Below, in pieces: positions 1 to 64,000 of a DNA stretch of 64,000 nucleotides. The notes beneath the pieces were generated by a model that was not told where the DNA came from, did not search any database, and saw nothing but the letters and a program-made list of their open reading frames with translations. A program made the position numbers and the translations under genes. Numbering within the stretch: position 1 is the stretch's first letter; every line of letters begins with the position of its first letter. Source of the DNA: Ancylobacter sp. WKF20 (lineage in GTDB: Bacteria; Pseudomonadota; Alphaproteobacteria; Rhizobiales; Xanthobacteraceae); the NCBI RefSeq assembly GCF_029760895.1, contig NZ_CP121679.1:496001-560000 (forward strand), written 5' to 3'.

Positions 1-397
1 AGGGGGAATCCGTCAGGCCATGCAGCAGCACGACGGCGCCCTTGGGCGTTCCCTCCGCCTCGAGCGTGTAGGAGCGGTTCCAGTCGCGGGCGAGGTGCGG
101 CGGGTAGACCACGCTGCCGCTGAAATAGCGGTTGGAGGGAATGCGCTCATCCTCCGGCAGCTTCTGCACCACCTCGCGCTCGACCTCGGCGAAGGCGCGT
201 TCTTCCGCCGCGAGATAGGCGGCCCAGTCGGCACCGTCGAGCTCGGCGATGCTCAGCTCATGCGGCACGAAGGTGTGCCACGGCTCCAGCGGCGCACCGC
301 TCTGCGCGTAATAGATGCGCGTGCCGAGGAAGGTGACGAACACCAGCACCACCGCCACGACCAGCAGCCGCAGGATCAGTCTCAGCTTGCGCAGCAT
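1..397 (-). CDS. Alpha/beta hydrolase, N-terminal part (runs off window start)
   Basis: The minus-strand reading frame opens at the ATG at 397-395 and stays open to the window edge, so about 132 N-terminal residues are visible. Residues 5-27 form one hydrophobic segment, which suggests a membrane anchor or uncleaved signal. The last visible residues (GAVVLLHGLTDSP) match the first beta strand and oxyanion-hole HGxT region of the serine alpha/beta hydrolase fold. The nucleophile elbow and catalytic triad lie outside the window, so substrate and activity cannot be judged. It lies just downstream of, and in the same direction as, the AI-2E family permease gene, with 13 bases between them, so the two are probably cotranscribed. 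Confidence 0.7.
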   Translation of the reverse strand, partial: MLRKLRLILRLLVVAVVLVFVTFLGTRIYYAQSGAPLEPWHTFVPHELSIAELDGADWAAYLAAEERAFAEVEREVVQKLPEDERIPSNRYFSGSVVYPPHLARDWNRSYTLEAEGTPKGAVVLLHGLTDSP

Positions 398-410
398 TGC
401 GGGGTCTCCG

Positions 411-1439
411 TCAGGTGGTGGCAGGCGGCTCGCCGGAGAGCAGGCGCGTCAGCCAGCGGCTGCTCTCATATTGCTCGCACAGCGTCAGGGCGGCGATCAC
501 CATGGGCACGCCGATGAAGGCGCCGGCGAGCCCCCACATGAACGCCCCGGCGAAGACCGCCAGCAGCACGATGAAGGGCGAGAGCGCGAGCGCCCGGCCG
601 GCGATGCGCGGCTCGATATAGCTGCCGGAGAGGAACTGGATGATGTTCATGCCGGCAAACACCGCCACCGCCATCTGCCAGGATTCGAACTGCGCCATGG
701 TGAACAGTGTCGGCATCAGCGTCGCCAGCAGCGGGCCGATGAAGGGAATGTAGTTGAGCACGAAGGCAATGACGCCCCAGGCGAGCGCGAGGTCGAGTCC
801 GGCAAAGGCGGCGAAGCCCCAGATGGCGAGGCCGGTGCACAGGCTCACCACGCTGCGCACGCCCATATAGCGGCGCAGCTTCGCGGCGGTCTGGGAGGCG
901 GCCGCGAGCAGGCGCCGCCCGTTCTCGCCGGCCTCACCGGCGGCGAGCTTGCGGGCGATGACATCAACCTCCAGCAGACCGAGCATGACGTAGATGCCGG
1001 TCACCACCGCGAAGCCGAGCATGCCGTTGACCCGCGCGGCGACGCTTTGCAGGAAGCGGATGAGCCAGCCAACATTGAAGGTTTCGACGATGCTGCCGGC
1101 GATGATGAGCCCGTGCCCCTCCAGCCAGCCGGCGGCCTCGGCATAGAGCGACTGGAAGCGGCCGGCATTGGCGATCAGCCATTGCGCCGCCTTGCCGAAG
1201 CCCCAGAGCGTCAGCGAGAACAGCCCGGCCAGCACGATCAGCGTGACGCCGAGGGTGAGGAACAGCGCCAGCAGATGCGGCATGTGGCGCTGAAGCCGCG
1301 CCTGTAGCGGCCAGACCAGCGCCATGATGAACAGGGCGAAGGCCACCGGAGCGATGAGATCGTCTCCGAGATAGACTGCTCCCGCGATCAGGATCGCGCA
1401 GGCGATCCCGACCAGTACGCTCAAGCCCCGCCCCATCAT
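411..1439 (-). CDS. AI-2E family transporter (PerM/YdiK-like membrane protein)
   Basis: This 342-residue polytopic protein has paired hydrophobic segments at the N-terminus, a soluble middle segment (about residues 90-150), and a C-terminal helix bundle. The C-terminal motif ending in GVPMVIAALTL is typical of the AI-2E exporter/PerM family. Members are eight-helix inner-membrane proteins, some exporting autoinducer-2 and others acting as Na+/H+ antiporters, so the family name does not establish quorum-signal export. The start is ATG at 1439. The alpha/beta hydrolase gene follows directly. Family assignment is confident; substrate is unknown. Confidence 0.85.
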   Translation of the reverse strand: MMGRGLSVLVGIACAILIAGAVYLGDDLIAPVAFALFIMALVWPLQARLQRHMPHLLALFLTLGVTLIVLAGLFSLTLWGFGKAAQWLIANAGRFQSLYAEAAGWLEGHGLIIAGSIVETFNVGWLIRFLQSVAARVNGMLGFAVVTGIYVMLGLLEVDVIARKLAAGEAGENGRRLLAAASQTAAKLRRYMGVRSVVSLCTGLAIWGFAAFAGLDLALAWGVIAFVLNYIPFIGPLLATLMPTLFTMAQFESWQMAVAVFAGMNIIQFLSGSYIEPRIAGRALALSPFIVLLAVFAGAFMWGLAGAFIGVPMVIAALTLCEQYESSRWLTRLLSGEPPATT

Positions 1440-1558
1440 GCCGCGTCGTCAACTCCCCAGACCCCGACACTGTGCCGGATAATCGTGCCGGGCGCCAACG
1501 ACAAAGCTTGCGCACAAACCGGTGGGGTCGCGCGCCTTGATGGGCCGTGGTACGAAAC

Positions 1559-1609
1559 TAGATCACTGATCTAAAAACATTTTTGTCGGTATTGTGCTGC
1601 AATACAATA
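1559..1609. promoter_or_regulatory. Two dyads in the AT-rich promoter region of the F420 operon
   Basis: TAGATCA-C-TGATCTA at 1559-1573 is a perfect 15-bp palindrome. TATTGT at 1590-1595 and ACAATA at 1604-1609 form a second inverted repeat. Both lie in a locally AT-rich stretch 38-88 bases upstream of the fgd start, in otherwise G+C-rich DNA. They are plausible operators for whatever controls the F420 operon; the cognate regulator is unknown. Confidence 0.45.
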
Positions 1610-1646
1610 TCACTCTATCATTCCCCGTCCTAAGGGAGGCGGCACG

Positions 1647-2648
1647 GTGCTCAGGCTTGGCTACAAGGCGTCGGCGGAACAGTTCGACTCGCGCACATTG
1701 TTGAATTTCGCGGTGGAGGCGGAAGCCTGCGGCTTCGATTCCGTCTTCGTCAGCGATCATTTCCAGCCCTGGCGCCACACCGGCGGCCATGCCCCGGCGG
1801 CCTTTCCGTGGATGGGCGCGGTGGGCGCCTCCACCTCGCGCATCCTCATGGGCACCAGCGTGCTCACTCCCACCTTCCGCCATCACCCCTCCATGGTGGC
1901 GCAGGCCTTCGGCACGCTCGGCCAGCTTTTTCCCGGCCGCGTCATCCTCGGCGTCGGCTCGGGCGAGTCGCTGAACGAGGTGCCGGCCACCGGCGCGCCC
2001 TGGCCGGAGATGAAGGAGCGCTTCGCCCGGCTGCGCGAGGCGGTGCGGCTCATCAAGGAGCTGTGGAGCGGCGAGCGCGTCAGCTTCGAGGGCGAGTTCT
2101 ACCGTACCGAGCGCGCCACCATCTATGACCGGCCGGAAGTGCCCGTCCCGATCTATGTCGCAGGCGCCGGGCCGATGGTGGCGAAGTTCGCCGGCCGCGT
2201 CGGCGACGGCTTCATCTGCACCTCGGGCAAGGCGTGGGATCTCTATTCCGAAACCCTGCTGCCCAACGTCGCCGCCGGCCTTGAAGCGGCGGGCCGCTCG
2301 GGCGAGGGTTATCAGCGGATGATCGAGATGAAGGTCTCCTTCGACACCGACAAGGCCCGCGCCTTGCAGGACACCCGCCACTGGGCGGCGCTCGGCCTGT
2401 CGCCGGAGGAGAAGATGAGCACGGAAGACCCGCTGGAGATGGAAAAGCTCGCCGACGCCCTGCCGCTGGAGCGGGCGGCGAAGCGCTGGATCGTCTCCGA
2501 CGACCCGGAGGAGCATGTGGCGCGCATCCGCCCCTATCTCGATCTCGGATTTAATCACCTCGTCTTCCACGCGCCGGGCGAGGACCAGTCGCGCTTTCTG
2601 CGGCTGTATGCCCGCGAGGTGCTGCCGCGCCTGCGCGCCCTCGCCTGA
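1647..2648 (+). CDS. fgd: F420-dependent glucose-6-phosphate dehydrogenase (Fgd), luciferase-like fold
   Basis: The 333-residue protein would oxidise glucose-6-phosphate to 6-phosphogluconolactone and reduce coenzyme F420, making it the cell's likely F420H2 source. The motif [15 protein letters not shown] places Asp37, His38 and Trp42 where the mycobacterial enzyme has its catalytic Asp39, His40 and Trp44. Glu107, in GVGSGE, matches the general acid Glu109. The length is typical of the family. I chose GTG 1647 because AGGGAGG at 1633-1639 is well spaced from it and the first residues align with known family N-termini. It leads a four-gene F420 operon, with cofE beginning six bases after its stop. 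Related F420-dependent sugar-phosphate or hydroxy-acid dehydrogenases are possible, but the full set of catalytic residues favours Fgd. Confidence 0.85.
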
Positions 2649-2654
2649 GGCCTC

Positions 2655-3407
2655 ATGGCGGCGGGCGTCCATCTCATCGCACTGGAAGGCCTGCCGCTGA
2701 TCCAGCCGGGCGACGATCTCGGCGGGCTGCTCGCCGCATCGCTTGAGCGTAGCGGCCTCGCGCTTGGCGATGGCGACGTGCTGGTGCTTGCGCAGAAGAT
2801 CGTCTCCAAGGCCGAGGGGCGCCTCGTTCGCCTTGCCGACGTCGCCCCCTCTTCGGAGGCGCGGCGGGTGGCGGCGGAGGTGCGCAAGGATCCCGCGCTG
2901 GTCGAGCTCATCCTGTCGGAGAGCCGGCGCATCGTCCGTGCCCGGCCGCATGTGCTGATCGTCGAGCACCGGCTCGGGCTGATCATGGCCAATGCCGGCA
3001 TCGACCAGTCCAATGTCGCGGAAGGCTACGCGCTGCTGCTGCCGGAAGACCCGGACGCCAGCGCCGCCCGCCTGCGCGCCCGCCTCGCGCCGGAGGGAGG
3101 GCGCGTCGGGGTCGTCGTCAATGACAGTTTCGGCCGTCCCTGGCGGCGCGGCACCACCGGTGTCGCCATCGGCGCGGCCGGCCTGCCGGCGCTGGTCGAC
3201 CGGCGCGGCGAGGCGGACCTGTATGGGCGCCCGTTGCAGGTGACGATGATCGCCTTCGCCGACGAAATCGCCGCCAGCGCCTCGCTGCTCATGGGCCCCG
3301 CCGCCGAGGCCCGCCCCGCCGTGCTGCTGCGCGGGCTGGACTGGCGCGCGGCGGAGAACCCCGCCGCCCATCTCATCCGCCCCGAGAGCGAGGATCTCTT
3401 CCGATGA
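2655..3407 (+). CDS. cofE: Coenzyme F420-0:L-glutamate ligase (CofE; FbiB N-terminal domain type)
   Basis: CofE adds gamma-linked L-glutamate residues to F420-0 using GTP. The 250-residue protein carries the family landmarks: VLAQKIVSKAEGR near residue 45, an SxRIVR segment near residue 95, the VxxNAGIDQSN motif near residue 120, and NDSFGRPWRRGTTGVAIG near residue 155. It stands alone, like archaeal CofE, and lacks the nitroreductase-like C-terminal domain of actinobacterial FbiB that reduces dehydro-F420-0. It starts at ATG 2655, six bases after fgd, and its last codon overlaps the cofD start (ATGA), which indicates translational coupling. Identification is firm; tail length cannot be predicted. 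Confidence 0.9.
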   Translation: MAAGVHLIALEGLPLIQPGDDLGGLLAASLERSGLALGDGDVLVLAQKIVSKAEGRLVRLADVAPSSEARRVAAEVRKDPALVELILSESRRIVRARPHVLIVEHRLGLIMANAGIDQSNVAEGYALLLPEDPDASAARLRARLAPEGGRVGVVVNDSFGRPWRRGTTGVAIGAAGLPALVDRRGEADLYGRPLQVTMIAFADEIAASASLLMGPAAEARPAVLLRGLDWRAAENPAAHLIRPESEDLFR

Positions 3408-4351
3408 CGGACGCTTTTGCCGGCAAGGTTGTCGCGCTCTCCGGCGGTATAGGCGGGGCGAAGCTCACTTTGGGGCTCGACCGTGTGCTGGCGCCCGGCC
3501 AGCTCACCGTGATCGCCAATACGGGCGATGATTTCCGCCATCTCGGCCTGCATGTCTCGCCCGACATCGACACGCTGCTCTACACGCTCGCCGGGCTCGA
3601 CGATCCCGTGCGCGGCTGGGGTCGGCGCGACGAGACCTGGACCTTCATGGCGGCGCTGGAACAGCTCGGCGGCGAAACCTGGTTCAGGCTCGGCGATGGC
3701 GACCTCGCGGTGCATGTCGAGCGCACCCGCCGGCTCGCCGCGGGTGCGACGCTGTCCGAGGTGACGGACGACCTGCGCCGCACGCTGGGCATCGGCTCGG
3801 CCATCATCCCGATGAGTGACGCGCCGGTGCGCACGCAGGTCGAGACCGATGAGGGCTGGTACGACTTCCAGCATTATTTCGTCTGCCACCAATGCCGCCC
3901 GCGCGTGGTGGGGCTCGAATTCGCCGGCGCGCCCGCCGCCACGCTCGCCCCGGCGGCGGAGGCGGCGCTGGCGGACCCGGAACTCGCCGCCATCGTCATC
4001 TGCCCGTCCAACCCCTATCTCAGCGTCGATCCCATCCTCGCCGTGCCGGGCCTGCGCGCCGCCATCGGCGCCTGCCGCGTGCCGGTGATCGCGGTCTCGC
4101 CGATCATCGCCGGGCAGGCGGTGAAGGGGCCGACCGCCAAGATGATGACGGAGCTCGGCCTCGTGCCCTCCGCCGCCACGGTCGCTGCCCATTATGACGG
4201 GCTGATCGACGTCTTCATCGTCGACGAGGCCGATTCGGGGCTTGAGGTGCCCGGCCTTTCCGTGGTCAGCGCGCCGACGCTGATGCGCAGCCTCGATGAT
4301 AAAATCGCGCTCGCCCGCCATGTGCTGGCGCAGGCGCGGCCCGGCGCATGA
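3404..4351 (+). CDS. cofD: 2-phospho-L-lactate transferase (CofD/FbiA)
   Basis: CofD moves the phosphoester group from the GDP- or GTP-linked intermediate made by CofC onto the riboflavin-like precursor Fo, giving F420-0 or its dehydro or 3-phosphoglycerate analogue. The 315-residue protein starts with the Rossmann-like [14 protein letters not shown] motif and continues with [19 protein letters not shown], both diagnostic of CofD. A later [14 protein letters not shown] segment is also typical. It overlaps cofE at its start and cofC at its end by four bases each, so the three genes are one translationally coupled unit. Which donor it uses (phosphoenolpyruvate, 2-phospholactate or 3-phosphoglycerate) cannot be read from the sequence. 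Confidence 0.9.
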
Positions 4352-5043
4352 GTGCCCCCGCGACATTGCGCGCGGTGGATGACCTCGTCGCGGTCGTGCC
4401 GGTGAAGACATTCGCCCTCGCCAAGCAGCGCCTTGGCCGCACCCTGCTGCCGGCGCAGCGCGAGGCGCTGGCCCGCGCCATGCTGTGCGACGTGCTGGAG
4501 GCGCTGACGGGCGCCAAGGGTCTCTCCACTATCGTCGTCGTCACCGCCGATCCGCAGGCCGGTGCGCTGGCAGAGGCGTATGGCGCGCGTCTGCTGTCCG
4601 AGCCGCGCGTGCGCGGGCTGAACCCGGCGGTGACGGAAGCCGCCGCCCGGCTGGCGGCGCAGCGGCGCGGGGGCATGCTTGTCCTGCCCTCCGACATTCC
4701 CGGCCTCAGCGCGGCGGAGATCGACCGGCTGGTCGCGGCCCACCCGCCGGGGCGGGCGGTCAGCCTCGTCCCCGCCCATGATGGCGTCGGCACCAACGCG
4801 TTGCTGGTGACCCCGCCGGACGCCATGCCCTTCTCCTTCGGCCCGCGAAGCTTCGCCCTGCATCAGGCCAATGCGGGGGAGGCGGGCCTGACCTTGCGCC
4901 GCCACGCCCCGGCGGATTTTCCCGGCCTCGCGCGCGACATCGACCAGCCCGCCGACCTCGCCGCCCTCGCGGCGCTGCCGCCCGGCGCCCATACGCGCCG
5001 CCTGCTGGCGCGGGAAGATTTCGCGCGCCCCGTCGCGCTGTAG
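4348..5043 (+). CDS. cofC: Phospholactate/phosphoenolpyruvate guanylyltransferase (CofC/FbiD)
   Basis: CofC activates a phosphorylated three-carbon acid with GTP to give the donor for CofD. The 231-residue protein has the nucleotidyltransferase opening VAVVPVKTFALAKQRLG, the VLPSDIPGLS segment carrying the metal-binding aspartate, and GVGTNALLVTPP further on, all typical of CofC. It overlaps the cofD stop by four bases and is the last gene of the fgd-cofE-cofD-cofC operon. A gap with inverted repeats separates it from the following ABC transporter operon. Substrate choice among 2-phospholactate, phosphoenolpyruvate and 3-phosphoglycerate is undetermined. Confidence 0.88.
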   Translation: MSAPATLRAVDDLVAVVPVKTFALAKQRLGRTLLPAQREALARAMLCDVLEALTGAKGLSTIVVVTADPQAGALAEAYGARLLSEPRVRGLNPAVTEAAARLAAQRRGGMLVLPSDIPGLSAAEIDRLVAAHPPGRAVSLVPAHDGVGTNALLVTPPDAMPFSFGPRSFALHQANAGEAGLTLRRHAPADFPGLARDIDQPADLAALAALPPGAHTRRLLAREDFARPVAL

Positions 5044-5080
5044 ATCTGCCCGTGGCGCGAAAGGCGGCAGGGGGCATGAG

Positions 5081-5114
5081 GGCGCTGCTTTTCTGGGCAT
5101 AATTATCCAGCGCC
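5081..5114. terminator. Stem-loop after cofC
   Basis: GGCGCTG (5081-5087) pairs with CAGCGCC (5108-5114) across a 20-base loop that contains an inner CTGG/CCAG pair. It lies 38 bases after the cofC stop and could end the F420 operon transcript. There is no clean U-run, so an operator role is equally possible. Confidence 0.35.
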
Positions 5115-5139
5115 AAAGGGAGATCGGCTCTTGTTATCC

Positions 5140-5163
5140 AGTGTGCTGCAACACCAGCACACT
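5140..5163. promoter_or_regulatory. Perfect 9-bp dyad upstream of the sugar ABC transporter operon
   Basis: AGTGTGCTG (5140-5148) and CAGCACACT (5155-5163) form a perfect inverted repeat with a six-base spacer, ending 50 bases before the first ATPase start. Size and position suit an operator for a LacI-, GntR- or DeoR-type sugar regulator. No such regulator gene is adjacent. Confidence 0.45.
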
Positions 5164-5213
5164 TGGCACGGAGATTGAATTGACCTTCCGGTATCGCCGT
5201 TGCGGAGTGCCGG

Positions 5214-6311
5214 ATGTCGTCAATCGCTTTCGTGTCGGTCTTCAAGCGTTACGGAGAGGTGGAGGCGGTGAGCCGGCTCGACCTCGCCTGCGCGGCCGGC
5301 GAAATGCTCGCGCTGCTCGGCCCCTCCGGCTGCGGCAAGAGCACCACGCTGAAAATGGCGGCCGGCATCGAGAGCGTGTCGTCTGGCGAGATCTATTTCG
5401 GCGAGCGCCCGGTGTCCCGCCTCGCGCCGGGCGAGCGCAACATCGCCATGGTGTTCGAGGATTACGCGCTCTATCCGAACATGACGGTGTGGGAGAATGT
5501 TGCCTTCCCGCTGAAGGTGCGCGGCATCTCCGGCCAGCCGGCGGCCGAGCGCATCGGCGAGGTGCTCCAGCTTCTCGGCCTCAGGCAGATGGCCGACCAG
5601 CCGGTGCGCGGGCTTTCCGGCGGCGCCATGCAGCGCGTCTCCATCGGCCGGGCTCTGGTGCGCGACCCTGACGTCATCCTGTTCGACGAGCCGCTGTCGC
5701 ATCTCGACGCCGACCAGAAGGTGCAGCTGCGCGCCGAGATCAAGCGGCTGCAGAAGCTGCGGCAGGTCACTTCAATCCTCGTCACCCATGACCAGACCGA
5801 GGCCATCGCCATGGCCGACCGCGTGGCGGTGATGAACCATGGCGTGCTCCAGCAGGTCGGCCCGCCGCAGGAGCTTTACGAGCGCCCGGCCAATCTCTTC
5901 GTCGCCAACTTCATCGGCGAGCCGCCGATGAACCTGATGAGCGCCGAATTCGCCGAGGGCGGCCGTGTCATGGGCGCCGGCTGGGCGGCGACGCTCGATG
6001 CCGCCCGCCTGCCGGCGGTTGCCGGGGAGGGCGCCATCATCGCCGGCATCCGCCCGGAGAACATCGCACTGCGCGCGCCCGACCTGCCCGGCGAGGCGCG
6101 CGGGCGCATCATCTACCGCGAGCCGCGCGGCGATGCCGACGTGCTCACCGTGGCGCTGGAGAGCGAGAACGGTCCCGGCGGCACGCTGATCGCCGAGATC
6201 GCCGGCCCGGCCCCCTGGCGGGCGGGCGACCGGGTGACGCTCGGCATCGACGTGGCCCGGCTGCTGATCTTCGACGCCGCCAGCGGGCGCAACCGGGAGG
6301 CGCTGTCATGA
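5214..6311 (+). CDS. Sugar ABC transporter ATP-binding protein (CUT1/UgpC-like), first of a pair
   Basis: The 365-residue cytoplasmic ATPase has Walker A GPSGCGKST at residues 36-44, signature LSGG at 134-137, Walker B VILFDEP at 154-160, and the H-loop histidine at 192. A C-terminal TOBE/MalK regulatory region follows from about residue 230. The Q-loop position is glutamate (Glu82 in MVFEDYALYP) where most family members have glutamine. ATG 5214 follows GCGGAGTG at good spacing. The gene overlaps the next ATPase by four bases. Together with the second ATPase, the binding protein and two permeases it forms one carbohydrate uptake system. The substrate is unknown; the operon's dehydrogenase and amidase genes suggest a polyol, sugar or sugar-acid derivative. 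Confidence 0.88.
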   Translation: MSSIAFVSVFKRYGEVEAVSRLDLACAAGEMLALLGPSGCGKSTTLKMAAGIESVSSGEIYFGERPVSRLAPGERNIAMVFEDYALYPNMTVWENVAFPLKVRGISGQPAAERIGEVLQLLGLRQMADQPVRGLSGGAMQRVSIGRALVRDPDVILFDEPLSHLDADQKVQLRAEIKRLQKLRQVTSILVTHDQTEAIAMADRVAVMNHGVLQQVGPPQELYERPANLFVANFIGEPPMNLMSAEFAEGGRVMGAGWAATLDAARLPAVAGEGAIIAGIRPENIALRAPDLPGEARGRIIYREPRGDADVLTVALESENGPGGTLIAEIAGPAPWRAGDRVTLGIDVARLLIFDAASGRNREALS

Positions 6312-7456
6312 GCCCGGCTCCCCAGATGGGCCTTGCCGCGCGCGGCATCTTCAAGAGCTTCGCCAAGGGTAAAGCCGAGGTCATTACCGCCCTTGGTGGC
6401 CTCGACATCGAGATCGCGCCGGGCGAACTGCTCGCCATCACCGGCCCTTCGGGCGCCGGTAAATCCACCTTCTGCCGCATCCTCGCCGGGCTGGAACGCC
6501 CGGACGCGGGGAGCGTCACGCTCGCCGGGCGCAACCTCGCCGGCATTCCCCCGCAGCAGCGCCGGGTGGCGCTGATGTTCGAATCCTACGCGCTCTATCC
6601 GCACCTCACCGTGCGCGACAACGCGCTCTCGCCCTTGCAGGCGCCGGGCGGCCGTCTCGACACGGCCGAGGCCAACAAGCGCGTCGACGAGGTGCTGGAG
6701 CTCCTGGAAATCCGCCATCTCGGCGCGCGCCTGCCGGGTGCTCTCTCCGGCGGGCAGAAGCAGCGCGTCGCGCTGGCCCGCGCGCTGGTGCAGCAGCCGG
6801 ACCTGCTCATCCTCGACGAGCCGATCTCCCATCTCGACGCCAAGCTGCGCCACAAGCTGCGCGGGGAAATCCGCCGCCGCCTCGCCTCGCAGACCTCGCC
6901 CAGCCTGTGGGCGACGCCGGACGGCATGGAGGCGCTGTCGGTCGGTGACCGGGTGGTGGTGATGGACCAGGGCCGCGTCGAGCAGGTCGGCACGCCCGAG
7001 GAAATCTGGCAGCGCCCGGCCAGCGCCCGCGTCGCCCGGCTGCTCGGCGACCCGCCAATGAACCTGATCGACGGCGAACTGGTCCACGAGGCCGGCGCGC
7101 TGGTCTTCCGGCGCCGCGACCTCACCGTGCCGCTCACCGGCGCGCTGGCTGGCGCGGCGCAGAAGGCGGCCTCGTCCGCCGTCATTCTCGGCGTGCGCCC
7201 GGACGATGTCGGCGTCGTCCCGGAGGGGGCGGCCGACACGGCGGTGGCCGAGATCTATTCAAACGAACCTTTCGGCAAGCACGCCATCGTCACGCTCGAC
7301 CTCGGCGCGCTGCTCGCCAAGGCCAAGACGAGCATGGCGAACGCCGCCGCGCTCGGCGCGGATGCGGGCATCGGCCGGAAGGTGGGACTGGTTTTGCCGT
7401 GGGAGGGCCTCGCGCTCTTCGACGGGACGACGGGGCGCGCGCTGCCCGGCACCTGA
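6308..7456 (+). CDS. Sugar ABC transporter ATP-binding protein with degenerate H-loop, second of a pair
   Basis: The 382-residue ATPase has Walker A GPSGAGKST at residues 46-54, signature LSGGQ at 146-150, and Walker B LLILDEP at 166-172. Two catalytic switch positions are changed. The Q-loop is glutamate (Glu92 in MFESYALYP), and the H-loop reads WATPDGMEA, so proline 204 replaces the usual histidine. This suggests a heterodimeric transporter with one impaired ATP site, paired with the upstream ATPase, which keeps its H-loop histidine. A C-terminal MalK-like regulatory domain is present. The ATG overlaps the upstream stop, and the solute-binding protein gene follows after 39 bases. Confidence 0.87.
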   Translation: MSPAPQMGLAARGIFKSFAKGKAEVITALGGLDIEIAPGELLAITGPSGAGKSTFCRILAGLERPDAGSVTLAGRNLAGIPPQQRRVALMFESYALYPHLTVRDNALSPLQAPGGRLDTAEANKRVDEVLELLEIRHLGARLPGALSGGQKQRVALARALVQQPDLLILDEPISHLDAKLRHKLRGEIRRRLASQTSPSLWATPDGMEALSVGDRVVVMDQGRVEQVGTPEEIWQRPASARVARLLGDPPMNLIDGELVHEAGALVFRRRDLTVPLTGALAGAAQKAASSAVILGVRPDDVGVVPEGAADTAVAEIYSNEPFGKHAIVTLDLGALLAKAKTSMANAAALGADAGIGRKVGLVLPWEGLALFDGTTGRALPGT

Positions 7457-7495
7457 ACGAGCCGCTGAGATACGACCAACCAGAGGGAAAGTGCG

Positions 7496-8893
7496 ATGAA
7501 GAGACGATACGGGTGTTTCGCCGCCGCCTTGGCGGCCTCCATGGTGCTGCTGGCACCGCTGGCGCCGGCCCACGCGCAGGACAGTTTCTACGCCGAGGCG
7601 GCCAAGCCCTATAAGGGCGTGACCATCCGCGTGCTCGACGAGATCACGCCGCTGCAGGAGACGCTCTCCAAGATCATCCCGGACTTCGAGAAGGAGACCG
7701 GGATCAAGGTCGAGTGGGAGCTGCTCAACCATTTCGAGGTCATCAACAAGGGCCAGGCCGACATGCTGTCGGGCCGCGGCTACTATGACGCGATCATGCT
7801 GCACGGCTTCCAGCTCGGGCCGATGATCTCGGCCGGTGTGATCCGCCCGCTCAACGATTTCGTCGCCAACCCGAAGCTGTCGAATCCGAACCTCGCCACC
7901 TCGGACTTCATCCAGAACCCGTTCAAGACGGCGGCCTTCGTCGGCGACAAGCAGTATTCCTTCATCAACTGGAACTACAATCAGGTCTACTGGGCCCGCG
8001 CCGACCTCCTGAACAACCCGGAGGAACAGGCCGCGTTCAAGGCCAAGTATGGCTATGATCTCGCGCCCGCCACGACGATCGAGCAGATGCGCGACATCGC
8101 GCAGTTCTTCACCCGCAAGAAGGGCGAAAAGCTCGCCGGCAAGACGCTGGAGAGCGATTTCTACGGCATCGTGCTCGAAGGCATCAAGGGCGGCTCGACC
8201 TTCCCGACGCTGTGGAACAACTTCGTCAAGAACTATGGCGGCAACCTGATCGACGCCAGCGGCAAGCCGAACTTCGACTCGCCCGAAACCGTCGCCGCGC
8301 TGAAGATGTGGCACGAGCTGTGGACCTATGCCCCGCCCGGCATCGCCGAATATTCGCTGGTCGACGTGCCGACCGTGATGGGCAACGGCATCGCCGCGCA
8401 GTCCATCGCCTGGTCGGACTTCGTGCTCGGCATCGACAAGAAGGGCGTGTCGCCTTACGCGGGCCAGTTCGTCTATGGCCCGATCCCGATCAAGGCCGGC
8501 TCCACGGAGCGCTTCGCCGAGGCCGAGCCGTCGGTCACCGTCATCAGCGCCGCCTCGAAGAACCCCGAGCCGACCTTCATCTTCCTGCAGTGGCTGGCCG
8601 ACCGGAAGCAGCAGGACAAGCTGATCGCGCTGGGTGAGGGCGGCGTGCCGATCCGCGAGAGCTCCTGGGCGCTCCCGGCCATCACCGGCGCGGCCAACAA
8701 GACGCTCTATGCGGCGATGAAGTCGACGCTCGACGTCGCGGCGGCCAAGCCGAAGATGCCGAAATTCTACGAGATCTATGACGTGATGAGCGGCATCGCG
8801 CAGGAAGTCGGCCTCGGCAAGCTCACCCCCGAGGCGGGCGCCAAGAAGGGCCAGGCCGAGCTGCTCAAGCTCTGCACCAAGTGCCTGCTGTGA
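7496..8893 (+). CDS. Extracellular solute-binding protein of the sugar ABC transporter
   Basis: This 465-residue periplasmic protein has a standard signal peptide (basic MKRR, hydrophobic core, likely cleavage after AHAQ near residue 24). It then follows the family 1 solute-binding fold, with ITPLQETLSKIIPDFEKETGIKV-type opening strands and a C-terminal lobe containing PTFIFLQWLADR. It would deliver the substrate to the two permeases encoded downstream. AGAGGGAAAG directly upstream is a strong ribosome binding site. A strong GC hairpin follows the stop codon, an arrangement that often keeps binding-protein mRNA more abundant than permease mRNA. The ligand cannot be predicted. Confidence 0.9.
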   Translation: MKRRYGCFAAALAASMVLLAPLAPAHAQDSFYAEAAKPYKGVTIRVLDEITPLQETLSKIIPDFEKETGIKVEWELLNHFEVINKGQADMLSGRGYYDAIMLHGFQLGPMISAGVIRPLNDFVANPKLSNPNLATSDFIQNPFKTAAFVGDKQYSFINWNYNQVYWARADLLNNPEEQAAFKAKYGYDLAPATTIEQMRDIAQFFTRKKGEKLAGKTLESDFYGIVLEGIKGGSTFPTLWNNFVKNYGGNLIDASGKPNFDSPETVAALKMWHELWTYAPPGIAEYSLVDVPTVMGNGIAAQSIAWSDFVLGIDKKGVSPYAGQFVYGPIPIKAGSTERFAEAEPSVTVISAASKNPEPTFIFLQWLADRKQQDKLIALGEGGVPIRESSWALPAITGAANKTLYAAMKSTLDVAAAKPKMPKFYEIYDVMSGIAQEVGLGKLTPEAGAKKGQAELLKLCTKCLL

Positions 8894-8906
8894 CCTGACT
8901 TTCTTT

Positions 8907-8931
8907 CCCCTCTCCCCGTCGGGGAGAGGGG
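8907..8931. repeat. Intercistronic 11-bp GC hairpin (palindromic repeat family A)
   Basis: CCCCTCTCCCC (8907-8917) and GGGGAGAGGGG (8921-8931) form a perfect 11-bp stem with a GTC loop between the binding-protein and permease genes. The same core recurs at 11934-11956 and 12021-12043. It belongs to a dispersed palindromic repeat and probably stabilises the upstream mRNA or attenuates transcription. Confidence 0.75.
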
Positions 8932-8949
8932 ATACGGACACCTCAACCC

Positions 8950-9888
8950 ATGGACATGCCCATCATGGCGAGCGCCGGCGACACCATCACGGCCACGCAA
9001 GCGCCGGCACCGCTGCCGCGCGAGCGCAGCTGGTATCCCTATCTGCTGATCGCCCCGTCCATGCTGATGCTGGTCGTGGTCTCGCTGGTGCCGTTCCTCT
9101 ACACGATCTATCTGAGCTTCCACGCCGCCAAGTTCGGCCGCGTCACCGACTTCATCGGCGTCGACAATTACGCCGTGCTGCTCACCGATCCGCGCTTCTG
9201 GAACTCCATCGGCATCGCCGCGACCTTCGTCTTCATCGCCGTGCCCATCGAGTTCATGCTCGGCCTCATCGGCGCGCTGGTGCTGAACCAGAATGTGCGC
9301 GGGCGCTCCATCCTCATCCCGCTTTTGTTCATGCCGGCGATGATGGCGCCGATCGTGGTCGGCCTGCTCTGGAAGATCATGCTCGCCGGCTCGTGGGGCT
9401 TCCTGTCCTACAACGTGCTGGAGCGGTTCGACATCCTGCCGGGCACCTCGGTCTTCGCCTCGCCCGACTACGCGCTCTACGCGCTGATCTTCGTCGATAT
9501 CTGGCAGTGGACGCCCTTCATGATGCTGGCCTTCTTCGCCGGCCTTCAGGCGCTCCCCCTCGGCCCCTACCGCGCCGCGGCGGTGGACGGGGCGGGCCCG
9601 CTGCAGATGTTCGCCCACATCACCCTGCCGATGATGACGCCGCTGCTCGCGGTCATCGGCCTGCTGCGCTTCATCGACGCCTTCAAGGTGTTCGACACGA
9701 TCTACATTCTCACCGGCGGCGGGCCGGGCATCACCACCGAGACGCCCTCAATCCTCGCCAACAAGATGACCTTCGAGTTCTGGAACATCGGCGAGGCCTC
9801 GGCGCTCGCCGTGCTGGTCTGGATCGCCTTCTTCGCCTTCTGCTCGGTCTTCTACCAGATCGCCAAGAAGCGCCTGAACGCCTTCTGA
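8950..9888 (+). CDS. Sugar ABC transporter permease (MalF-type)
   Basis: The 312-residue inner-membrane protein has six predicted helices. The first is at about residues 35-58, after a short cytoplasmic tail. It carries the binding-protein-dependent transport motif YRAAAVDGAG with FAHITLPMM near residue 215, which contacts the ATPases. Together with the permease encoded at 10100 it forms the transmembrane channel of the CUT1-type importer. ATG 8950 is used here; the ATGs at 8956 and 8965 are also in frame and cannot be excluded. Confidence 0.88.
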   Translation: MDMPIMASAGDTITATQAPAPLPRERSWYPYLLIAPSMLMLVVVSLVPFLYTIYLSFHAAKFGRVTDFIGVDNYAVLLTDPRFWNSIGIAATFVFIAVPIEFMLGLIGALVLNQNVRGRSILIPLLFMPAMMAPIVVGLLWKIMLAGSWGFLSYNVLERFDILPGTSVFASPDYALYALIFVDIWQWTPFMMLAFFAGLQALPLGPYRAAAVDGAGPLQMFAHITLPMMTPLLAVIGLLRFIDAFKVFDTIYILTGGGPGITTETPSILANKMTFEFWNIGEASALAVLVWIAFFAFCSVFYQIAKKRLNAF

Positions 9889-9939
9889 GGGATGGGGATG
9901 CGCTGCTCGCTCGTTGCCGGTCTTTCTCCCCGGATCACC

Positions 9940-10044
9940 GTCATGCCCGGCCTTGGGCCGGGCATCCACGACTTTGCCAGATGCATGTTGGCCAGATGCG
10001 CCCCCCCGCAAGGCGTGGATGGCCGTGCCAAGCCCGGCCATGAC
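9940..10044. repeat. Long imperfect palindromic intergenic repeat (family B)
   Basis: The element starts with GTCATGCCCGG and ends with CCCGGCCATGAC, with an inner ATCCACG/CGTGGAT pair, so almost the whole 105 bases can fold back on itself. A closely similar element is at 25791-25875 and a shorter relative is at 40077-40165. It sits between the two permease genes. Such GTCATxCCCGG palindromes are common REP-like elements in alphaproteobacterial chromosomes. Confidence 0.7.
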
Positions 10045-10099
10045 GTTGCGCGGGCCGTGTCCCGCCATCTCGCCCGCTTGCCCGCAAGGAGTGCCTGAC

Positions 10100-10936
10100 A
10101 TGGCCGAAGCCACCGATCGCCCCGAAGGCTCAAAAGGCTGGTTCTGGACCGGCGTGACCGTGCTCTACGCCCTCATCGTCCTGTTCCCCATCTTCTGGAT
10201 GGCGACGATGATGGTGAAGCCGAACGATGCCATGTTCGCGCGCCCGACCCAGTGGCTGTTCACCCCGACGCTCGAGCATTTCAGCTATGTGCTCGACCAG
10301 GGCTTCCACTGGTATCTGCTGACATCCTTCGCGCTGTGCTCGGTCTCCACGGCGCTCGTCGTCATCATCGGCACGCCGGCGGCCTATGCCTTTGCCCGCT
10401 TCGAGATGCGCGGCAAGGACGATCTGTTCCTGTTCATCCTCGGTTCGCGCATGGCCCCGCCCGTGTGCCTGGTCATCCCGTTCTACCTGATCTTCGCCAA
10501 GGTCGGCCTGCTCGACACCTTCACCGGGCTGACGCTCGCCTACATGACCTTCAACCTGTCCTTCTACATCTGGGTGCTGCGCTCCTTCTGCCGCGACCTG
10601 CCGGTGGAACTGGAGGAGGCGGCGGCGCTGGAGGGCTGGTCGCGGCTGCAGATCTTCCGCCGCGTGGTGTTTCCGCTGCTGCGTAACGGCATCGTCGCGA
10701 CCGCCGTGCTGTGCTTCATCTTCGCATGGAACGAGTTCCTGTTCGCCTTCATGCTCGGCGGCAAGGCGATGCAGACGCTGCCCGTCTCGATCCCGAAGCT
10801 CATCACCGCGCAGGGCGTGCGCTGGGGCGAGATGGCCGTGGTCGGCATGACCGCGCTGCTCCCCGTCCTCGCGGTGGTCTTCGTCTTGCAAAGGCACATC
10901 GTGCGCGGGCTGACGCTCGGCGCGGTCAAGGGGTGA
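10100..10936 (+). CDS. Sugar ABC transporter permease (MalG-type)
   Basis: The 278-residue inner-membrane protein has six hydrophobic helices, beginning with FWTGVTVLYALIVLFPIFW near residue 14. The EAA loop LEEAAALEGWSRLQIFRRV lies near residue 175. A longer in-frame opening from 9914 would run through the palindromic repeat and encode a low-complexity leader, so I start at ATG 10100, after CAAGGAGTG. It is the second channel subunit of the sugar importer. Ten bases separate it from the amidase-like gene. Confidence 0.87.
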   Translation: MAEATDRPEGSKGWFWTGVTVLYALIVLFPIFWMATMMVKPNDAMFARPTQWLFTPTLEHFSYVLDQGFHWYLLTSFALCSVSTALVVIIGTPAAYAFARFEMRGKDDLFLFILGSRMAPPVCLVIPFYLIFAKVGLLDTFTGLTLAYMTFNLSFYIWVLRSFCRDLPVELEEAAALEGWSRLQIFRRVVFPLLRNGIVATAVLCFIFAWNEFLFAFMLGGKAMQTLPVSIPKLITAQGVRWGEMAVVGMTALLPVLAVVFVLQRHIVRGLTLGAVKG

Positions 10937-10946
10937 GGAGCACCTG

Positions 10947-11918
10947 ATGGCGGATCATTATCTCCCGGCCCAGCCCGGCACGGTGAATTGGGGCCAGTGG
11001 GATGCGAGCCTCAAGCCCGCGCTCACCATCAAATCCGGCGACACGGTGGTCATCGACACGCTCTCTGGCGAGCCCGAGGACATGCCGGACCCGGCGCTCG
11101 GCTTCACCCCCGTGCCCGGCCAGGCGGAGGTCTTCGCCGCCACCTTCCGCGGCCCCGGCCCGCATATGCTGACCGGCCCGATCTATGTCGACGGCGCCGA
11201 GCCGGGCGACGTGCTCGAGGTGCGGCTGAAGGCCATCGAGTTCCGCGCCGACTGGGGCTGGAACATCCAGATGCCGTTCTGGGGCACGCTGCCGGAAGAC
11301 TTCCCAAATCTGCGCCGTCTGCATATTCCCGTGGACGCCGCGCGCGGCGTCGCGGTGATGCCCTGGGGCCAGGAACTGCCGCTGGAACCGTTCTTCGGCA
11401 ATTTCGGTGTCGCCCCCGCGCCCGAATGGGGCCGGCTCTCCTCCACCGAGCCGCGCGTCTTCGGCGGCAATATGGACAATAAGGAGCTCGGCGTCGGCTC
11501 CATCACCTATTTCCCGGTCTTCACCGAGGGCGCGCTGTTCTCGGTCGGCGACGGCCATGGCCGGCAGGGCGATGGCGAGGTGTGCCTCACCGCGCTCGAG
11601 ACCGCGCTCACCGGCACCTTCGAGTTCCATCTGCGCAAGGACATGAAGCTCACGACGCCGCGCGCCGAGACGCCGGCCGACTGGATCACCATGGGCTTCG
11701 ATCCCGATCTCGACGACGCCGCCAAACAGGCGCTGCGCGACATGATCGCGCTCATCCGCGAGCATTCCGGCCTCTCCGCGCAGGACGCCTACACGCTGTG
11801 CTCGCTCTGCGCCGATCTGCGGGTGACGCAGACGGTGGATCTCAACAAGGGCATCCACTGCGTGCTGCCGAAGAAGTACCTGCCCCGTTCGTCCGGTCCG
11901 ACCACTCCAGCCGGGTGA
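10947..11918 (+). CDS. Acetamidase/formamidase family protein
   Basis: The 323-residue protein matches the acetamidase/formamidase (FmdA/AmdA) family along its length. It has a beta-rich start, HMLTGPIYVDGAEPGDVLEV near residue 72, a GGNMDNKELGVGS segment near residue 175 containing family metal-binding and catalytic acids, and SVGDGHGRQGDGEV near residue 195. Family members hydrolyse short amides to the acid and ammonia. Its place directly after the ABC permease gene (TGAGGAGC ribosome site, 10-base gap) implies that the imported compound, or an intermediate from it, contains an amide. That is context-based inference; no specific substrate can be named. Confidence 0.82.
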   Translation: MADHYLPAQPGTVNWGQWDASLKPALTIKSGDTVVIDTLSGEPEDMPDPALGFTPVPGQAEVFAATFRGPGPHMLTGPIYVDGAEPGDVLEVRLKAIEFRADWGWNIQMPFWGTLPEDFPNLRRLHIPVDAARGVAVMPWGQELPLEPFFGNFGVAPAPEWGRLSSTEPRVFGGNMDNKELGVGSITYFPVFTEGALFSVGDGHGRQGDGEVCLTALETALTGTFEFHLRKDMKLTTPRAETPADWITMGFDPDLDDAAKQALRDMIALIREHSGLSAQDAYTLCSLCADLRVTQTVDLNKGIHCVLPKKYLPRSSGPTTPAG

Positions 11919-11933
11919 TGACGGTTGCCTTCT

Positions 11934-12043
11934 CCCTCTCCCCGACGGGGAGAGGGCTGGGGTGAGGGGGCTTCGACGCTCCGCCATCGTGTCACCCCTC
12001 ACCGACCCGCTTCGCGGGCCACCTCTCCCCAATGGGGAGAGGT
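11934..12043. repeat. Composite palindromic repeat (family A) between amidase and dehydrogenase genes
   Basis: The block holds successive inverted repeats: CCCTCTCCCC/GGGGAGAGGG (11934-11956), GGTGAGGGG/CCCCTCACC (11961-12003), CCCGC/GCGGG (12006-12018) and ACCTCTCCCC/GGGGAGAGGT (12021-12043). The segment with GACCCGCTTCGCGGGCC resembles a repeat found in many copies in rhizobial genomes. It may be an mRNA processing or stability element inside the operon. Confidence 0.7.
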
Positions 12044-12094
12044 ATAGAGATTTACCCGCTCGCTCCGGCGAGCCGGATTGTCAGGAGCCATCCG

Positions 12095-12592
12095 ATGTCC
12101 GCTATCACGGCCCATAAAGACCCGAAGCTCCCCCCGCCCGTCGTCCTGCCGGTGGATGCGAGCTGGGTCGGCGCGCTCTCGCTGTTCGAGGCCCAGGCGG
12201 CGGAGACCCTGGTCGCGGTGGTGCGCACACTCTACCCGCATGATGGACTGCCCGAGCGCATCTATCGCCGCACCGTGTTCCATTTCGATGCCATGGCGGC
12301 CAAGGCGCCCGGCATCGCGCAGGTCTTCGCCGAGTTCATCGATATGGCGGACAGCGCTTTGCCGCTGCCCTTTCGCGAGCTGTCGGAAGGCTACCGCGTG
12401 CAGGTGCTGAAGACGCTGGAGACGACGCCGCCCTTCCGCCTCGTCCAGCGCTCGGCCGTGCGCTTTCTCTATGACGATGTCGAGGTGTGGCAGGCCTTTG
12501 GCTATGAGGGCGCCTCGGTCCATCTCGGCGGCTACGTCAACCGCGGCTTCAACGATCTCGACTGGCTGCCCGATCCGCCCGCTGGCGTCTGA
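12095..12592 (+). CDS. Small subunit-like protein (gluconate 2-dehydrogenase subunit 3 type)
   Basis: The 165-residue protein resembles the small subunit that accompanies FAD-dependent GMC dehydrogenases. It has an early LFEAQAAETLVAVVRTLYPHDGLPE helix, typical of the gluconate 2-dehydrogenase subunit 3 family, and an all-alpha core. I see no signal or twin-arginine leader, unlike many secreted relatives, so the complex may be cytoplasmic. I chose ATG 12095 because CAGGAGCC precedes it and a longer frame would run into the palindromic repeat. It lies 39 bases upstream of the GMC oxidoreductase gene, so the two probably form one enzyme. Confidence 0.65.
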   Translation: MSAITAHKDPKLPPPVVLPVDASWVGALSLFEAQAAETLVAVVRTLYPHDGLPERIYRRTVFHFDAMAAKAPGIAQVFAEFIDMADSALPLPFRELSEGYRVQVLKTLETTPPFRLVQRSAVRFLYDDVEVWQAFGYEGASVHLGGYVNRGFNDLDWLPDPPAGV

Positions 12593-12631
12593 TCCCTCGG
12601 CAGCCCTTTCCCGTTTCCCGGAGTGACCCCC

Positions 12632-14194
12632 ATGACCGCCTATTCCCTCGACGACGATGGCGTCGTCGTCATCATCGGTTCGGGCGCCGGCGGCGGCACG
12701 CTCGCCAACGAGCTGGCCCAGCGCGGCATTGACGTGGTGCTGCTGGAAGCCGGCAAGCACCTGACCGCCGAGGATTTCGTCAATGACGAGTGGGGCGGCT
12801 ACGAGATGCTGTCCTGGCTCGACAAGCGCACCTCGTCCGGCACCTGGCGCGTCGCCAAGGATCACCCGCTGACCCCCAGCTGGAGCTGTCAGGTGGTCGG
12901 CGGCACCACCACCCACTGGTCCGCCTGCTGCTACCGCTTCATCGCGGACGAGCTGCGCGCCAAGACCGTCTATGGCGACATTCCTGGCACCACGCTGATC
13001 GACTGGCCGCTCACGCTCGACGAGCTGAACCCCTATTACGACCTCGCCGAAGCCAAGATGGGCGTCACCCGCACCAATGGCCTGCCCGCCCTGCCGGCGA
13101 ACAACAATTTCAAGGTGATGCATGCCGGCGCCACCGCGCTGGGGCTGAACGTCTCGACCGGCCGCCACGCCATCAACACCATCCCCTATGATGGACGCCC
13201 GGCGACCATCCAGGACGGTTTCACCATCACCGGCGACAAGACCGGCTCGCGCTGGTCGACGCTGAATGTCGAGATCCCCCGGGGTCTCGCCACCGGCAAG
13301 CTGGAACTGCGCGCCCAGTCCCGCGCCGTGTTCATCGAGCATGACGCGGCCGGCAAGGCGAGCGCGGTGCTCTATGTCGATGCTCAGGGCGTCACCCACC
13401 GGCAGAAGGCCCGCGCGGTGGTGCTCGCCGGCAATTGCGTGGAATCCTCGCGCCTGCTGCTTCATTCCAAGAGCGCGCGTTTCCCGGACGGGCTCGCCAA
13501 TGGCTATGGCCATGTCGGCCGGCACTATCTGCGCCACCTGATCCAGACCGTGTGGTCGACCTTCGACAAGCCGGTCCACATGCATCGCGGGGAGATCATG
13601 GGCGGCATGATCGACGATTTCGTGCGCCACGACCCGTCGCGCGGCTATGCCGGCGGCTTCTATATCGAGATGAACTCGATGGGCCTGCCCACCACCGCCG
13701 CCTTCATGGAGCCGGGCTGGTGGGGCCGCGACTTCGCCTCGGTGATCGAGCAATACGCCAACATGGCCGGCATCTTCATGTCCGGCGAGGACATGCCGCA
13801 GGCCGACAACCGGGTGACGCTGACCGACGAGCTCGACGCCTATGGCGTGCCGGTCGCCAACATCCATTATGACGACCACCCGAACGATCTGAAGATGCGC
13901 AGCCATGGCTACAAGGTGCTGACCTCGATCCATAAGGCGGCGGGCGCCAAGCGGTCGGTCGAGGCACCGGCCTATCCGGCGAGCCACAATCTCGGCTCCA
14001 ACCGCATGGCGGGCAGGGCCGAGGACGGCGTGCTCGACGGCCATTGCCGGGCCTGGGAGGTACCGAACCTGTTCATCGCCGACGGCTCCAACTTCGCCAC
14101 CGGCGGCGCCTGCAACCCGACGCTGACCATTGTCGCGCTGGCCATAAGGCAGGCCGACTTCATGGCCCGGCAGATGGCCGCCGGCGAGCTGTGA
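12632..14194 (+). CDS. GMC family FAD-dependent oxidoreductase (gluconate 2-dehydrogenase-like large subunit)
   Basis: The 520-residue flavoprotein opens with the dinucleotide-binding motif VVVIIGSGAGGGTLANELA and continues with the ADP-ribose acid in VVLLEAGKHL. It has the GMC substrate-domain segment GGTTTHWSACC near residue 93 and ends with a FAD-contacting stretch that includes GGACNPTLTIVALAIRQA. Members oxidise alcohol groups of sugars, polyols or sugar acids and pass electrons to a small subunit or quinone. It pairs with the upstream small-subunit gene and closes the ABC transporter operon, so it probably starts catabolism of the imported compound. I prefer ATG 12632 over GTG 12623 because of codon type and spacing. 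Substrate is unknown. Confidence 0.85.
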   Translation: MTAYSLDDDGVVVIIGSGAGGGTLANELAQRGIDVVLLEAGKHLTAEDFVNDEWGGYEMLSWLDKRTSSGTWRVAKDHPLTPSWSCQVVGGTTTHWSACCYRFIADELRAKTVYGDIPGTTLIDWPLTLDELNPYYDLAEAKMGVTRTNGLPALPANNNFKVMHAGATALGLNVSTGRHAINTIPYDGRPATIQDGFTITGDKTGSRWSTLNVEIPRGLATGKLELRAQSRAVFIEHDAAGKASAVLYVDAQGVTHRQKARAVVLAGNCVESSRLLLHSKSARFPDGLANGYGHVGRHYLRHLIQTVWSTFDKPVHMHRGEIMGGMIDDFVRHDPSRGYAGGFYIEMNSMGLPTTAAFMEPGWWGRDFASVIEQYANMAGIFMSGEDMPQADNRVTLTDELDAYGVPVANIHYDDHPNDLKMRSHGYKVLTSIHKAAGAKRSVEAPAYPASHNLGSNRMAGRAEDGVLDGHCRAWEVPNLFIADGSNFATGGACNPTLTIVALAIRQADFMARQMAAGEL

Positions 14195-14520
14195 GGGTAG
14201 GGCGGTCCGCCTGACACTTCCCCGCTGCGGCCACGGCCCGTCACGCATCATGTCCCGGCGTCGCCATCTGTTGCGCCGGTGCAACGGTCCGGCACGCCGT
14301 TTCGTTGCGGCAGCGCACGAAGGGGGAAATGCGGGCTCCGGCTCCGCGAGCCGGCCTCGCGAAGGCGTTGAATCCTCTTCGCGAATGCCGGTGGGTGGGA
14401 TGGTTCCAGGTTGCCGCGAATTGTCTTTAGACAAGATCTAAACTTTTGATTTTGATAGCCTTTTTCGATTTGCGCGGTTAGCTCTGGGGCCATTGAGGCC
14501 CCAAAGGCACGCCCGCCGCG
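14195..14520. promoter_or_regulatory. Intergenic region before the first sigma-factor gene
   Basis: No coding sequence is supported here. The first 200 bases are G+C-rich with short GC hairpins. The last 110 bases turn AT-rich (14419-14475) and hold the TTTAGA/TCTAAA operator-like dyad and the presumed promoter of the first sigma/anti-sigma/receptor cassette. Confidence 0.5.
14426..14442. promoter_or_regulatory. Candidate iron-response (Irr/ICE-like) operator upstream of the first sigma gene
   Basis: TTTAGA (14426-14431), CAAGA, TCTAAA (14437-14442) is a perfect 17-bp inverted repeat. Outer bases and total length agree with my recollection of the iron control element (ICE) bound by Irr in Rhizobiales, TTTAGAA-N3-TTCTAAA; two inner bases differ. 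It lies 78 bases before the sigma gene, in an AT-rich promoter region. This would link the cassette to iron or heme status. Confidence 0.5.
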
Positions 14521-15057
14521 ATGACCAGCACCAGCTCCACCGCCCCGCAGGTTCAGGACGAGATCGTGACCGCCTATCTCAGGCACTGGCGGGCACTGCT
14601 GGCCATGCTGCGCCGGCGCGTCGGCTCGCAGGAGCTGGCGGAGGATGCGCTGCAGGAGACCTGGCTGCGCCTCTCCACCCTGTCGCCGCAGACCCCGCCC
14701 ATCGCCGACCACCGCGCCTTCATCCTGCGCGTCGCCGGCAACATCGCCATCGACCTCGCCCGCCGCGAGAAGCGTCACACCGGCGGCGTCATCACCGACG
14801 ACATGGTGCTGAACGCCATTGCCGACACCTGCCCCTCGCCGGAAACCATCATCATCGACCGCGACCAGCTCCGCTTCCTCGTGCTGGCGCTCACGAAGCT
14901 TGCGCCCAAGCCCCGCGCGGCGCTGCTGTTCAACCGCTGCGACGGGCTGAGCCATCGCGAGATCGCCGGGCGGCTCAAGGTCTCCGAGAGCATGGTGGCG
15001 CGCTATCTCGCGCAGGCGCTGCGCCATTGCCGCGACTTCTTCCGCGACGAGCGATGA
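14521..15057 (+). CDS. ECF RNA polymerase sigma factor, FecI type (cassette 1)
   Basis: The 178-residue protein has sigma region 2 (about residues 10-80, with LAEDALQETWLRLS and the RAFILRVAGNIAIDLARR recognition helix) and sigma region 4 (about residues 115-175, with GLSHREIAGRLKVSESMVARYLAQAL). It has no membrane segment. With the FecR-like gene and the TonB-dependent receptor downstream, it forms a surface-signalling set. There the ligand-loaded receptor would signal through FecR to release this sigma factor, which then transcribes the receptor gene. ATG 14521 is the first credible start; the ribosome site is weak. Confidence 0.9.
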   Translation: MTSTSSTAPQVQDEIVTAYLRHWRALLAMLRRRVGSQELAEDALQETWLRLSTLSPQTPPIADHRAFILRVAGNIAIDLARREKRHTGGVITDDMVLNAIADTCPSPETIIIDRDQLRFLVLALTKLAPKPRAALLFNRCDGLSHREIAGRLKVSESMVARYLAQALRHCRDFFRDER

Positions 15058-15138
15058 GCTTTTTTCGCGCGCCCGCTGCAAGGTCGGCCCGCCCGATCCG
15101 TCCTTGATAGAGGCATACCGGACGGATCACGACACATC

Positions 15139-16089
15139 ATGGCCAGCAGCGACCACGACCGGGCGGACATCGCGCTCAGCGACGAGGCCATTGAATGGCT
15201 GGTTCGCCTGCATTCCGGCCGGGCGACCGAAGCCGACCGCGCGGCCTTCATCCACTGGCGCCAGCGCGGCGAGGCGCATGAGATGGCGGCGCGCGAGGCG
15301 GAGGCGATCTGGCACGGGCTCGGCATTGCCGGCAGCGCGGTGCGCCGGCGCGAGCGGCAGGCCGGGCGCACCCGCGTCACCCGCCGCCTGGTGATCGGCG
15401 GTCTCGGCCTCGGCGCGGCGGGCCTCGCGCTGGAGCGCTCCGGCCTCATTGGCGCGCGGCTGTTCGCCGACCATGTCACCGGCGTCGGCGAGCGCCGCAC
15501 GCTGACTCTCGCCGATGGCTCGACCGTGCTGATGAACGCCTGCACCGCGCTCGGCGTCGATCTCGGGAAAAGCGAGCGGCGGCTCACCCTCCTGGAGGGG
15601 CAGGCGCTGTTCACCGTCGCGCCCGATGCCGCGCGTCCCTTCATCGTCGCGGCGGCGGGCGGTGCCACGCGGGCGGTGGGGACGGTGTTCGATGTGGACC
15701 TGCGTCCCGACGATGTCGTCGTCACCGTGCTGGAAGGGCGGGTTTCGGTGGCGCGCGATGCGGACGCGCAGGCGCCGACCCTCGCCGGGGCCGACCAGCA
15801 GGTGAGCTATTCGGCCACGCGCCTCTCGCCCGCCCGGCCGGTCGATGCGCGCATGGCGACCGCCTGGCGGCGCGGCAAGCTGATCGTCAACCAGCGCCCG
15901 CTGGCGGAAGTGGTGGCTGAGATCGAGCGTTACCGCCCCGGCACCATCCTCATCGCCAATCCCGCGCTGGGCGAGCTTGAGGTGACCGGCGTGTTCGACC
16001 TCGCCGGCGCCGACGCCATCCTCGACACGATCGAGCAGACATTGCCCGTGCGCATCACCCGCCTGCCGCTGGTGACCATCATCCGCTGA
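15139..16089 (+). CDS. FecR-family anti-sigma/sigma-regulatory membrane protein (cassette 1)
   Basis: The 316-residue protein has a cytoplasmic N-terminal DUF4880-type sigma-binding domain (residues 10-60, with AIEWLVRLHSG and DRAAFIHW). A membrane segment follows at about residues 80-105, preceded by paired arginines (TRRLVIGGLGLGAAGLAL). The periplasmic FecR domain (about 112-210) includes LADGSTVLMNACTALGVD and AVGTVFDV. A C-terminal STN-like segment ends near residue 316. It would receive the signal from the receptor's STN domain and control the sigma factor encoded 81 bases upstream. The paired arginines raise the possibility of twin-arginine export, as reported for some FecR proteins. 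Confidence 0.88.
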   Translation: MASSDHDRADIALSDEAIEWLVRLHSGRATEADRAAFIHWRQRGEAHEMAAREAEAIWHGLGIAGSAVRRRERQAGRTRVTRRLVIGGLGLGAAGLALERSGLIGARLFADHVTGVGERRTLTLADGSTVLMNACTALGVDLGKSERRLTLLEGQALFTVAPDAARPFIVAAAGGATRAVGTVFDVDLRPDDVVVTVLEGRVSVARDADAQAPTLAGADQQVSYSATRLSPARPVDARMATAWRRGKLIVNQRPLAEVVAEIERYRPGTILIANPALGELEVTGVFDLAGADAILDTIEQTLPVRITRLPLVTIIR

Positions 16090-16214
16090 CATTTTTTTGC
16101 GGCGCGCGGTGCAAGGTCGCGCGCCCCGCCTCGTCCTTGGAGTGAGCACCGAGCGGCACCGGCTCCCAAGAGGCCGGCCCTCGCGCCATCAGGGACAGAA
16201 GACGGGCAGGGATC

Positions 16215-19200
16215 ATGCAGGCCACCACCGACGCGACGCACCACCTCTCTCACGCGGCCCGCCAGAGCCGCCGCCGGAGCCGCCACGCGCGGCGCGTCGC
16301 GCTTCTCGCCTCGGTCGCCCTGAGTGTGATGGCCGCCGCCCCGGCCGCCCGCGCGCAGGGCACCTCGCCCGCGACCGCCACGGCGAGCCGCGCGCTCAGC
16401 CTCGATATTCGCGCCCAGCCGCTCGGCGCGGCGCTCACCGCCTTTGCCGATCAGGCGGGGCTGCGGCTGCTGTTTCCCTCCAGCCTCGTCGCCGGCCGCA
16501 CCAGCGCGGCGCTGATCGGCCGCTTCACCCGCGAGGAGGCGCTGGCCCGCCTGCTCGGCGGCACCGGGCTCAGCTACGCCTTCACCAGCCCCAACACGGT
16601 GCGCATCAGCGCCCCCGTCTCGAGCGAGGCGACCGCGTCCGACGGCACGATCGAGCTGGGCACCATCGACGTGAATGCCGGCGCCAATCCGGCCGATCGT
16701 CCCTATGAGACCCCCGGCTCGACCAACTACATCTCCAGCGCCGAGATCGAGCGCTTCCCGCCGCAGACCGCCGGTGCCCTGTTTCAGGGCACCCCGGGCG
16801 TCATCTCCGGCACCGGCAATAACGGCGCCTCCATCGACCCGAACATTCGCGGTCTTCAGGGCATGAACCGCGTCGCCGTCACCATCGACGGCGCCCAGCA
16901 GTCCACCTCGAGCTATCGCGGCTATTCGGGCGTCCAAAGCCGGACCTATGTCGATCCCGATCTCATCAGCGGCGTGAGCATCACCAAGGGGCCGGACGGC
17001 GCCGTCGCCGGGGCGATCGGTGGCACCATCGCCATGGAGACGCTGAATGTGGAGGATCTGCTGAACCCGAGCGAGAACTGGGCCCTGCGGCTGCGCACCG
17101 GGGTCAGCAGCAACAGCACCGCGCCGGTCATCGGTCAGGCCACGGCCAATTATGACGGCGGCAGCACTGAGATCAGCAATGGCAGCGTCGCTGTTGCCAC
17201 GCGCGAGGAGAATATCGACTTCGTCGCCGCCTTCGTCCGTCGCCAGACGGGAAACTACACCGCGGGCACGCAGGGGGCTCTAACCACCGTCGACTATCTC
17301 GGAGAGACCGCGCCACTATCCAATTATGGTTATGGGCAGGAGGTCTACAACACCTCGGAGGACGTCACCTCCGGTTTGCTCAAGGTTACGATGCGGCCCA
17401 CGGATGAGCAGGAGTTCGAGCTAGGCTATCTTTATTACGGCAATGATTTCGGCGAAGTGTCGCCGTCCGCAATCACCGCGGGCAATGGCGTAACCTTCCA
17501 GCTGCCGCTCAGTTCGGTGGCGGTCAACCAGGTCACAGCGTCCTATCACTACCAGCCCGTCGACACCGACATGGTCGACCTGAAGGTCAATGCGTATGCC
17601 TCCAGCATCGACGAGACCAATATGTTCGCGGCGCTGGATGTGGTCGAGCCGCTCCGGCAGCAATCGCAGAATGTCGGCATCAGCGCGCAGAACACGGCGC
17701 GGTTCGCGCTGGCGGAAAGGCCGGCGGCGCTGACCTTCGGCGGCAGCTATACCTATGAGAATGCCCGGCCTGACACAGCCTATGACTATACCGATCTCGC
17801 GCTCTGGGCCGTGCCGGCCAATGGCGAGCGCGAGGTCGCGTCGGTGTTTACCCGCCTGAAATGGGAGATGACCGACTGGCTGACGGCCGAGGCTGGACTT
17901 GAATACTTGACCTATACAACCGCCTTCAACGGAACGACGAGCTACAACGTTCCCGGAGAAGATTTCTCGGCCTATTCCGGCAGTGGGTTCAGCCCAAGTG
18001 CCCGCGTGACGGTGGCGCCGTTCGAGGGGTGGCAGCTTTACGCCCAGTATCAGAGCGGCATTCGTCCCCTGAGCGTGCGCGAGGTCAGCCAGACCCGCAG
18101 CGATCAGGTCTTCAATCCCGATCTTGAGGCGGAAGAGGCGAGCAACTGGGAGGTCGGCACCAACCTGCTGCGTCAGGACGTCTTCATGGCCGGCGACAAG
18201 GCGCGGCTGAAGCTGGCCTATTTCGACAACACCACCGACAACTATGTCGGCCGGCAGTTCGGTGGCGTCGGCTATATGAGCCTGTTCAACTACGATTTCG
18301 TGCGCTTCAAGGGTTATGAGCTGTCCGGCGGCTACGACATGGGTCGCTACTTCGCCGAGTTCGGCATCAACTATTACACCGATTTCGAGGCATGCCAGCA
18401 GAACGGGGTCTGCACCGATTACACGCTCTCGGCCGACTACCTGACCAACCAGATTCCCCCGCGCTTCACCGCTTCCTTCACCGCCGGCGCCCGCTTCTTC
18501 GACGAGCGGCTGACGGTCGGCGGCCGCGTTACCTATATGGGCGAGCGCCTCGCCGAGGTGCAGTCGGACGGTATGTACTTCACCTGGGTGACCAAGGTGT
18601 GGGAGCCCTACACCGTCATCGACGCTTTCGCGCAGTTCAAGATCAACAGCAACATCACGCTCGATGTCAGCGTCCAGAACCTGACCGACGCCTATTACGT
18701 CGACGCGCTCAACAACACCGACATGCCGGCGCCTGGCCGCACCTTCATGCTGTCGCTCACCGGCAAGCTGGGCGGAGAGGAAACGCTGGCGCCGCCGCGG
18801 ATCGCCCTGCCGGAAAACGACATCTGGACCGGCTTCTATGTCGGTGGTCATGCGGCCTATGGGCGTGGCTCGGTGACGGGCGAAACGACCTTCGCCGACG
18901 GCACGACCAACGCGCATGCGCTCGGCGAGTCCGCGGACCAGTCGTTCAGCGGCGGCATGTGGGGTGGCCAGTTCGGCTACACCTATCGGTTCGACAACAA
19001 TGTTGTGCTGGGTGTCGAGGCCGACATCTCCTTCTCCCAGATGGGTGCGTCGAGCCAGTTGGGCGCTTCCGAGACCGCAACGCTGATCGCGGCGGACATG
19101 CCGGAGTCGCAGACCGATTACGCGTTTGAATGGCTGGCGACGCTGCGCGCCCGCGCGGGCTATGCGGCGGGCCGCCTTATGGTCTACGGGACCGGCGGTC

Positions 19201-19601
19201 TGGCCTTCCTGCGGGAGTCCGAGCAACGCTCGCAATACATCGTGTCGACCGCGGGCGATCGCACGAATCTGGCATTTGGCGAGACCGATTCCGAAACGCG
19301 AACCGGTTTCTCACTCGGTGCCGGCGCCGAATACGCCATCAGCAACCGCTGGACGCTGAAGGCTGAATATCTTTATGCCGGCTTCGGCGTGGACGACTTC
19401 CTGTTTGGCGACGCCCGTTCCGGTGTCCTGCGCAGCACGACGGCGCGCGTGGCAAATGGCTGCATCTACGTCGGAACGCGCTGTATCACCCGCTATGTCA
19501 ATGTGACGACACCCGGCACCTCCGACACGGTGAGCGGCCGCACCGTGTCGAACGAGGCGGACCTCCAGCTCGTCAGGATCGGCCTCAATTACCGGTTCTA
19601 G
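16215..19601 (+). CDS. TonB-dependent receptor with STN domain fused to a C-terminal Omp25/31-like barrel (cassette 1)
   Basis: The 1128-residue protein reads as a multi-domain outer-membrane fusion. A basic signal peptide ends near residue 47. An STN signalling domain follows (about 55-135, with AQPLGAALTAFADQAGL and REEALARLLGGTGLSYAF), then a plug (about 150-275, with NIRGLQGMNRVAVTIDGA and ITKGPDGAVAGAIGG). The receptor barrel ends with GRTFMLSLTGKLGG at about residue 855, where ordinary receptors stop. After a linker of about 15 residues, an Omp25/Omp31-type domain runs from DIWTGFYVGGHAAYG (residue 869) to the terminal GLNYRF. A FRAP-like GIRPLSVREV and an NPNL-like FNPDLEAEEAS suggest a heme or hemoprotein receptor, but no histidine lies between them. 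A siderophore receptor is the main alternative. Confidence 0.88.
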   Translation: MQATTDATHHLSHAARQSRRRSRHARRVALLASVALSVMAAAPAARAQGTSPATATASRALSLDIRAQPLGAALTAFADQAGLRLLFPSSLVAGRTSAALIGRFTREEALARLLGGTGLSYAFTSPNTVRISAPVSSEATASDGTIELGTIDVNAGANPADRPYETPGSTNYISSAEIERFPPQTAGALFQGTPGVISGTGNNGASIDPNIRGLQGMNRVAVTIDGAQQSTSSYRGYSGVQSRTYVDPDLISGVSITKGPDGAVAGAIGGTIAMETLNVEDLLNPSENWALRLRTGVSSNSTAPVIGQATANYDGGSTEISNGSVAVATREENIDFVAAFVRRQTGNYTAGTQGALTTVDYLGETAPLSNYGYGQEVYNTSEDVTSGLLKVTMRPTDEQEFELGYLYYGNDFGEVSPSAITAGNGVTFQLPLSSVAVNQVTASYHYQPVDTDMVDLKVNAYASSIDETNMFAALDVVEPLRQQSQNVGISAQNTARFALAERPAALTFGGSYTYENARPDTAYDYTDLALWAVPANGEREVASVFTRLKWEMTDWLTAEAGLEYLTYTTAFNGTTSYNVPGEDFSAYSGSGFSPSARVTVAPFEGWQLYAQYQSGIRPLSVREVSQTRSDQVFNPDLEAEEASNWEVGTNLLRQDVFMAGDKARLKLAYFDNTTDNYVGRQFGGVGYMSLFNYDFVRFKGYELSGGYDMGRYFAEFGINYYTDFEACQQNGVCTDYTLSADYLTNQIPPRFTASFTAGARFFDERLTVGGRVTYMGERLAEVQSDGMYFTWVTKVWEPYTVIDAFAQFKINSNITLDVSVQNLTDAYYVDALNNTDMPAPGRTFMLSLTGKLGGEETLAPPRIALPENDIWTGFYVGGHAAYGRGSVTGETTFADGTTNAHALGESADQSFSGGMWGGQFGYTYRFDNNVVLGVEADISFSQMGASSQLGASETATLIAADMPESQTDYAFEWLATLRARAGYAAGRLMVYGTGGLAFLRESEQRSQYIVSTAGDRTNLAFGETDSETRTGFSLGAGAEYAISNRWTLKAEYLYAGFGVDDFLFGDARSGVLRSTTARVANGCIYVGTRCITRYVNVTTPGTSDTVSGRTVSNEADLQLVRIGLNYRF

Positions 19602-19663
19602 ACGGCAGGCACCGCCCCGGACGTGACGCCCCGCGTCGTGCGGCCGGGGCCATTGCGTGTCCG

Positions 19664-19697
19664 CAGATTTAATCTGTAATCAATCTAAATCATTGAT
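19664..19697. promoter_or_regulatory. Tandem dyads upstream of the second sigma gene
   Basis: CAGATT-T-AATCTG (19664-19676) is a perfect palindrome. ATCAAT (19679-19684) and ATTGAT (19692-19697) form a second inverted repeat of 19 bp in total. Both lie in the only AT-rich stretch before the second sigma gene and are candidate metal-regulator operators. They do not match the TTTAGA/TCTAAA dyad of cassette 1, so the two cassettes may be regulated differently. Confidence 0.4.
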
Positions 19698-19869
19698 GTT
19701 GCATGATAAAACGGATTGGCTAAGGGTAGCTGAACCTCTCTTTCGGGAGCCGCCCGTACCGGGTGACCGGCGGCGCGCGGCGTCCCAGGTGATCAGCCTT
19801 GGCCCTTCGCGCGATCAGTCCCCGGACCCCCCCGATCTTGCCCGCCACTGGCGCGGGCGGGGGGTACGC

Positions 19870-20376
19870 GTGAGTCTCAATCTCTGGCTTGCCGACCTCT
19901 ACCGGCGCCACCACCGCGATCTCGTGCGCTTCGCCGCCCGGCTGGTGGGCGACCGCGATGGCGGCGAGGAGGTGGTGCAGAATGCCTATCTGCGGCTCGC
20001 CGGCCGCCCCGCCCAGGCGGCGGTGATCGAGCATCCCAAGACCTATGCCTTCGCGGCCACCCGCACCGCCGCCATCGACTTCACCGCCCGCCGCCATGCC
20101 GAATGGCTCTACCGCGTCGATATCGAGGAGATCGACGCACTGGCCGTGACGGGCGATCCTGAAGGCCCGCTGCATCACCGCCGCCGCATCGTCCGGCTCG
20201 CCGTGCTGCTCAACGAACTGCCGGCGGCCTGCCAGACCGCCTTCGTGATGAACAAGCTGGAAGGGCGCGGGCATCGTGAGATCGCCGGCCATCTCGGCGT
20301 GTCCGTCAGCATGGTGGAAAAGCACATATTGCGCGCGCTCATCCACTGCCGCGACCTGATGCGGGATGAGGCGTGA
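19870..20376 (+). CDS. ECF RNA polymerase sigma factor, FecI type (cassette 2)
   Basis: The 168-residue protein has region 2 (LADLYRRHHRDLVRFAARLV near the N-terminus, then GEEVVQNAYLRLAGR) and region 4 (KLEGRGHREIAGHLGVSVSM, then VEKHILRALIHCRDLM). The frame is open back to 19657, but those 71 codons cross the AT-rich dyads and encode unrelated sequence. I therefore start at GTG 19870, where sigma homology begins, after a G-rich ribosome site. It pairs with the FecR-like gene at 20468 and the receptor gene at 21555. It is clearly divergent from the sigma factor of cassette 1, so cross-talk is not a given. Confidence 0.87.
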   Translation: MSLNLWLADLYRRHHRDLVRFAARLVGDRDGGEEVVQNAYLRLAGRPAQAAVIEHPKTYAFAATRTAAIDFTARRHAEWLYRVDIEEIDALAVTGDPEGPLHHRRRIVRLAVLLNELPAACQTAFVMNKLEGRGHREIAGHLGVSVSMVEKHILRALIHCRDLMRDEA

Positions 20377-20467
20377 GGCGGGTGTTGAGGATTTCTCCGC
20401 CGCGCGCCGTCTATAGGGACAAGCCGCCGAGCCACTCCGGCCCGTGCGCCGTTCTGTGAGCCTGTCC

Positions 20468-21436
20468 ATGGATCGTCCTTCCCATCCGCCCCGTGCGCTG
20501 TCCGACGAGGCGCTCGGCTTCATCGTGCGGCTCAATTCCGGTGAGGCGCAGCCCGCCGACCGCGCCGCTTTCACCGCCTGGCGGGAGCTGAGCGCCGATC
20601 ATGAGGCGGCCGCGCGCGAGGCCGAGCAGCTCTGGGGCGAGGCGTCGGAGCTGCATCAGGATCCGCGGACCGGCCTGATCCGCCCTGGTGCCTCCGCTCG
20701 CCCGCGTCGAAGCGGCCTGTCGCGCCGGGCAATGCTGGGCGGCGCCGCCGGTCTTGGCGTCGTGGGGGCGGGCGGGGCGTGGATGGCGGGGCTTCTCGGC
20801 GCACGGCCGGACATCGCCACAGGCACGGGCGAGGTGCGCACGGTGACGCTCGCCGACCGCTCGCGCGTCACGCTGAACGCCCGCAGCGCCCTCGCGCTGG
20901 ATTTCTCCCCGGCGCGGCGGGGCGTGCAGCTGCTCGCCGGGCAGGCCTTCTTCGAGGTGGCCCCCGATCCGGCACGCCCCTTCGAGGTGGCGGCGGGCGC
21001 GGGCCGCGTGCGTGCCCTCGGCACCGCTTTCGACATCGACGCCAATCGCGGCGATGGCTCGCTCGCGGTCGGCGTCACCGAACATGCCGTCGAGGTGACC
21101 GGCACCACCGTCCTGACGCTGAACGCCGGCGAGCGTGTCGAGATCGCCGGCAATGGCCGCCTTGGCCCCGTCACCCTTCAGCCCGCCGACGTCACCCTCG
21201 CCTGGCGCTCGGGCCTGTTCATCGCCGAGGATCGCCCGCTCGCCGACATCCTCGCGGCGCTCCGGCCCTACGATGCCGGCTGGATCCTCGCGCGCGGGGA
21301 GGGGATCAAGGCGCTCCGGGTCAATGCGGTGCTGGACCTGCGCACCCCCGACCTGTCGCTCGCCGCCCTCGCGCAGGGCCTGCCGATCCGCGTGATGCAG
21401 CTCTCGCCCTACCTCACCGTCGTGTCGGCGAGCTGA
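20468..21436 (+). CDS. FecR-family anti-sigma/sigma-regulatory membrane protein (cassette 2)
   Basis: The 322-residue protein has the DUF4880-type sigma-binding start (EALGFIVRLNSGEAQPADRAAF). A membrane segment with a twin-arginine-like SRRAMLGGAAGLGVVGAGG stretch follows, then a periplasmic FecR domain (VTLADRSRVTLNARSALALD, RALGTAFDIDA) and a C-terminal STN-like part (RPLADILAALRPYD). It is the same architecture as the cassette 1 protein with considerable sequence change. ATG 20468 is preferred; the upstream GTGs at 20444 and 20456 are in frame. It lies 91 bases after the sigma gene and 118 bases before the receptor. Confidence 0.87.
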   Translation: MDRPSHPPRALSDEALGFIVRLNSGEAQPADRAAFTAWRELSADHEAAAREAEQLWGEASELHQDPRTGLIRPGASARPRRSGLSRRAMLGGAAGLGVVGAGGAWMAGLLGARPDIATGTGEVRTVTLADRSRVTLNARSALALDFSPARRGVQLLAGQAFFEVAPDPARPFEVAAGAGRVRALGTAFDIDANRGDGSLAVGVTEHAVEVTGTTVLTLNAGERVEIAGNGRLGPVTLQPADVTLAWRSGLFIAEDRPLADILAALRPYDAGWILARGEGIKALRVNAVLDLRTPDLSLAALAQGLPIRVMQLSPYLTVVSAS

Positions 21437-21554
21437 CCCGCAAAAAAATCGCACCGGCCACTGAGGATTTTCCACGCCGCTCCGGTCTTAGCCAGCGAGG
21501 GACCAGACGACCCGGCAAGGCACGGCCCTCGTCACGCAAGCGGAGACAGGACAG

Positions 21555-24500
21555 ATGGCGGGCTTTACGGGGCGAACGGGGACACAGCGGGGCGGCATCT
21601 TGCGCGCCGATATGCTGCGGGCGGGGCTTATCGCCTCCACCATGCTGATGCCGGTGCCCTTCATCGGCGCGCAGGCGCAGACGACTACGGCCGCGCGGGT
21701 GAGCTTCGACATTCCCGCCCAGCCGCTTGGCGCCGCGCTCACCATTTTCGCCCGGCAGACCGGCATCAAATTCGCCTATCCCGCCGCGCTCACCAGCGGG
21801 CGCACCTCCCCGGCGCTGCGCGGCAGCTTTTCGGCGGAGGAAGCGCTCGCCCGTCTGCTCGGCGGCAGCGGCCTCATTTACGCCTTCACCAGCCCGACCA
21901 GCGTGACCATTTCCGCCCCGCCGCCGGCCGGCGCGGAGGCCGCTGCCGCAGCCGGCGGCACGATCGAGCTTGGCACCATCGACGTGAATGCCGGCACCAG
22001 CCCGGAAAACCGCCCCTATGAGACGCCGGGATCGACCAACTACATCTCCGCCGCCGAGATCGAGCGTTTTCCCGGCCTGACCTCGGGCGCGATCTTCCAG
22101 AGCACGCCCGGCGTGTTCACCGGCTCCAGCAATAATGGCGGCTCGATCGACCCGAATATTCGCGGTCTTCAGGGCATGAACCGCGTCGCCACGACGATTG
22201 ACGGCTCGCAGCAGGCGACCTCCTCCTATCGCGGCTATAATGGCGTTGATAACCGCACCTATATCGACCCCGACCTGATCTCCGGCATCACCATCACCAA
22301 GGGGCCGGATGGCTCGGTCGCGGGAGCCATCGGCGGCACCATCGCGGCGGAAACGCTGGGGGTGGCCGATATTCTCGACCCCGGCCAGACCTATGGCGCC
22401 CGCGTGCGTGCCGGCCTGACCTCGGGCCTCACCGACCCGGTGATCGGCCAATCGGGCGTCACCGAGAGCGGCGGCGACGCGCCCGGCCCGACCAATATCA
22501 GCCTGGCGCTCGCCACCACCTCGGAGAACATCGACTTCGTCGCCGCCTTCGTGCGCCGCAAGACCGGCAATTATTCGGCCGGCACCAACGGTTCGCTGAC
22601 CTATGACGGCGTCGACGGGCCGCAGCGCCTGTCCAGCTATGGCTATGGGCAGGAGGTCTACAACACCTCGGAGGACGTGACCTCCGTGCTGCTCAAGACC
22701 GTGCTGCGCCCGACCGACGAGCAGGAAATCAAGCTCGCCTACATGCATTACGACAATGTCTATGGCGAGGTGACGCCGGGCGTCGTCAATGTCGACAATT
22801 ACATGCTGCAAATGCCGCTCAACTCGGTCTCGCTCGACCAAGCGACGGTGCATTACCACTACAAGCCGGTGGAGACCGATCTCGTCGACATCCACGCCAA
22901 CGCCTATGTGTCGAACATCGACGAGACGGTGAACTACGCCGCCTATTCCACCGCGACGCCGGTGCCGCAGAACGCGGTGAATGCCGGCATCTCCGCCTCC
23001 AACACCTCGCTGTTCAGCCTCGCCTCGACCCCGCTCGCCGTCACCTTCGGCGGTTCCTACCGGCAGGAGAGCGGCACGCCGGTGGGCGACCTTCTGGTCG
23101 ACTACGGCAACGGCGCCATCCCGCCGGATGCGCAGGCGCAGGTCGCCAGCGTCTTCGGCCGGGCCAAATGGGAGCCGTGGTCCTGGCTCGCGGTGGTGGG
23201 CGAGCTGCAATACATCAACTATCAGAGCACCTTCCTGGGCGTGGAGAGCTGGTCCTATGAGGGGGAGGACTTCGCCACCTATGCCGGCGATGGGGTGAGC
23301 CCGTCGATCAGCGTCACCCTGAGCCCGGCGGAGGGCTGGCAGGTCTACGCGCAGTACCAGACCGGCATTCGCCCGCCGGGGCTGCGCGAGGTCAGCATGA
23401 CCCGCTATGAGCAGCTGTTCAATCCCGACCTCGAGGCCGAAAACGCCCGCAATTTCGAGGTCGGCGTCAATTTCCTGCGTGAGAACCTGTTCAAGCCGGG
23501 CGACGAGGGCAAGCTGAAGCTCGCCTATTTCGACAACAAGACCTACAACTATATCGGACGGGATTATGAGAACGCCCGGATGATCCTGTTCAATTATGAC
23601 TATGTGCAGTTTCAGGGCATCGAATTCTCCGGTGGTTACGATGCCGGCTGGGGCTTCGTTGATTTCGGCATCAATTACTACACCGGATTCAATGCCTGCC
23701 TCGATGACGGGGAGTGCATCGACTACACGCTTCAGTCGGACTATTTGACCAATCAGGTGCCGCCGGAATTCACCGCCTCGGTCACCGCCGGCCTGCGGTT
23801 CTGGGATGACCGTGTCACCGTCGGCGGGCGCGTCACCTATGTCGGCGAGCGCCTCGCCGAGCTCTATCAGGCCGAGGACGATCCCTATTTCTTCATCACC
23901 AAGGCTTGGGCGCCCTATACGGTGGTCGACCTGTTCGGCAGTTGGAAGATCAACGATCATCTGACGCTCGATGTCGGCGTGCAGAACCTGCTCGACGCCT
24001 ATTATGTCGACGCGCTCAACAACACCGACATGCCCGCGCCGGGCCGCACCATCACCGTCGGGCTCACCGGCAAGCTGGGCGGGGAGGGGCCGCTGCCGGC
24101 GCTGACCAAGAGCTTTCCCAAGCCCAACGGCCCGTGGACCGGCCCCTATGCCGGCGTGAATGCCGGCTTCGGCTATGGCCGGATCACCGGCAGCACCACG
24201 GCGGGCGATGGCAGCGCCAATGCGGTGGCGGCGAGCGAATCCGCCGACCAGAGCCTGGAGGGCATGATCGGTGGCTTCCAGGGCGGCTTCAACTACCAGT
24301 TCGCCAATAATCTCGTTGTTGGCATCGAGGCCGATTTCTCCTGGATGCAGATGCAGGACGAGGCGGTGATCTATTCCACCGAGACCGCCGCGCTCATGGA
24401 GCGCGACGCCCGCGAGGCCCGTATCAAGTACCAGTATGACTGGCTCTCCACCGTGCGCGCCCGCGTCGGCTACGCCGCCGGCAGCTGGATGGTCTATGGC

Positions 24501-24947
24501 ACGGGCGGTCTCGCCTTCCTGAAGGAGCGGGAGCAGCGCGGCCAGTATCTCGCCGCCGCCAACCCGGCCTACAGCTCCACCGTGCCCACCCCCAGCAGCA
24601 CCTCGCTCGCCTTCACCGAGACGGCGGACAATGTGCGCACCGGCTTCTCCGTCGGCGCCGGCGCCGAATATGCCTTCGGCAGCAACTGGTCGCTGAAGGC
24701 GGAGTATCTCTATGCCGGCTTCGGCGCGGAGGACTTCCTGTTCGGTAATGGCCGGGGCGGCGTGAGCCGCGATTACCAGATCCGCACGCTGTGCCGGCGC
24801 GGCCAGGTCACGGCGATCTGCAGCGGCGCCTCGACCGGCTATGTCTATCAGGGCTTCAACGGCGCGGGCGACGATGTGATCGGCCGCACCGCCTCCAACG
24901 AGGCCAATCTCCAGCTCTTCCGCATCGGCCTGAACTACCGGTTCTGA
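21555..24947 (+). CDS. TonB-dependent receptor with STN domain fused to a C-terminal Omp25/31-like barrel (cassette 2)
   Basis: This 1130-residue protein is a paralogue of the cassette 1 receptor with the same domain order: signal peptide ending near AQAQ (about residue 40), STN domain (AQPLGAALTIFARQTGIKFAY), plug (NIRGLQGMNRVATTIDGSQQ, ITKGPDGSVAGAIGG), and receptor barrel ending at GRTITVGLTGKLGG near residue 838. A linker follows, then an Omp25/31-like barrel from WTGPYAGVNAGFGYG (about residue 860) to the terminal GLNYRF. FRAP-like GIRPPGLREV and NPNL-like FNPDLEAENAR motifs are kept, again without an intervening histidine. Conservation of the fusion in both copies argues against an assembly or frameshift artefact. 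The ligand is probably heme or an iron chelate. Confidence 0.88.
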   Translation: MAGFTGRTGTQRGGILRADMLRAGLIASTMLMPVPFIGAQAQTTTAARVSFDIPAQPLGAALTIFARQTGIKFAYPAALTSGRTSPALRGSFSAEEALARLLGGSGLIYAFTSPTSVTISAPPPAGAEAAAAAGGTIELGTIDVNAGTSPENRPYETPGSTNYISAAEIERFPGLTSGAIFQSTPGVFTGSSNNGGSIDPNIRGLQGMNRVATTIDGSQQATSSYRGYNGVDNRTYIDPDLISGITITKGPDGSVAGAIGGTIAAETLGVADILDPGQTYGARVRAGLTSGLTDPVIGQSGVTESGGDAPGPTNISLALATTSENIDFVAAFVRRKTGNYSAGTNGSLTYDGVDGPQRLSSYGYGQEVYNTSEDVTSVLLKTVLRPTDEQEIKLAYMHYDNVYGEVTPGVVNVDNYMLQMPLNSVSLDQATVHYHYKPVETDLVDIHANAYVSNIDETVNYAAYSTATPVPQNAVNAGISASNTSLFSLASTPLAVTFGGSYRQESGTPVGDLLVDYGNGAIPPDAQAQVASVFGRAKWEPWSWLAVVGELQYINYQSTFLGVESWSYEGEDFATYAGDGVSPSISVTLSPAEGWQVYAQYQTGIRPPGLREVSMTRYEQLFNPDLEAENARNFEVGVNFLRENLFKPGDEGKLKLAYFDNKTYNYIGRDYENARMILFNYDYVQFQGIEFSGGYDAGWGFVDFGINYYTGFNACLDDGECIDYTLQSDYLTNQVPPEFTASVTAGLRFWDDRVTVGGRVTYVGERLAELYQAEDDPYFFITKAWAPYTVVDLFGSWKINDHLTLDVGVQNLLDAYYVDALNNTDMPAPGRTITVGLTGKLGGEGPLPALTKSFPKPNGPWTGPYAGVNAGFGYGRITGSTTAGDGSANAVAASESADQSLEGMIGGFQGGFNYQFANNLVVGIEADFSWMQMQDEAVIYSTETAALMERDAREARIKYQYDWLSTVRARVGYAAGSWMVYGTGGLAFLKEREQRGQYLAAANPAYSSTVPTPSSTSLAFTETADNVRTGFSVGAGAEYAFGSNWSLKAEYLYAGFGAEDFLFGNGRGGVSRDYQIRTLCRRGQVTAICSGASTGYVYQGFNGAGDDVIGRTASNEANLQLFRIGLNYRF

Positions 24948-25036
24948 AGCGCCCGCGCGCCCTGCCGCTGTGGATGCGGGGCGCGTGGGTCCGTCTTGGC
25001 GATGGCCCGGCCCGCCCTGCGCCGTTAGGCTGGGGC

Positions 25037-25756
25037 GTGTCCGACGATTTCACCGAATCCACGCTGGCCTATTGGCAGGAACTGCACCCCGGCGTGCCGG
25101 CGGGTGTCGCGGCCGCGCCGCCCTATCGGCGGGGCTATCCGGTGACGCTGCCGGATGGGCGGGTGCTGGTCCTGCCGCTGCGCCGCCTGCCGAATTCCGA
25201 TCAGGCGGTCGCCTCGCTGATCGCCAATCAGGCGTCGCATGAGGTGGTCGCCGCGCTGACCGAGGCGATGGCCGTGGAGGCCCACGCGCTCGGCGCCGAG
25301 ATCATTGCCGGCCTGCCGACACTCGGCCTCGCCTTCGCCGCCGGGGTGGCAGAACGGCTCGGCCAGACCCGCTATGTGCCGCTCGGCTATTCCCGCAAGT
25401 TCTGGTACGCCGACGCGCTCTCCGAGCCGGTGTCCTCCATCACCTCGCCCGAGGCGGGCAAGCGCCTGCGGCTCGACCCGAACCTGCTGCCGCTCATCGA
25501 AGGCCGGCGCGTCGTCTTGGTCGACGACGCCATCTCCACCGGCGCGACGGCGGTGGCCGCCTGCCGGCTGCTGGCCCGCGCGGGCGCTGAGATCGCCGGC
25601 ATGGTGGTGGCGATGAAGCAGACCAATCGCTGGGTCGCCGCCATGGCGGATGTTCTCCCGCGCGAGACGATCCGCGCCGCCTATGGCTGCCCGCGCTTCA
25701 CCCTGCGCGACGATGGCTGGTGGCCGGAGGAAGCGACGCGGCCGGAGGTTCCGTAG
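25037..25756 (+). CDS. Phosphoribosyltransferase family protein
   Basis: The 239-residue protein has the type I PRTase PRPP-binding motif VVLVDDAISTGAT at about residues 160-172, preceded by the flexible-loop region YVPLGYSRKFWY. It lacks the features of PyrE, Apt or ComF that would fix the base or substrate. The open frame extends upstream into the receptor gene, so I start at GTG 25037, where the family-like sequence SDDFTESTLAYWQELHPG begins. It stands 89 bases after the receptor stop. A purine-salvage role beside the molybdenum hydroxylases is possible but unsupported. Confidence 0.75.
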   Translation: MSDDFTESTLAYWQELHPGVPAGVAAAPPYRRGYPVTLPDGRVLVLPLRRLPNSDQAVASLIANQASHEVVAALTEAMAVEAHALGAEIIAGLPTLGLAFAAGVAERLGQTRYVPLGYSRKFWYADALSEPVSSITSPEAGKRLRLDPNLLPLIEGRRVVLVDDAISTGATAVAACRLLARAGAEIAGMVVAMKQTNRWVAAMADVLPRETIRAAYGCPRFTLRDDGWWPEEATRPEVP

Positions 25757-25790
25757 GGGGCAATGGGAGCCTGAAGTCCCCCTGCGCGAC

Positions 25791-25875
25791 GTCATGGCCG
25801 GGCGTGGCCCGGCCATCCACGACTTCCCTTGCGTCCGCCAAAGTCGTGGATCCCCGGGTCAAGCCCGGGGATGAC
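25791..25875. repeat. Palindromic intergenic repeat (family B)
   Basis: The element runs from GTCATGGCCGGGCGTGGCCC to CCCGGGGATGAC, with inner ATCCACGAC and GTCGTGGAT arms. It is the same type as 9940-10044. It occupies most of the gap between the phosphoribosyltransferase and the convergent molybdenum-hydroxylase gene and could act as a bidirectional terminator. Confidence 0.7.
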
Positions 25876-25991
25876 GGCGTGATTGTTGCCGAGCGCGCGG
25901 CTTGTCCGGGACACGCGCCACCCGTTTCCCGGCCCAGCGACGCCGCAGGCGGAGCGCCGAGCCGGGATCCAGCGCCCGACTCTTTGGCGCC

Positions 25992-28280
25992 TTAGCCCCG
26001 CGCCGCTTGAACCGCCTCCCACACCCGCGACGGGGTGAGCGGCATGTCGAGATGGGTGATGCCGAGGTCCGACAGCGCATCCACCACGGCGTTGACGAAG
26101 GCGGGCGGGGCGCCGATGGCGCCGGCTTCCCCGGCGCCCTTGATGCCGAGCGGGTTGGTCGTGCAGGGGGTGTTCTGCGTCGTCACGGAAAAGAACGGCA
26201 GGTCGTCGGCGCGCGGCAGGCCGTAATCCATGAAGGAACCGGACAGCATCTGCCCGGTCTCGGGGTCGTACACCGTGCGCTCGGTCATCGCCTGGCCGAT
26301 GCCCTGGGCGATGCCGCCATGCACCTGACCGGAGAGCACCAGCGGGTTCAGCGTGCGGCCGAAATCATCGACCACCGTGTAGCGCTCGACGGCGATGAGC
26401 CCGGTCTCCGGGTCCACCGCGACCTCGCAAATATGCGCGCCATTGGGGAAGGTGCCGATCATCTGTTCGAAATCGCCGACGCCCTCCAGCCCGCCGACCT
26501 TGGCGGCGACATCGACGATGCCGACATGCCGGTTGGTGCCCGGCACGCGGAACAGCCCCTCGTCGAAATCGAGCTCGCGCTCGTCGACCTCCAGGAGCTT
26601 GGCCGCCGCCTGGCTCGCTTTCGCCAGCAGCGCCCCGGCGGCGAGCTTGAGCGCCCCGCCGCCATGCACCATGGAGCGCGAGGCGACCGTGCCGCCGGCC
26701 GACGGAATGGGATGCGCCGTGTCGCCGGTCTTCACCGTGATGCGGGCGGGGTCGAGGCCCAGCGCCTCGGCGGTCATCTGCACATAGGTGGTCTCGTGAC
26801 CCTGCCCGGTGGACTGGGTGCCGACATGCACGGTCACCGCGCCATCCGCGGCGATCTCCACGCGCGCGCCCTCCTTGCCGGGCACGCCGGTGCGCTCGAT
26901 GTAATAGGCAAGGCCGATGCCCCGCAGCGTGCCGTCGCTCGCGGCCCGCCGCGCCGGGAAACCGGCCCAGTCGGCTTCCTCCATGGCGCGATGCATCACC
27001 CGGACGAAATCGCCGGAATCATAGGTCACGCCGGTCGCGGTCCGGTGCGGCATCTCTTCGGGCGGGATCATGTTGAGCGCGCGTAAGGCGTCCGGCCCGA
27101 TGCCGATCTCGCGCGCCGCCTTGTCCACCAGCCGCTCGATCAGATAGGCCGCCTCCGGCCGCCCGGCGCCGCGATAGGCGTCGATCGGCGCGTTATTGGT
27201 GTAGGCGATGCGCACATCGGTCGCCACCACCGGGATCTTGTAGACGCCCGGCGCCATGGGCGGGCCGGAGAGTGTCGGGCAATAGACGCCGAAGGCCGAC
27301 AGCGCCCCGCCGGCGCTCGCCAGCGTCTCCACCTTCAGCGCGGTGAAGCGGTTCTCGGCGTCGAGCCCGAGCCACGCCTTCGAGGCGTTGTCGCGGCCCT
27401 GCGTGTCCGACAGGAAGGCTTCCGCCCGGCTCGACTGCCAGCGCACGGGACGGCCGAGCTTGCGCGCGGCATAAAGCACCAGCGCCTGTTCGGGGTAGGG
27501 GATCGCCTTCATGCCGAAGCCGCCGCCGACATCGGGGGTGATGACGCGCAGGCGGTCCGCCGGCAGGCCGAACACGCCCTCGAACATGAAGTCGCGGATC
27601 ATGTGGCTGCCCTGTGAGCCCGTCACCAGCGTGAACTGGCCGGCCTCGGCCTCATAGAGCCCGATGGCGTTGCGCGGCTCCATGGAGGAGACGACGATGC
27701 GGTTGTTGATCAGCTCCACCTCGACGACCCGCGCCGAGGCTTTGAGCGCGGCATCGGCCGCGTCGATCTCGCCGAGCCGCCAGTGCAGCGCCAGATTGCC
27801 CGGCGCCTCCTCGAACAACTCCGGCGCATCCGGCGCCAGCGCGCTCGCGGGCTCGACGACGGTGGGCAGGTCGTCAATGTCGAGCATCACCGCTTCCGCT
27901 GCGTCCTGCGCCGCGCGGGCGGAGGTCGCGACGACAAAGGCGACGGGCTCGCCGAGATAGCGTACCTTGCCGGCGGCCAGCAGCGTGTGAGCGGGAAGCG
28001 GCATTTTCTCGCCGCTCACATGGTCGAGCACGATGATGACCGGGAGTGCGCCGATGCCGTCGGCGGCGAGGTCATCGGCGGTGTAGACCGCCAGCACCTC
28101 CTCCATCTCGCGCGCGGCGCTCACATCGACGCCGTTGAGCACGCCATGGGCGACGGGGGCGCGCACCACGGCGGCGAACAACTCGCCCTCATAATGAATG
28201 TCGTCGGTGAAGCGGCCGGTGCCGGTGATGAACCGGAGATCCTCGACCCGCCGGAAGGGTTGACCCAGACCGAACTTCAT
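25992..28280 (-). CDS. Molybdenum hydroxylase large subunit, CoxL/XdhB-like, form II loop
   Basis: The 762-residue protein belongs to the xanthine oxidase family that binds the molybdopterin cytosine dinucleotide cofactor. It starts with GLGQPFRRVEDLRFITGTGRF and has the cofactor motifs DVGGGFGMK and TGQGHETTY. The active-site loop reads AYRGAGR, the form typical of so-called form II CODH-like enzymes rather than the AYxCSFR loop of true aerobic CO dehydrogenase. The catalytic glutamate is present in GAGEAG near the C-terminus. GAGGGAGC precedes ATG 28280. It is divergent from a second large-subunit gene and has no small or medium subunit beside it. Its partners may be the G/S/M genes at 43996-45793. 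Substrate unknown; CO oxidation is unlikely. Confidence 0.85.
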   Translation of the reverse strand: MKFGLGQPFRRVEDLRFITGTGRFTDDIHYEGELFAAVVRAPVAHGVLNGVDVSAAREMEEVLAVYTADDLAADGIGALPVIIVLDHVSGEKMPLPAHTLLAAGKVRYLGEPVAFVVATSARAAQDAAEAVMLDIDDLPTVVEPASALAPDAPELFEEAPGNLALHWRLGEIDAADAALKASARVVEVELINNRIVVSSMEPRNAIGLYEAEAGQFTLVTGSQGSHMIRDFMFEGVFGLPADRLRVITPDVGGGFGMKAIPYPEQALVLYAARKLGRPVRWQSSRAEAFLSDTQGRDNASKAWLGLDAENRFTALKVETLASAGGALSAFGVYCPTLSGPPMAPGVYKIPVVATDVRIAYTNNAPIDAYRGAGRPEAAYLIERLVDKAAREIGIGPDALRALNMIPPEEMPHRTATGVTYDSGDFVRVMHRAMEEADWAGFPARRAASDGTLRGIGLAYYIERTGVPGKEGARVEIAADGAVTVHVGTQSTGQGHETTYVQMTAEALGLDPARITVKTGDTAHPIPSAGGTVASRSMVHGGGALKLAAGALLAKASQAAAKLLEVDERELDFDEGLFRVPGTNRHVGIVDVAAKVGGLEGVGDFEQMIGTFPNGAHICEVAVDPETGLIAVERYTVVDDFGRTLNPLVLSGQVHGGIAQGIGQAMTERTVYDPETGQMLSGSFMDYGLPRADDLPFFSVTTQNTPCTTNPLGIKGAGEAGAIGAPPAFVNAVVDALSDLGITHLDMPLTPSRVWEAVQAARG

Positions 28281-28334
28281 CGCGCCGCTCCCTCATTCTG
28301 CCGCCGAAAAAGGCATTGCATGATTGTGCTCACT

Positions 28335-28348
28335 TGCCAATCATTCTA
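28335..28348. promoter_or_regulatory. Operator-like motif in the divergent large-subunit promoter region
   Basis: TGCCAATCATTCTA (28335-28348) matches the dyad TACTAATCATAGTA at 43533-43546 in 10 of 14 positions. It lies in the 149-base gap between the two divergent molybdenum-hydroxylase genes, the only AT-rich part of this neighbourhood. It may be a site for the GntR/HutC regulator encoded in the island. Confidence 0.35.
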
Positions 28349-28429
28349 TTTGCTCAAAGTCCAGCACATATCGTAGGATAAGCCCGCATCGTGAATAAGA
28401 TAGCAGTTTCAACGTGAGGTTTGAGGCGC

Positions 28430-30838
28430 GTGTCGTCAGGGGCGTTCGAGACCGGTTCGCCGGCGGTTGACGGGCAGGGCAAGGCCGCGCGCGGTGTCGG
28501 CGCGTCGCTGCCTCGCAAGGAAGATGCCCGGCTCATGGAAGGGCGCGGGCGGTTCATTGGCGACATGCGATTTCCGGGCCAGCTGGAGGCCGCCTTCCTG
28601 CGCGCGACCCTCGCCCATGCCCGCATCACCGCCATCCACATTCCCGCCCATCTGAAGGGCCGCGCCTTCACCCATGAGGACATGGTGGGGGTGAAGGACA
28701 TTCTCGCCAAGACCGGCCTGCCGGGCTTCCGCGTCTCCACCCAGCCCTCGCTGGCGAGCGGCAAGGTGCGCTTCGTCGGCGAGCCGGTGGTGATGGTGCT
28801 GGCGGATACCCGCGCCGAGGCGGAGGATCTGCTGGAAGAGATCCAGGTCGAGTACGAGGAACTGCCGGCCAATCACGACATGCTGCGGTCCGTCACCCCG
28901 GAGGCCGCGCGCATCCATGAGGACTGGCCGGACAACGTCTTCCTCGTCTCGCAGGCCGAGAAGGATTTCAGCGCGACGCTGGCGGATGCGCCGATCAAGG
29001 TGACGCGCGAGGTGCGCACCAGCCGGCAGTGCATGGCGCCGCTGGAGGGCAAGGGTTGCATCGCCGTCTCCGAGCGCCACACCGAGCAGCTTCATCTGTG
29101 GACCTCGACGCAGATGCCGCACATCGTCCGCTCCGGCCTTGCCGAGTGCCTCGGGTTGGACGAGCGGAAAATCCGCGTCGTCGCCCCCGATGTCGGCGGC
29201 GGCTTCGGCTGGAAGGGGCTGCTTCAGCCCGAGGAAGTGTGCTGCGCCTGGGCGGCGCTCAAGCTCGACCGGCCGATCAAATGGCTGGAGGACCGGCGCG
29301 AGCACCTGATCGCTGCCGCCAATTGCCGCGAGCACCATTACATCATGACCGCCTATGCCGACGCCGATGGCCATTTGCTCGGCTTCGAGGCCTCCGCCCA
29401 TGTCGATGCCGGCGCCTATTCGGTCTACCCGTTCTCCGCCTGCCTTGAGGGCGCGCAGATCGTCTCCAATCTGCCCGGCCCATATAATTTGCCGGCCTAT
29501 CGCGCCCGCGCTTTGTCGGTGTGCTCCAACAAGCCGCCCATCGTGCCCTATCGCGGCGTCGCCCGCACCGGCGTGTGCACGGCGATGGAGTTGATGATCG
29601 ACGCGGTCGCCCGCGCCGCCGGCATCGAGCCCTATGAGGTGCGCCTGCGCAACCTCGTGCGGCCCGACCAGATGCCCTTCCGGTCCATCACCGGCAAGGA
29701 TTTCGACATGGGCGACTATCCCGAAAGCCTGCGCCGCGCCCACGCCATGATCGGCCATGACGCCGTTCGCGCCCGCCAGCAGCAGGGTGAAGCGGATGGG
29801 CGGCGCATTGGGCTCGGCTACGCCATCTATTGCGAGCAGGGCGCCCACGGCACCTCGGTCTATCATGGCTGGGGCATCCCCATGGTGCCCGGCTTCGAGC
29901 AATGCGGCGCGCGCCTCACCCCGGACGGCACGCTGGAGGTGCGCGTCGGCAATCAGAGCCACGGCCAGTCCATGGAGACCACGCTGGCGCAGGTCGCCTG
30001 CGAGGTGCTGGGCATCGACCCGGAGCTGGTCAATGTCGTGCATGGCGACACAGCGATGACGCCCTATTCCACCGGCACCTGGGGCTCGCGCTCCGGCGTG
30101 ATGGCGGGCGGCGCGGTGGCGAGCGCCTGCGACAAGCTGGGCGAGCGCATCAAGCGCATCGGCGCGCATCTGCTACAGGCCCCACTCGATGCCGTGCGGA
30201 TCGAGGACGCGAAGGTCGTCGGCCCGTCCGGCTCCGTCACTTTCCGCGAGATCGCCCACACCTTCTACCGCGCGCCGCAGAACCTGCCGGTTGATGCCGA
30301 CCCGGACGGGCTGGATCTTGTCGCCGGCTACCGGCCGGTGGTGGATACCGGCACCTTCTCCTACGCCACCCATGCCTGCGTAATCGCGGTGGAGCCGGAG
30401 ACCGGCGAGGTGGAGATCCTCGATTACGTCATCGTCGAGGATGGCGGCGTGCTGCTGAACCCGATGGTGGTCGACGGCCAGATCTATGGCGGCACCGCGC
30501 AGGGCATCGGCACCGCGCTCTATGAGGAGATGGTCTATGACGAGAACGGCCAGCCGCTCGCCTCGACCTTCGCCGATTATCTCCTGCCCGGCGCCAATGA
30601 AATGCCGCCGGTGAGGATCCAGCATATGGAAACGCCCTCGCCCAACACCCGCTTCGGGCAGAAGGGCATCGGCGAGGGCGGCGCCATCGCCCCGCCCGCC
30701 GCCATCGGCAACGCCATCAATGACGCGCTGGCCGATCTCGGTGTGGAACTCACCGTCTCGCCGATGACGCCGCGCCGGGTGCGCGAGGCCGTGCTCGCCG
30801 CGCGTGCGCGCCTGCATTCCGGGGAGGGCGCCGCGTGA
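28430..30838 (+). CDS. Molybdenum hydroxylase large subunit with unusual active-site loop
   Basis: The protein (802 residues from GTG 28430; TTG 28421 is also in frame) is a second xanthine oxidase-family large subunit. It has VGASLPRKEDARLMEGRGRF near the start, DVGGGFGWKG as a cofactor motif, SHGQSMETT in the MCD-binding part, and the catalytic glutamate in GIGEGG. The active-site loop reads PYRGVARTG rather than AYRGAGR (form II) or AYxCSFR (CO dehydrogenase), so the substrate pocket is probably different. The next three subunit genes are cotranscribed: the FAD subunit start overlaps its stop by four bases. It should form a complete L-M-S enzyme that hydroxylates an aromatic, heterocyclic or aldehyde substrate. 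Substrate not identifiable. Confidence 0.83.
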   Translation: MSSGAFETGSPAVDGQGKAARGVGASLPRKEDARLMEGRGRFIGDMRFPGQLEAAFLRATLAHARITAIHIPAHLKGRAFTHEDMVGVKDILAKTGLPGFRVSTQPSLASGKVRFVGEPVVMVLADTRAEAEDLLEEIQVEYEELPANHDMLRSVTPEAARIHEDWPDNVFLVSQAEKDFSATLADAPIKVTREVRTSRQCMAPLEGKGCIAVSERHTEQLHLWTSTQMPHIVRSGLAECLGLDERKIRVVAPDVGGGFGWKGLLQPEEVCCAWAALKLDRPIKWLEDRREHLIAAANCREHHYIMTAYADADGHLLGFEASAHVDAGAYSVYPFSACLEGAQIVSNLPGPYNLPAYRARALSVCSNKPPIVPYRGVARTGVCTAMELMIDAVARAAGIEPYEVRLRNLVRPDQMPFRSITGKDFDMGDYPESLRRAHAMIGHDAVRARQQQGEADGRRIGLGYAIYCEQGAHGTSVYHGWGIPMVPGFEQCGARLTPDGTLEVRVGNQSHGQSMETTLAQVACEVLGIDPELVNVVHGDTAMTPYSTGTWGSRSGVMAGGAVASACDKLGERIKRIGAHLLQAPLDAVRIEDAKVVGPSGSVTFREIAHTFYRAPQNLPVDADPDGLDLVAGYRPVVDTGTFSYATHACVIAVEPETGEVEILDYVIVEDGGVLLNPMVVDGQIYGGTAQGIGTALYEEMVYDENGQPLASTFADYLLPGANEMPPVRIQHMETPSPNTRFGQKGIGEGGAIAPPAAIGNAINDALADLGVELTVSPMTPRRVREAVLAARARLHSGEGAA

Positions 30839-31713
30839 AGCCCGCCCGTTTCGACTATCTGCGGCCCGCCGATCTCCCCGCCGCGCTGACGGCGCTGCGG
30901 GACGACGCGGGCGCCAAGCCAGTGTCGGGCGGGCAGAGCCTCGGGCCGATGCTGAATCTGCGCCTCGCCCGGCCCTCGCTGCTCGTCCATGTCGGGGCGC
31001 TGCCCGAGCTGCGGGCGGTGGAGGAGGGGCCCGACGCCATCGTCTATGGCGCGGCGATCACCCATGCCGAGTTCGAGGACGGCGCGGTGCCGGACGCGAC
31101 GCCCGGCTTCCTCGCCCGCATCGCGGGAGGAATCGCGTACCGCGCGGTACGCAATCGCGGCACGATCGGCGGCAGCCTCGCCCATGCCGACCCGGCGGCC
31201 GACTGGCCGACCACGCTCGCCGCCCTTGGCGCGCGGGTGCGGCTGGCGCGCGTGGCTGCACACACTGGTCACCAGGCTGGACACACTGGCCTGACTGGTC
31301 ACCTCACTGCACTCATCGAACCGCGCGAAATACCGGTCGAGGACTTCATCACGGGCGCCTTCGAGACGGCGCTGGGGGAGGGGGAAATCGTCACCGGCGT
31401 GGCCGTTCCACGGTGTCATGACACCGCTCGCTTCGGCTATCGCAAGTCCTGCCGCAAGGTCGGCGAGTTCGCCGAGGCCATGTGCGCGGTGCTTTATGAC
31501 CCCGCGCGCGGCGTCGTCCGCCTCGCCGTGGGCGCCACGGAGGCCCGGCAATTGGTGATTCAGGATGCTCGCTTCATTCTGCAAGATATTGAGAAGATTG
31601 ACGAAGTCCTGCACGAGGCCGGGCTCGCCGACGACCCCGCGAGCTTTCGCCTGCGCCGCGCGGTGATCCGTCAGGCCATCGCCGCGCTTGAGCCCGAGAG
31701 CCTTTCCGCATGA
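30835..31713 (+). CDS. Molybdenum hydroxylase FAD subunit (CoxM-like) with Gly/His repeat insertion
   Basis: The 292-residue protein has the FAD-binding motifs of CoxM/XdhC-type subunits: KPVSGGQSLGPMLNLRLARP near residue 30, and VRNRGTIGGSLAHADPAADW near residue 105. It transfers electrons from the [2Fe-2S] subunit to FAD. Residues about 141-160 contain an unusual HTGHQAGHTGLTGHLT stretch where relatives have a short turn before the IPVEDF segment. It overlaps both neighbours by four bases, so it is coupled with the large subunit and the iron-sulfur fusion gene. Confidence 0.85.
   Translation: MKPARFDYLRPADLPAALTALRDDAGAKPVSGGQSLGPMLNLRLARPSLLVHVGALPELRAVEEGPDAIVYGAAITHAEFEDGAVPDATPGFLARIAGGIAYRAVRNRGTIGGSLAHADPAADWPTTLAALGARVRLARVAAHTGHQAGHTGLTGHLTALIEPREIPVEDFITGAFETALGEGEIVTGVAVPRCHDTARFGYRKSCRKVGEFAEAMCAVLYDPARGVVRLAVGATEARQLVIQDARFILQDIEKIDEVLHEAGLADDPASFRLRRAVIRQAIAALEPESLSA
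31261..31308 (+). repeat. Degenerate CACTGG-rich repeat inside the FAD subunit gene
   Basis: The units ACACTGGTCACCAGG, ACACACTGGCCTGA and CTGGTCACCTCACTG repeat an ACTGG core in frame and encode the HTGH/GHTG/LTGH residues. Base composition is clearly different from the flanking gene, suggesting local repeat expansion. Confidence 0.6.
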
Positions 31714-32894
31714 CGTCCCTGTCGATCGAGGTCAATGGCCGCCCCATCGACGCCGAGGTCGAGCCGCGCCAGAGCCTGGCCGACTTCCTGCGCGAGGAAT
31801 TGCTGCTCACCGGCACGCATCTCGGCTGCGAGCACGGCGTCTGCGGCGCCTGCACGGTGCTGGTGGACGGTGCCCCGGCGCGTTCCTGCATCGCCTTCCC
31901 GGTGATGCTGGAGGGGTCAAAAATCACGACAATAGAAGGACTTATCGACGATCCCGTAATGCTGGAACTGCGCGCCGCCTTCACCCGCGAGCACGCTCTC
32001 CAGTGCGGATTCTGCACGCCGGGCATGCTGGTCATGGCGCGCGATATCGTGCTGCGCCGGCCCGGTCTCGATGAGGCCGCCATCCGGCATGAGCTCGCCG
32101 GCAATCTGTGCCGCTGTACCGGCTATGCGGGAATTGTCATGGCAATTCAACAGGTTGCGGCCGCGCGCGCGAATGAGGCGCCGGTGGTGACGCGCGGTGC
32201 CCTGACACCGCCGCCGTCCTACGCTTCGCCGCTCACCTTACCAGTGGCGCCGAGCCGCGCCGTCGCGCCGTCCCCGGCACCGGTGAATACGCCGGCTGAG
32301 GCCATCGAGGCGGCACCGCCAGTCCCCGAGCTGCTGCGCAATCCCGTTGAAATCACTGAGGAATTCGATGTCGCCGCGCCGCGCCCCACGGTGTGGGCGC
32401 TGTTCCAGGATCCCGCCCGCGTCATCGCCTGCCTGCCCGGTGCGCAGCTGACCGAGCCGTCTGACGGTAACATGATCCGGGCCAAGATGGTGGTGAAGCT
32501 CGGCCCGATGCAGGCGGCCTTTGGCGGACTCGGCGTCATCGTCACCGACCCCGCCGCCTGGTCCGGCACCATCCATGGGCGCGGCGTGGATGAGAAGAGC
32601 GCCACGCGGGTGCAGGCGCGGCTCATCTATCGTCTTGAGGAGCAAGGCGAAAATCTCACCCGCGTGCGGGTTGATGTCGCCTATGTGCTGCAGGGTCCGC
32701 TGGCGCAGATGAGCCGGGGCGCCATCGCCCGCGACCTCGCCGCCCGCCTGACCGCGACGTTCGCGGCCAATCTCGACCGGGCGCTGCAGGGTGGGGAGGT
32801 CGTGGCCGAGGCGGCGCCGCTCGACGCCGGCGGGCTGTTCCTCGCCATGCTGAAGGGCTGGCTCGCCCGGCTGTTCGGGCGCCGCGGGGCTTGA
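31710..32894 (+). CDS. Fusion of [2Fe-2S] small subunit (CoxS) and CoxG/SRPBCC domain
   Basis: Residues 1-160 are a complete two-cluster ferredoxin-like subunit. Cys40, Cys45, Cys48 and Cys60 form the plant-type site, and Cys99, Cys102, Cys134 and Cys136 form the second site (QCGFCTPG, NLCRCTGY). A proline/alanine-rich linker (about 160-205) joins it to a CoxG-like SRPBCC domain (about 210-350, with PRPTVWALFQDPARVIACLPG). A C-terminal amphipathic tail, GWLARLFGRR, may attach to the membrane. In CO dehydrogenase clusters CoxG is separate and recruits the enzyme to the membrane; here the fusion would tether the enzyme directly. It overlaps the FAD subunit by four bases and ends the L-M-SG operon. 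Confidence 0.87.
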   Translation: MTSLSIEVNGRPIDAEVEPRQSLADFLREELLLTGTHLGCEHGVCGACTVLVDGAPARSCIAFPVMLEGSKITTIEGLIDDPVMLELRAAFTREHALQCGFCTPGMLVMARDIVLRRPGLDEAAIRHELAGNLCRCTGYAGIVMAIQQVAAARANEAPVVTRGALTPPPSYASPLTLPVAPSRAVAPSPAPVNTPAEAIEAAPPVPELLRNPVEITEEFDVAAPRPTVWALFQDPARVIACLPGAQLTEPSDGNMIRAKMVVKLGPMQAAFGGLGVIVTDPAAWSGTIHGRGVDEKSATRVQARLIYRLEEQGENLTRVRVDVAYVLQGPLAQMSRGAIARDLAARLTATFAANLDRALQGGEVVAEAAPLDAGGLFLAMLKGWLARLFGRRGA

Positions 32895-32974
32895 ATCGGC
32901 GTGTCAACAACGGGGGCGAAGCGGGTGAATCAAGATTCCCGCTTCCTTCGTCAAGTCATTGATAAGTCGAAAGA

Positions 32975-33772
32975 TTACCCGAGAAGGTCGACGTCGAGCT
33001 GCACACAGTCGCCGCGATAGATGATGTCGGCGACATAGATCACCACGTTAGTCGCGTCGGTAATGACGAGATGCGCCTCCACCGTCGGAAAGCCGATGCC
33101 GGTCGCCAGCAGGTTCGCCACGCGCGGTTCCACCGTACCGACGATAAAGGACTGCCGCGCCTTCGCCACCGTCAGCCCCTCCAGCGTGGCCACCACCGCG
33201 ATGGTCGGCTCGCGGTCGAAGCGTTCCGGCGCGAGGTCATAAAGACGCTCGTCGAAATGCACGCGGGCATAGGAATAGGGCTGCCCGCGCCGCGACTGCA
33301 CGCTCTCCAGATAACGGTAGGATGGTGCCGCCTCGCCATCCTCCGGCCGGATCACCGGCGCCGGCGGGTTGGTGTTGAGCGGCAGGAAGCGCGGCACGTT
33401 GGCGCCGATGGTGCCGGCCAGCGAATGCCACTTCAGATCGAGCTTCAGCCAGCGCTTTTCCTCGACATTGCCGGAGACGAAGGTGCCCTTGCCCTGGATA
33501 CGGCGCACCAGCCCTTCGCTCTGCAGCACTTCGACCGCCTGGCGAACGGTGACGCGCGCGACCCGGAACTCGGCTTCAAGTTCTTGCAGCGTCGAGATTT
33601 TCTCGTTCGGCTTCCACACGCCGTCCTCGATCCGCCGGCGAATGACACCGGCGATCTGGAGATAGCGGGGCACGGGGCTTCGGCGGTAGTCCGGACTGCT
33701 GAGGGAGGCCGCGTGGTCCTTGAGCATGGGCAGGCTGGTTCCGATGTCGGCCGCAGCGCGGCGTCGCTTCAT
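32975..33772 (-). CDS. GntR/HutC-family transcriptional regulator with UTRA ligand domain
   Basis: The 265-residue protein has a winged helix-turn-helix domain (about residues 32-100), with YLQIAGVIRRRIEDGVW, FRVARVTVRQAVEVLQSEG and the wing LVRRIQGKGTFV. A UTRA-type effector domain (about 110-260) follows, including GEAAPSYRYLESVQSRRG and a C-terminal DIIYRGDCVQLDVDL. HutC-type regulators bind small catabolic intermediates and usually repress nearby operons. It sits between the molybdenum-hydroxylase operon and the pxp genes and is the only regulator of the island. I give ATG 33772, but ATG 33727 is nearer to the usual family start; neither has a clear ribosome site. Confidence 0.85.
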   Translation of the reverse strand: MKRRRAAADIGTSLPMLKDHAASLSSPDYRRSPVPRYLQIAGVIRRRIEDGVWKPNEKISTLQELEAEFRVARVTVRQAVEVLQSEGLVRRIQGKGTFVSGNVEEKRWLKLDLKWHSLAGTIGANVPRFLPLNTNPPAPVIRPEDGEAAPSYRYLESVQSRRGQPYSYARVHFDERLYDLAPERFDREPTIAVVATLEGLTVAKARQSFIVGTVEPRVANLLATGIGFPTVEAHLVITDATNVVIYVADIIYRGDCVQLDVDLLG

Positions 33773-33799
33773 AGTGGAATCGGCGGTCTACCTATCTTC

Positions 33800-33807
33800 A
33801 GTATCAT
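33800..33807. promoter_or_regulatory. AGTATCAT element upstream of the GntR gene
   Basis: AGTATCAT (33800-33807) is the exact reverse complement of ATGATACT at 43529-43536, which overlaps the dyad upstream of the PLP enzyme gene. It lies 28 bases before the regulator's first possible start, consistent with autoregulation. The match is short. Confidence 0.25.
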
Positions 33808-33833
33808 GTAATCCTATCCGCCGCCCCGCGCCG

Positions 33834-34871
33834 TTACTCGGTTTCATACGCGCTGACAACGCCGGAGATCAGATTCGCACGCCAAAGCGCGTCCGTATCA
33901 ATACGGGCTCCCTCGCGCACGGGCGCAAGGCTGGCGACCAGCCGGGCGACCGCCTGTTCCTGCGCCCGGCGCGCCGCTTCCGCCTCCGCAACGCTGACGG
34001 CCGCGAAGCGCAGTTCCGCCCCGGGCAAGAGCCGGCCGGCGGCGGGCAGGTCGGCGGAGATCACCGTGGCGATTTTGGCATAACCGCCAATGGTTTGGTG
34101 ATCCGCGAGCAGCAGGATCGGCAGGCCCGAGCCGGGCACCTGGATGGAGCCGGTGGCGATCCCATCGGAGACGATGTCGGCGCTGGTGACGAAGCCAAGC
34201 GGCGGTCCGTCGAGCCGCATGCCCATGCGGTCCGCCTCGCGGGAGACACGGTAGGCGGCGGTGAGGAAGGTGGCCCGCGCGGCCTCGGTAAAGGCTTCCG
34301 CCTGCGGGCCGAGCACGACGCGCAGCGTGCCGGCAAAGGCCAGCGTCGGCGGGTGGGGCAGATCGAGACAAGGGCCGGAAGGATCGGCATTGCTCACAGG
34401 TATCATATCACCGGAGATCAGCGCCCGCCCTGCCACCCCGCCAAAGCGCCCCTTGAGATCGGTCGCGCGCGAGCCCATTACCGCCGGCACATCCATGCCG
34501 CCTGCCACCGCGAGAATGGCGCACCCGCTCTGTGTGAGCGCCCCGATGCGCACCGTCGCCCCCTCCGGCACGTCGATGGCCCGCCAGCTCGGATAGGCGC
34601 GCGTCTCGCCATCCGCGATCACCTCGATGCGGGCGGATGCCCCGGCGAGGGCGATCCGGGCAGAGCCGTCCTCGACCACAAAGTGAGGCCCCGCAAGGCG
34701 TAGCTCGAGCGCGGCGTCCGTCGCCGCATTGCCGACCAGCGCATTGGCGAGCCGCAGCGCCACCGGGTCCAGCGCGCCGCAGACGGGCACGCCGAAGGCC
34801 TGAAAGCCGCGCCGCCCAAGATCCTGCACGCTGGTCTGCGGGCCGGGCTGGAGGATGCGTAGCGTGCTCAT
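33834..34871 (-). CDS. pxpC: 5-oxoprolinase subunit C (PxpC; biotin-dependent carboxyltransferase-like, KipA family)
   Basis: The 345-residue protein matches the KipA/PxpC family: an opening LRILQPGPQTSVQDLGRRGFQAFGVP, the middle GPHFVVEDGS segment, and the conserved PGSGLPILLLADHQTIGGYAK near residue 235. With PxpB and PxpA it forms the ATP-dependent bacterial 5-oxoprolinase that opens pyroglutamate to glutamate. Older annotations call it allophanate hydrolase subunit 2. Its ATG overlaps the pxpB stop (ATGA). Because the genes are divergent from pxpA and next to non-housekeeping oxidoreductases, the complex could instead open a related lactam produced by the island's pathway. Confidence 0.85.
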   Translation of the reverse strand: MSTLRILQPGPQTSVQDLGRRGFQAFGVPVCGALDPVALRLANALVGNAATDAALELRLAGPHFVVEDGSARIALAGASARIEVIADGETRAYPSWRAIDVPEGATVRIGALTQSGCAILAVAGGMDVPAVMGSRATDLKGRFGGVAGRALISGDMIPVSNADPSGPCLDLPHPPTLAFAGTLRVVLGPQAEAFTEAARATFLTAAYRVSREADRMGMRLDGPPLGFVTSADIVSDGIATGSIQVPGSGLPILLLADHQTIGGYAKIATVISADLPAAGRLLPGAELRFAAVSVAEAEAARRAQEQAVARLVASLAPVREGARIDTDALWRANLISGVVSAYETE

Positions 34872-35686
34872 GCGCTCTCCCCCGCCAGAGTTTCATGGTG
34901 AGGTATAAAAACACCAGCATCAACCGCTACCCGCACGCGCTCGTGCTCAGTTGCGTCCACCGGCACGAAGCGCACGCCATCCCCCGGCGCGAACAGCGTC
35001 GGCGGGGTCAGCGTGGGGTCGAAGAAGCGCACCGGCGTGTTGCCGATCAGCCGCCATCCTCCTGGCGATTCAAGGGGATAGACCCCAGTCATGCGCTGCG
35101 CGATGGCGACCGAGCCCGCCGGAACCCGCACGCGGGGCACGCTGAGGCGCGGCAGGTCGAGTGCCGCCGGCAGATCGCCGAGATAGGCGAAACCGGGCAG
35201 GAAACCTTGCACGTAGACGCGGTAAGTGGTGCCGGAATGCTGCGCGATCACCTCCGGCACGGATAGCCCGGTGGCACGCGCGACCTCCTCAAGGTCCGGC
35301 CCCGCCTCGCCGCCATAGAGCACCGGAAGATGCCAGAGCCGGGCGGGCGCCGCGCCCGCGGTCTCGCCGAGATCGAGCGCGGCCAGCGTCGCTTGCAGCG
35401 CTTCCGCCGAGGTCACCAAGGGGTCGTAATGCACCAGAAGCGAGCGAAAGGTCGGCACCGTTTCGATGAGCCCGGCGGGCGGCGCGAGCGCCAGCAGGGC
35501 GGCGGTACGGTGCACGAGCGCGTTGATGTCGGGCGCGATGACGCTGCCGAACTCCACCGCGAAGGCCGTGTCGCCGACGGGCAGAAAGCGCGCAAGTTGG
35601 CCCAGCCGGCGCGTTGAGCCGTCGCCGCTTGTACCCGCTTGACCGTCCTCGCGCTGCATCTGTCCCCACGCCGCTACGGCAATCAT
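34868..35686 (-). CDS. pxpB: 5-oxoprolinase subunit B (PxpB; KipI family)
   Basis: The protein matches the KipI/PxpB family from ARFLPVGDTAFAVEFG onward. It has the catalytic-region motifs YGGEAGPDLEEVA and YVQGFLPGFAYLGDLP, the RVPAGSVAIAQRMTGVYP segment, and GGWRLIGNTP near the C-terminus. It works with PxpC and PxpA in ATP-dependent 5-oxoproline hydrolysis. The frame is open to ATG 35719, but the first residues are not family-like. I chose ATG 35686, preceded by AATAGG; ATG 35659, with GGGG upstream, is also credible. The stop overlaps the pxpC start, so the pair is translationally coupled. Confidence 0.83.
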   Translation of the reverse strand: MIAVAAWGQMQREDGQAGTSGDGSTRRLGQLARFLPVGDTAFAVEFGSVIAPDINALVHRTAALLALAPPAGLIETVPTFRSLLVHYDPLVTSAEALQATLAALDLGETAGAAPARLWHLPVLYGGEAGPDLEEVARATGLSVPEVIAQHSGTTYRVYVQGFLPGFAYLGDLPAALDLPRLSVPRVRVPAGSVAIAQRMTGVYPLESPGGWRLIGNTPVRFFDPTLTPPTLFAPGDGVRFVPVDATEHERVRVAVDAGVFIPHHETLAGESA

Positions 35687-35699
35687 CCTATTCATAGTA
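35686..35699. promoter_or_regulatory. Operator-like motif between divergent pxpB and pxpA
   Basis: TCCTATTCATAGTA (35686-35699) matches the perfect dyad TACTAATCATAGTA at 43533-43546 in 12 of 14 positions. It lies at the pxpB start region and 73 bases before the pxpA start. It is a candidate site for the island's GntR/HutC regulator. Confidence 0.4.
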
Positions 35700-35771
35700 T
35701 GTTTGCGCTTGAAATCCATTATTATCTAATGTGTTAATGAGCGCACGTTCAGCACTGGCAGGAGGCTTCCC

Positions 35772-36548
35772 GTGGCGCATCGCATCAACATCAACGCCGA
35801 TATGGGCGAGGGCTACGGTCACTATCAGATCGGCAATGACGCGGAGATCCTGCGGATCGTCCAGAGCGTGAATGTCGCCTGCGGCCTGCATGCGGGCGAT
35901 GCCACGGTGATGCGCGATGTCTGCATCAAGGCGGAGGCCAATGGCGTGTCGATCGGCGCGCATCCCGGCTTCAACGATATCTGGGGTTTCGGGCGGCGCC
36001 AGATCCGCATGAGCGCGGATGATCTCGAATATCTCGTCGCCTACCAGATCGCCGCGCTCGTCGGCATGGCCGCCTATGCCGGCGCCAAGGTCACCCATGT
36101 GAAGCCGCATGGCGCGCTCAACAACATGGCGGCGGTCGACCGCGACTACGCGCGCGCCATCGGCCGCGCCATCCGCACCGTCGATCCCTCGCTCTATTAC
36201 CTCGCTCTGTCGGGCTCGCAGATGGAGGCGGCGGCGCTGGAGCTCGGCGTGCCGCTGGCGCGCGAGGCCTTCATCGACCGGCTTTACGATGACGAGGGCA
36301 ATCTGTGCTCGCGCAGCAATCCGGCCTCCGTCATCAAGGATCCGGCGGTGGCGGCCGAGCGTGTGGTGCGCATGGTGCTGGAGCAGGAGATCATCTCCAT
36401 CAACGGTAAGAAAATGCCGACGGCCTTCGACTCGCTCTGCGTGCATGGCGACGAGCCGACCGCCATCGCCGTCGCCACCGCCTGCCGCGACGCGCTGAAG
36501 GCCGCCGGGGTCGAGCTGGTCACGCTCCCCGAGATGATGAAGGCCTGA
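35772..36548 (+). CDS. pxpA: 5-oxoprolinase subunit A (PxpA; LamB/YcsF family)
   Basis: The 258-residue protein begins INADMGEGYGHYQIGNDAEI and contains NVACGLHAGDATVM, then GAHPGFNDIWGFGRR, near-diagnostic motifs of the LamB/YcsF family. Members form the metal-binding subunit of bacterial 5-oxoprolinase together with PxpB and PxpC. It is transcribed divergently from pxpB and pxpC, and its stop lies only four bases before the fbiC start. The 5-oxoprolinase and F420 precursor synthesis are therefore one transcript. A variant lactamase role on another cyclic amide cannot be excluded. Confidence 0.88.
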   Translation: MAHRININADMGEGYGHYQIGNDAEILRIVQSVNVACGLHAGDATVMRDVCIKAEANGVSIGAHPGFNDIWGFGRRQIRMSADDLEYLVAYQIAALVGMAAYAGAKVTHVKPHGALNNMAAVDRDYARAIGRAIRTVDPSLYYLALSGSQMEAAALELGVPLAREAFIDRLYDDEGNLCSRSNPASVIKDPAVAAERVVRMVLEQEIISINGKKMPTAFDSLCVHGDEPTAIAVATACRDALKAAGVELVTLPEMMKA

Positions 36549-36552
36549 GCCG

Positions 36553-38982
36553 ATGGCAGCGCGCGAGGGCTGGCGGGCGGGGGCGGAGCTGGACGCCGGG
36601 GAGGCGCTGGCCCTCGCGGAGGAGGGCGACCTTTCCGCCCTCATGACGGCTGCCGCACGGGTGCGCGACGAGGGCTTCGGCGCGACGGTGACGGTGTCGC
36701 GCAAGGTATTCATCCCGCTGACCCAGCTCTGCCGCGACGTGTGTCATTATTGTACCTTCGCGCACCCGCCAAAGAAGGGCCAGCGTGCCTTTCTCACGCC
36801 CGATGAGGTGCTGGAGATCGCCCGCGCCGGCGCCCGCCTCGGCTGCGACGAGGCGCTGTTCACCCTCGGCGACAAGCCGGAGCTGCGCTACGCCGTTGTC
36901 CGAGACGAACTCGCCGCCCTCGGCCATGCGACAACACTGAGCTATCTCAAGGAGATGGCGGGGCTGGTGCTCAAGGAGACCGGCCTGCTGCCGCATATCA
37001 ATGCCGGCGTGATGGGCGAGGAGGACCTCCTTAGTCTGCGCGCCGTCTCGGCCTCGCAGGGGCTGATGATCGAGACCACCGCCGAGCGTCTCTCCGCGCG
37101 CGGTGGCCCGCATTTCGGCTCGCCGGACAAGCGCCCCGCCGCGCGGCTGGCGACGCTGGAGGCGGCCGGGCGCGCCCGCGTGCCCTTCACCACCGGGCTG
37201 CTGATTGGCATTGGCGAGACCCGGCGCGAGCGCATCGAGGCGCTGTTGGCGATCCGCGACAGTCATGCCCGGTATGGTCATGTGCAGGAAGTCATCATCC
37301 AGAATTTCCGCGCCAAGCCCGGCACGAAGATGGCCGGCGCGCCGGAGCCTTTGCTGGAGGATCATCTCTGGACCGTCGCCGTCGCGCGGCTGATCCTCGG
37401 GCCCGCCATGTCCATCCAGGCGCCGCCCAACCTCCAGCCGGAGGGGCTGAAGACGCTGATCGACGCCGGCATCAATGATTGGGGCGGCGTCTCGCCGGTC
37501 ACGCCCGATCATGTGAACCCGGAAGCGCCGTGGCCGGCGCTGGCGTCGCTCGGGGTCGCCACCGCCCGCGCCGGCAAGGTGCTGGCGCCGCGCCTTGCGG
37601 TCTATCCGCGCTATCTCGACCAGCGCGCCACTTGGCTGCACGCGGACGTCGCGCCCCTCGTGCTGCGCCGGGCCGATGGCGCCGGTCTCGCGCATGAGAG
37701 CGCCTGGCGCGTGGGCGAAGAGGAGCGGACCCGCCTCGTCGACTGGCCGGCCGCGCCGGCGCTGGCGGGAGAGGAGACCGCACTCGACGCCATCCTCGAC
37801 ACGGCCTTTGCCGGGCGGGAACTGGCCGAGGCCGAGATCGCCACCCTGTTCGACGCACGCGGGGCGCGGGCGCAGCGCGTGTTCGAGGCGGCGGATGCGC
37901 TGCGGCGTGAGACGGTGGGCGAGACGGTGTCCTATGTCGTCACCCGCAACATCAACTACACCAATGTCTGCGCCTATCGCTGCGGCTTCTGCGCCTTCTC
38001 CAAGGGCCGCCAGCACGCCCATCTGCGCGGCCGGCCCTATGAGCTTGACCTCGGCGAGATCCAGCGCCGCACAAGCGAGGCATGGGAGCGCGGGGCGAGC
38101 GAAGTCTGCATGCAGGGCGGCATCCACCCGGATTTTTCCGGCGAGACCTATCTCGCCATCCTGCGCGCGGTGAAGGCGGCGGTGCCGCAGATGCATGTCC
38201 ACGCCTTCTCGGCGCTCGAAGTGCGCCACGGCGCGGCGACGCTGGGCGTAACGGTCCCGGAGTTCCTGTTGATGCTGAAGGAAGCGGGCCTCGGCTCGCT
38301 GCCGGGCACGGCGGCGGAAATCCTCGACGACGAGGTGCGGGCCATCATCTGCCCGGACAAGCTGACGACGGAGGAGTGGCTGGAGACCGTCGGTGCCGCC
38401 CATCGCGTCGGCCTGCGCACCACCTCGACCATCATGTTCGGCCATGTCGACGGCTACCGCCACTGGGCCCGCCATCTGCTGCGCCTTCGCCGGCTTCAGG
38501 CCGAGACCGGTGGCATCACCGAATTCGTGCCGCTGCCCTTCCTGCACATGGAGGCACCTTTATACCTCAAAGGTGGCACCCGCGCCGGCCCCAGCCGCCG
38601 CGAGGCGCTGCTGATGCACGCGGTCGGGCGGCTCGCGCTTCATCCGCTCATTCCCAACATCCAAGCCTCCTGGGTCAAGCTCGGGGAGGGCGGCATCGTC
38701 GCGGCGCTGAAGGCGGGGGCGAACGATATTGGCGGCACCTTGATGGATGAATCCATCAGCCGCGCTGCCGGCGGTATGCATGGGCAGGAATTCCCGCCGG
38801 ACCGCATGGAAGCCGCCATCCGCGCCGCCGGGCGGCTCGCCCGCCAGCGCACGACGCTCTATGGCGAGGCGCCCTCGCGCCAGAAGCAGCGCTCCTATGC
38901 CGCCGAGGCGCTGGCGCCCCGGAACGAGCCGGCCGCTGGCCGCTTCGCGCGGGTCGGCAGCCTTGCCGCCCGTCAGGGCTGA
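36553..38982 (+). CDS. fbiC: Bifunctional Fo synthase (FbiC, CofG-CofH fusion)
   Basis: The 809-residue protein makes Fo, the deazaflavin chromophore of F420, from tyrosine and the riboflavin precursor 5-amino-6-ribitylamino-uracil. It has two radical SAM domains. The CofG half carries Cys60, Cys64 and Cys67 in CRDVCHYC. The CofH half carries Cys473, Cys477 and Cys480 in CAYRCGFC, followed by AFSKGR. The C-terminal PLPFLHMEAPLYLKGG segment is typical of CofH. The fused arrangement is that of actinobacterial FbiC; archaea have two proteins. It supplies Fo to CofD, encoded 32 kb away in the fgd operon. It follows pxpA after four bases and is convergent with an F420-type oxidoreductase gene, with a stem-loop between them. 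Confidence 0.93.
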   Translation: MAAREGWRAGAELDAGEALALAEEGDLSALMTAAARVRDEGFGATVTVSRKVFIPLTQLCRDVCHYCTFAHPPKKGQRAFLTPDEVLEIARAGARLGCDEALFTLGDKPELRYAVVRDELAALGHATTLSYLKEMAGLVLKETGLLPHINAGVMGEEDLLSLRAVSASQGLMIETTAERLSARGGPHFGSPDKRPAARLATLEAAGRARVPFTTGLLIGIGETRRERIEALLAIRDSHARYGHVQEVIIQNFRAKPGTKMAGAPEPLLEDHLWTVAVARLILGPAMSIQAPPNLQPEGLKTLIDAGINDWGGVSPVTPDHVNPEAPWPALASLGVATARAGKVLAPRLAVYPRYLDQRATWLHADVAPLVLRRADGAGLAHESAWRVGEEERTRLVDWPAAPALAGEETALDAILDTAFAGRELAEAEIATLFDARGARAQRVFEAADALRRETVGETVSYVVTRNINYTNVCAYRCGFCAFSKGRQHAHLRGRPYELDLGEIQRRTSEAWERGASEVCMQGGIHPDFSGETYLAILRAVKAAVPQMHVHAFSALEVRHGAATLGVTVPEFLLMLKEAGLGSLPGTAAEILDDEVRAIICPDKLTTEEWLETVGAAHRVGLRTTSTIMFGHVDGYRHWARHLLRLRRLQAETGGITEFVPLPFLHMEAPLYLKGGTRAGPSRREALLMHAVGRLALHPLIPNIQASWVKLGEGGIVAALKAGANDIGGTLMDESISRAAGGMHGQEFPPDRMEAAIRAAGRLARQRTTLYGEAPSRQKQRSYAAEALAPRNEPAAGRFARVGSLAARQG

Positions 38983-39006
38983 TCGGGCTCTCATCGTCAG
39001 GAAAAG

Positions 39007-39046
39007 GGTGAGGGGCGCCTTGAGGGGGTCATGCGCGCCCCTCACC
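39007..39046. terminator. 12-bp stem-loop between convergent fbiC and LLM oxidoreductase
   Basis: GGTGAGGGGCGC (39007-39018) pairs perfectly with GCGCCCCTCACC (39035-39046) across a 16-base loop. It lies 24 bases after the fbiC stop and 54 bases after the stop of the convergent gene. Position and stability suit a bidirectional transcription terminator. Confidence 0.6.
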
Positions 39047-39099
39047 AGCCCGTCTGTCCGGGCTACCCTCCCGCGGGAGGGATTGGTGAGCCGAGCCGG

Positions 39100-40047
39100 C
39101 TATTTGCGCAGCAGCGGCAGAACCTCGTGGGCGAGCAGGTCGATCTGCTCCTTCTCATAGCGCCACGGCACGAAGACGATCTTCTTCACGCCGGTGGCGA
39201 TATGGGCGGCGATCTGCTCGGCGCATTCGGCTGGCGTGCCGACAATGGCGCTGTCGAAGGTCGAGAGCGAGCCCTTGGACAGATCCCATTCGGCGTGCAG
39301 CCATTCGGTCATCTTCGCCATGCCGACCTCGCGCGGGCCGATATAGATCGGCAGCTGGTTCAGGCTGTAGAGCTCGGCCGGGTCGCGGCCGGCTTCCTCG
39401 GCATAGGCGGTGATCTTGCCCCAGGCCTCGGTGTAGCCTTCGGGGGTGTAGAAATAGGTCAGCCAGCCGTCGCCCTTGGTCGCCGCGCGCTTCAGCACCA
39501 CGTCGACATAACCGCCGATCAGTATGGGTGGGTGCGGCTTCTGCACCGGCTTGGGAAACATCACCGCATTGCGCAGGTTCAGCTCATCCCATTGGCCGGT
39601 CACGGAATCTTCCGTCCAGAGCCGCTTCAGTATCTCCAGATTGCGGTCCATGATCTTGCCGCGCCGCTCATAGGCAATGCCGACGGCGTCGAATTCCCGC
39701 TTGTACCAGCCGACTGCCGCGCCGAGCATCAGGCGGCCATTGGAGATGAGGTCGAGCGAGGAAAGCTGCTTGGCGAGGATCACCGGGTTGCGCAGCGGCA
39801 GCACCAGCACGCCCGTGCCGACCTTGATCGTCTTGGTGCGCGCCGCCACGGCGGTGAGCAGCGAGAGCGAGTCGATGATCGGGAAATGCGGGTCGGTGCC
39901 GAGCAGGATGTGGTCCCACACCCAGAGCGACTCGAAGCCCAGTTCCTCCATCCGTACACCATAGTCGATCAGCGCCCCGGCATCCGGCAGCTCCGGGAAG
40001 CGGGTGAAGTTGCGCATCGCGATGCCGAAGGCGACGGGAGCGGGCAT
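39100..40047 (-). CDS. LLM-class F420-dependent oxidoreductase
   Basis: The 315-residue protein has the luciferase-like fold. It starts AFGIAMRNFTRFPELPDAGALI and has LWVWDHILLG at about residues 41-50, then VGTGVLVLPLRNPVILAKQ and a C-terminal GVKKIVFVPWRYEKEQIDLL. Relatives use F420 (occasionally FMN) for hydride transfer to or from small organics. Its position opposite fbiC, in a genome with the F420 pathway, supports F420 as cofactor. It could be a dehydrogenase or reductase within the island's catabolic route. AGGAAAG precedes ATG 40047. It appears to be a single-gene unit, separated from the CoA-transferase genes by a palindromic repeat. Confidence 0.82.
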   Translation of the reverse strand: MPAPVAFGIAMRNFTRFPELPDAGALIDYGVRMEELGFESLWVWDHILLGTDPHFPIIDSLSLLTAVAARTKTIKVGTGVLVLPLRNPVILAKQLSSLDLISNGRLMLGAAVGWYKREFDAVGIAYERRGKIMDRNLEILKRLWTEDSVTGQWDELNLRNAVMFPKPVQKPHPPILIGGYVDVVLKRAATKGDGWLTYFYTPEGYTEAWGKITAYAEEAGRDPAELYSLNQLPIYIGPREVGMAKMTEWLHAEWDLSKGSLSTFDSAIVGTPAECAEQIAAHIATGVKKIVFVPWRYEKEQIDLLAHEVLPLLRK

Positions 40048-40076
40048 GGGCTTTCCTTTCGAGGCGACTTCAGGCC

Positions 40077-40165
40077 GTCATCCCGGACGGCCAAAGGCCG
40101 ATCCGGGATCGCTGGAAACGGGAGAGCGATCCCGGCTCTCCGGCTTCGCCTCCGGCCGGGATGAC
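40077..40165. repeat. Palindromic intergenic repeat (variant of family B)
   Basis: The element runs from GTCATCCCGG to CCGGGATGAC, with inner ATCCGGGATCG and CGATCCCGG arms. It fills the gap between the CoA-transferase subunit gene and the downstream LLM oxidoreductase gene. GTCATCCCGG palindromes are widespread dispersed elements in alphaproteobacteria. Confidence 0.65.
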
Positions 40166-40191
40166 GACGGAGGGGAGCAGGGAAGCGCGCA

Positions 40192-40995
40192 TCACGCCGT
40201 ATAAAGCTGCGCGGGATCGAGCTCGCGCAGAATGGCCAGTTCCTGCGGTGTCGGCACCTCCGTGGTCGGCACATCCGCCGGCACGGGCAGCTCGAAGCCT
40301 GTATTGGCCTGGATCGCCGCCGCCGAGACTCCCGGATGCAGCGCCACCACCGTCATCGCCCGGCTGTCCGGGTCGAAGCCGAGAATGCCGAGATCGGTGA
40401 CGACCCGGAACATGCCGCCCGCCGGCAGGCCGCGCTCGGCGCGGGTCTTGCTGCCATCGAGGAAGCCGGGGCTGGTGATGAAATCCACCTTCTCCACGAA
40501 GCGCCGCTTCTCATGCTTCATGGCGACGATCATGTCGGCTAGCGAGGCGATGTCATTGCCCCCGCCCGTGCCGGGCAGGCGGATCTTCGGGTCCGCCGGG
40601 TCGCCGATGAAGGAGGAGTTGAGGTTGCCGAAGCGGTCGATCTGCGCCCCGCCCATGAAGCCGACATCGACATAGCCGCGCTGCAGCATCAGCAGCACTT
40701 CGGTGATTGACACCAGCATGTTGGCGCGGCGCGTGCAGCGCTGCTCATTGGTCGACGGTGGCAGCTTACCGGCTTCCACGAAGGGGCCGATGACCCCGCC
40801 CTCGAACAGGATGGTGAGGCCCGGCGCATGGGTCTTCTGGGCGAGGATGGCGGCGAGCAGTGGGATGCCGACGCCGGCGAAGACGGTCTGCCCGTCCTTC
40901 AGCAGACGCGCGCTCATCACCGCGAGCAGTTCCGAGCCGGTATAGCAGGGAACGGGCGCGAGGGCGTGGCCAGCGCGTGCGCGTTCAGTCGTCAT
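40192..40995 (-). CDS. CoA-transferase subunit B (GctB/IpdB-like, family I)
   Basis: The 267-residue protein carries family I CoA-transferase beta-subunit features: TVFAGVGIPLLAAILAQ near residue 40, LFEGGVIG near residue 63, DVGFMGGAQIDRFGNLNSS near residue 110, and GTGGGNDIASLA near residue 142. The usual SENG catalytic glutamate motif is not obvious; FEGG occupies the region. ATG 40995 overlaps the subunit A stop by 11 bases, giving a coupled pair. Relatives include glutaconate CoA-transferase and IpdAB, a ring-opening hydrolase of steroid breakdown that shares this fold. A role in activating or opening an acid made from the hydroxylated substrate is likely but unproven. Confidence 0.75.
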   Translation of the reverse strand: MTTERARAGHALAPVPCYTGSELLAVMSARLLKDGQTVFAGVGIPLLAAILAQKTHAPGLTILFEGGVIGPFVEAGKLPPSTNEQRCTRRANMLVSITEVLLMLQRGYVDVGFMGGAQIDRFGNLNSSFIGDPADPKIRLPGTGGGNDIASLADMIVAMKHEKRRFVEKVDFITSPGFLDGSKTRAERGLPAGGMFRVVTDLGILGFDPDSRAMTVVALHPGVSAAAIQANTGFELPVPADVPTTEVPTPQELAILRELDPAQLYTA

Positions 40996-41980
40996 AGATG
41001 CCACTCCCGCGACGCTGGGCATCCAGCAACTCGGCCATGCCGATGCGGCTGAGATAGTCCGCCCAGTCCTTCGGCTCGTGATAGAAGCGCTCCAGATAGG
41101 CGGCCGCTCCCGCTTCCGGGTCGCGCGCGGTCATCTGCGCGTAGAGATCCATATGGCTGTAGAACGGCTCATAGAGCCCGTAGCACTCATGCGGCGCGCA
41201 GCCGAAGGGCACCTCAACCACCGCATCCACGGTGAAGAAGCCGATCTTGGTCTGGTCCGGGTGGCGGCGGATCTGCTCGTTCGAGACCACGCGCTCGGTG
41301 GTGAGGATCACCCGGTTCGCCGCCATGGCGATGTCGATGTCCATGAAGGTCAGCCCGTCGAGCTGGGCATTGCCATAGGCGTCGCAGCGCTGGACATGGA
41401 TGATAGCCACATCGGGATTGAGCGCCGGCACCAGCAGTAGCGTCTCGCCGGTGAACGGGCATTCCATGGTCTTGGCGGCGGCAAAGGCCGCATCGGCGGG
41501 GCCGGTATCGCCGCTCACCCGCCCCAGCACATCCGAGCCGAGCATGGAGCGCATGGGCATGAAGGGCACGCCCATGGCGCCCGCGCGGTAGCGCAGGCCC
41601 ATCGCCATGTGGCTCCATTCCTCGAAGCGCGCGCGCTTCGATTCCGTGTAGGCGCGCATCACCTTGGACACGCCCCAGACGATGCCCTGGCTGAACCAGC
41701 TGGTGATGATGTGCCGGGAGAGGCCGGAGGCGTAGAAGATGTCGCCTTCGGTCGAGGTGATGGAGCGTGAGACGGTAAGATCCTGCTTCTGCGCCCGCAC
41801 CAATGCCCAGATCAGCGCGAAAGGCGTGCGCGACGCCGTGCAGCCGCCGACGGCGAGGTGATCGCCGTTCTGGACCAGCCGCACGGCGTCCTCCAGCGTC
41901 GTCACCTTGTTGCGCAGGCTGCGGTCGCGCTCTCGGGTACGCTGCCGGAGATCGGAATAGGAGAGGGGCGCCACGCTCAC
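40985..41980 (-). CDS. CoA-transferase subunit A (GctA/IpdA-like, family I)
   Basis: The protein (331 residues from GTG 41980) matches the alpha subunit of glutaconate-type CoA-transferases. Its landmarks are TTLEDAVRLVQNGDHLAVGG near the start, PFMPMRSMLGSDVL in the middle, and VPALNPDVAIIHVQRCDAYG followed by GNAQLDG. I chose GTG 41980 because AGGAG lies at the correct distance, overlapping the upstream stop. A longer start at 42013 would overlap the PLP enzyme gene. It is cotranscribed with subunit B and the PLP enzyme. Substrate unknown; IpdA-like hydrolase activity is the main alternative. Confidence 0.77.
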   Translation of the reverse strand: MSVAPLSYSDLRQRTRERDRSLRNKVTTLEDAVRLVQNGDHLAVGGCTASRTPFALIWALVRAQKQDLTVSRSITSTEGDIFYASGLSRHIITSWFSQGIVWGVSKVMRAYTESKRARFEEWSHMAMGLRYRAGAMGVPFMPMRSMLGSDVLGRVSGDTGPADAAFAAAKTMECPFTGETLLLVPALNPDVAIIHVQRCDAYGNAQLDGLTFMDIDIAMAANRVILTTERVVSNEQIRRHPDQTKIGFFTVDAVVEVPFGCAPHECYGLYEPFYSHMDLYAQMTARDPEAGAAAYLERFYHEPKDWADYLSRIGMAELLDAQRRGSGIYDD

Positions 41981-41987
41981 ATGCTCC

Positions 41988-43481
41988 TCATGCCGCCTGG
42001 GCGATGCCGACATCGCGGTTCATGCGGTCGATCATCTCGTCGAAGATCGGGAGATAGTCCCGCAGCCCCTTCCAGAAGCTCTGGTGGCGGCGGCGGTCGA
42101 AATCCTCGACCGAAATGCCCTGCTGTTCGACCCAGGTGTAATAGCCGAGGTTGAACACGCGCTGGCGCTCGCGGTGGTCAAGCTCCAGCACATGGTCGGC
42201 ATCGCCGCCGAGCAGGTGCTGGCCGAAGGTTTCGGCCGCGTCGATCTGGTCGAACGTCCCGCCCCGGCGAGCGAGATGGGCGGCAAGCTCGCTGGGGTAG
42301 AGCTCGGCGCCATCGGTTGCCACCGTGATGATGACGTCGGTCTCGCTCAGATCGAGGCGCCGTGCGGTCTTGATCGCCGCCAGCACATTGCCGATGCCGG
42401 AGAATCCCATTTCCGCGAGGCCATCCAGCGTCGCCGTGTCGATGCCGCGCCGCTCGGCCAGATAGGCGCGGCCGGCGGGCGAGCCGAATAGCAGCGCGAG
42501 GTCGTCCGTCGCGCGGTCGGAGACGCCGGCGATCATGTCGGTGTTGGTGACGTTGTGGATCAGCGGCACATGTTTGTCGCCGATGCCCTGAATGTTGTGC
42601 TCGCCGAAGCCATTATAGAGCAGCGTCGGGCATTCCACCGGCTCCATGGCGACGATGCGCGCGCCATAGGTCTCCTTCAGATAGTCGCCTGTCCCCAGCG
42701 TGCCGGCCGAGCCGGTGCCGGCCACGAAGGCGGCGAGGTTCAGCGTGCCGGAGGCATTAAGCGCCTCGAACAGCCGGCCGGCGGCGGTGCCGGTCATGGC
42801 GTAATGGGCGAGGTAGTTCGGGAATTCGGAGAACTGGTTGAGGATGAAGTTACCCTCATCCTTCGCCATCTCGGCGCAGGCGTCGTAGATCTCCTTCACA
42901 TTCGACTCCGTGCCCGGCGTGCGCACGATGTCGGCGGGATCGGTGACCCATTTCTCCAGCCAGTTGAACCGCTCAGCGCTCATCCCGCCCGGCAGCACGG
43001 CGACGCCATGGCAGCCGAGGATGCGGGAGATGGCGACGCCGCCCCGGCAATAATTACCGGTGGAGGGCCATACGGCGCGGTGATGCGTCGGGTCGAACAT
43101 GCCGGAGACGAGGCGCGGGGCGAGGCAGGCATAGGCCGCCAGCACCTTGTGCGCCCGGATCATCGGAAAATGCCGGCCCTGCATGACGACGATGCGCGCG
43201 GGAACGCCGGTGATGGCCGAGGGCAGTTCGATGAAGGAGGGGACGGTCACACCGTCCACACTGTCCGCCTGATTGAACCAATGAACCCCGAACAGATTGC
43301 GCCCGTCCGGCGCCCCACGATCCGCCCGCGCCGCCTGCTCGCGGGCCGCGGGGGACATGGTCTCCGGTGCCGCGAGCTCGGAAAAGCGCGGCAGAACAAT
43401 GCCGCGACCGCGCAGATGCGCGACGGTGCGGGCATAGATGCCGTCATCGACGACGCGGGAGGGTAGCTCGAACGGGTTCAT
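41988..43481 (-). CDS. PLP-dependent enzyme of the tryptophan synthase beta/cysteine synthase fold
   Basis: The protein (497 residues from ATG 43481; GTG 43520 is also possible) has a fold type II PLP pattern. A lysine in MIRAHKVLAAY is a candidate Schiff-base residue. PSTGNYCRGG fits the cofactor-binding S-T/S-G-N loop, FVAGTGSAGTLG fits the phosphate-binding glycine loop, and VATDGAELYPSE lies near the C-terminus. Relatives include serine/threonine dehydratases, diaminopropionate ammonia-lyase and cysteine synthases, but the long N- and C-terminal parts fit none I can name. It heads the PLP-CoA-transferase operon, so it may perform a beta-elimination or deamination step on the pathway's amino-acid intermediate. 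Confidence 0.7.
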   Translation of the reverse strand: MNPFELPSRVVDDGIYARTVAHLRGRGIVLPRFSELAAPETMSPAAREQAARADRGAPDGRNLFGVHWFNQADSVDGVTVPSFIELPSAITGVPARIVVMQGRHFPMIRAHKVLAAYACLAPRLVSGMFDPTHHRAVWPSTGNYCRGGVAISRILGCHGVAVLPGGMSAERFNWLEKWVTDPADIVRTPGTESNVKEIYDACAEMAKDEGNFILNQFSEFPNYLAHYAMTGTAAGRLFEALNASGTLNLAAFVAGTGSAGTLGTGDYLKETYGARIVAMEPVECPTLLYNGFGEHNIQGIGDKHVPLIHNVTNTDMIAGVSDRATDDLALLFGSPAGRAYLAERRGIDTATLDGLAEMGFSGIGNVLAAIKTARRLDLSETDVIITVATDGAELYPSELAAHLARRGGTFDQIDAAETFGQHLLGGDADHVLELDHRERQRVFNLGYYTWVEQQGISVEDFDRRRHQSFWKGLRDYLPIFDEMIDRMNRDVGIAQAA

Positions 43482-43532
43482 GCGGCTCAATCGCAGTTCC
43501 GGGTAGGCGTCACGCGCCACAGGTAAGGATGA

Positions 43533-43546
43533 TACTAATCATAGTA
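43533..43546. promoter_or_regulatory. Perfect dyad upstream of the PLP/CoA-transferase operon
   Basis: TACTA-ATCA-TAGTA (43533-43546) is a perfect inverted repeat 52 bases upstream of the preferred PLP enzyme start. Similar motifs occur in the pxpB/pxpA gap (12 of 14 matches) and in the divergent large-subunit gap (10 of 14 matches). It is the best candidate consensus for the island's GntR/HutC regulator. Confidence 0.5.
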
Positions 43547-43995
43547 CCACTGATGCAAATTATCATTCCGAGGTATCAACTTAAATTCGCAGGCGGATGT
43601 CGGTCGCCCTCTAACGCACGCTTCGGCGCTGCGTCCGACGGCCCGTCCTGGTGGGGCAGGCGATATGCGGCAGGCGAAGGGTCGAGGGCTATCCGTTTTC
43701 CTTTGAGGTATGGTGTGCTAATTGACCATACCAATCATCCCGATTTGCTCAATACACATTGGAGCTTAGCCTTGGGCTAATTTTATGCAGCCGGCGCCTT
43801 CTCAGCGGGCAGCCATGCATGGAATGTCCGGCTCTCCGGCCCGGAATGCCCAGACGGCGCGGGTTGGCACATCGGTTGCTGTGATCGCGGATGGCCTAAG
43901 GGGGGCGTCTGTCCGGGATGGGCGGCGCCGCGTCGCTGGTTGAAGTCGCCCAATGGTCGGGTGCAGGATTTGGTGGTCGGGGAAGTGGGTGTCTC
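43547..43995. promoter_or_regulatory. Intergenic region between divergent PLP operon and CoxG/S/M operon, with dyad
   Basis: No coding sequence is supported in this stretch. It holds the dyad GGTATGGT (43707-43714)/ACCATACC (43725-43732), followed by TACCAATCAT (43729-43738), a relative of the island motif. The AT-rich segments near 43550-43590 and 43690-43785 are likely promoters for the two divergent operons. The rest is G+C-rich with nothing I recognise. Confidence 0.45.
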
Positions 43996-44460
43996 ATGGA
44001 GTTGACGGGATCGCATCGCATCGAGGCTCCCCGCGCGGAAGTGTGGCGGGCGCTCAACGATGCGCAGGTGCTGCGCCAGTGCATCCCCGGATGTCAGGAA
44101 CTGCTGCAGGTGTCGCCGACCGAGTTTACCGCCAAGGTCGTTCTGAAGGTCGGGCCGGTGAAGGCGAGCTTTGCCGGCGCGGTGACCCTGTCGGACCTCG
44201 ATCCCCCTTCGGCCTACCGCATCGACGGCGAAGGGCAGGGCGGTGTCGCCGGCTTTGCCAAGGGCGGCGCGCGCGTCTGGCTGGTGGAAGAGGGCGAGGT
44301 GACCGTGCTCCATTACGAGGCGCAGGCGAAGGTGGGCGGCAAGATCGCCCAGTTGGGCGCGCGCCTGATCGAGGGCACGTCGAAGAAGCTCGCCGGCGAG
44401 TTCTTCAGCGCCTTCGCACAAACGCTCTCACCGGCAGTGGCGCCGGCCGAGCCGAGCTGA
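43996..44460 (+). CDS. CoxG-like SRPBCC domain protein
   Basis: The 154-residue protein begins MELTGSHRIEAPRAEVWRAL and contains QCIPGCQELLQVSPTEF and KVGPVKASFAGAVTLSDLD, typical of the CoxG/carbon monoxide dehydrogenase subunit G family. CoxG proteins help attach molybdenum hydroxylases to the membrane or aid their assembly. The open frame extends upstream to 43918, but ATG 43996 has a good ribosome site (GGAAGTGGGTG) and family-like first residues. It is the first gene of a G-S-M operon, with 31 bases to the iron-sulfur subunit. Confidence 0.82.
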   Translation: MELTGSHRIEAPRAEVWRALNDAQVLRQCIPGCQELLQVSPTEFTAKVVLKVGPVKASFAGAVTLSDLDPPSAYRIDGEGQGGVAGFAKGGARVWLVEEGEVTVLHYEAQAKVGGKIAQLGARLIEGTSKKLAGEFFSAFAQTLSPAVAPAEPS

Positions 44461-44491
44461 CTTTTTCGCATAGGCGACCGGGAGCAAGCCG

Positions 44492-44980
44492 ATGCAGACC
44501 ATAACCCTGACCGTCAACGGCACCCCCGTCACCCTGACGGTCGATCCACGCACGCTGCTGGTGCACGTGCTGCGCGACATGCTGGCGCTGACCGGCACCC
44601 ATGTCGGCTGCGACACCAGCCAGTGCGGCGCGTGCACCGTGCATGTCGATGGCGAGGCGGTGAAATCCTGCGCGATCCTCGCGCTGCAGGCCGATGGCGC
44701 CACCGTCACAACCATCGAGGGCATCGGCACGGCCGAGCACCTGCACGCCATGCAGGCCGCGTTTCGCGAGCATCACGGCCTGCAATGCGGCTTCTGCACG
44801 CCCGGCATGATCATGGCCGGGCTCGACATGGTCCGCCGTCATGGCCCGGTCCTGGACGAGCGCACCGTGCGCGCCGAACTGGAAGGCAACATCTGCCGCT
44901 GCACCGGCTACCACAACATCGTGCTGGCGATCATGGCGGGCGCCCGGGCCATGGCAGCCATTCCTGTCGCGGCGGAGTGA
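44492..44980 (+). CDS. Molybdenum hydroxylase [2Fe-2S] small subunit (CoxS-like)
   Basis: The 162-residue protein has both iron-sulfur sites: Cys40, Cys45, Cys48 and Cys60 in the ferredoxin-like part, and the QCGFCTPG and NICRCTGY motifs in the helical part. It passes electrons from the molybdenum centre to FAD. GGGAGCAAG precedes the ATG. It is cotranscribed with the CoxG-like gene upstream and the FAD subunit six bases downstream, but no large subunit adjoins. Its partner could be the orphan large subunit encoded at 25992-28280. Confidence 0.9.
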   Translation: MQTITLTVNGTPVTLTVDPRTLLVHVLRDMLALTGTHVGCDTSQCGACTVHVDGEAVKSCAILALQADGATVTTIEGIGTAEHLHAMQAAFREHHGLQCGFCTPGMIMAGLDMVRRHGPVLDERTVRAELEGNICRCTGYHNIVLAIMAGARAMAAIPVAAE

Positions 44981-44986
44981 GCCCGC

Positions 44987-45793
44987 ATGTTCCCCTTCAT
45001 CTATCATCGCCCCGCCGACCTCGCCGCCGTCCAGGCGCTCATCGCCGCGCAGGAAGAGGCAAAGCTGCTGGCGGGTGGGCAAACCCTTATCGCGACGTTG
45101 AAGCAGCGTCTGGCGAGCCCGAGCGATCTCGTCGATCTCGGTGCGGTGCCGGGGCTCGCCGGCATCCACCGCGAGGGCGATACGCTGGTCATCGGCGCGA
45201 TGACCCCGCATGCTCAGGTTCACGCCTCGCCCCTTATCCGCGAGGCATTGCCGGCACTCGCTGAACTGGCGGGGCTGATCGGCGATCCGGCCGTGCGTAA
45301 TCGCGGCACGCTCGGTGGCTCCATCGCCAATAATGACCCCTCTGCCGATTATCCCGCCGCCTGCCTCGCTCTCGACGCCAGCATCGTGACGGACCGACGG
45401 GAGATGGCCGCGACGGCGTTCTTCCGCGATCTGTTCGAAACCGCGCTGGAGCCGGGCGAGATCATCCTGCGGGTCGTCTTCCCGCTCGGCGGTGTCGGGG
45501 CCTATGAGAAATTCCCCAACCCGGCCTCGCGCTACGCCATGGCCGGCGCCTTTGTCTGGCGCGCGGCAGCGGGCGTGCGCGTCGCCATCACCGGCACCGG
45601 CCAAGCGGGTGTGTTCCGCTGGGAGGAGGCTGAAAGGGCGCTGACAGAGGCGTTCAACGTCGACGCGTTGGAGGGGCTGAGCCTCGATGGCGACGCCATG
45701 ATCAGCGACATTCATGGCACCGGCGCCTATCGCGCGCATCTCGCTGGCGTTATGACGCGCCGTGCCGTGGCGCGGCTCGCCGCCCAGGGCTGA
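44987..45793 (+). CDS. Molybdenum hydroxylase FAD subunit (CoxM-like)
   Basis: The 268-residue protein has the FAD-binding motifs KLLAGGQTLIATLKQRLA near residue 27 and VRNRGTLGGSIANNDPSADYP near residue 104. It lacks the Gly/His repeat seen in the other FAD subunit of this window. It forms the last gene of the G-S-M operon; the following ArsC-like gene begins 18 bases later on the same strand with its own strong ribosome site. The absence of a nearby large subunit is unusual for this family. Confidence 0.88.
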   Translation: MFPFIYHRPADLAAVQALIAAQEEAKLLAGGQTLIATLKQRLASPSDLVDLGAVPGLAGIHREGDTLVIGAMTPHAQVHASPLIREALPALAELAGLIGDPAVRNRGTLGGSIANNDPSADYPAACLALDASIVTDRREMAATAFFRDLFETALEPGEIILRVVFPLGGVGAYEKFPNPASRYAMAGAFVWRAAAGVRVAITGTGQAGVFRWEEAERALTEAFNVDALEGLSLDGDAMISDIHGTGAYRAHLAGVMTRRAVARLAAQG

Positions 45794-45811
45794 AGGCGGG
45801 CGGAGGACGAC

Positions 45812-46159
45812 ATGGCGGTCACGATCTACGGCATCAAGAACTGCGACACGATGAAGAAGGCGCGGGCCTGGCTCGACGCGCAGGGCATTGCCTATGCCTT
45901 CCATGACTACAAGGCGTCCGGCATCGACGCCGCCCACCTCGCCGCATGGGCAGGAAAGGTCGGCTGGGAGACGCTGCTGAACCGCGCCGGCACAACGTTC
46001 CGCAAGCTCGACGAGGCCGACAAGGCGGGGATTGACGAGGCCAAGGCGCTCACGCTGATGCAGGCCCAGCCCTCGCTCATCAAGCGGCCGGTGCTTGAGG
46101 CGGACGGGGCGCTGCTGGTCGGCTTCAAGCCGGAGACCTATGCGAAGCAGTTCGGCTGA
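45812..46159 (+). CDS. ArsC/Spx-family protein (YffB-like)
   Basis: The 115-residue thioredoxin-fold protein starts TIYGIKNCDTMKKARAWLD and ends GFKPETYAKQF, a pattern typical of YffB-like ArsC relatives. The single cysteine in KNCDT is the only one, so a classical arsenate reductase cycle with a conserved Arg triad is doubtful. The family's role is unsettled; glutathione-dependent thiol reduction has been proposed. GGAGGA precedes the ATG. It lies 18 bases after the FAD subunit gene and may be read through from that operon. Confidence 0.8.
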   Translation: MAVTIYGIKNCDTMKKARAWLDAQGIAYAFHDYKASGIDAAHLAAWAGKVGWETLLNRAGTTFRKLDEADKAGIDEAKALTLMQAQPSLIKRPVLEADGALLVGFKPETYAKQFG

Positions 46160-46218
46160 GCGCGGCGGAATTCCCGCCGCCTCTTGATCCGCAGCGGCTT
46201 CCCTGCCATTTCCCGCCC

Positions 46219-47826
46219 ATGAACGCGCTTTCCAATTCCGCCGCCTCGCCGATCGCGCTCGAAGTGGCGCGCCGCCGCACCTTCGCGATCATCTCGCACC
46301 CGGATGCGGGCAAGACCACGCTGACCGAAAAGCTGCTGCTGTTCGGGGGCGCGATCCAGCTTGCCGGTCAGGTGCGCGCGAAGAAGGACCGGCGCTCCAC
46401 CCGCTCGGACTGGATGGCGATCGAGCGCGAGCGCGGCATCTCGGTCGCGACATCGGTGATGACCTTCGAGTTCGCGGGCCATGTGTTCAACCTGCTGGAC
46501 ACGCCGGGCCATGAGGACTTCTCGGAAGACACCTACCGCACGCTGACCGCCGTCGACGCGGCGGTGATGGTGATCGACGCGGCCAAAGGTATCGAGGCCC
46601 GTACGCGCAAGCTGCTGGAAGTCTGCCGCCTGCGCGACATTCCGATCATCACCTTCATCAACAAGATGGACCGCGAAAGCCGCGATCCCTTCGAGATCCT
46701 TGACGAGATCGAGAAGACGCTGGCCCTCGACACCTCGCCGATGACCTGGCCGGTCGGGCGCGGGCGCGACTTTGTCGGCACGATGGATGTCGCGACCGGC
46801 GGCATGCGCCTTCTGGACGGCGACGAGGGCAAGACCGGGCCGCTGCGCAGCATGAGCATGGCCGAGATCGCCGCCCTCAACGTTACGCTCGATGAAGCGG
46901 CGCTCACCGAGGAACTCGGTCTGGTGCGCGAGGGATGCAACCCGTTCGACCTCGAATCCTTTCTCGAGGGCCATCTCACGCCGGTCTATTTCGGCTCGGC
47001 GCTGCGCAATTTCGGCGTCGGCGACCTGCTGGAAGGCCTCGGCAAATATGCCCCGCCGCCGCGCGCGCAGGACGCCGACAAGCGCCGCGTCGAGGCGGAA
47101 GAGCCGCGCATGACGGCCTTCGTCTTCAAGATTCAGGCGAATATGGACCCGAACCACCGGGACCGTATCGCCTTCGCGCGGCTGTGTTCCGGCAAGCTCC
47201 AGCGCGGCATGAAGGCCAAGCTGGTGCGCACGGGCAAGCCGATGAGTCTCGCCACGCCGCAGTTCTTCTTCGCGCAGGACCGCCAGCTCGCCGAGGAGGC
47301 GTATGCCGGGGACGTGGTGGGCATTCCCAACCACGGCAATCTGCGCATCGGCGACACGCTCACCGAGGGCGAGGAGATCAACTTTGTCGGCGTGCCGAGC
47401 TTCGCGCCGGAAATCCTGCGCCGTGTAAAGCTGTCGGACGCCATGAAGGCCAAGAAGCTCAAGCAGGCGCTGCAGGAAATGGCGGAAGAGGGCGTCGTCC
47501 AGGTCTTCCGCCCGACCGATGGCTCGCCCGCGCTGGTCGGCGTCGTCGGTCCGCTGCAACTCGACGTGCTGAAGAACCGGCTGGAGGCCGAATATGGGCT
47601 CGACGTCGGTTTCGACATGTCCGAGTTCCAGCTCGCCCGCTGGGTCTCCGCGGCCGATCCGAAGCGGCTGGACGAGTTCGCCGCCGGCAACCGGCTGTCG
47701 ACCGCCGAGGATCTCGACGGCGATCTGGTGTTTCTGAGCCCTTCCGCCTTCATGATCGGCTACACCGGCGACCGCTGGCCGGGCATCGTCTTCACCGATG
47801 TGAAGGACGTGAAGAAGGCGGCGTGA
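46219..47826 (+). CDS. prfC: Peptide chain release factor 3
   Basis: The 535-residue translational GTPase recycles RF1 and RF2 from the ribosome. It has the G1 loop SHPDAGKTTLTEK near residue 27, switch I around STRSDWMAIERERGISV, G3 DTPGHEDF near residue 94, and G4 NKMD near residue 148. Length and domain order are those of RF3. The ATG at 46219 gives the usual N-terminal extension. It is convergent with the diguanylate cyclase gene, with 12 bases between the stops. Confidence 0.95.
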   Translation: MNALSNSAASPIALEVARRRTFAIISHPDAGKTTLTEKLLLFGGAIQLAGQVRAKKDRRSTRSDWMAIERERGISVATSVMTFEFAGHVFNLLDTPGHEDFSEDTYRTLTAVDAAVMVIDAAKGIEARTRKLLEVCRLRDIPIITFINKMDRESRDPFEILDEIEKTLALDTSPMTWPVGRGRDFVGTMDVATGGMRLLDGDEGKTGPLRSMSMAEIAALNVTLDEAALTEELGLVREGCNPFDLESFLEGHLTPVYFGSALRNFGVGDLLEGLGKYAPPPRAQDADKRRVEAEEPRMTAFVFKIQANMDPNHRDRIAFARLCSGKLQRGMKAKLVRTGKPMSLATPQFFFAQDRQLAEEAYAGDVVGIPNHGNLRIGDTLTEGEEINFVGVPSFAPEILRRVKLSDAMKAKKLKQALQEMAEEGVVQVFRPTDGSPALVGVVGPLQLDVLKNRLEAEYGLDVGFDMSEFQLARWVSAADPKRLDEFAAGNRLSTAEDLDGDLVFLSPSAFMIGYTGDRWPGIVFTDVKDVKKAA

Positions 47827-47838
47827 CGCTGCCTGGGG

Positions 47839-48990
47839 TCACCCGAACAGGCGCGGCTCGGCGGACATCACCCGGTTGCGCCCGCCGCGCTTGGCGGCGT
47901 AGAGCGCCTTGTCGGCCTCGTTGAGCACCTGCTCGAAGGTCGTGCCATGGGCCACGCCGAACGCGAAGCCGGCGCTGGCGGTGGAGCGAAAGCCCGCCAC
48001 GCCCAGCCCGGCCGCGTTCTGCGCGAAGGTCTGGCAGATGGTTTCTGCCAGCCGCAGCGCCTGATCCGCCGAGGTCGCGGCGACGACAAGCGCGAACTCC
48101 TCGCCACCGAGCCGGGCGACAAGCGCTCCTGTCGGCGCGTGCCGCGTGATCGACGCGGCAAAAAGATTGATGACGCGATCCCCGAAGGCGTGACCGTGCG
48201 TGTCGTTGATGGTCTTGAAGCTGTCGATATCGAACACGATCACGGCTGTCTCGGCGGCGACGGGGGAAGCCGAACCGGCATCGAAAAGCGCGCGGCGGTT
48301 CATCAGGCCGGTCAGCGGGTCCGTCATCGCCGCACGGTGCAGTTCGCCTGCGAGGCGCGACTGGTTGAGCGTCAGCGTCACGGCACCGATGCCCGGCACA
48401 CAGGCCACCATCACCAGAAGCGAGAGATCCTCGGCCCAGCCGGTTGGCGCGCCGTCCAGCATCGGGCGGCCATCCAGCCCGAGCATGATCCCACACAATA
48501 CGAAGGACGCGCCGATCGTCGCATAAAGCAGGCACAGGCCCCGAACGGCGGCCGGCGCATACGGGCGGGCGCCCCAGTACTGCCCCGCTATGAGAAACAG
48601 CAGAGCGGCCGCCGTGAAGTTGATGGGTACGAGGCCGAGGCCGGTATAGCCGAGCAGAAGGGCCGGCAGAGCGACCAGATTTGACACGACGGCGGTCAGC
48701 ACAATCAGCCTGCGCGGCGATCGTCCTGTGCGGAAGCGGTAACCTGCCCCGACCAGTGTGGACAGGCCCGTCATGATCGCCGCAAAGGCGAGCACGGCGA
48801 TAGGCGCGTGGGGCGCCACCACATAGAAGCCGTAGAGCAGCAGCCCCAAACCGCACAGTGCGCCGCCCACGGCGCAGCTCAGCAGAAACGAATCCTTGGG
48901 CCCCATCAGCCAACCGATGAAGATCATCACCGACAGGCAGGCGGCGGAGATGCCGACAGCAGCCAGAAGGGTCACGTAGTCCAGTAGCAT
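47839..48990 (-). CDS. Membrane diguanylate cyclase (GGDEF domain)
   Basis: The 383-residue protein has about six to eight hydrophobic helices in residues 5-210, followed by a GGDEF domain (about 222-380). That domain contains MTDPLTGLMNRRALFD, FDIDSFKTINDTHGH, the active-site motif GGEEF and ADKALYAAKRGGRN. It should make cyclic di-GMP in response to a signal sensed in or at the membrane. I see no RxxD inhibitory site at the usual distance before GGEEF, so product inhibition may be missing. It stands alone, convergent with prfC. Confidence 0.88.
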   Translation of the reverse strand: MLLDYVTLLAAVGISAACLSVMIFIGWLMGPKDSFLLSCAVGGALCGLGLLLYGFYVVAPHAPIAVLAFAAIMTGLSTLVGAGYRFRTGRSPRRLIVLTAVVSNLVALPALLLGYTGLGLVPINFTAAALLFLIAGQYWGARPYAPAAVRGLCLLYATIGASFVLCGIMLGLDGRPMLDGAPTGWAEDLSLLVMVACVPGIGAVTLTLNQSRLAGELHRAAMTDPLTGLMNRRALFDAGSASPVAAETAVIVFDIDSFKTINDTHGHAFGDRVINLFAASITRHAPTGALVARLGGEEFALVVAATSADQALRLAETICQTFAQNAAGLGVAGFRSTASAGFAFGVAHGTTFEQVLNEADKALYAAKRGGRNRVMSAEPRLFG

Positions 48991-49061
48991 CGCGGAGCGC
49001 CTGTGCCCTTCATTGGTCGCTGCCTGCGCGGCAGCGGGCCGTGGGCCTCGGGTGCGGCCCG

Positions 49062-49556
49062 TCAGCGCGTTATTTCGATTTTCGTATTAACCCGCCCGAC
49101 GTCGCTGACAAGCGCGAAGAACGTCGCGGCGTTCTGCGGATGCAGCCTTACGCAGCCATGTGAGGCGGGACGGCCGAGCCGGCGCAGGTCGCTCGTGCCA
49201 TGAATGGCATAGCCGCCATTGAAAAAGATGGCGTAGGGCATCGGCGCATTGTCGTACTTCCGGGAGAAGTAGCGGCGGTGCATGCGGTAAGGCTGGAAGT
49301 TGCCGGTGGGCGTGCGATACCCTTTGCGCGCCGAGGAGATCGGCCACGTGTAGCGCCGCCAGCCATCGACCCACACTTCCATGGTCTGGGTGGAGATGTC
49401 GATGTGAGCCTTCACCTCGCGCGGGGCCGTGGGGGAGATTGACGCGGGCATCGCGGTGAGCGCGATCTGGGGCGCGTATTGCTGCGCGCTACCGCGTGCG
49501 GCATGTGCAACACACAGAACCAGCGTCGCCAGCAGGACCAGAAGGGTACGCGTCAC
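49062..49556 (-). CDS. L,D-transpeptidase (YkuD domain)
   Basis: The 164-residue protein has a signal peptide (hydrophobic residues 4-20, likely cleavage near ARGSAQ). A YkuD catalytic domain follows, with MEVWVDGWRRYTWPIS, FFNGGYAIHGTSDLRRLG and the catalytic SHGCVRL. The cysteine makes an acyl-enzyme with peptidoglycan stem peptides, forming 3-3 cross-links or attaching proteins to the wall. The short form without other domains is common in Rhizobiales, which carry many such paralogues. Monocistronic. Confidence 0.88.
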   Translation of the reverse strand: MTRTLLVLLATLVLCVAHAARGSAQQYAPQIALTAMPASISPTAPREVKAHIDISTQTMEVWVDGWRRYTWPISSARKGYRTPTGNFQPYRMHRRYFSRKYDNAPMPYAIFFNGGYAIHGTSDLRRLGRPASHGCVRLHPQNAATFFALVSDVGRVNTKIEITR

Positions 49557-49740
49557 CAGCCTCTCCCATCATTGGGCGCAGTCTGACACGGCTTGCGATT
49601 GCCAGGGAGCGCCCTCGCCAAACATGGTTTACCCAAGGGCGGCAACTGCTTGGCCATGCGACCGTGCGCGGCGGTAAGTCGGATGGCGTACGGCTTGGAA
49701 ACGATCTAGCTTCCGGCGCCTTTCACCTATGGAGCGCCCC

Positions 49741-50310
49741 ATGATCCTGATGCTCGCCGGCCTCGCCCTGTTCGTTGCGATCCATCTCGTCTCCGCGCGC
49801 CGCAAGATGGCGACGGCTGCCGGCGCGATGCTGGGGACGACGACCTATCGCGTGCTGCATGGCGTGCTCGCCGCCACGGCCGTGCTGATGATGGCCTATG
49901 GTTTCGGCCAGTGGCGCGCCGAGGGCCCGACCCAGCTCTATGACCCGCCGGTGGGGCTGCGCCACCTCGCGCTTCTGCTCATGCTGATCGCCTGCATCGC
50001 CGCCGTCGCGGCGCTGGTGCCGAGCCACATCAAGGCGTGGCTGAAGTTCCCGTTCCTCGTGGCGATCAAGACCTGGGCGCTGGCGCATCTCATCTCCAAC
50101 GGCGATGCCGCCACGGTGACGCTGGCGGTGGTTATCCTCGCCTGGGCGGTGGTGCTGCGCATCATGGCCAAGCGTAGCAACCGGCCGCTGCCGGTGGCGC
50201 CGGCCGGCTGGGGCGGCGACCTCGTTGCGATTCTGGGGGGTGTCGTGCTTTATGCCGTCCTCGCCTTCGGGCTCCACCCCTACATCATCGGGGTGCCGGT
50301 AATGGGCTGA
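49741..50310 (+). CDS. NnrU family membrane protein
   Basis: The 189-residue protein has five or six hydrophobic helices and NnrU-like sequence: GLALFVAIHLVSARR at the start, GTTTYRVLHGVLAA, and LVPSHIKAWLKFPFLVAIKTWALAHLI in the middle. NnrU proteins occur near denitrification genes, but most family members, as here, sit elsewhere and have no proven function. I use ATG 49741, six bases after GGAG; ATG 49729 is four codons upstream. Confidence 0.82.
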   Translation: MILMLAGLALFVAIHLVSARRKMATAAGAMLGTTTYRVLHGVLAATAVLMMAYGFGQWRAEGPTQLYDPPVGLRHLALLLMLIACIAAVAALVPSHIKAWLKFPFLVAIKTWALAHLISNGDAATVTLAVVILAWAVVLRIMAKRSNRPLPVAPAGWGGDLVAILGGVVLYAVLAFGLHPYIIGVPVMG

Positions 50311-50344
50311 CAAGCCCTAGAAGAACAAGAGGAAACGCTCCGAC

Positions 50345-51166
50345 ATGTCGGTCCAGTCCGCCGCTCGCCGCCTCACCGCCCCGGACATTCGCGCAAAGAA
50401 GGGCGGCGAGCCCATCGTCTCGCTCACGGCCTATCACGCTCACACTGCCCGCCTCATCGACCCGCATGTCGACTTCATGCTGGTCGGCGATTCGCTGGGC
50501 ATGGTGATGCACGGCATGGAGACGACGGTGCCCGTCACCGTCGAGATGATGATCCTGCAGGGGCAGGCGGTGATGCGCGGCTCGTCCCACGCGCTGGTGG
50601 TCGTGGACCTGCCCTTCGGTTCCTATGAGGGCTCGCCGCAGCAGGCCTTCGCCACCGCCTCGCGCGTGCTGAAGGAGACCGGCGCCGGGGCGGTGAAGCT
50701 GGAGGGCGGCCGGCGCATGGCCGAGAGCGTGCGATTCCTCGCTGATCGCGGCGTGCCGGTGATGGGCCATGTCGGCCTCACCCCGCAGGCTATCAACACG
50801 CTCGGCTCGTTCAAGGCGCTGGGGCGCGACGAGGCAAGTGCGGCGCTGATCCTGGACGACGCGCGCTCCATTGCCGAGGCGGGCGCCTTTTCCATCGTGC
50901 TGGAGGCCATTTCCGAGCCGCTGGCGCGGCAGATCACGCAGGAAGTGGCGCCGCCGACCATCGGCATTGGCGGCTCTGTCGCCTGTGACGGGCAGATTCT
51001 CGTGCTGGAAGATATGCTTGGCCTCTCGGACCGGGTGCCGCGCTTCGTCAAGAAGTTCGCCGATATCGGGCCGGCCATTGGCTCGGCGGTGGAGGCCTAT
51101 GCGAGCGAGGTGCGGGCCCGCAGCTTCCCCGGTCCCGAGCACGTCTACGCGCCGAAGAAGGCCTGA
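50345..51166 (+). CDS. panB: 3-methyl-2-oxobutanoate hydroxymethyltransferase
   Basis: The 273-residue enzyme adds a hydroxymethyl group from methylene-tetrahydrofolate to ketoisovalerate, making ketopantoate for coenzyme A synthesis. Motifs include [16 protein letters not shown] near residue 23, [18 protein letters not shown] near residue 46, VKLEGG near residue 118, GHVGLTPQ near residue 139, and [15 protein letters not shown] near residue 202. A clear AAGAGGAAA ribosome site precedes the ATG. A stem-loop follows the stop. No panC is visible in the window. Confidence 0.95.
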
Positions 51167-51190
51167 GAAGACAGCCTGTAGCTCCCGGCA

Positions 51191-51229
51191 CGGCGCGGTT
51201 TTGCGCGGCTTTACCGTAGCACCGCGCCG
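51191..51229 (+). terminator. Stem-loop after panB
   Basis: CGGCGCGGT (51191-51199) pairs with ACCGCGCCG (51221-51229) over a 21-base loop, 24 bases after the panB stop. It may end the panB transcript. There is no strong U-run. Confidence 0.45.
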
Positions 51230-51334
51230 CGATTTGCCTTGTTGAGGCCGCATCGCTAGTTTACGCGGCCTTTCGCGACCGGTGCGCAGCCTCTGCCGCC
51301 GGTGCCCTTCTGACGACCTGCCCACGGACACGAC

Positions 51335-52039
51335 ATGGCCGACATTTTCCACGAGATCGACGAGGATCTGCGTCGCGAGCGTTTTTCGCGGCTCTGGAGC
51401 CGCTATGGCGCCTATCTCATCGGTCTTGCCGTGCTGATCGTTCTCGCGGTCGCCGGCTGGCGCGGCTATGAGTGGTATCGCCTTCAGCAGGCGCAGCAGG
51501 CCGGCGCGCGTTTCGAGGCGGCGTTGCTGCTTGCCACGCAGGGCAAGACCGCCGAGGCCGAGACCGCCTTCGCCGCGCTGGAGAAGGACGCCCCCGCTGG
51601 CTACCGCACGCTGTCCCGTTTCCGCGCCGCCATCGAGCTGTCGAAGACCGACGCCAAGGCCGCCATCGCCGAGTTCGACGCGCTCGCGGCCGATGCGGGC
51701 GTTGGCCGGCTGATGCAGGATGTGGCGCAGGTGCGCGCCGCCATGCTTCTGGTCGATACCGCGCCGCTCAGCGAAATCGAGAGCCGCGTCAAGCCCTTGG
51801 ACACGCCGGAAGGCGCCTTCCGCCATTCCGCCCGCGAGCTGATCGGTCTCGCCCAGTACAAGGCCGGTGACTACAAGGCCGCCACGGACACCTTCACGGC
51901 GATCCTGAATGACGGCCAGAGCCCGCCCGGCCTTCGCCGCCGCGCCGAGCTGATGCGCACGCTGGCCAGCACGCAGGTGGCGCCCGCCGCAGCGGCTGCG
52001 GGCACGCCGGCCCCGGCTGCGGCGCCTGCTGTTCAGTGA
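51335..52039 (+). CDS. YfgM-like membrane-anchored tetratricopeptide protein
   Basis: The 234-residue protein has a short basic cytoplasmic start (FHEIDEDLRRERFSRLWSRYG) and one membrane helix (about residues 24-43). A periplasmic helical-repeat domain follows (EAALLLATQGKTAEAETAFAAL, GLAQYKAGDYKAATDTF), then an Ala/Pro-rich tail. This is the pattern of YfgM, an ancillary SecYEG partner involved in outer-membrane protein folding. Its location just upstream of der is the usual one for this gene; BamB, often between them, is absent here. Confidence 0.78.
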   Translation: MADIFHEIDEDLRRERFSRLWSRYGAYLIGLAVLIVLAVAGWRGYEWYRLQQAQQAGARFEAALLLATQGKTAEAETAFAALEKDAPAGYRTLSRFRAAIELSKTDAKAAIAEFDALAADAGVGRLMQDVAQVRAAMLLVDTAPLSEIESRVKPLDTPEGAFRHSARELIGLAQYKAGDYKAATDTFTAILNDGQSPPGLRRRAELMRTLASTQVAPAAAAAGTPAPAAAPAVQ

Positions 52040-52049
52040 GGAGAACCCG

Positions 52050-52325
52050 ATGACGAACCCCGTTTCGCCGCGCCGGCTGCGGCTGCGTCGCGCGTTGGCC
52101 CTGCTGCCCGTTCTCGGGCTCGCCCTGGCCGTTTCCGGCTGCGAGACGCTCGACAAGATGAACCCCTTCAATGAGAAGGAAAAGCCGCTGCCGGGCGCGC
52201 GCGCTCCGGTGTTCCCCGAGGGCGTTCCGGGCGTCGACTACAATGCGCCCCCGCCGCAGCCGGCCAATTCCGCGAAATACGACACGCCGACGGCGGCGCC
52301 CGCGCCGGCCGCTTCGACGCAGTAA
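52050..52325 (+). CDS. Small Pro/Ala-rich lipoprotein
   Basis: The 91-residue protein has a lipoprotein signal, with a basic start, a hydrophobic core and lipobox LAVSGC, so lipidation is expected at Cys31. The mature part of about 60 residues begins ETLDKMNPFNEKEKPLPG and is rich in proline and alanine, with no recognisable domain. It lies 10 bases after the YfgM-like gene and 21 bases before der, with a good GAGGAGAA ribosome site. It takes the place of bamB in this gene order. An outer-membrane assembly or envelope role is only a guess. Confidence 0.72.
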   Translation: MTNPVSPRRLRLRRALALLPVLGLALAVSGCETLDKMNPFNEKEKPLPGARAPVFPEGVPGVDYNAPPPQPANSAKYDTPTAAPAPAASTQ

Positions 52326-52346
52326 GGCGCTTGGAGGCGCCTTTCC

Positions 52347-53708
52347 ATGACCATTACCGTCGCCATCGTCGGCCGGCCGAATGTCGGAAAATCCACGCTT
52401 TTCAACAGGTTGGTCGGAAAGCGGCTGGCGCTTGTCGATGACCGCCCGGGCGTGACCCGCGACCGGCGGGAGGGGGACGCGCGGCTCGGCCATCTCTCCT
52501 TCCGTGTCATCGACACGGCGGGTCTGGAAGAGGCCAAGGCGGAGTCGCTGGAAGGGCGGATGCGGGCGCAGACCGAGGCGGCGATCAGTGACGCCGATGT
52601 GCTGCTGTTCCTCATCGACGCCAAGGCCGGCATCACGCCGATCGACCGCACCTTCGCCGATCTCGCCCGCAAATCCGGCAAGAACACCATTCTCGTCGCC
52701 AATAAGGCCGAGGCGAAAGGGGCTCTGGCCGGGTCGCTGGAGGCCTATTCGCTCGGTCTGGGCGATCCGGTGGAGCTCTCCGCCGAGCATGGCGACGGCA
52801 TGGTGGACCTGCTTCGGGCGCTCTCGGCCCATGTGGCCGATGAGGGCGATGAGGTGGACGATCAGGCCGATGAGACCGAAGAGGAGCGCGCCCGCCGGCC
52901 GATCCGCGTCGCCGTTCTCGGCCGCCCCAATGCCGGCAAGTCGACCCTCATCAACGCCATCCTCGGCGAGGACCGGCTGCTGACCGGACCCGAGGCCGGG
53001 ATCACCCGCGATTCGATCTCGGTCGATGTCGAGCACCACGGTGTCGCTCTTCGGCTGTTCGACACGGCGGGCATGCGCAAGCGCGCCCGGATCGAGGACA
53101 AGCTGGAAAAGCTCTCCGTCGCCGACGGGCTGCGCGCCGCGCGTTTCGCCGAGGTGGTGGTGGTGCTGATCGACGCCACCCACCCCTTCGAGGAGCAGGA
53201 CCTGCGCATCGCCGACCTTGCCGAGCGCGAGGGGCGGGCCGTCGTGATCGCGCTGTCCAAGTCCGATCTCGTGAAGGACCAGCCGGGCATGGCCTCCCGG
53301 ATGCGCGAGGAAGCCGACCACTGGCTGCCGCAGGTGAAGGGCGCCCCGGTGGTGATGGTCTCCGGCCTGACCGGGGAAGGACTCGACCGTCTGGTGCGCG
53401 CCATTCAGCAGACCTACCTGGTGTGGAACCGCCGCGTCGCCACCAACCCGCTGAACCGCTGGCTGGGCGAGGTGACGAATGACCATCCGCCACCGGCGGT
53501 GTCCGGCCGGCGCATCAAGCTGCGCTACATGACGCAGCCCAAGGCCCGCCCGCCGAGCTTCGTGCTGTTCTGCTCGCGCGCCGACGCGCTGCCGGAAAGC
53601 TATCTGCGCTACCTCGTCAACAATCTGCGCACCAGCTTCGACCTGCCGGGCGTGCCGATCCGCCTGACGCTGCGCGAGAAGGACAATCCTTACGCCGAGA
53701 AGGAATGA
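52347..53708 (+). CDS. der: Ribosome-assembly GTPase Der (EngA)
   Basis: The 453-residue protein has two consecutive GTPase domains followed by a KH-like domain. The first has GRPNVGKST (residues 8-16) and DTAGLEE. The second has GRPNAGKST near residue 192, then [19 protein letters not shown] and SKSDL. The acidic linker [13 protein letters not shown] separates them. Der acts in maturation of the 50S ribosomal subunit and is normally essential. TGGAGGCGC precedes the ATG. Its stop overlaps the end of the convergent glycosyltransferase gene by 19 bases. Confidence 0.96.
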
Positions 53709-54847
53709 AGCAGCCGTGCGAGCGGCCGGAGGCAGGCTCGCTTGAAGCTGCGGACCAGCCCGCGCGCGCGGGTGAGGGCGCTGCGTAGCCGCCGTTGGGA
53801 GCGACGCTCCGGCGGCTTGCGGCGATATTGCTCGTGCAGATGCGCCGCCAGCAGCCGCTCCTGCGCGATCATCGGGTCGGCGGCGAGGCGCGCCGTGCGG
53901 GCGGCATTGTCGCCCCCTGGTGTCGCCAGCAGCGCGTCCAGATAGGGCTCCAGCCGGTAGCGATCCAGCTCCGTGGGTCTGAGCTTCTGCGTGAACGCCC
54001 GGCCAGCCGGGTAAAGCTCAACGATCTCACGCGCCAGCGCACTCGCATCGAGTCGGCGTTCGCAGCAGCGCCCGGTGAAGTTGTAGCGCGCGGCGCGGGC
54101 GAGGTTCTCCGCGCTGAGATAACCCGGCCCGCCGAAATGATCGTAGACGAAGACCGGCACGCGGGCGGCGAGCGCATAGGGCACGGTCTTGCCGATGCTG
54201 ATGACGACATCGCTGGCCGCGACCATCTCGGGCGTGAGCAGCCTCTGCCCGCCCTGCGAGGCGCCGAGGCGATGCACGGTGTAGTCCCGCTCTAGAATAT
54301 CCAGCGCCGCCATCAGCGCCGGGTCGCTGTGGTTGGTCACGGCGGTGATCGTCCTCAGCCGGGCGCCCGCCGTGCAGTCCGGGCGGAAATAGGCGGCGGG
54401 GGCGGCATTGTGGAACACGGTGACGGGGGCGGTGACGCCCACCTCGATGAGCCGCTCCGCCGTCAGCTCTGAATTCGCCAGATAGGCGTCGGCCAGAATC
54501 CGGTCATGACGCCAGCCGCCGCTCTCCATGAAGGTGCGCCGGCCCAGTTTGCCAAACACGACCGCCGTGCGCGCGCGTGAGGCGGCATCGAGCCGGTAGT
54601 CGAACAGGCCGGCGACATGGTGCTGGAGATAGGCGAGATCATAGGCGAAAAGGGTGACGGCGGCCGGATCGGTGACGATCTCGATGCCGAGCCGGGTGCG
54701 GAAGAGATCGGCGATCGGCGGGCCGGCCACGCTGGCGAAGACCGTGACGTCGTGCCCGCGGGCGCGGAAGTGCTCGGCCATCTCCAGCAGGATTCGCTCG
54801 GAGCCGCCGATTGTGACGAAATAGGCATTGGCGAGAAGGATCTTCAT
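53690..54847 (-). CDS. Glycosyltransferase (GT4-like)
   Basis: The 385-residue protein opens with [26 protein letters not shown], the N-terminal Rossmann strand and glycine-rich acceptor loop of GT4-type enzymes. A second Rossmann half follows, with [23 protein letters not shown] near residue 235. It ends in a strongly basic tail ([22 protein letters not shown] and on), which may bind membrane or polysaccharide. The frame is open to 54913, but homology begins at ATG 54847. The sugar donor and acceptor are unknown; no other polysaccharide genes adjoin. Confidence 0.72.
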
Positions 54848-55223
54848 CGGCACCGAACGGTACTGGAGACGCGACGCTGCAGACCGCCCTCGCTTTACCC
54901 GAATCGCCGGCACGCTTCATCCTGATGTTCCCAGCGCCCTTTGTTGGGCACAGCTTATGCGCCGGCCGTTCCCATTTCGGTGGCTTGCCCGCGTGGAGGG
55001 CGGGGCGCCGCTCGATCGCCCTGCTTCGGGCCGGCGCGGACGCATTCGCACAGGCGTTTGTTTCCCCACGCGAAACGAATTTCCTTCGCGTCCGGGGCTG
55101 GCGGGTTCTATAGTCGGCTCTCCCTCGCGGAGCCGCCCGGCGCCGCTCTCCCGTTCATTCCGCACCGACGGCGTGCTCTTGCGGGCGCGTCCCCGGGCGC
55201 GGCTGTCGTTCCGGACGTCTCCC

Positions 55224-56162
55224 ATGCTGATCGGCATTCTTGCGGGCCTCATGACCGGGGCGCTGTGGGGGCTGGCCTTCATCGCGCCGCGCGCGGTGCA
55301 GCCCTTCACCGCGCTCGACATCTCCGTCATCCGCTACCTGATTTTCGGCGTGGTCAGTGCCGGGCTCATGGTGATTCCGAAATTCCGCCCCACCGGCCTG
55401 TCGCCCCGCATGCTGCTGATGGGCATGGTGCTCGGCGCCGTCGGCACGTTCGGCTATTTCCTCGCCATCTCCTACGCCGTGCTGCTGGCCGGCGCGGTGC
55501 TGCCGCCGCTCATCACCGGCACGGCCCCGGTGCTGCTCGCGATCACGGCGAATTTTCGCGAACGGTCCATGCCCTGGGGGCGCCTTGCGCTGCCGCTCGG
55601 GCTCATCGCAGCGGGTCTTGGCGTGGTCAATATCGCCAGCCTTCAGGAGGCGCCCTCCGGCGAGGTGGGCAGCCTGCTCATCGGTGTGGCGCTCTCGGTC
55701 TTCGCGCTGTTCATGTGGATCGCCTATGGCATGGCCAATGCCGTGGTCATGCGCGCGCCGGACGCGCCCGACGCGCTGCGCTGGACCGGCGTGCAGGGCA
55801 TTGGCTGCGGCCTGCTGGCCTTCCTGCTGCTGCCCTTCATTTCCAGCGGCCCGGCGATGCTCGATCTCGCCAGTCCGGCGACGCAGCATTTCTTCCTGTG
55901 GGCGCTGATGATGGGCGTGGTCACGTCCTGGTTCGGCACCTATGGCTGGGTGGTCGCGTCCGAGCGCCTGCCCATGGCGCTCTCGGCCCAGCTCATCGTG
56001 GCCGAGACGGTGTTCGGCCTCGCCTATGGCCTCGCCTTCGAGCAGCGCCTGCCGACCGTCCCGGAGGCGGTGGGCGGGCTGCTGCAGCTGGTGGGTGTCG
56101 TGGTGGCGGTGGCGATCTTCGCCCGCCGCCGCATCATCACGCCGGAACCGGGAACGCCTTGA
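55224..56162 (+). CDS. DMT superfamily transporter (two EamA domains)
   Basis: The 312-residue inner-membrane protein has ten predicted helices in two EamA repeats (about residues 1-135 and 150-300). It opens with LIGILAGLMTGALWGLAFIAP, typical of drug/metabolite exporters. The frame is open far upstream, but those codons encode low-complexity sequence, so ATG 55224 is chosen. The substrate cannot be inferred. Its 3' end overlaps the convergent SDR gene by 26 bases. Confidence 0.83.
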   Translation: MLIGILAGLMTGALWGLAFIAPRAVQPFTALDISVIRYLIFGVVSAGLMVIPKFRPTGLSPRMLLMGMVLGAVGTFGYFLAISYAVLLAGAVLPPLITGTAPVLLAITANFRERSMPWGRLALPLGLIAAGLGVVNIASLQEAPSGEVGSLLIGVALSVFALFMWIAYGMANAVVMRAPDAPDALRWTGVQGIGCGLLAFLLLPFISSGPAMLDLASPATQHFFLWALMMGVVTSWFGTYGWVVASERLPMALSAQLIVAETVFGLAYGLAFEQRLPTVPEAVGGLLQLVGVVVAVAIFARRRIITPEPGTP

Positions 56163-56895
56163 GGCTGCGCGTGGGGAAATCGTAGAGCGCGCCGGTTTCC
56201 TCGAAGCTCGGCAGGCAGAGCGACAGGATGGCCTCTGCCACTTCCTCCGGCGCCGGCAGCGTCTCGGGATCCTCGCCGGGGAACGCCTTGGCCCGCATCC
56301 GCGTGCGGATCGGGCCCGGATTGATGAGGTTCACCTTGAGATTGGCGATGTTCATCACCTCCGCCGCCCAGGTGCGCGCGAGCACTTCGAGCCCGGCCTT
56401 GGTGACGGCATAGGTGCCCCAGAAGGCGCGGGCCTTGTGGGCGGCACCGGAGGACACCAGCACGGCCCGGCCGGCGGTGGAGAGGCGCAGCAGCGGATCG
56501 AGCGAGCGGATGAGGCGCCAGTTCGCGGTGAGGTTCACCGCCAGCGCGTCGTCCCATTCCTTCGGCTCGACCTGGGCGAGGGGGGTCATCGGGCCGAGCA
56601 CGCCGGCATTGCCAACGAAAATGTCGAGCTTGCCGAAACGCTCATAGAGCGCGCCGCCGAGCCGGTCGATGGCCGCGCCGTCCTTGATGTCGAGCGGCAC
56701 CAGCGTCGCCGTCGAGCCGGCCTTGACGATGGCGTCGTCCAGTTCCTCAAGCGCGCCCGAGGTCCTCCCGATGGCGATGACATGGGCGCCGGCGGTCGCG
56801 AGCGCCAGCGCGGTCGCTTCGCCAATGCCACGCGTGGCGCCGGTGACGAGGGCGTAGCGGCCGGCGAGCGGGCGCGCGTCGGAAGTGTCGGACAT
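56137..56895 (-). CDS. Short-chain dehydrogenase/reductase (SDR)
   Basis: The 252-residue protein has the classical SDR NAD(P) motif TGATRGIG at about residues 19-26, NAG in FVGNAGVLG, the catalytic serine in LVSSGAAHK, and YAVTK with the catalytic Tyr and Lys. It is complete and of usual length. The substrate is unknown. This gene lies near purF in other Rhizobiales and is annotated there only as an SDR oxidoreductase. The VOC gene follows upstream on the same strand, with 16 bases between them. Confidence 0.85.
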   Translation of the reverse strand: MSDTSDARPLAGRYALVTGATRGIGEATALALATAGAHVIAIGRTSGALEELDDAIVKAGSTATLVPLDIKDGAAIDRLGGALYERFGKLDIFVGNAGVLGPMTPLAQVEPKEWDDALAVNLTANWRLIRSLDPLLRLSTAGRAVLVSSGAAHKARAFWGTYAVTKAGLEVLARTWAAEVMNIANLKVNLINPGPIRTRMRAKAFPGEDPETLPAPEEVAEAILSLCLPSFEETGALYDFPTRSLKAFPVPA

Positions 56896-56911
56896 GGCGA
56901 TTCCTCGAAAG

Positions 56912-57328
56912 CTAGTCAGCGTCGCTCATTACCACGGAAGGAGCGGACCGCCGGTGCGGGCCGTGAGTGACGGCCTCGATGTTATTGCCTTCGGGATCGA
57001 GCACGAAGGCGGCATAATAGCCGGGATGGTAGCTGCGCGGGCCCGGCGCGCCATTGTCACGCCCGCCGGCGGCGAGCGCCGCGGCGTGGAAGCGGCGCAC
57101 CGTCTCCTCGTCGCGCGCCTGGAAGGCGAGATGGGCGCGCCCGGTGGTGGGTTCACCGGGCGAGACGAACAGCTCATCGGCGAAGAAATAGCCGTCACCC
57201 TCGACCAGCGGCACGTCCAGCACCGCCAGTACCGCCGCATAGAAGCGGCGGCACGCATCATAATCGGCGACCACGAGCGAGATATGGTCGATCAGCCGTC
57301 CGCGATGCCACTCGGAAAGCTCGACCAT
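56912..57328 (-). CDS. VOC family protein (glyoxalase/bleomycin-resistance fold)
   Basis: The 138-residue protein has the paired beta-alpha-beta-beta-beta units of the VOC fold: IDHISLVVADYDACRRFY at the start, HLAFQARDEETVRRFH in the middle, and YYAAFVLDPEGNNIEAV at the end. The metal ligands His and Glu are present in the expected places (IDHISL and NNIEAV). Activity is unassigned; such short members are often lyase- or dioxygenase-like. It lies between purF and the SDR gene on the same strand, 14 bases after the purF stop. Confidence 0.83.
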   Translation of the reverse strand: MVELSEWHRGRLIDHISLVVADYDACRRFYAAVLAVLDVPLVEGDGYFFADELFVSPGEPTTGRAHLAFQARDEETVRRFHAAALAAGGRDNGAPGPRSYHPGYYAAFVLDPEGNNIEAVTHGPHRRSAPSVVMSDAD

Positions 57329-57342
57329 GGCCGCCCGTCCGG

Positions 57343-58842
57343 TCAGCTCGCTTCGGCGAGCAGCGAGAGCTGGCGCGGGGCCACCTCGCCGGCGCGGTCG
57401 GTGAGCGGGGTCGGGTACTCGCCGGTGAAGCAGTGATCGGTGAATTGCGGGCTCACCGCGTCACGGCCCTCATAGCCCATCGACTTGTAGATGCCGTCGA
57501 TGGAGAGGAAGGCGAGGCTGTCGGCGCCGATATAGCGGCGCATGCCTTCGAGGTCATGCGTGGCGGCGAGCAGCTTGTCGCGGTCCGGCGTGTCGATGCC
57601 GTAATAGTCCGGGTGGGTGATGGGCGGGGAGGAGATGCGGAAATGCACCTCGCGGGCGCCCGCCTCGCGCATCATGCGGACGATCTTGACCGAGGTCGTG
57701 CCGCGCACGAGGCTGTCGTCGATCAGCACGATGCGCTTGCCCTCGACCACGGCGCGGTTCGCCGAGTGCTTCATGCGCACGCCCTGGTCGCGGACCGACT
57801 GGGTGGGCTGGATGAAGGTGCGGCCGACATAGTGGTTGCGGATGATGCCGAGCTCATAGGGCAGGCCCGAGGCCTGCGAGTAACCGATGGCGGCGGGCAC
57901 GCCCGAATCCGGCACCGGCACCACGAGGTCGGCATCGGCCGGGGCCTCGGAGGCGAGGTGCATGCCCATATTCTTGCGCACCTGATAGACCGACCGGCCG
58001 CCGACGATCGAGTCCGGCCGGGCGAAATAGATGTACTCGAAGATGCAGGGGCGGGGCTTCACGGCGCCGAAGGGGCGCAGCGTCTCCACCTTGTCGGAGG
58101 AGAAGACGATGACCTCGCCGGGGTCGATGTCCCGCACGTGACGCGCACCGATTATGTCGAGAGCGCAGGTCTCGGAGGTCAGAATTGGGTGGCCGTCGAG
58201 CTCGCCGAGCACCAGCGGTCGGATGCCGAGCGGGTCGCGGGCGCCCACCAGCTTCTTGTTGGTCAGGCCGACAAAGGCATAGGCGCCCTCGATGGCGCGC
58301 AGCGCGTCGACGAAACGCTCGGTGAAGCGCACGCGCTTGGAGCGGGCGACCAGGTGCAGCATCACCTCGGTGTCGGAGGTCGACTGGCAGATGGCGCCGT
58401 CGCGGACGATCTGGCGGCGCAGCGTCAGGCCGTTGGTCAGGTTGCCGTTATGGGCGATGGCGAAGCCGCCGCCATCCAGCTCGGCGAAGAGCGGCTGCAC
58501 ATTGCGCAGGATGGTCTCGCCGGTGGTGGAATAACGCACATGGCCAACCGCGATATGGCCCGGCAGACGCTTGATCGCCTCGCCATCGGAGAAGGCGTCG
58601 GAGACCAGACCGAGGCGGCGCTCGGAGTGAAAACGCTGGCCATCATAAGTGGTTATGCCGGCCGCTTCCTGGCCGCGGTGCTGCAGCGCGTGCAGGCCGA
58701 GGGCCGTGATGGCGGCGGCGTCCGGGTGCCCGTAAATGCCGAACACGCCGCACTCCTCGCGCAGCGTGTCCCCGTAATCGTCGTAATAATCGTTGGCTTC
58801 GACGGGTTTCGGCACCACACCGTCAACGGCTAGTTTGGCCAT
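57343..58842 (-). CDS. purF: Amidophosphoribosyltransferase
   Basis: The 499-residue enzyme makes 5-phosphoribosylamine from PRPP and glutamine, the first step of purine synthesis. After an N-terminal propeptide of about 30 residues, Cys31 in EECGVFGIYGH is the glutaminase nucleophile, exposed by self-cleavage. The PRPP-binding motif IVLIDDSLVRGTTS is near residue 360. The frame extends to 58890, but ATG 58842 (MAKLAVDG) has the more family-like start. It is followed by the VOC and SDR genes on the same strand; cvpA is just upstream, as in many bacteria. Confidence 0.95.
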   Translation of the reverse strand: MAKLAVDGVVPKPVEANDYYDDYGDTLREECGVFGIYGHPDAAAITALGLHALQHRGQEAAGITTYDGQRFHSERRLGLVSDAFSDGEAIKRLPGHIAVGHVRYSTTGETILRNVQPLFAELDGGGFAIAHNGNLTNGLTLRRQIVRDGAICQSTSDTEVMLHLVARSKRVRFTERFVDALRAIEGAYAFVGLTNKKLVGARDPLGIRPLVLGELDGHPILTSETCALDIIGARHVRDIDPGEVIVFSSDKVETLRPFGAVKPRPCIFEYIYFARPDSIVGGRSVYQVRKNMGMHLASEAPADADLVVPVPDSGVPAAIGYSQASGLPYELGIIRNHYVGRTFIQPTQSVRDQGVRMKHSANRAVVEGKRIVLIDDSLVRGTTSVKIVRMMREAGAREVHFRISSPPITHPDYYGIDTPDRDKLLAATHDLEGMRRYIGADSLAFLSIDGIYKSMGYEGRDAVSPQFTDHCFTGEYPTPLTDRAGEVAPRQLSLLAEAS

Positions 58843-58946
58843 GTGACCATTGCTCCGCTCTGCGCAGTTCAAGGCTGCGCCCGCTTTCAACTGCTCAATT
58901 GCAACGCACGTCGTTCGGGTCGCTGTGCCCCGAAGGCGCGGTCGAA

Positions 58947-59528
58947 TTATGGCGCCGACGGTGTCGTCGCGGGGGCCGGGTTGAACGGCTCCGGCGGCGG
59001 CTCGGTCGGCTCTGCGTCCTTCGAGCTGCGAATGTCGCGTATCAGGCTCTCGGGATCTTCCGGCAGTATGGAGATGAGCCAGTCACCCGCACTTTGCAAG
59101 ACCAGCTTGGCGCGCGCGTCACGAATCCACTGCGGCTGGCCCTGTTCGTTCTGGACCAGCCAGTTGAAGAACAGGAAGGCCACCACCATTATCAGGAATC
59201 CGCGCGCGAGGCCGAACAGGAAGCCGAGCGTGCGGTCGAGCGCGCCGATGCGGCTGTCGAGCACGAGGTCGGAGATGCGCACGGTGATGATGGAGACGAT
59301 CAGCAGCGTCAGCAGGAAAACGCCGCCGACGCTGGCTGCCATCGCGAAGGTGTCATTGGAGATGTGCTGCTTGGCGAAGGGCAGCACGAGCGGGTAGGCG
59401 TAGAGCGTGACGCCGGCCGCAATGACCCAGGAGGCGATGGCGAAAACCTCGCGCACCAGTCCCCGCACCATGGCCAGAAGGCCGGAAATCACCATCACGG
59501 CGATGAGGATGATGTCGAGCAGCGTCAA
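58947..59528 (-). CDS. cvpA: CvpA family membrane protein
   Basis: The 193-residue protein has four hydrophobic helices in residues 1-130. It contains the CvpA signatures DIILIAVMVISGLLAMVRGL at the start and ALDRTLGFLFGLARGFLI near residue 100, then a disordered Pro/Ala tail. CvpA was named for colicin V export, but it is a general inner-membrane protein tied to envelope homeostasis. It lies upstream of purF, its usual neighbour. Confidence 0.9.
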   Translation of the reverse strand: MTLLDIILIAVMVISGLLAMVRGLVREVFAIASWVIAAGVTLYAYPLVLPFAKQHISNDTFAMAASVGGVFLLTLLIVSIITVRISDLVLDSRIGALDRTLGFLFGLARGFLIMVVAFLFFNWLVQNEQGQPQWIRDARAKLVLQSAGDWLISILPEDPESLIRDIRSSKDAEPTEPPPEPFNPAPATTPSAP

Positions 59529-59636
59529 GACGAGCGCACCGTGACCGTGGCGGCTCCCGGTAGGGGAGCGGCGAATCTCAAAGGCGTGGGGCCCCGATTG
59601 GAGCCGCGCGAGGTATAGCGCGCCACGGCCGGGCCG

Positions 59637-61142
59637 TCATCCCTCTTCGCTCGCGCGCTCCACGCTCTCTTGCGGGCGGCCCCGGCGCGGGGCGCGGGAG
59701 GCGATGCTGGCGACGATGTCGCCGAGGGAGGCGACGGTTTCCACGGCGAGCCCGGCATCGGCGCTGTCGCGGCCGGCCTTGTCGCCGGTCGTCTTGTCGC
59801 CCGTCGTCTTTTCGCCAGTCGTCTTTTCGTTCGCCGCTCCCTTCTCGCGCTCCTTCTTGCCCTCCGGCGCGACGGCGATGTTGAAGCCGAGCTTCGCCGC
59901 CTCCTTCAGCCGCGCGGGGGTGTGGGGAACGGGGCGCACGGCGCCGGTGAGGCTGACCTCGCCGAAATACACCGCGTCCGGCGGCAGCACCGCGCCCGAG
60001 AGCGAGGAAACCAGCGCGGCCGCGACAGCAAGGTCCGCCGCCGGCTCGGTGATGCGGAAGCCGCCGGCGACGTTGAGATGCACATCATGCGCGCCGAGCT
60101 TCACCCCGCAGCGCGCTTCCAGCACGGCGAGCACCATGGAGAGGCGGCTCGGATCCCAGCCCACCACGGCGCGACGCGGCGTGCCGAGGCTGGTGGGCAC
60201 GACCAGCGCCTGGATCTCGACCAGCACCGGGCGCGTGCCTTCCATGCCGGCATAGACAGCGGTGCCCGGCGCGCCGCGATCGCGGTTCGACAGGAACAAC
60301 TCGGAGGGGTTGGCGACCTCGCGCAGGCCGAGGCCGGTCATCTCGAACACGCCGATCTCGTCAGTCGGCCCGAAGCGGTTCTTCTGCGCGCGCAGGATGC
60401 GGAACTGGTGGGCGCCATCACCCTCGAAGGAGAGCACGGCATCCACCATGTGCTCGACCACGCGCGGGCCGGCGATCTGGCCGTCCTTGGTGACATGGCC
60501 AACCAGAATGACGGCGGCGCCCATGCGCTTGGCGTAGCGGATGAGGATCTGCGCGGAGGAGCGGACCTGCGTGACCGTGCCGGGGGCGGATTCCACCGTG
60601 TCGGTCCACATGGTCTGGATCGAATCGATCACCACCAGCGCCGGCTTGCGGCCCTCCGAGAGGGTGGCGACGATGTCCTCGACATTGGTTTCGGCAGCAA
60701 GCTCGACCGCCGCGCCGGCAAGACCCAGCCGCTCGGCGCGCAGGCGCACCTGCGCCACCGCCTCTTCGCCGGACACATAGATGATGCGGTGCCCGGCATT
60801 GGCGAGCGCGGCGGAGGCCTGGATCAGCAGTGTCGACTTGCCGATGCCGGGATCGCCGCCGATCAGCAGCACCGAGCCTGGCACCAGACCGCCGCCGGCC
60901 ACGCGGTCCATCTCGCTGATGCCGACGATGACGCGCGGCGCGTCTTCCGAGGTGCCCGACAGGCTCTCCAGCGCGATAAGCCGCCCCTTGCGGTTGGCGC
61001 GCTGGGCCGGAGGCACCGAGCCGCCGGAGGCTTCCTCCTGCACGATGCTGTTCCACGCGCCGCAGGAGTCGCAGCGGCCCTGCCAGCGGCTGTGAACCGC
61101 CCCGCAGACCTGACAGATGAAGCTCGCCGCGCGCTTGGCCAT
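59637..61142 (-). CDS. radA: DNA repair protein RadA (Sms)
   Basis: The 501-residue ATPase helps branch migration in recombination. It has the N-terminal zinc finger (CQVCGAVHSRWQGRCDSCG), Walker A GGDPGIGKST near residue 94, the RadA-specific KNRFG motif near residue 260, and a Lon-like C-terminal domain (with VGWDPSRLSMVLAVLEARC). Near residues 438-456 it carries an unusual run of TTGEK/TTGDK pentapeptides encoded by a 15-bp tandem repeat. The rest of the protein is standard. It is followed by cvpA. Confidence 0.94.
   Translation of the reverse strand: MAKRAASFICQVCGAVHSRWQGRCDSCGAWNSIVQEEASGGSVPPAQRANRKGRLIALESLSGTSEDAPRVIVGISEMDRVAGGGLVPGSVLLIGGDPGIGKSTLLIQASAALANAGHRIIYVSGEEAVAQVRLRAERLGLAGAAVELAAETNVEDIVATLSEGRKPALVVIDSIQTMWTDTVESAPGTVTQVRSSAQILIRYAKRMGAAVILVGHVTKDGQIAGPRVVEHMVDAVLSFEGDGAHQFRILRAQKNRFGPTDEIGVFEMTGLGLREVANPSELFLSNRDRGAPGTAVYAGMEGTRPVLVEIQALVVPTSLGTPRRAVVGWDPSRLSMVLAVLEARCGVKLGAHDVHLNVAGGFRITEPAADLAVAAALVSSLSGAVLPPDAVYFGEVSLTGAVRPVPHTPARLKEAAKLGFNIAVAPEGKKEREKGAANEKTTGEKTTGDKTTGDKAGRDSADAGLAVETVASLGDIVASIASRAPRRGRPQESVERASEEG
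59779..59826 (-). repeat. 15-bp tandem repeat within radA
   Basis: Three near-identical 15-base units (TTGTCGCCGGTCGTC, TTGTCGCCCGTCGTC, TTTTCGCCAGTCGTC) are followed by a partial TTTTCG copy. In the coding strand they specify pentapeptides of the TTGDK/TTGEK type in a flexible segment before the RadA C-terminal helix. The number of units may vary between strains. Confidence 0.8.
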
Positions 61143-61481
61143 GGGTCCCTGCGTGTCTCCCGCGTCTCGTTCGCGAATCGCGTGATGTCAGACCGTCATG
61201 CAGACGTCAGCGAGGGAGAGCAAGGGGAATGGCGGAGGGGGCGGTACGCGCGGCGGCGGCGCCTTCCTCGAGCCCAAAGTCGGGCAGCGAGCGCAATGGG
61301 GCGCGTTTTGTGGTATTATGTTAAGATTGGCCGTGCCGGTTCACGGGCTTGTGGCGCCACCGTTCCTGCGGATGCCGCCGTCCACAGGGTGACGGTACGG
61401 GAATTGCTTTCCATACATTATTACCGCGACAACCCGAAACATGGTATGGACGCCGCCGGCCGGGATGAATAGTTGACCGAC
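61143..61481. other. Intergenic region between radA and small membrane protein
   Basis: I find no supported gene. An AT-rich patch at 61312-61330 and another at 61399-61425 (TTGCTTTCCATACATTATTA) are likely promoters. The latter lies about 60 bases before the small membrane protein start. The part next to radA is G+C-rich without notable structure. Confidence 0.4.
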
Positions 61482-61865
61482 ATGGAACAGATCATCGCCC
61501 GCCCAAACCACCGCTTTCTGGTGTGGTTATTGATATTGCTGCCGACGACGTTCGGCATTGGCAGCTTAGTGCTGTGGTTTTGGCATCGCTCCTTCGTTTA
61601 CAAGGTGGATCCGAGCGGGATTTACCTATGGTCAGGACGTTTCGTCCCGTGGAAGGACGTAACGGGTCTTCTCAGCCGAAAGAGTTACAGCCATGTCGAC
61701 CACAACGTGCTGCGGCTCGATGTGCTGTTTGATAAGGGACGGGGCGTTGTGCTGCCCCGTTGGCTGGAAAATGGCGAAGAAGTCGTGCAGGCCGTGCGGG
61801 CGCAGGTCCGCCAGGGGCTCCCGGCCGAGGCGCGGCTGAAGACGCATTACGTCCAGCGCCGGTGA
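61482..61865 (+). CDS. Small membrane protein of unknown function, PH-like soluble part
   Basis: The protein (127 residues from ATG 61482) has one or two membrane helices (about residues 12-38), then a short beta-rich part (VYKVDPSGIYLWSGRFVPWKDVTGL). The pattern resembles the PH-like domain of YdbT/YdbS-type bacterial membrane proteins, but this is a shape resemblance only. TTG 61473 is in frame, with GGGATG five bases upstream, and may be the true start, adding three residues. Its end overlaps the convergent alr gene by 19 bases. I recognise no named family. Confidence 0.6.
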   Translation: MEQIIARPNHRFLVWLLILLPTTFGIGSLVLWFWHRSFVYKVDPSGIYLWSGRFVPWKDVTGLLSRKSYSHVDHNVLRLDVLFDKGRGVVLPRWLENGEEVVQAVRAQVRQGLPAEARLKTHYVQRR

Positions 61866-62971
61866 AAGCGCCGGCCGAGCGAGGTCAGGATTTCATAATC
61901 GATGGTCTGTGAGGGGTGGGCGAGGTTGTCGAGACCAAGTCCCTCGCCGATCAGCGTCGCCCAGTCGCCGGGCTGAACCGCGTCCTCGGGCACCTCGGTC
62001 ACATCGACTGCCAGAAGATCCATCGAGATGCGCCCGATCAGAGGGCAGCGCTGGCCGGCCACCAACGCCGCGGCGCCGGGCCGTTGGTCCGACGCGCCGG
62101 CAAGGCGGGGAAGGCCGTCGGCATAGCCGGCGGACAGGATGGCGATGCGGCTCGGCCGCCGCACGGTCTGCGCCCCGCCATAGCCGACCGTCTCTCCCTC
62201 ATGCACATGGCGGAGCTGGGCGATGCGCAGGTCGAGCCGCACCACGGGCTTGAGCGGCGCGATGTCCCGGCGCGGGCGCCCGCCATAAACCACGATGCCC
62301 GGCCGCACGAGGTCGAAATGCAGCGCGGCGTCGCCCATGGCGGCGGCGGAATTGGCGAGCGAGGCCGGCACATCCGGGAACAGCGCCCGCACGGCGCGGA
62401 AATCCTCGAGCTGGCGGGCGGTGAGCGGGTGGTCGGGCTCATCCGCACAGGCGAGATGGCTCATCAGCAGCGCGAGGGGAAAGCCCAGATCGCCGCGTCC
62501 CTCCGCGAGGCTGATCGCCTCGGTGGGGGAGAGGCCGAGCCGGTTCATGCCGGTGTCGACATGGATGGCGGCCGGCAGCGCCACCTCGCTCGCCGCGCAG
62601 AAGGACTGCCAGCGGGCGATCTCCGGCAGGCTGCCCAGCACCGGGATGAGGCGTGAGTCCCGGTAGGCGGCCTCCGTGCTAGCGAACAGGCCGCTGAGCA
62701 CGAAGATCTCGGCCTCCGGCAGCACGGCGCGCAGCGTGTGCGCCTCGCTCAGCAGCGCGACGAAGAAGCGGCGCGCGCCGGCCTGCCACAGCGCGGTTCC
62801 CGCCTGGATGAGCCCGATGCCGTAGCCATCCCCCTTCACCACGGCGGCGACTTCCGCCGGGGCGACGCGGCGGACGATCTCGGCGAAGTTCGCGCGGAGC
62901 GCACCGAGGTCGATGGTGAGCAGGCCGCCGGCTTCGGCGAGGGGAATATGGCTCTGGGTCACGCGGGGCAC
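61847..62971 (-). CDS. alr: Alanine racemase
   Basis: The 374-residue PLP enzyme supplies D-alanine for peptidoglycan. The PLP lysine lies in AAVVKGDGYGIG near residue 45; most relatives have KADAYG here, so the loop is slightly different. VDTGMNRLG is near residue 140. The catalytic tyrosine of the second subunit is in VGYGGAQTV near residue 260, and the C-terminal part has SMDLLAVDVTEVP. It lies between dnaB and radA, a conserved order in Rhizobiales, 19 bases after dnaB. Confidence 0.92.
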   Translation of the reverse strand: MPRVTQSHIPLAEAGGLLTIDLGALRANFAEIVRRVAPAEVAAVVKGDGYGIGLIQAGTALWQAGARRFFVALLSEAHTLRAVLPEAEIFVLSGLFASTEAAYRDSRLIPVLGSLPEIARWQSFCAASEVALPAAIHVDTGMNRLGLSPTEAISLAEGRGDLGFPLALLMSHLACADEPDHPLTARQLEDFRAVRALFPDVPASLANSAAAMGDAALHFDLVRPGIVVYGGRPRRDIAPLKPVVRLDLRIAQLRHVHEGETVGYGGAQTVRRPSRIAILSAGYADGLPRLAGASDQRPGAAALVAGQRCPLIGRISMDLLAVDVTEVPEDAVQPGDWATLIGEGLGLDNLAHPSQTIDYEILTSLGRRFHRRWT

Positions 62972-62990
62972 TCGATTGTGGGCCGGCCGC

Positions 62991-64000
62991 TCAATGCTCC
63001 GGCAGGCGGTCGCTATGGGCGAGGTTGGAGAAGCGGGTGAACTGAGCCTCGAACTGCACCTTCACCGTGCCAGTGGGGCCGTGACGCTGCTTGCCGATGA
63101 TGACTTCGGCAATGCCCTGCGCCGCCTTCATGTCCTGGTCCCACTTGAACCATTCCTCGGTGCCTTCCTTCGGCTCCTTGCCCTTCAGATAATACTCCTC
63201 GCGGAACACGAACATGACCACGTCGGCGTCCTGCTCGATGGAGCCGGATTCACGCAGGTCCGAGAGCTGCGGGCGCTTGTCATCGCGCGTCTCGACCTGA
63301 CGCGAGAGCTGGGACAGCGCCATGATCGGCACGCCCAGTTCCTTGGCCAGCGCCTTGAGGCCGGTGGTGATTTCGGTGATTTCCTGCACGCGCCCCTGCG
63401 ACGAGCTCTTGGAGGAGCCGGTGAGCAGCTGGAGATAGTCCACCACCATGAAGTCGAGGCCGCGCTGGCGCTTGAGCCGGCGGGCGCGGGCGCGCAGCTG
63501 GGCGATGGAGATGCCGCCGGTGTCGTCGATATAGAGCGGGATGGTCTGCATCATCTGCGCGCAGCTCGCGAGCTTGTCGAATTCGTGCTCGGTGATGTCG
63601 CCGCGGCGGATCTTGTAGGAGGCGATCTCGGCCTGCTCGGCCAGAATACGGGTGGCGAGCTGCTCGGCCGACATTTCCAGCGAGAAGAAGCCGACCACAC
63701 CGCCGTCGAGCGCCTTGATCGAGCCGTCCGGCAGGGTCTCGGAGCGATAGGCCGCCGCCACGTTGAAGGCGATGTTGGTGGCGAGCGAGGTCTTTCCCAT
63801 GGCCGGACGGCCGGCGAGGATGATGAGGTCGGAGGGCTGGAGGCCGCCCATCATCTGGTCGAGGTCGTCGAGGCCGGAGGCGGTGCCCGACAGATGGCCC
63901 TCGCGCTGGAAGGCGCGGCTGGCCATATCCACGGCTTCCTTCAGCGCGTCGTTGAAGCGCAGGAAGCCGCCATCGTAACGCCCGGTCTCGGCGAGCTCGT
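62991..64000 (-). CDS. dnaB: Replicative DNA helicase DnaB, C-terminal part (runs off window end)
   Basis: The minus-strand frame is open to the window edge, so about 336 C-terminal residues are visible. The helicase domain has Walker A GRPAMGKTS, FFSLEMSAEQLATRI, a Walker B region with MVVDYLQLL, and the QVETRDDKRPQLSDLRESG loop. The extra 23 codons at the window edge (ELAETGRYDGGF and on) show that the frame continues upstream, so the GTG at 63932 is not the start. The N-terminal primase-binding domain lies outside the window. Confidence 0.95.
   Translation of the reverse strand, partial: ELAETGRYDGGFLRFNDALKEAVDMASRAFQREGHLSGTASGLDDLDQMMGGLQPSDLIILAGRPAMGKTSLATNIAFNVAAAYRSETLPDGSIKALDGGVVGFFSLEMSAEQLATRILAEQAEIASYKIRRGDITEHEFDKLASCAQMMQTIPLYIDDTGGISIAQLRARARRLKRQRGLDFMVVDYLQLLTGSSKSSSQGRVQEITEITTGLKALAKELGVPIMALSQLSRQVETRDDKRPQLSDLRESGSIEQDADVVMFVFREEYYLKGKEPKEGTEEWFKWDQDMKAAQGIAEVIIGKQRHGPTGTVKVQFEAQFTRFSNLAHSDRLPEH

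Follow-up and report, generated by a model that had tools for sequence, protein, structure and literature searches.

Two long open reading frames in the genome of Ancylobacter sp. WKF20 raise the question of whether a TonB-dependent receptor and a second, Omp25/Omp31-type barrel are made as one outer-membrane protein, and what the second barrel would do there. The frames lie in a stretch of 64,000 nucleotides, hereafter called the window. They belong to two cassettes arranged in tandem on the + strand, each running from an ECF sigma factor gene through a FecR-type regulator gene to the receptor gene. In cassette 1, the FecI-like sigma factor (14521..15057; Sigma70_r2 and Sigma70_r4_2 above cut-off) is followed by the FecR-type anti-sigma regulator (15139..16089; FecR and DUF4880 above cut-off) and by receptor copy 1 (16215..19601, 1128 aa; Pfam and AlphaFold2). 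Cassette 2 likewise contains a FecI-like sigma factor (19657..20376; Sigma70_r2 and Sigma70_r4_2 above cut-off), whose start codon is uncertain, a FecR-type anti-sigma regulator (20444..21436; FecR and DUF4880 above cut-off), and receptor copy 2 (21555..24947, 1130 aa; Pfam and its likeness to copy 1). The receptors are 57% identical across 1125 columns, the FecR-type regulators 40%, and the sigma factors 34%, marking the cassettes as old paralogues and not a recent copy. Neither receptor frame has an internal stop, and both are open in the host genome, a single contig of 4.63 Mb.

The original prediction held that both frames continue past the last strand of the TonB-dependent barrel. Indeed, at the same coordinates each frame carries four Pfam domains above the gathering cut-off: STN (residues 85-133), Plug (164-271), TonB_dep_Rec_b-barrel (403-823), and OMP_b-brl (869-1057) in copy 1, and the same domains at residues 72-121, 155-262, 417-812, and 858-1056 in copy 2. 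As PF07715 and PF00593 exceed their cut-offs in both, both copies are TonB-dependent receptors. The OMP_b-brl domain (PF13505, cut-off 28.7 bits) scored 58.2 bits in copy 1 and 49.0 in copy 2, and its match ends at profile position 155 of 175.

An AlphaFold2 model of copy 1 (pLDDT 83, pTM 0.70) was used to examine the architecture. In the model, the STN signalling domain (residues 61-132, 16395..16610, +; PF07660) and the Plug domain (159-276, 16689..17042, +; PF07715) precede a TonB-dependent barrel whose 22 strands extend up to residue 852 (289-852, 17079..18770, +; PF00593). An 18-residue linker of low confidence follows (18771..18824, +; pLDDT below 50 at residues 856-865), predicted to be periplasmic, and then eight more strands form an Omp25/31-type barrel (871-1128, 18825..19598, +; PF13505). 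HasR, the hemophore receptor of Serratia marcescens (PDB 3csl), aligns structurally to residues 158-852 through its own last residue, so that its C-terminus coincides with the end of the first barrel; residue 852 was the end of the alignment for all 50 structures among the matches listed. In copy 2, a 19-residue linker (24078..24134, +) leads to the corresponding barrel (24135..24944, +; PF13505). When the second-barrel domain was searched in isolation against the PDB, its single sequence gave no match at E 0.1, and a profile gave six weak matches (E 0.018 to 0.67), with TodX first and Opa60 and OmpA included.

Because the model strands, HasR, and the other structures all break at residue 852, we read the chain as two barrels and not one large one. 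A single barrel of about 30 strands, with the C-terminal part merged into the receptor strands, is extremely improbable, and the copy 1 model and the structural alignment rule it out: complete, closed receptors ending at residue 852 superpose on the 22-strand part, the low-confidence linker separates it from the eight strands, and 23 unfused relatives described below (among the best 80 of 319) terminate exactly at the last receptor strand. The proposal of a 22-strand gated receptor and an 8-strand barrel on one chain is therefore borne out for copy 1, which in the prediction is a multi-barrel protein. For both genes, the predicted product is, with high confidence, one outer-membrane protein consisting of a HasR-like receptor and a separate 8-strand Omp25/31-type barrel joined by a short linker.

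The architecture had been thought to match no described family. This was too strong for the kind of protein, because Solan et al. (2021, PNAS; cited in PMC8592465 and PMC11494523) had already described multi-barrel outer-membrane proteins as a class. GfcD, of the GfcD/YjbH group, is presented in the same two articles as a model of 12 + 13 strands flanking a periplasmic domain, acting in polysaccharide export. The present proteins are alike in being multi-barrel chains but differ in their 22 + 8 strands, short linker, and TonB-dependent uptake. The multi-barrel kind is thus known, and no description of a TonB receptor fused to an 8-strand barrel was found in titles and abstracts of the open-access literature, which is weak evidence that the 22 + 8 combination of a TonB receptor with an Omp25/31 barrel is new. 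As of 2021, the authors of PMC8592465 knew of no solved structure of a two-barrel chain.

Subsequently, the conservation of the join was examined. Ten fused sequences used as queries against GTDB genome contigs gave 322 stretches, 319 of which were confirmed; the best 80 were kept and correspond to 78 loci. Seventy-five were usable after L052 and L053 (contig ends) and L097 (frameshift near the end) were dropped. Among these best 80 of 319, the join is kept in frame at 52 of the 75 usable loci and 23 are unfused, some genomes giving two or three loci. The fused loci comprise 45 from Hyphomicrobiales, three each from Sphingomonadales and Caulobacterales, and one unplaced; they carry 23 genus labels including one 'none', that is, 22 named alphaproteobacterial genera (same best 80). 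Both the conservation of the frame and the existence of further fusions, which the original prediction had asked about, were thereby established. It is almost inconceivable that the join is an artefact caused by a missed stop, an assembly error, or chance read-through; its conservation rules this out, the genome is one contig, and the OMP part has a dN/dS below 1 in both copies, as given below.

The fusion is patchy across relatives. All four domains were above cut-off in eight of eight diverse relatives scanned. Plasmid records add Ketogulonicigenium and Novosphingobium, with 8 of 803 matching records covering 80% or more of the query as a single stretch. A fused gene on plasmid pB of Ancylobacter polymorphus shares its end coordinate (187857) with the fused gene of a genome of the genus. 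Within the genus, 10 of 30 genomes have a fused-type barrel, which in G028 is interrupted by contig ends, and G018 contains orthologues of both receptors as near neighbours. In the family and the order, where frames of at least 1100 aa were counted, a fused gene is carried by at least 11 of 198 and at least 3 of 397 genomes, respectively. At E 1e-30, among the matches listed (at most six candidates per genome), a fused-type match occurred only in the own genome for the class (385 genomes) and for the phylum (398 genomes); these two counts are weak, since the GTDB contig scan does detect fused genes in other orders. Two PF13505 matches in G000 were rejected as further fusions: the region at 2304785 is an autotransporter (PF03797), and that at 2597999 is autotransporter-like by eye. 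A 1080-aa frame in G076 gave an OMP match of 114.7 bits.

The 52 fused loci of the scan (from the best 80 of 319) and the two window copies make 54 fused rows. Their linkers are 18-32 residues long and rich in Gly, Pro, Ser, Leu, and Ala, and their second barrels all start with W-x-G and end in F. All 23 unfused proteins (best 80 of 319) also end in F, exactly 12 residues past the P of a conserved P-G-R. In the fused proteins the last receptor-strand residue is F in 31, L in 16, I in six, and Y in one, the receptor end having been placed manually in two rows. Both window copies have lost the aromatic residue at the end of this strand; such a loss was considered as a hallmark of fusion and discarded, as 31 of 54 keep F.

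Selection was assessed against G018. For copy 1, dN/dS was 0.222 in the receptor, 0.469 in the linker (16 codons), and 0.274 in the OMP domain; for copy 2, it was 0.123 in the receptor and 0.339 in the OMP domain, with zero change in 19 linker codons. Values below 1 in both domains show purifying selection on both, somewhat weaker on the OMP domain.

In a receptor tree of the 77 rows, obtained by a quick method, fused and unfused proteins are intermixed, seven changes are required, and the AU test rejects a single clade of fused proteins (p 0.0003). The OMP tree contained the 54 fused domains and 23 standalone barrels, the latter sampled only from nearest matches and from the matches of the own genome and relatives. 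There, one branch splits fused from standalone barrels with modest support (78/76; 81% of 200 bootstrap trees), and 50 fused rows form a well-supported group (99/94). L093, L094, L100, and L107 are divergent and stand apart, three of the four carrying a long-branch flag. Three clades are identical row for row in both trees, namely an 11-row Bradyrhizobium/Afipia/Azorhizobium clade, a 5-row Enterovirga/Rhodopseudomonas/Afipia clade, and the nine-row set of the window itself. Deeper branches conflict. In the OMP tree, for instance, L087, L089, and L090 are the partners of the 5-row set, whereas the receptor tree places that set in a large mixed clade and groups L089 and L090 with unfused rows. 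OMP and receptor distances of the 50 fused rows were correlated overall (r 0.60; none of 5000 permutations as high) but not for the 847 distant pairs (r -0.19); deep coinheritance consequently rests on the clades common to both trees and not on distances. The simplest account, which the trees favour, would be one old fusion followed by coinheritance and repeated loss. Swapping of OMP domains between receptors, or separate fusions in outlying rows, may also have played a part. An origin of the second barrel from a neighbouring gene found no support: in the flanks of all 23 unfused loci (best 80 of 319), up to 5 kb per side, no OMP-like frame (60 aa or more, E 1e-3) was present, and the best tblastn match for an OMP remnant at unfused loci (E 0.004) lay inside the receptor gene.

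We also considered the substrate. By sequence as well as by fold, the closest solved relative is HasR; the nearest structures are HasR, ChuA, and ShuA. With TIGR01785 (TonB-hemin, cut-off 316.85 bits), copy 1 scored 324.2, above the cut-off, and copy 2 scored 284.9, below it. Among the relatives (best 80 of 319), 17 of the 48 distinct fused loci have heme oxygenase within about 5 kb, as do 11 of the 23 unfused loci; the corresponding counts are 19 and 7 for TonB, 9 and 3 for ExbB, 7 and 3 for ExbD, 7 and 2 for Rrf2, and 7 and 3 for DUF454. The families are named by Pfam, four near-duplicate fused loci were excluded, and the counts cover these loci only. A chance heme oxygenase near a locus should be rare, as estimated from the one match in the 4.63 Mb genome, which was searched for heme oxygenase with PF01126 only. 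This sole match adjoins a different, unfused receptor of 741 aa (2406257-2407726), and relatives of heme oxygenase, TonB, ExbB, ExbD, Rrf2, and DUF454 are all absent from the window; heme is accordingly less supported for the window copies.

The heme ligands of HasR are reported, in a passage of PMC6981324, to be His189 and His603. Transferred through pairwise alignment, the plug position of His189 is Tyr in every one of the 77 rows, fused (54) and unfused (23) alike, and that of His603 in L7 varies without a conserved His. With both histidines replaced, the window receptors are not HasR orthologues in the heme-ligand sense. The plug Tyr sits in a segment of the copy 1 model with pLDDT below 50. 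The missing histidines lend weight to the view that the substrate is a ferric siderophore or another iron or metal complex and not heme, as does Ancylobacter polymorphus, in which a fused receptor gene adjoins the siderophore genes fhuF and fhuB; FecI/FecR cassettes, moreover, serve siderophore receptors too. Nevertheless, Tyr is itself able to bind heme, and the nearest structures and the heme oxygenase genes near fused relatives speak for heme, so that we regard a siderophore-type substrate as unlikely. For the family, heme or a heme protein is probably the substrate; for the two window copies the same assignment would be less secure.

The regulation of the receptor follows a familiar plan. 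As in FecA/FecR/FecI, the receptor has an STN domain and adjoins upstream genes for a FecR-type regulator and a FecI-type sigma factor, the arrangement of cell-surface signalling; it differs in its heme-type receptor barrel and in the second barrel. By analogy, the protein is very likely a signalling receptor, in which binding of the substrate outside would act through the STN domain, FecR, and the sigma factor to switch on the receptor's own gene.

The function of the second barrel was considered from its outer surface. The domain is of the same type (PF13505) as Brucella Omp31 and Bartonella Pap31/HbpA, and the W-x-G start and the Y-[RK]-F type end are common to it and to the standalone Omp25/31-type barrels compared, a set without the Omp31 and Pap31 sequences themselves. 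The assignment to the Omp25/Omp31 type with eight strands stood, with one correction: the last outer loop is greatly enlarged. In copy 1, this loop (residues 1065-1108, 19407..19538, +; model and loop comparison) contains a Cys pair and an extra hairpin. Its median length is 69 residues (24-93) in the 54 fused proteins versus 30.5 (20-35) in 22 of 25 standalone barrels, two duplicates and one barrel with an extended end being excluded. Exactly two Cys are present in the loop in 35 of 54 fused proteins, the pair being absent in the other 19, and in none of the 22 standalone barrels, two of which have two Cys elsewhere. The domain here differs from the standalone family in forming the C-terminal part of a receptor and in its last loop, which is roughly doubled in length and in many cases bears a Cys pair. 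Eight-strand barrels are usually closed, which makes the suggested second pore doubtful; a receptor accompanied by an accessory or adhesin barrel is to be preferred.

Omp31 is reported to bind hemin, and Pap31/HbpA of Bartonella, an Omp31 relative, to be both heme-binding and an adhesin (PMC8877253). A heme-binding barrel on a heme receptor is hence a natural hypothesis. The short linker should lie in the periplasm, and the enlarged loop would stand next to the receptor mouth, where it may bind heme or its carrier and raise the local heme supply, replacing a secreted hemophore. On balance, we lean towards describing the proteins as two-barrel heme-type surface-signalling receptors in which the enlarged last loop may collect heme. 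More narrowly, action outside the cell as a built-in heme collector is the leading candidate role for the second barrel, although a tentative one; the 19 of 54 fused proteins in which the Cys pair is absent count against it. The wider proposal, a receptor class with its own fused heme collector as a module gained or lost across Alphaproteobacteria, is no less tentative.

The main rival is a structural role, in which the second barrel binds no ligand but anchors, stabilises, or positions the receptor, or gives the C-terminal assembly signal. It would fit the terminal F common to all fused and unfused proteins, the somewhat higher dN/dS of the OMP domain than of the receptor in both copies, and the last receptor strand, which ends in F in 31 of 54 fused proteins, as might be expected had the second barrel taken over the end signal. 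An anchor, on the other hand, does not obviously need a loop of doubled length with a Cys pair, and the 23 unfused relatives (best 80 of 319) do without the second barrel; we consider this role rather unlikely. Less likely again is an adhesin or protein-binding module for a surface, a polymer, or a host or neighbour protein, unrelated to uptake. That Pap31 is reported as an adhesin for fibronectin and heparin (PMC8877253) speaks for such a module, as does the association of some carriers of the fused gene with animals or plants, one being from a bovine lymph node. Against it, many carrier genera are mainly free-living, and location on a receptor chain under iron-type control favours a role in uptake.

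If the second barrel is indeed a heme collector, one chain would do the job of the two proteins HasA and HasR. The family is conserved and sigma-controlled, with one barrel of well-known job, one that is removable, and natural relatives without the latter. To our knowledge, there is little experimental work on multi-barrel chains; with this family one could ask by experiment how two barrels on the same polypeptide are folded by the assembly machinery, and whether nutrient capture or signalling gains from a small barrel fused to the receptor. The 23 unfused relatives (best 80 of 319), 11 of them near a heme oxygenase gene, manage without a second barrel, an observation that runs against a collector.

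A second layout, likely also two-barrel, was seen in relatives: a single chain of approximately 670-750 aa carries an OMP_b-brl domain at its N-terminus and an OprB porin domain after it. Four candidates were located in extracted loci of family-level relatives: L149:1989-4151 (+) and L149:6251-8500 (+), L150:288-2300 (-), and L151:2277-4526 (+). The Pfam matches to both OMP_b-brl and OprB exceeded the cut-off in the two candidates that were scanned, and the remaining two of the four were assigned from the OMP match together with the resemblance of their ends. We also observed a pair of tandem Omp25-type matches in a comparison genome (G445:C6:509737-510990), both listed with an open frame length of 515 aa; this may be an Omp25-Omp25 double barrel.

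In G015, another comparison genome, a fused receptor copy was without its N-terminal part (C1:4494813-4497371), and an N-terminal stretch matching this truncated copy was found about 19 kb off on the opposite strand (C1:4516321-4517106). These two pieces apparently represent a broken fused receptor copy.

On plasmid pB of Ancylobacter polymorphus (L039:5941-12844), convergent fhuF and fhuB abut the fused receptor gene, and a siderophore receptor gene lies farther along, past fhuF/fhuB. In the window's own genome, the sole heme oxygenase match (PF01126) adjoins an unfused 741-aa TonB receptor outside the window (C1:2405631-2407726, -), apparently an ordinary heme uptake locus.

Within the window, a phosphoribosyltransferase (PF00156; approximately 24827-25756) is accompanied by two large ORFs on opposite strands, 25992-28280 (-) and 28421-30838 (+), which, judged by eye alone, look like xanthine-dehydrogenase-type molybdopterin subunits.
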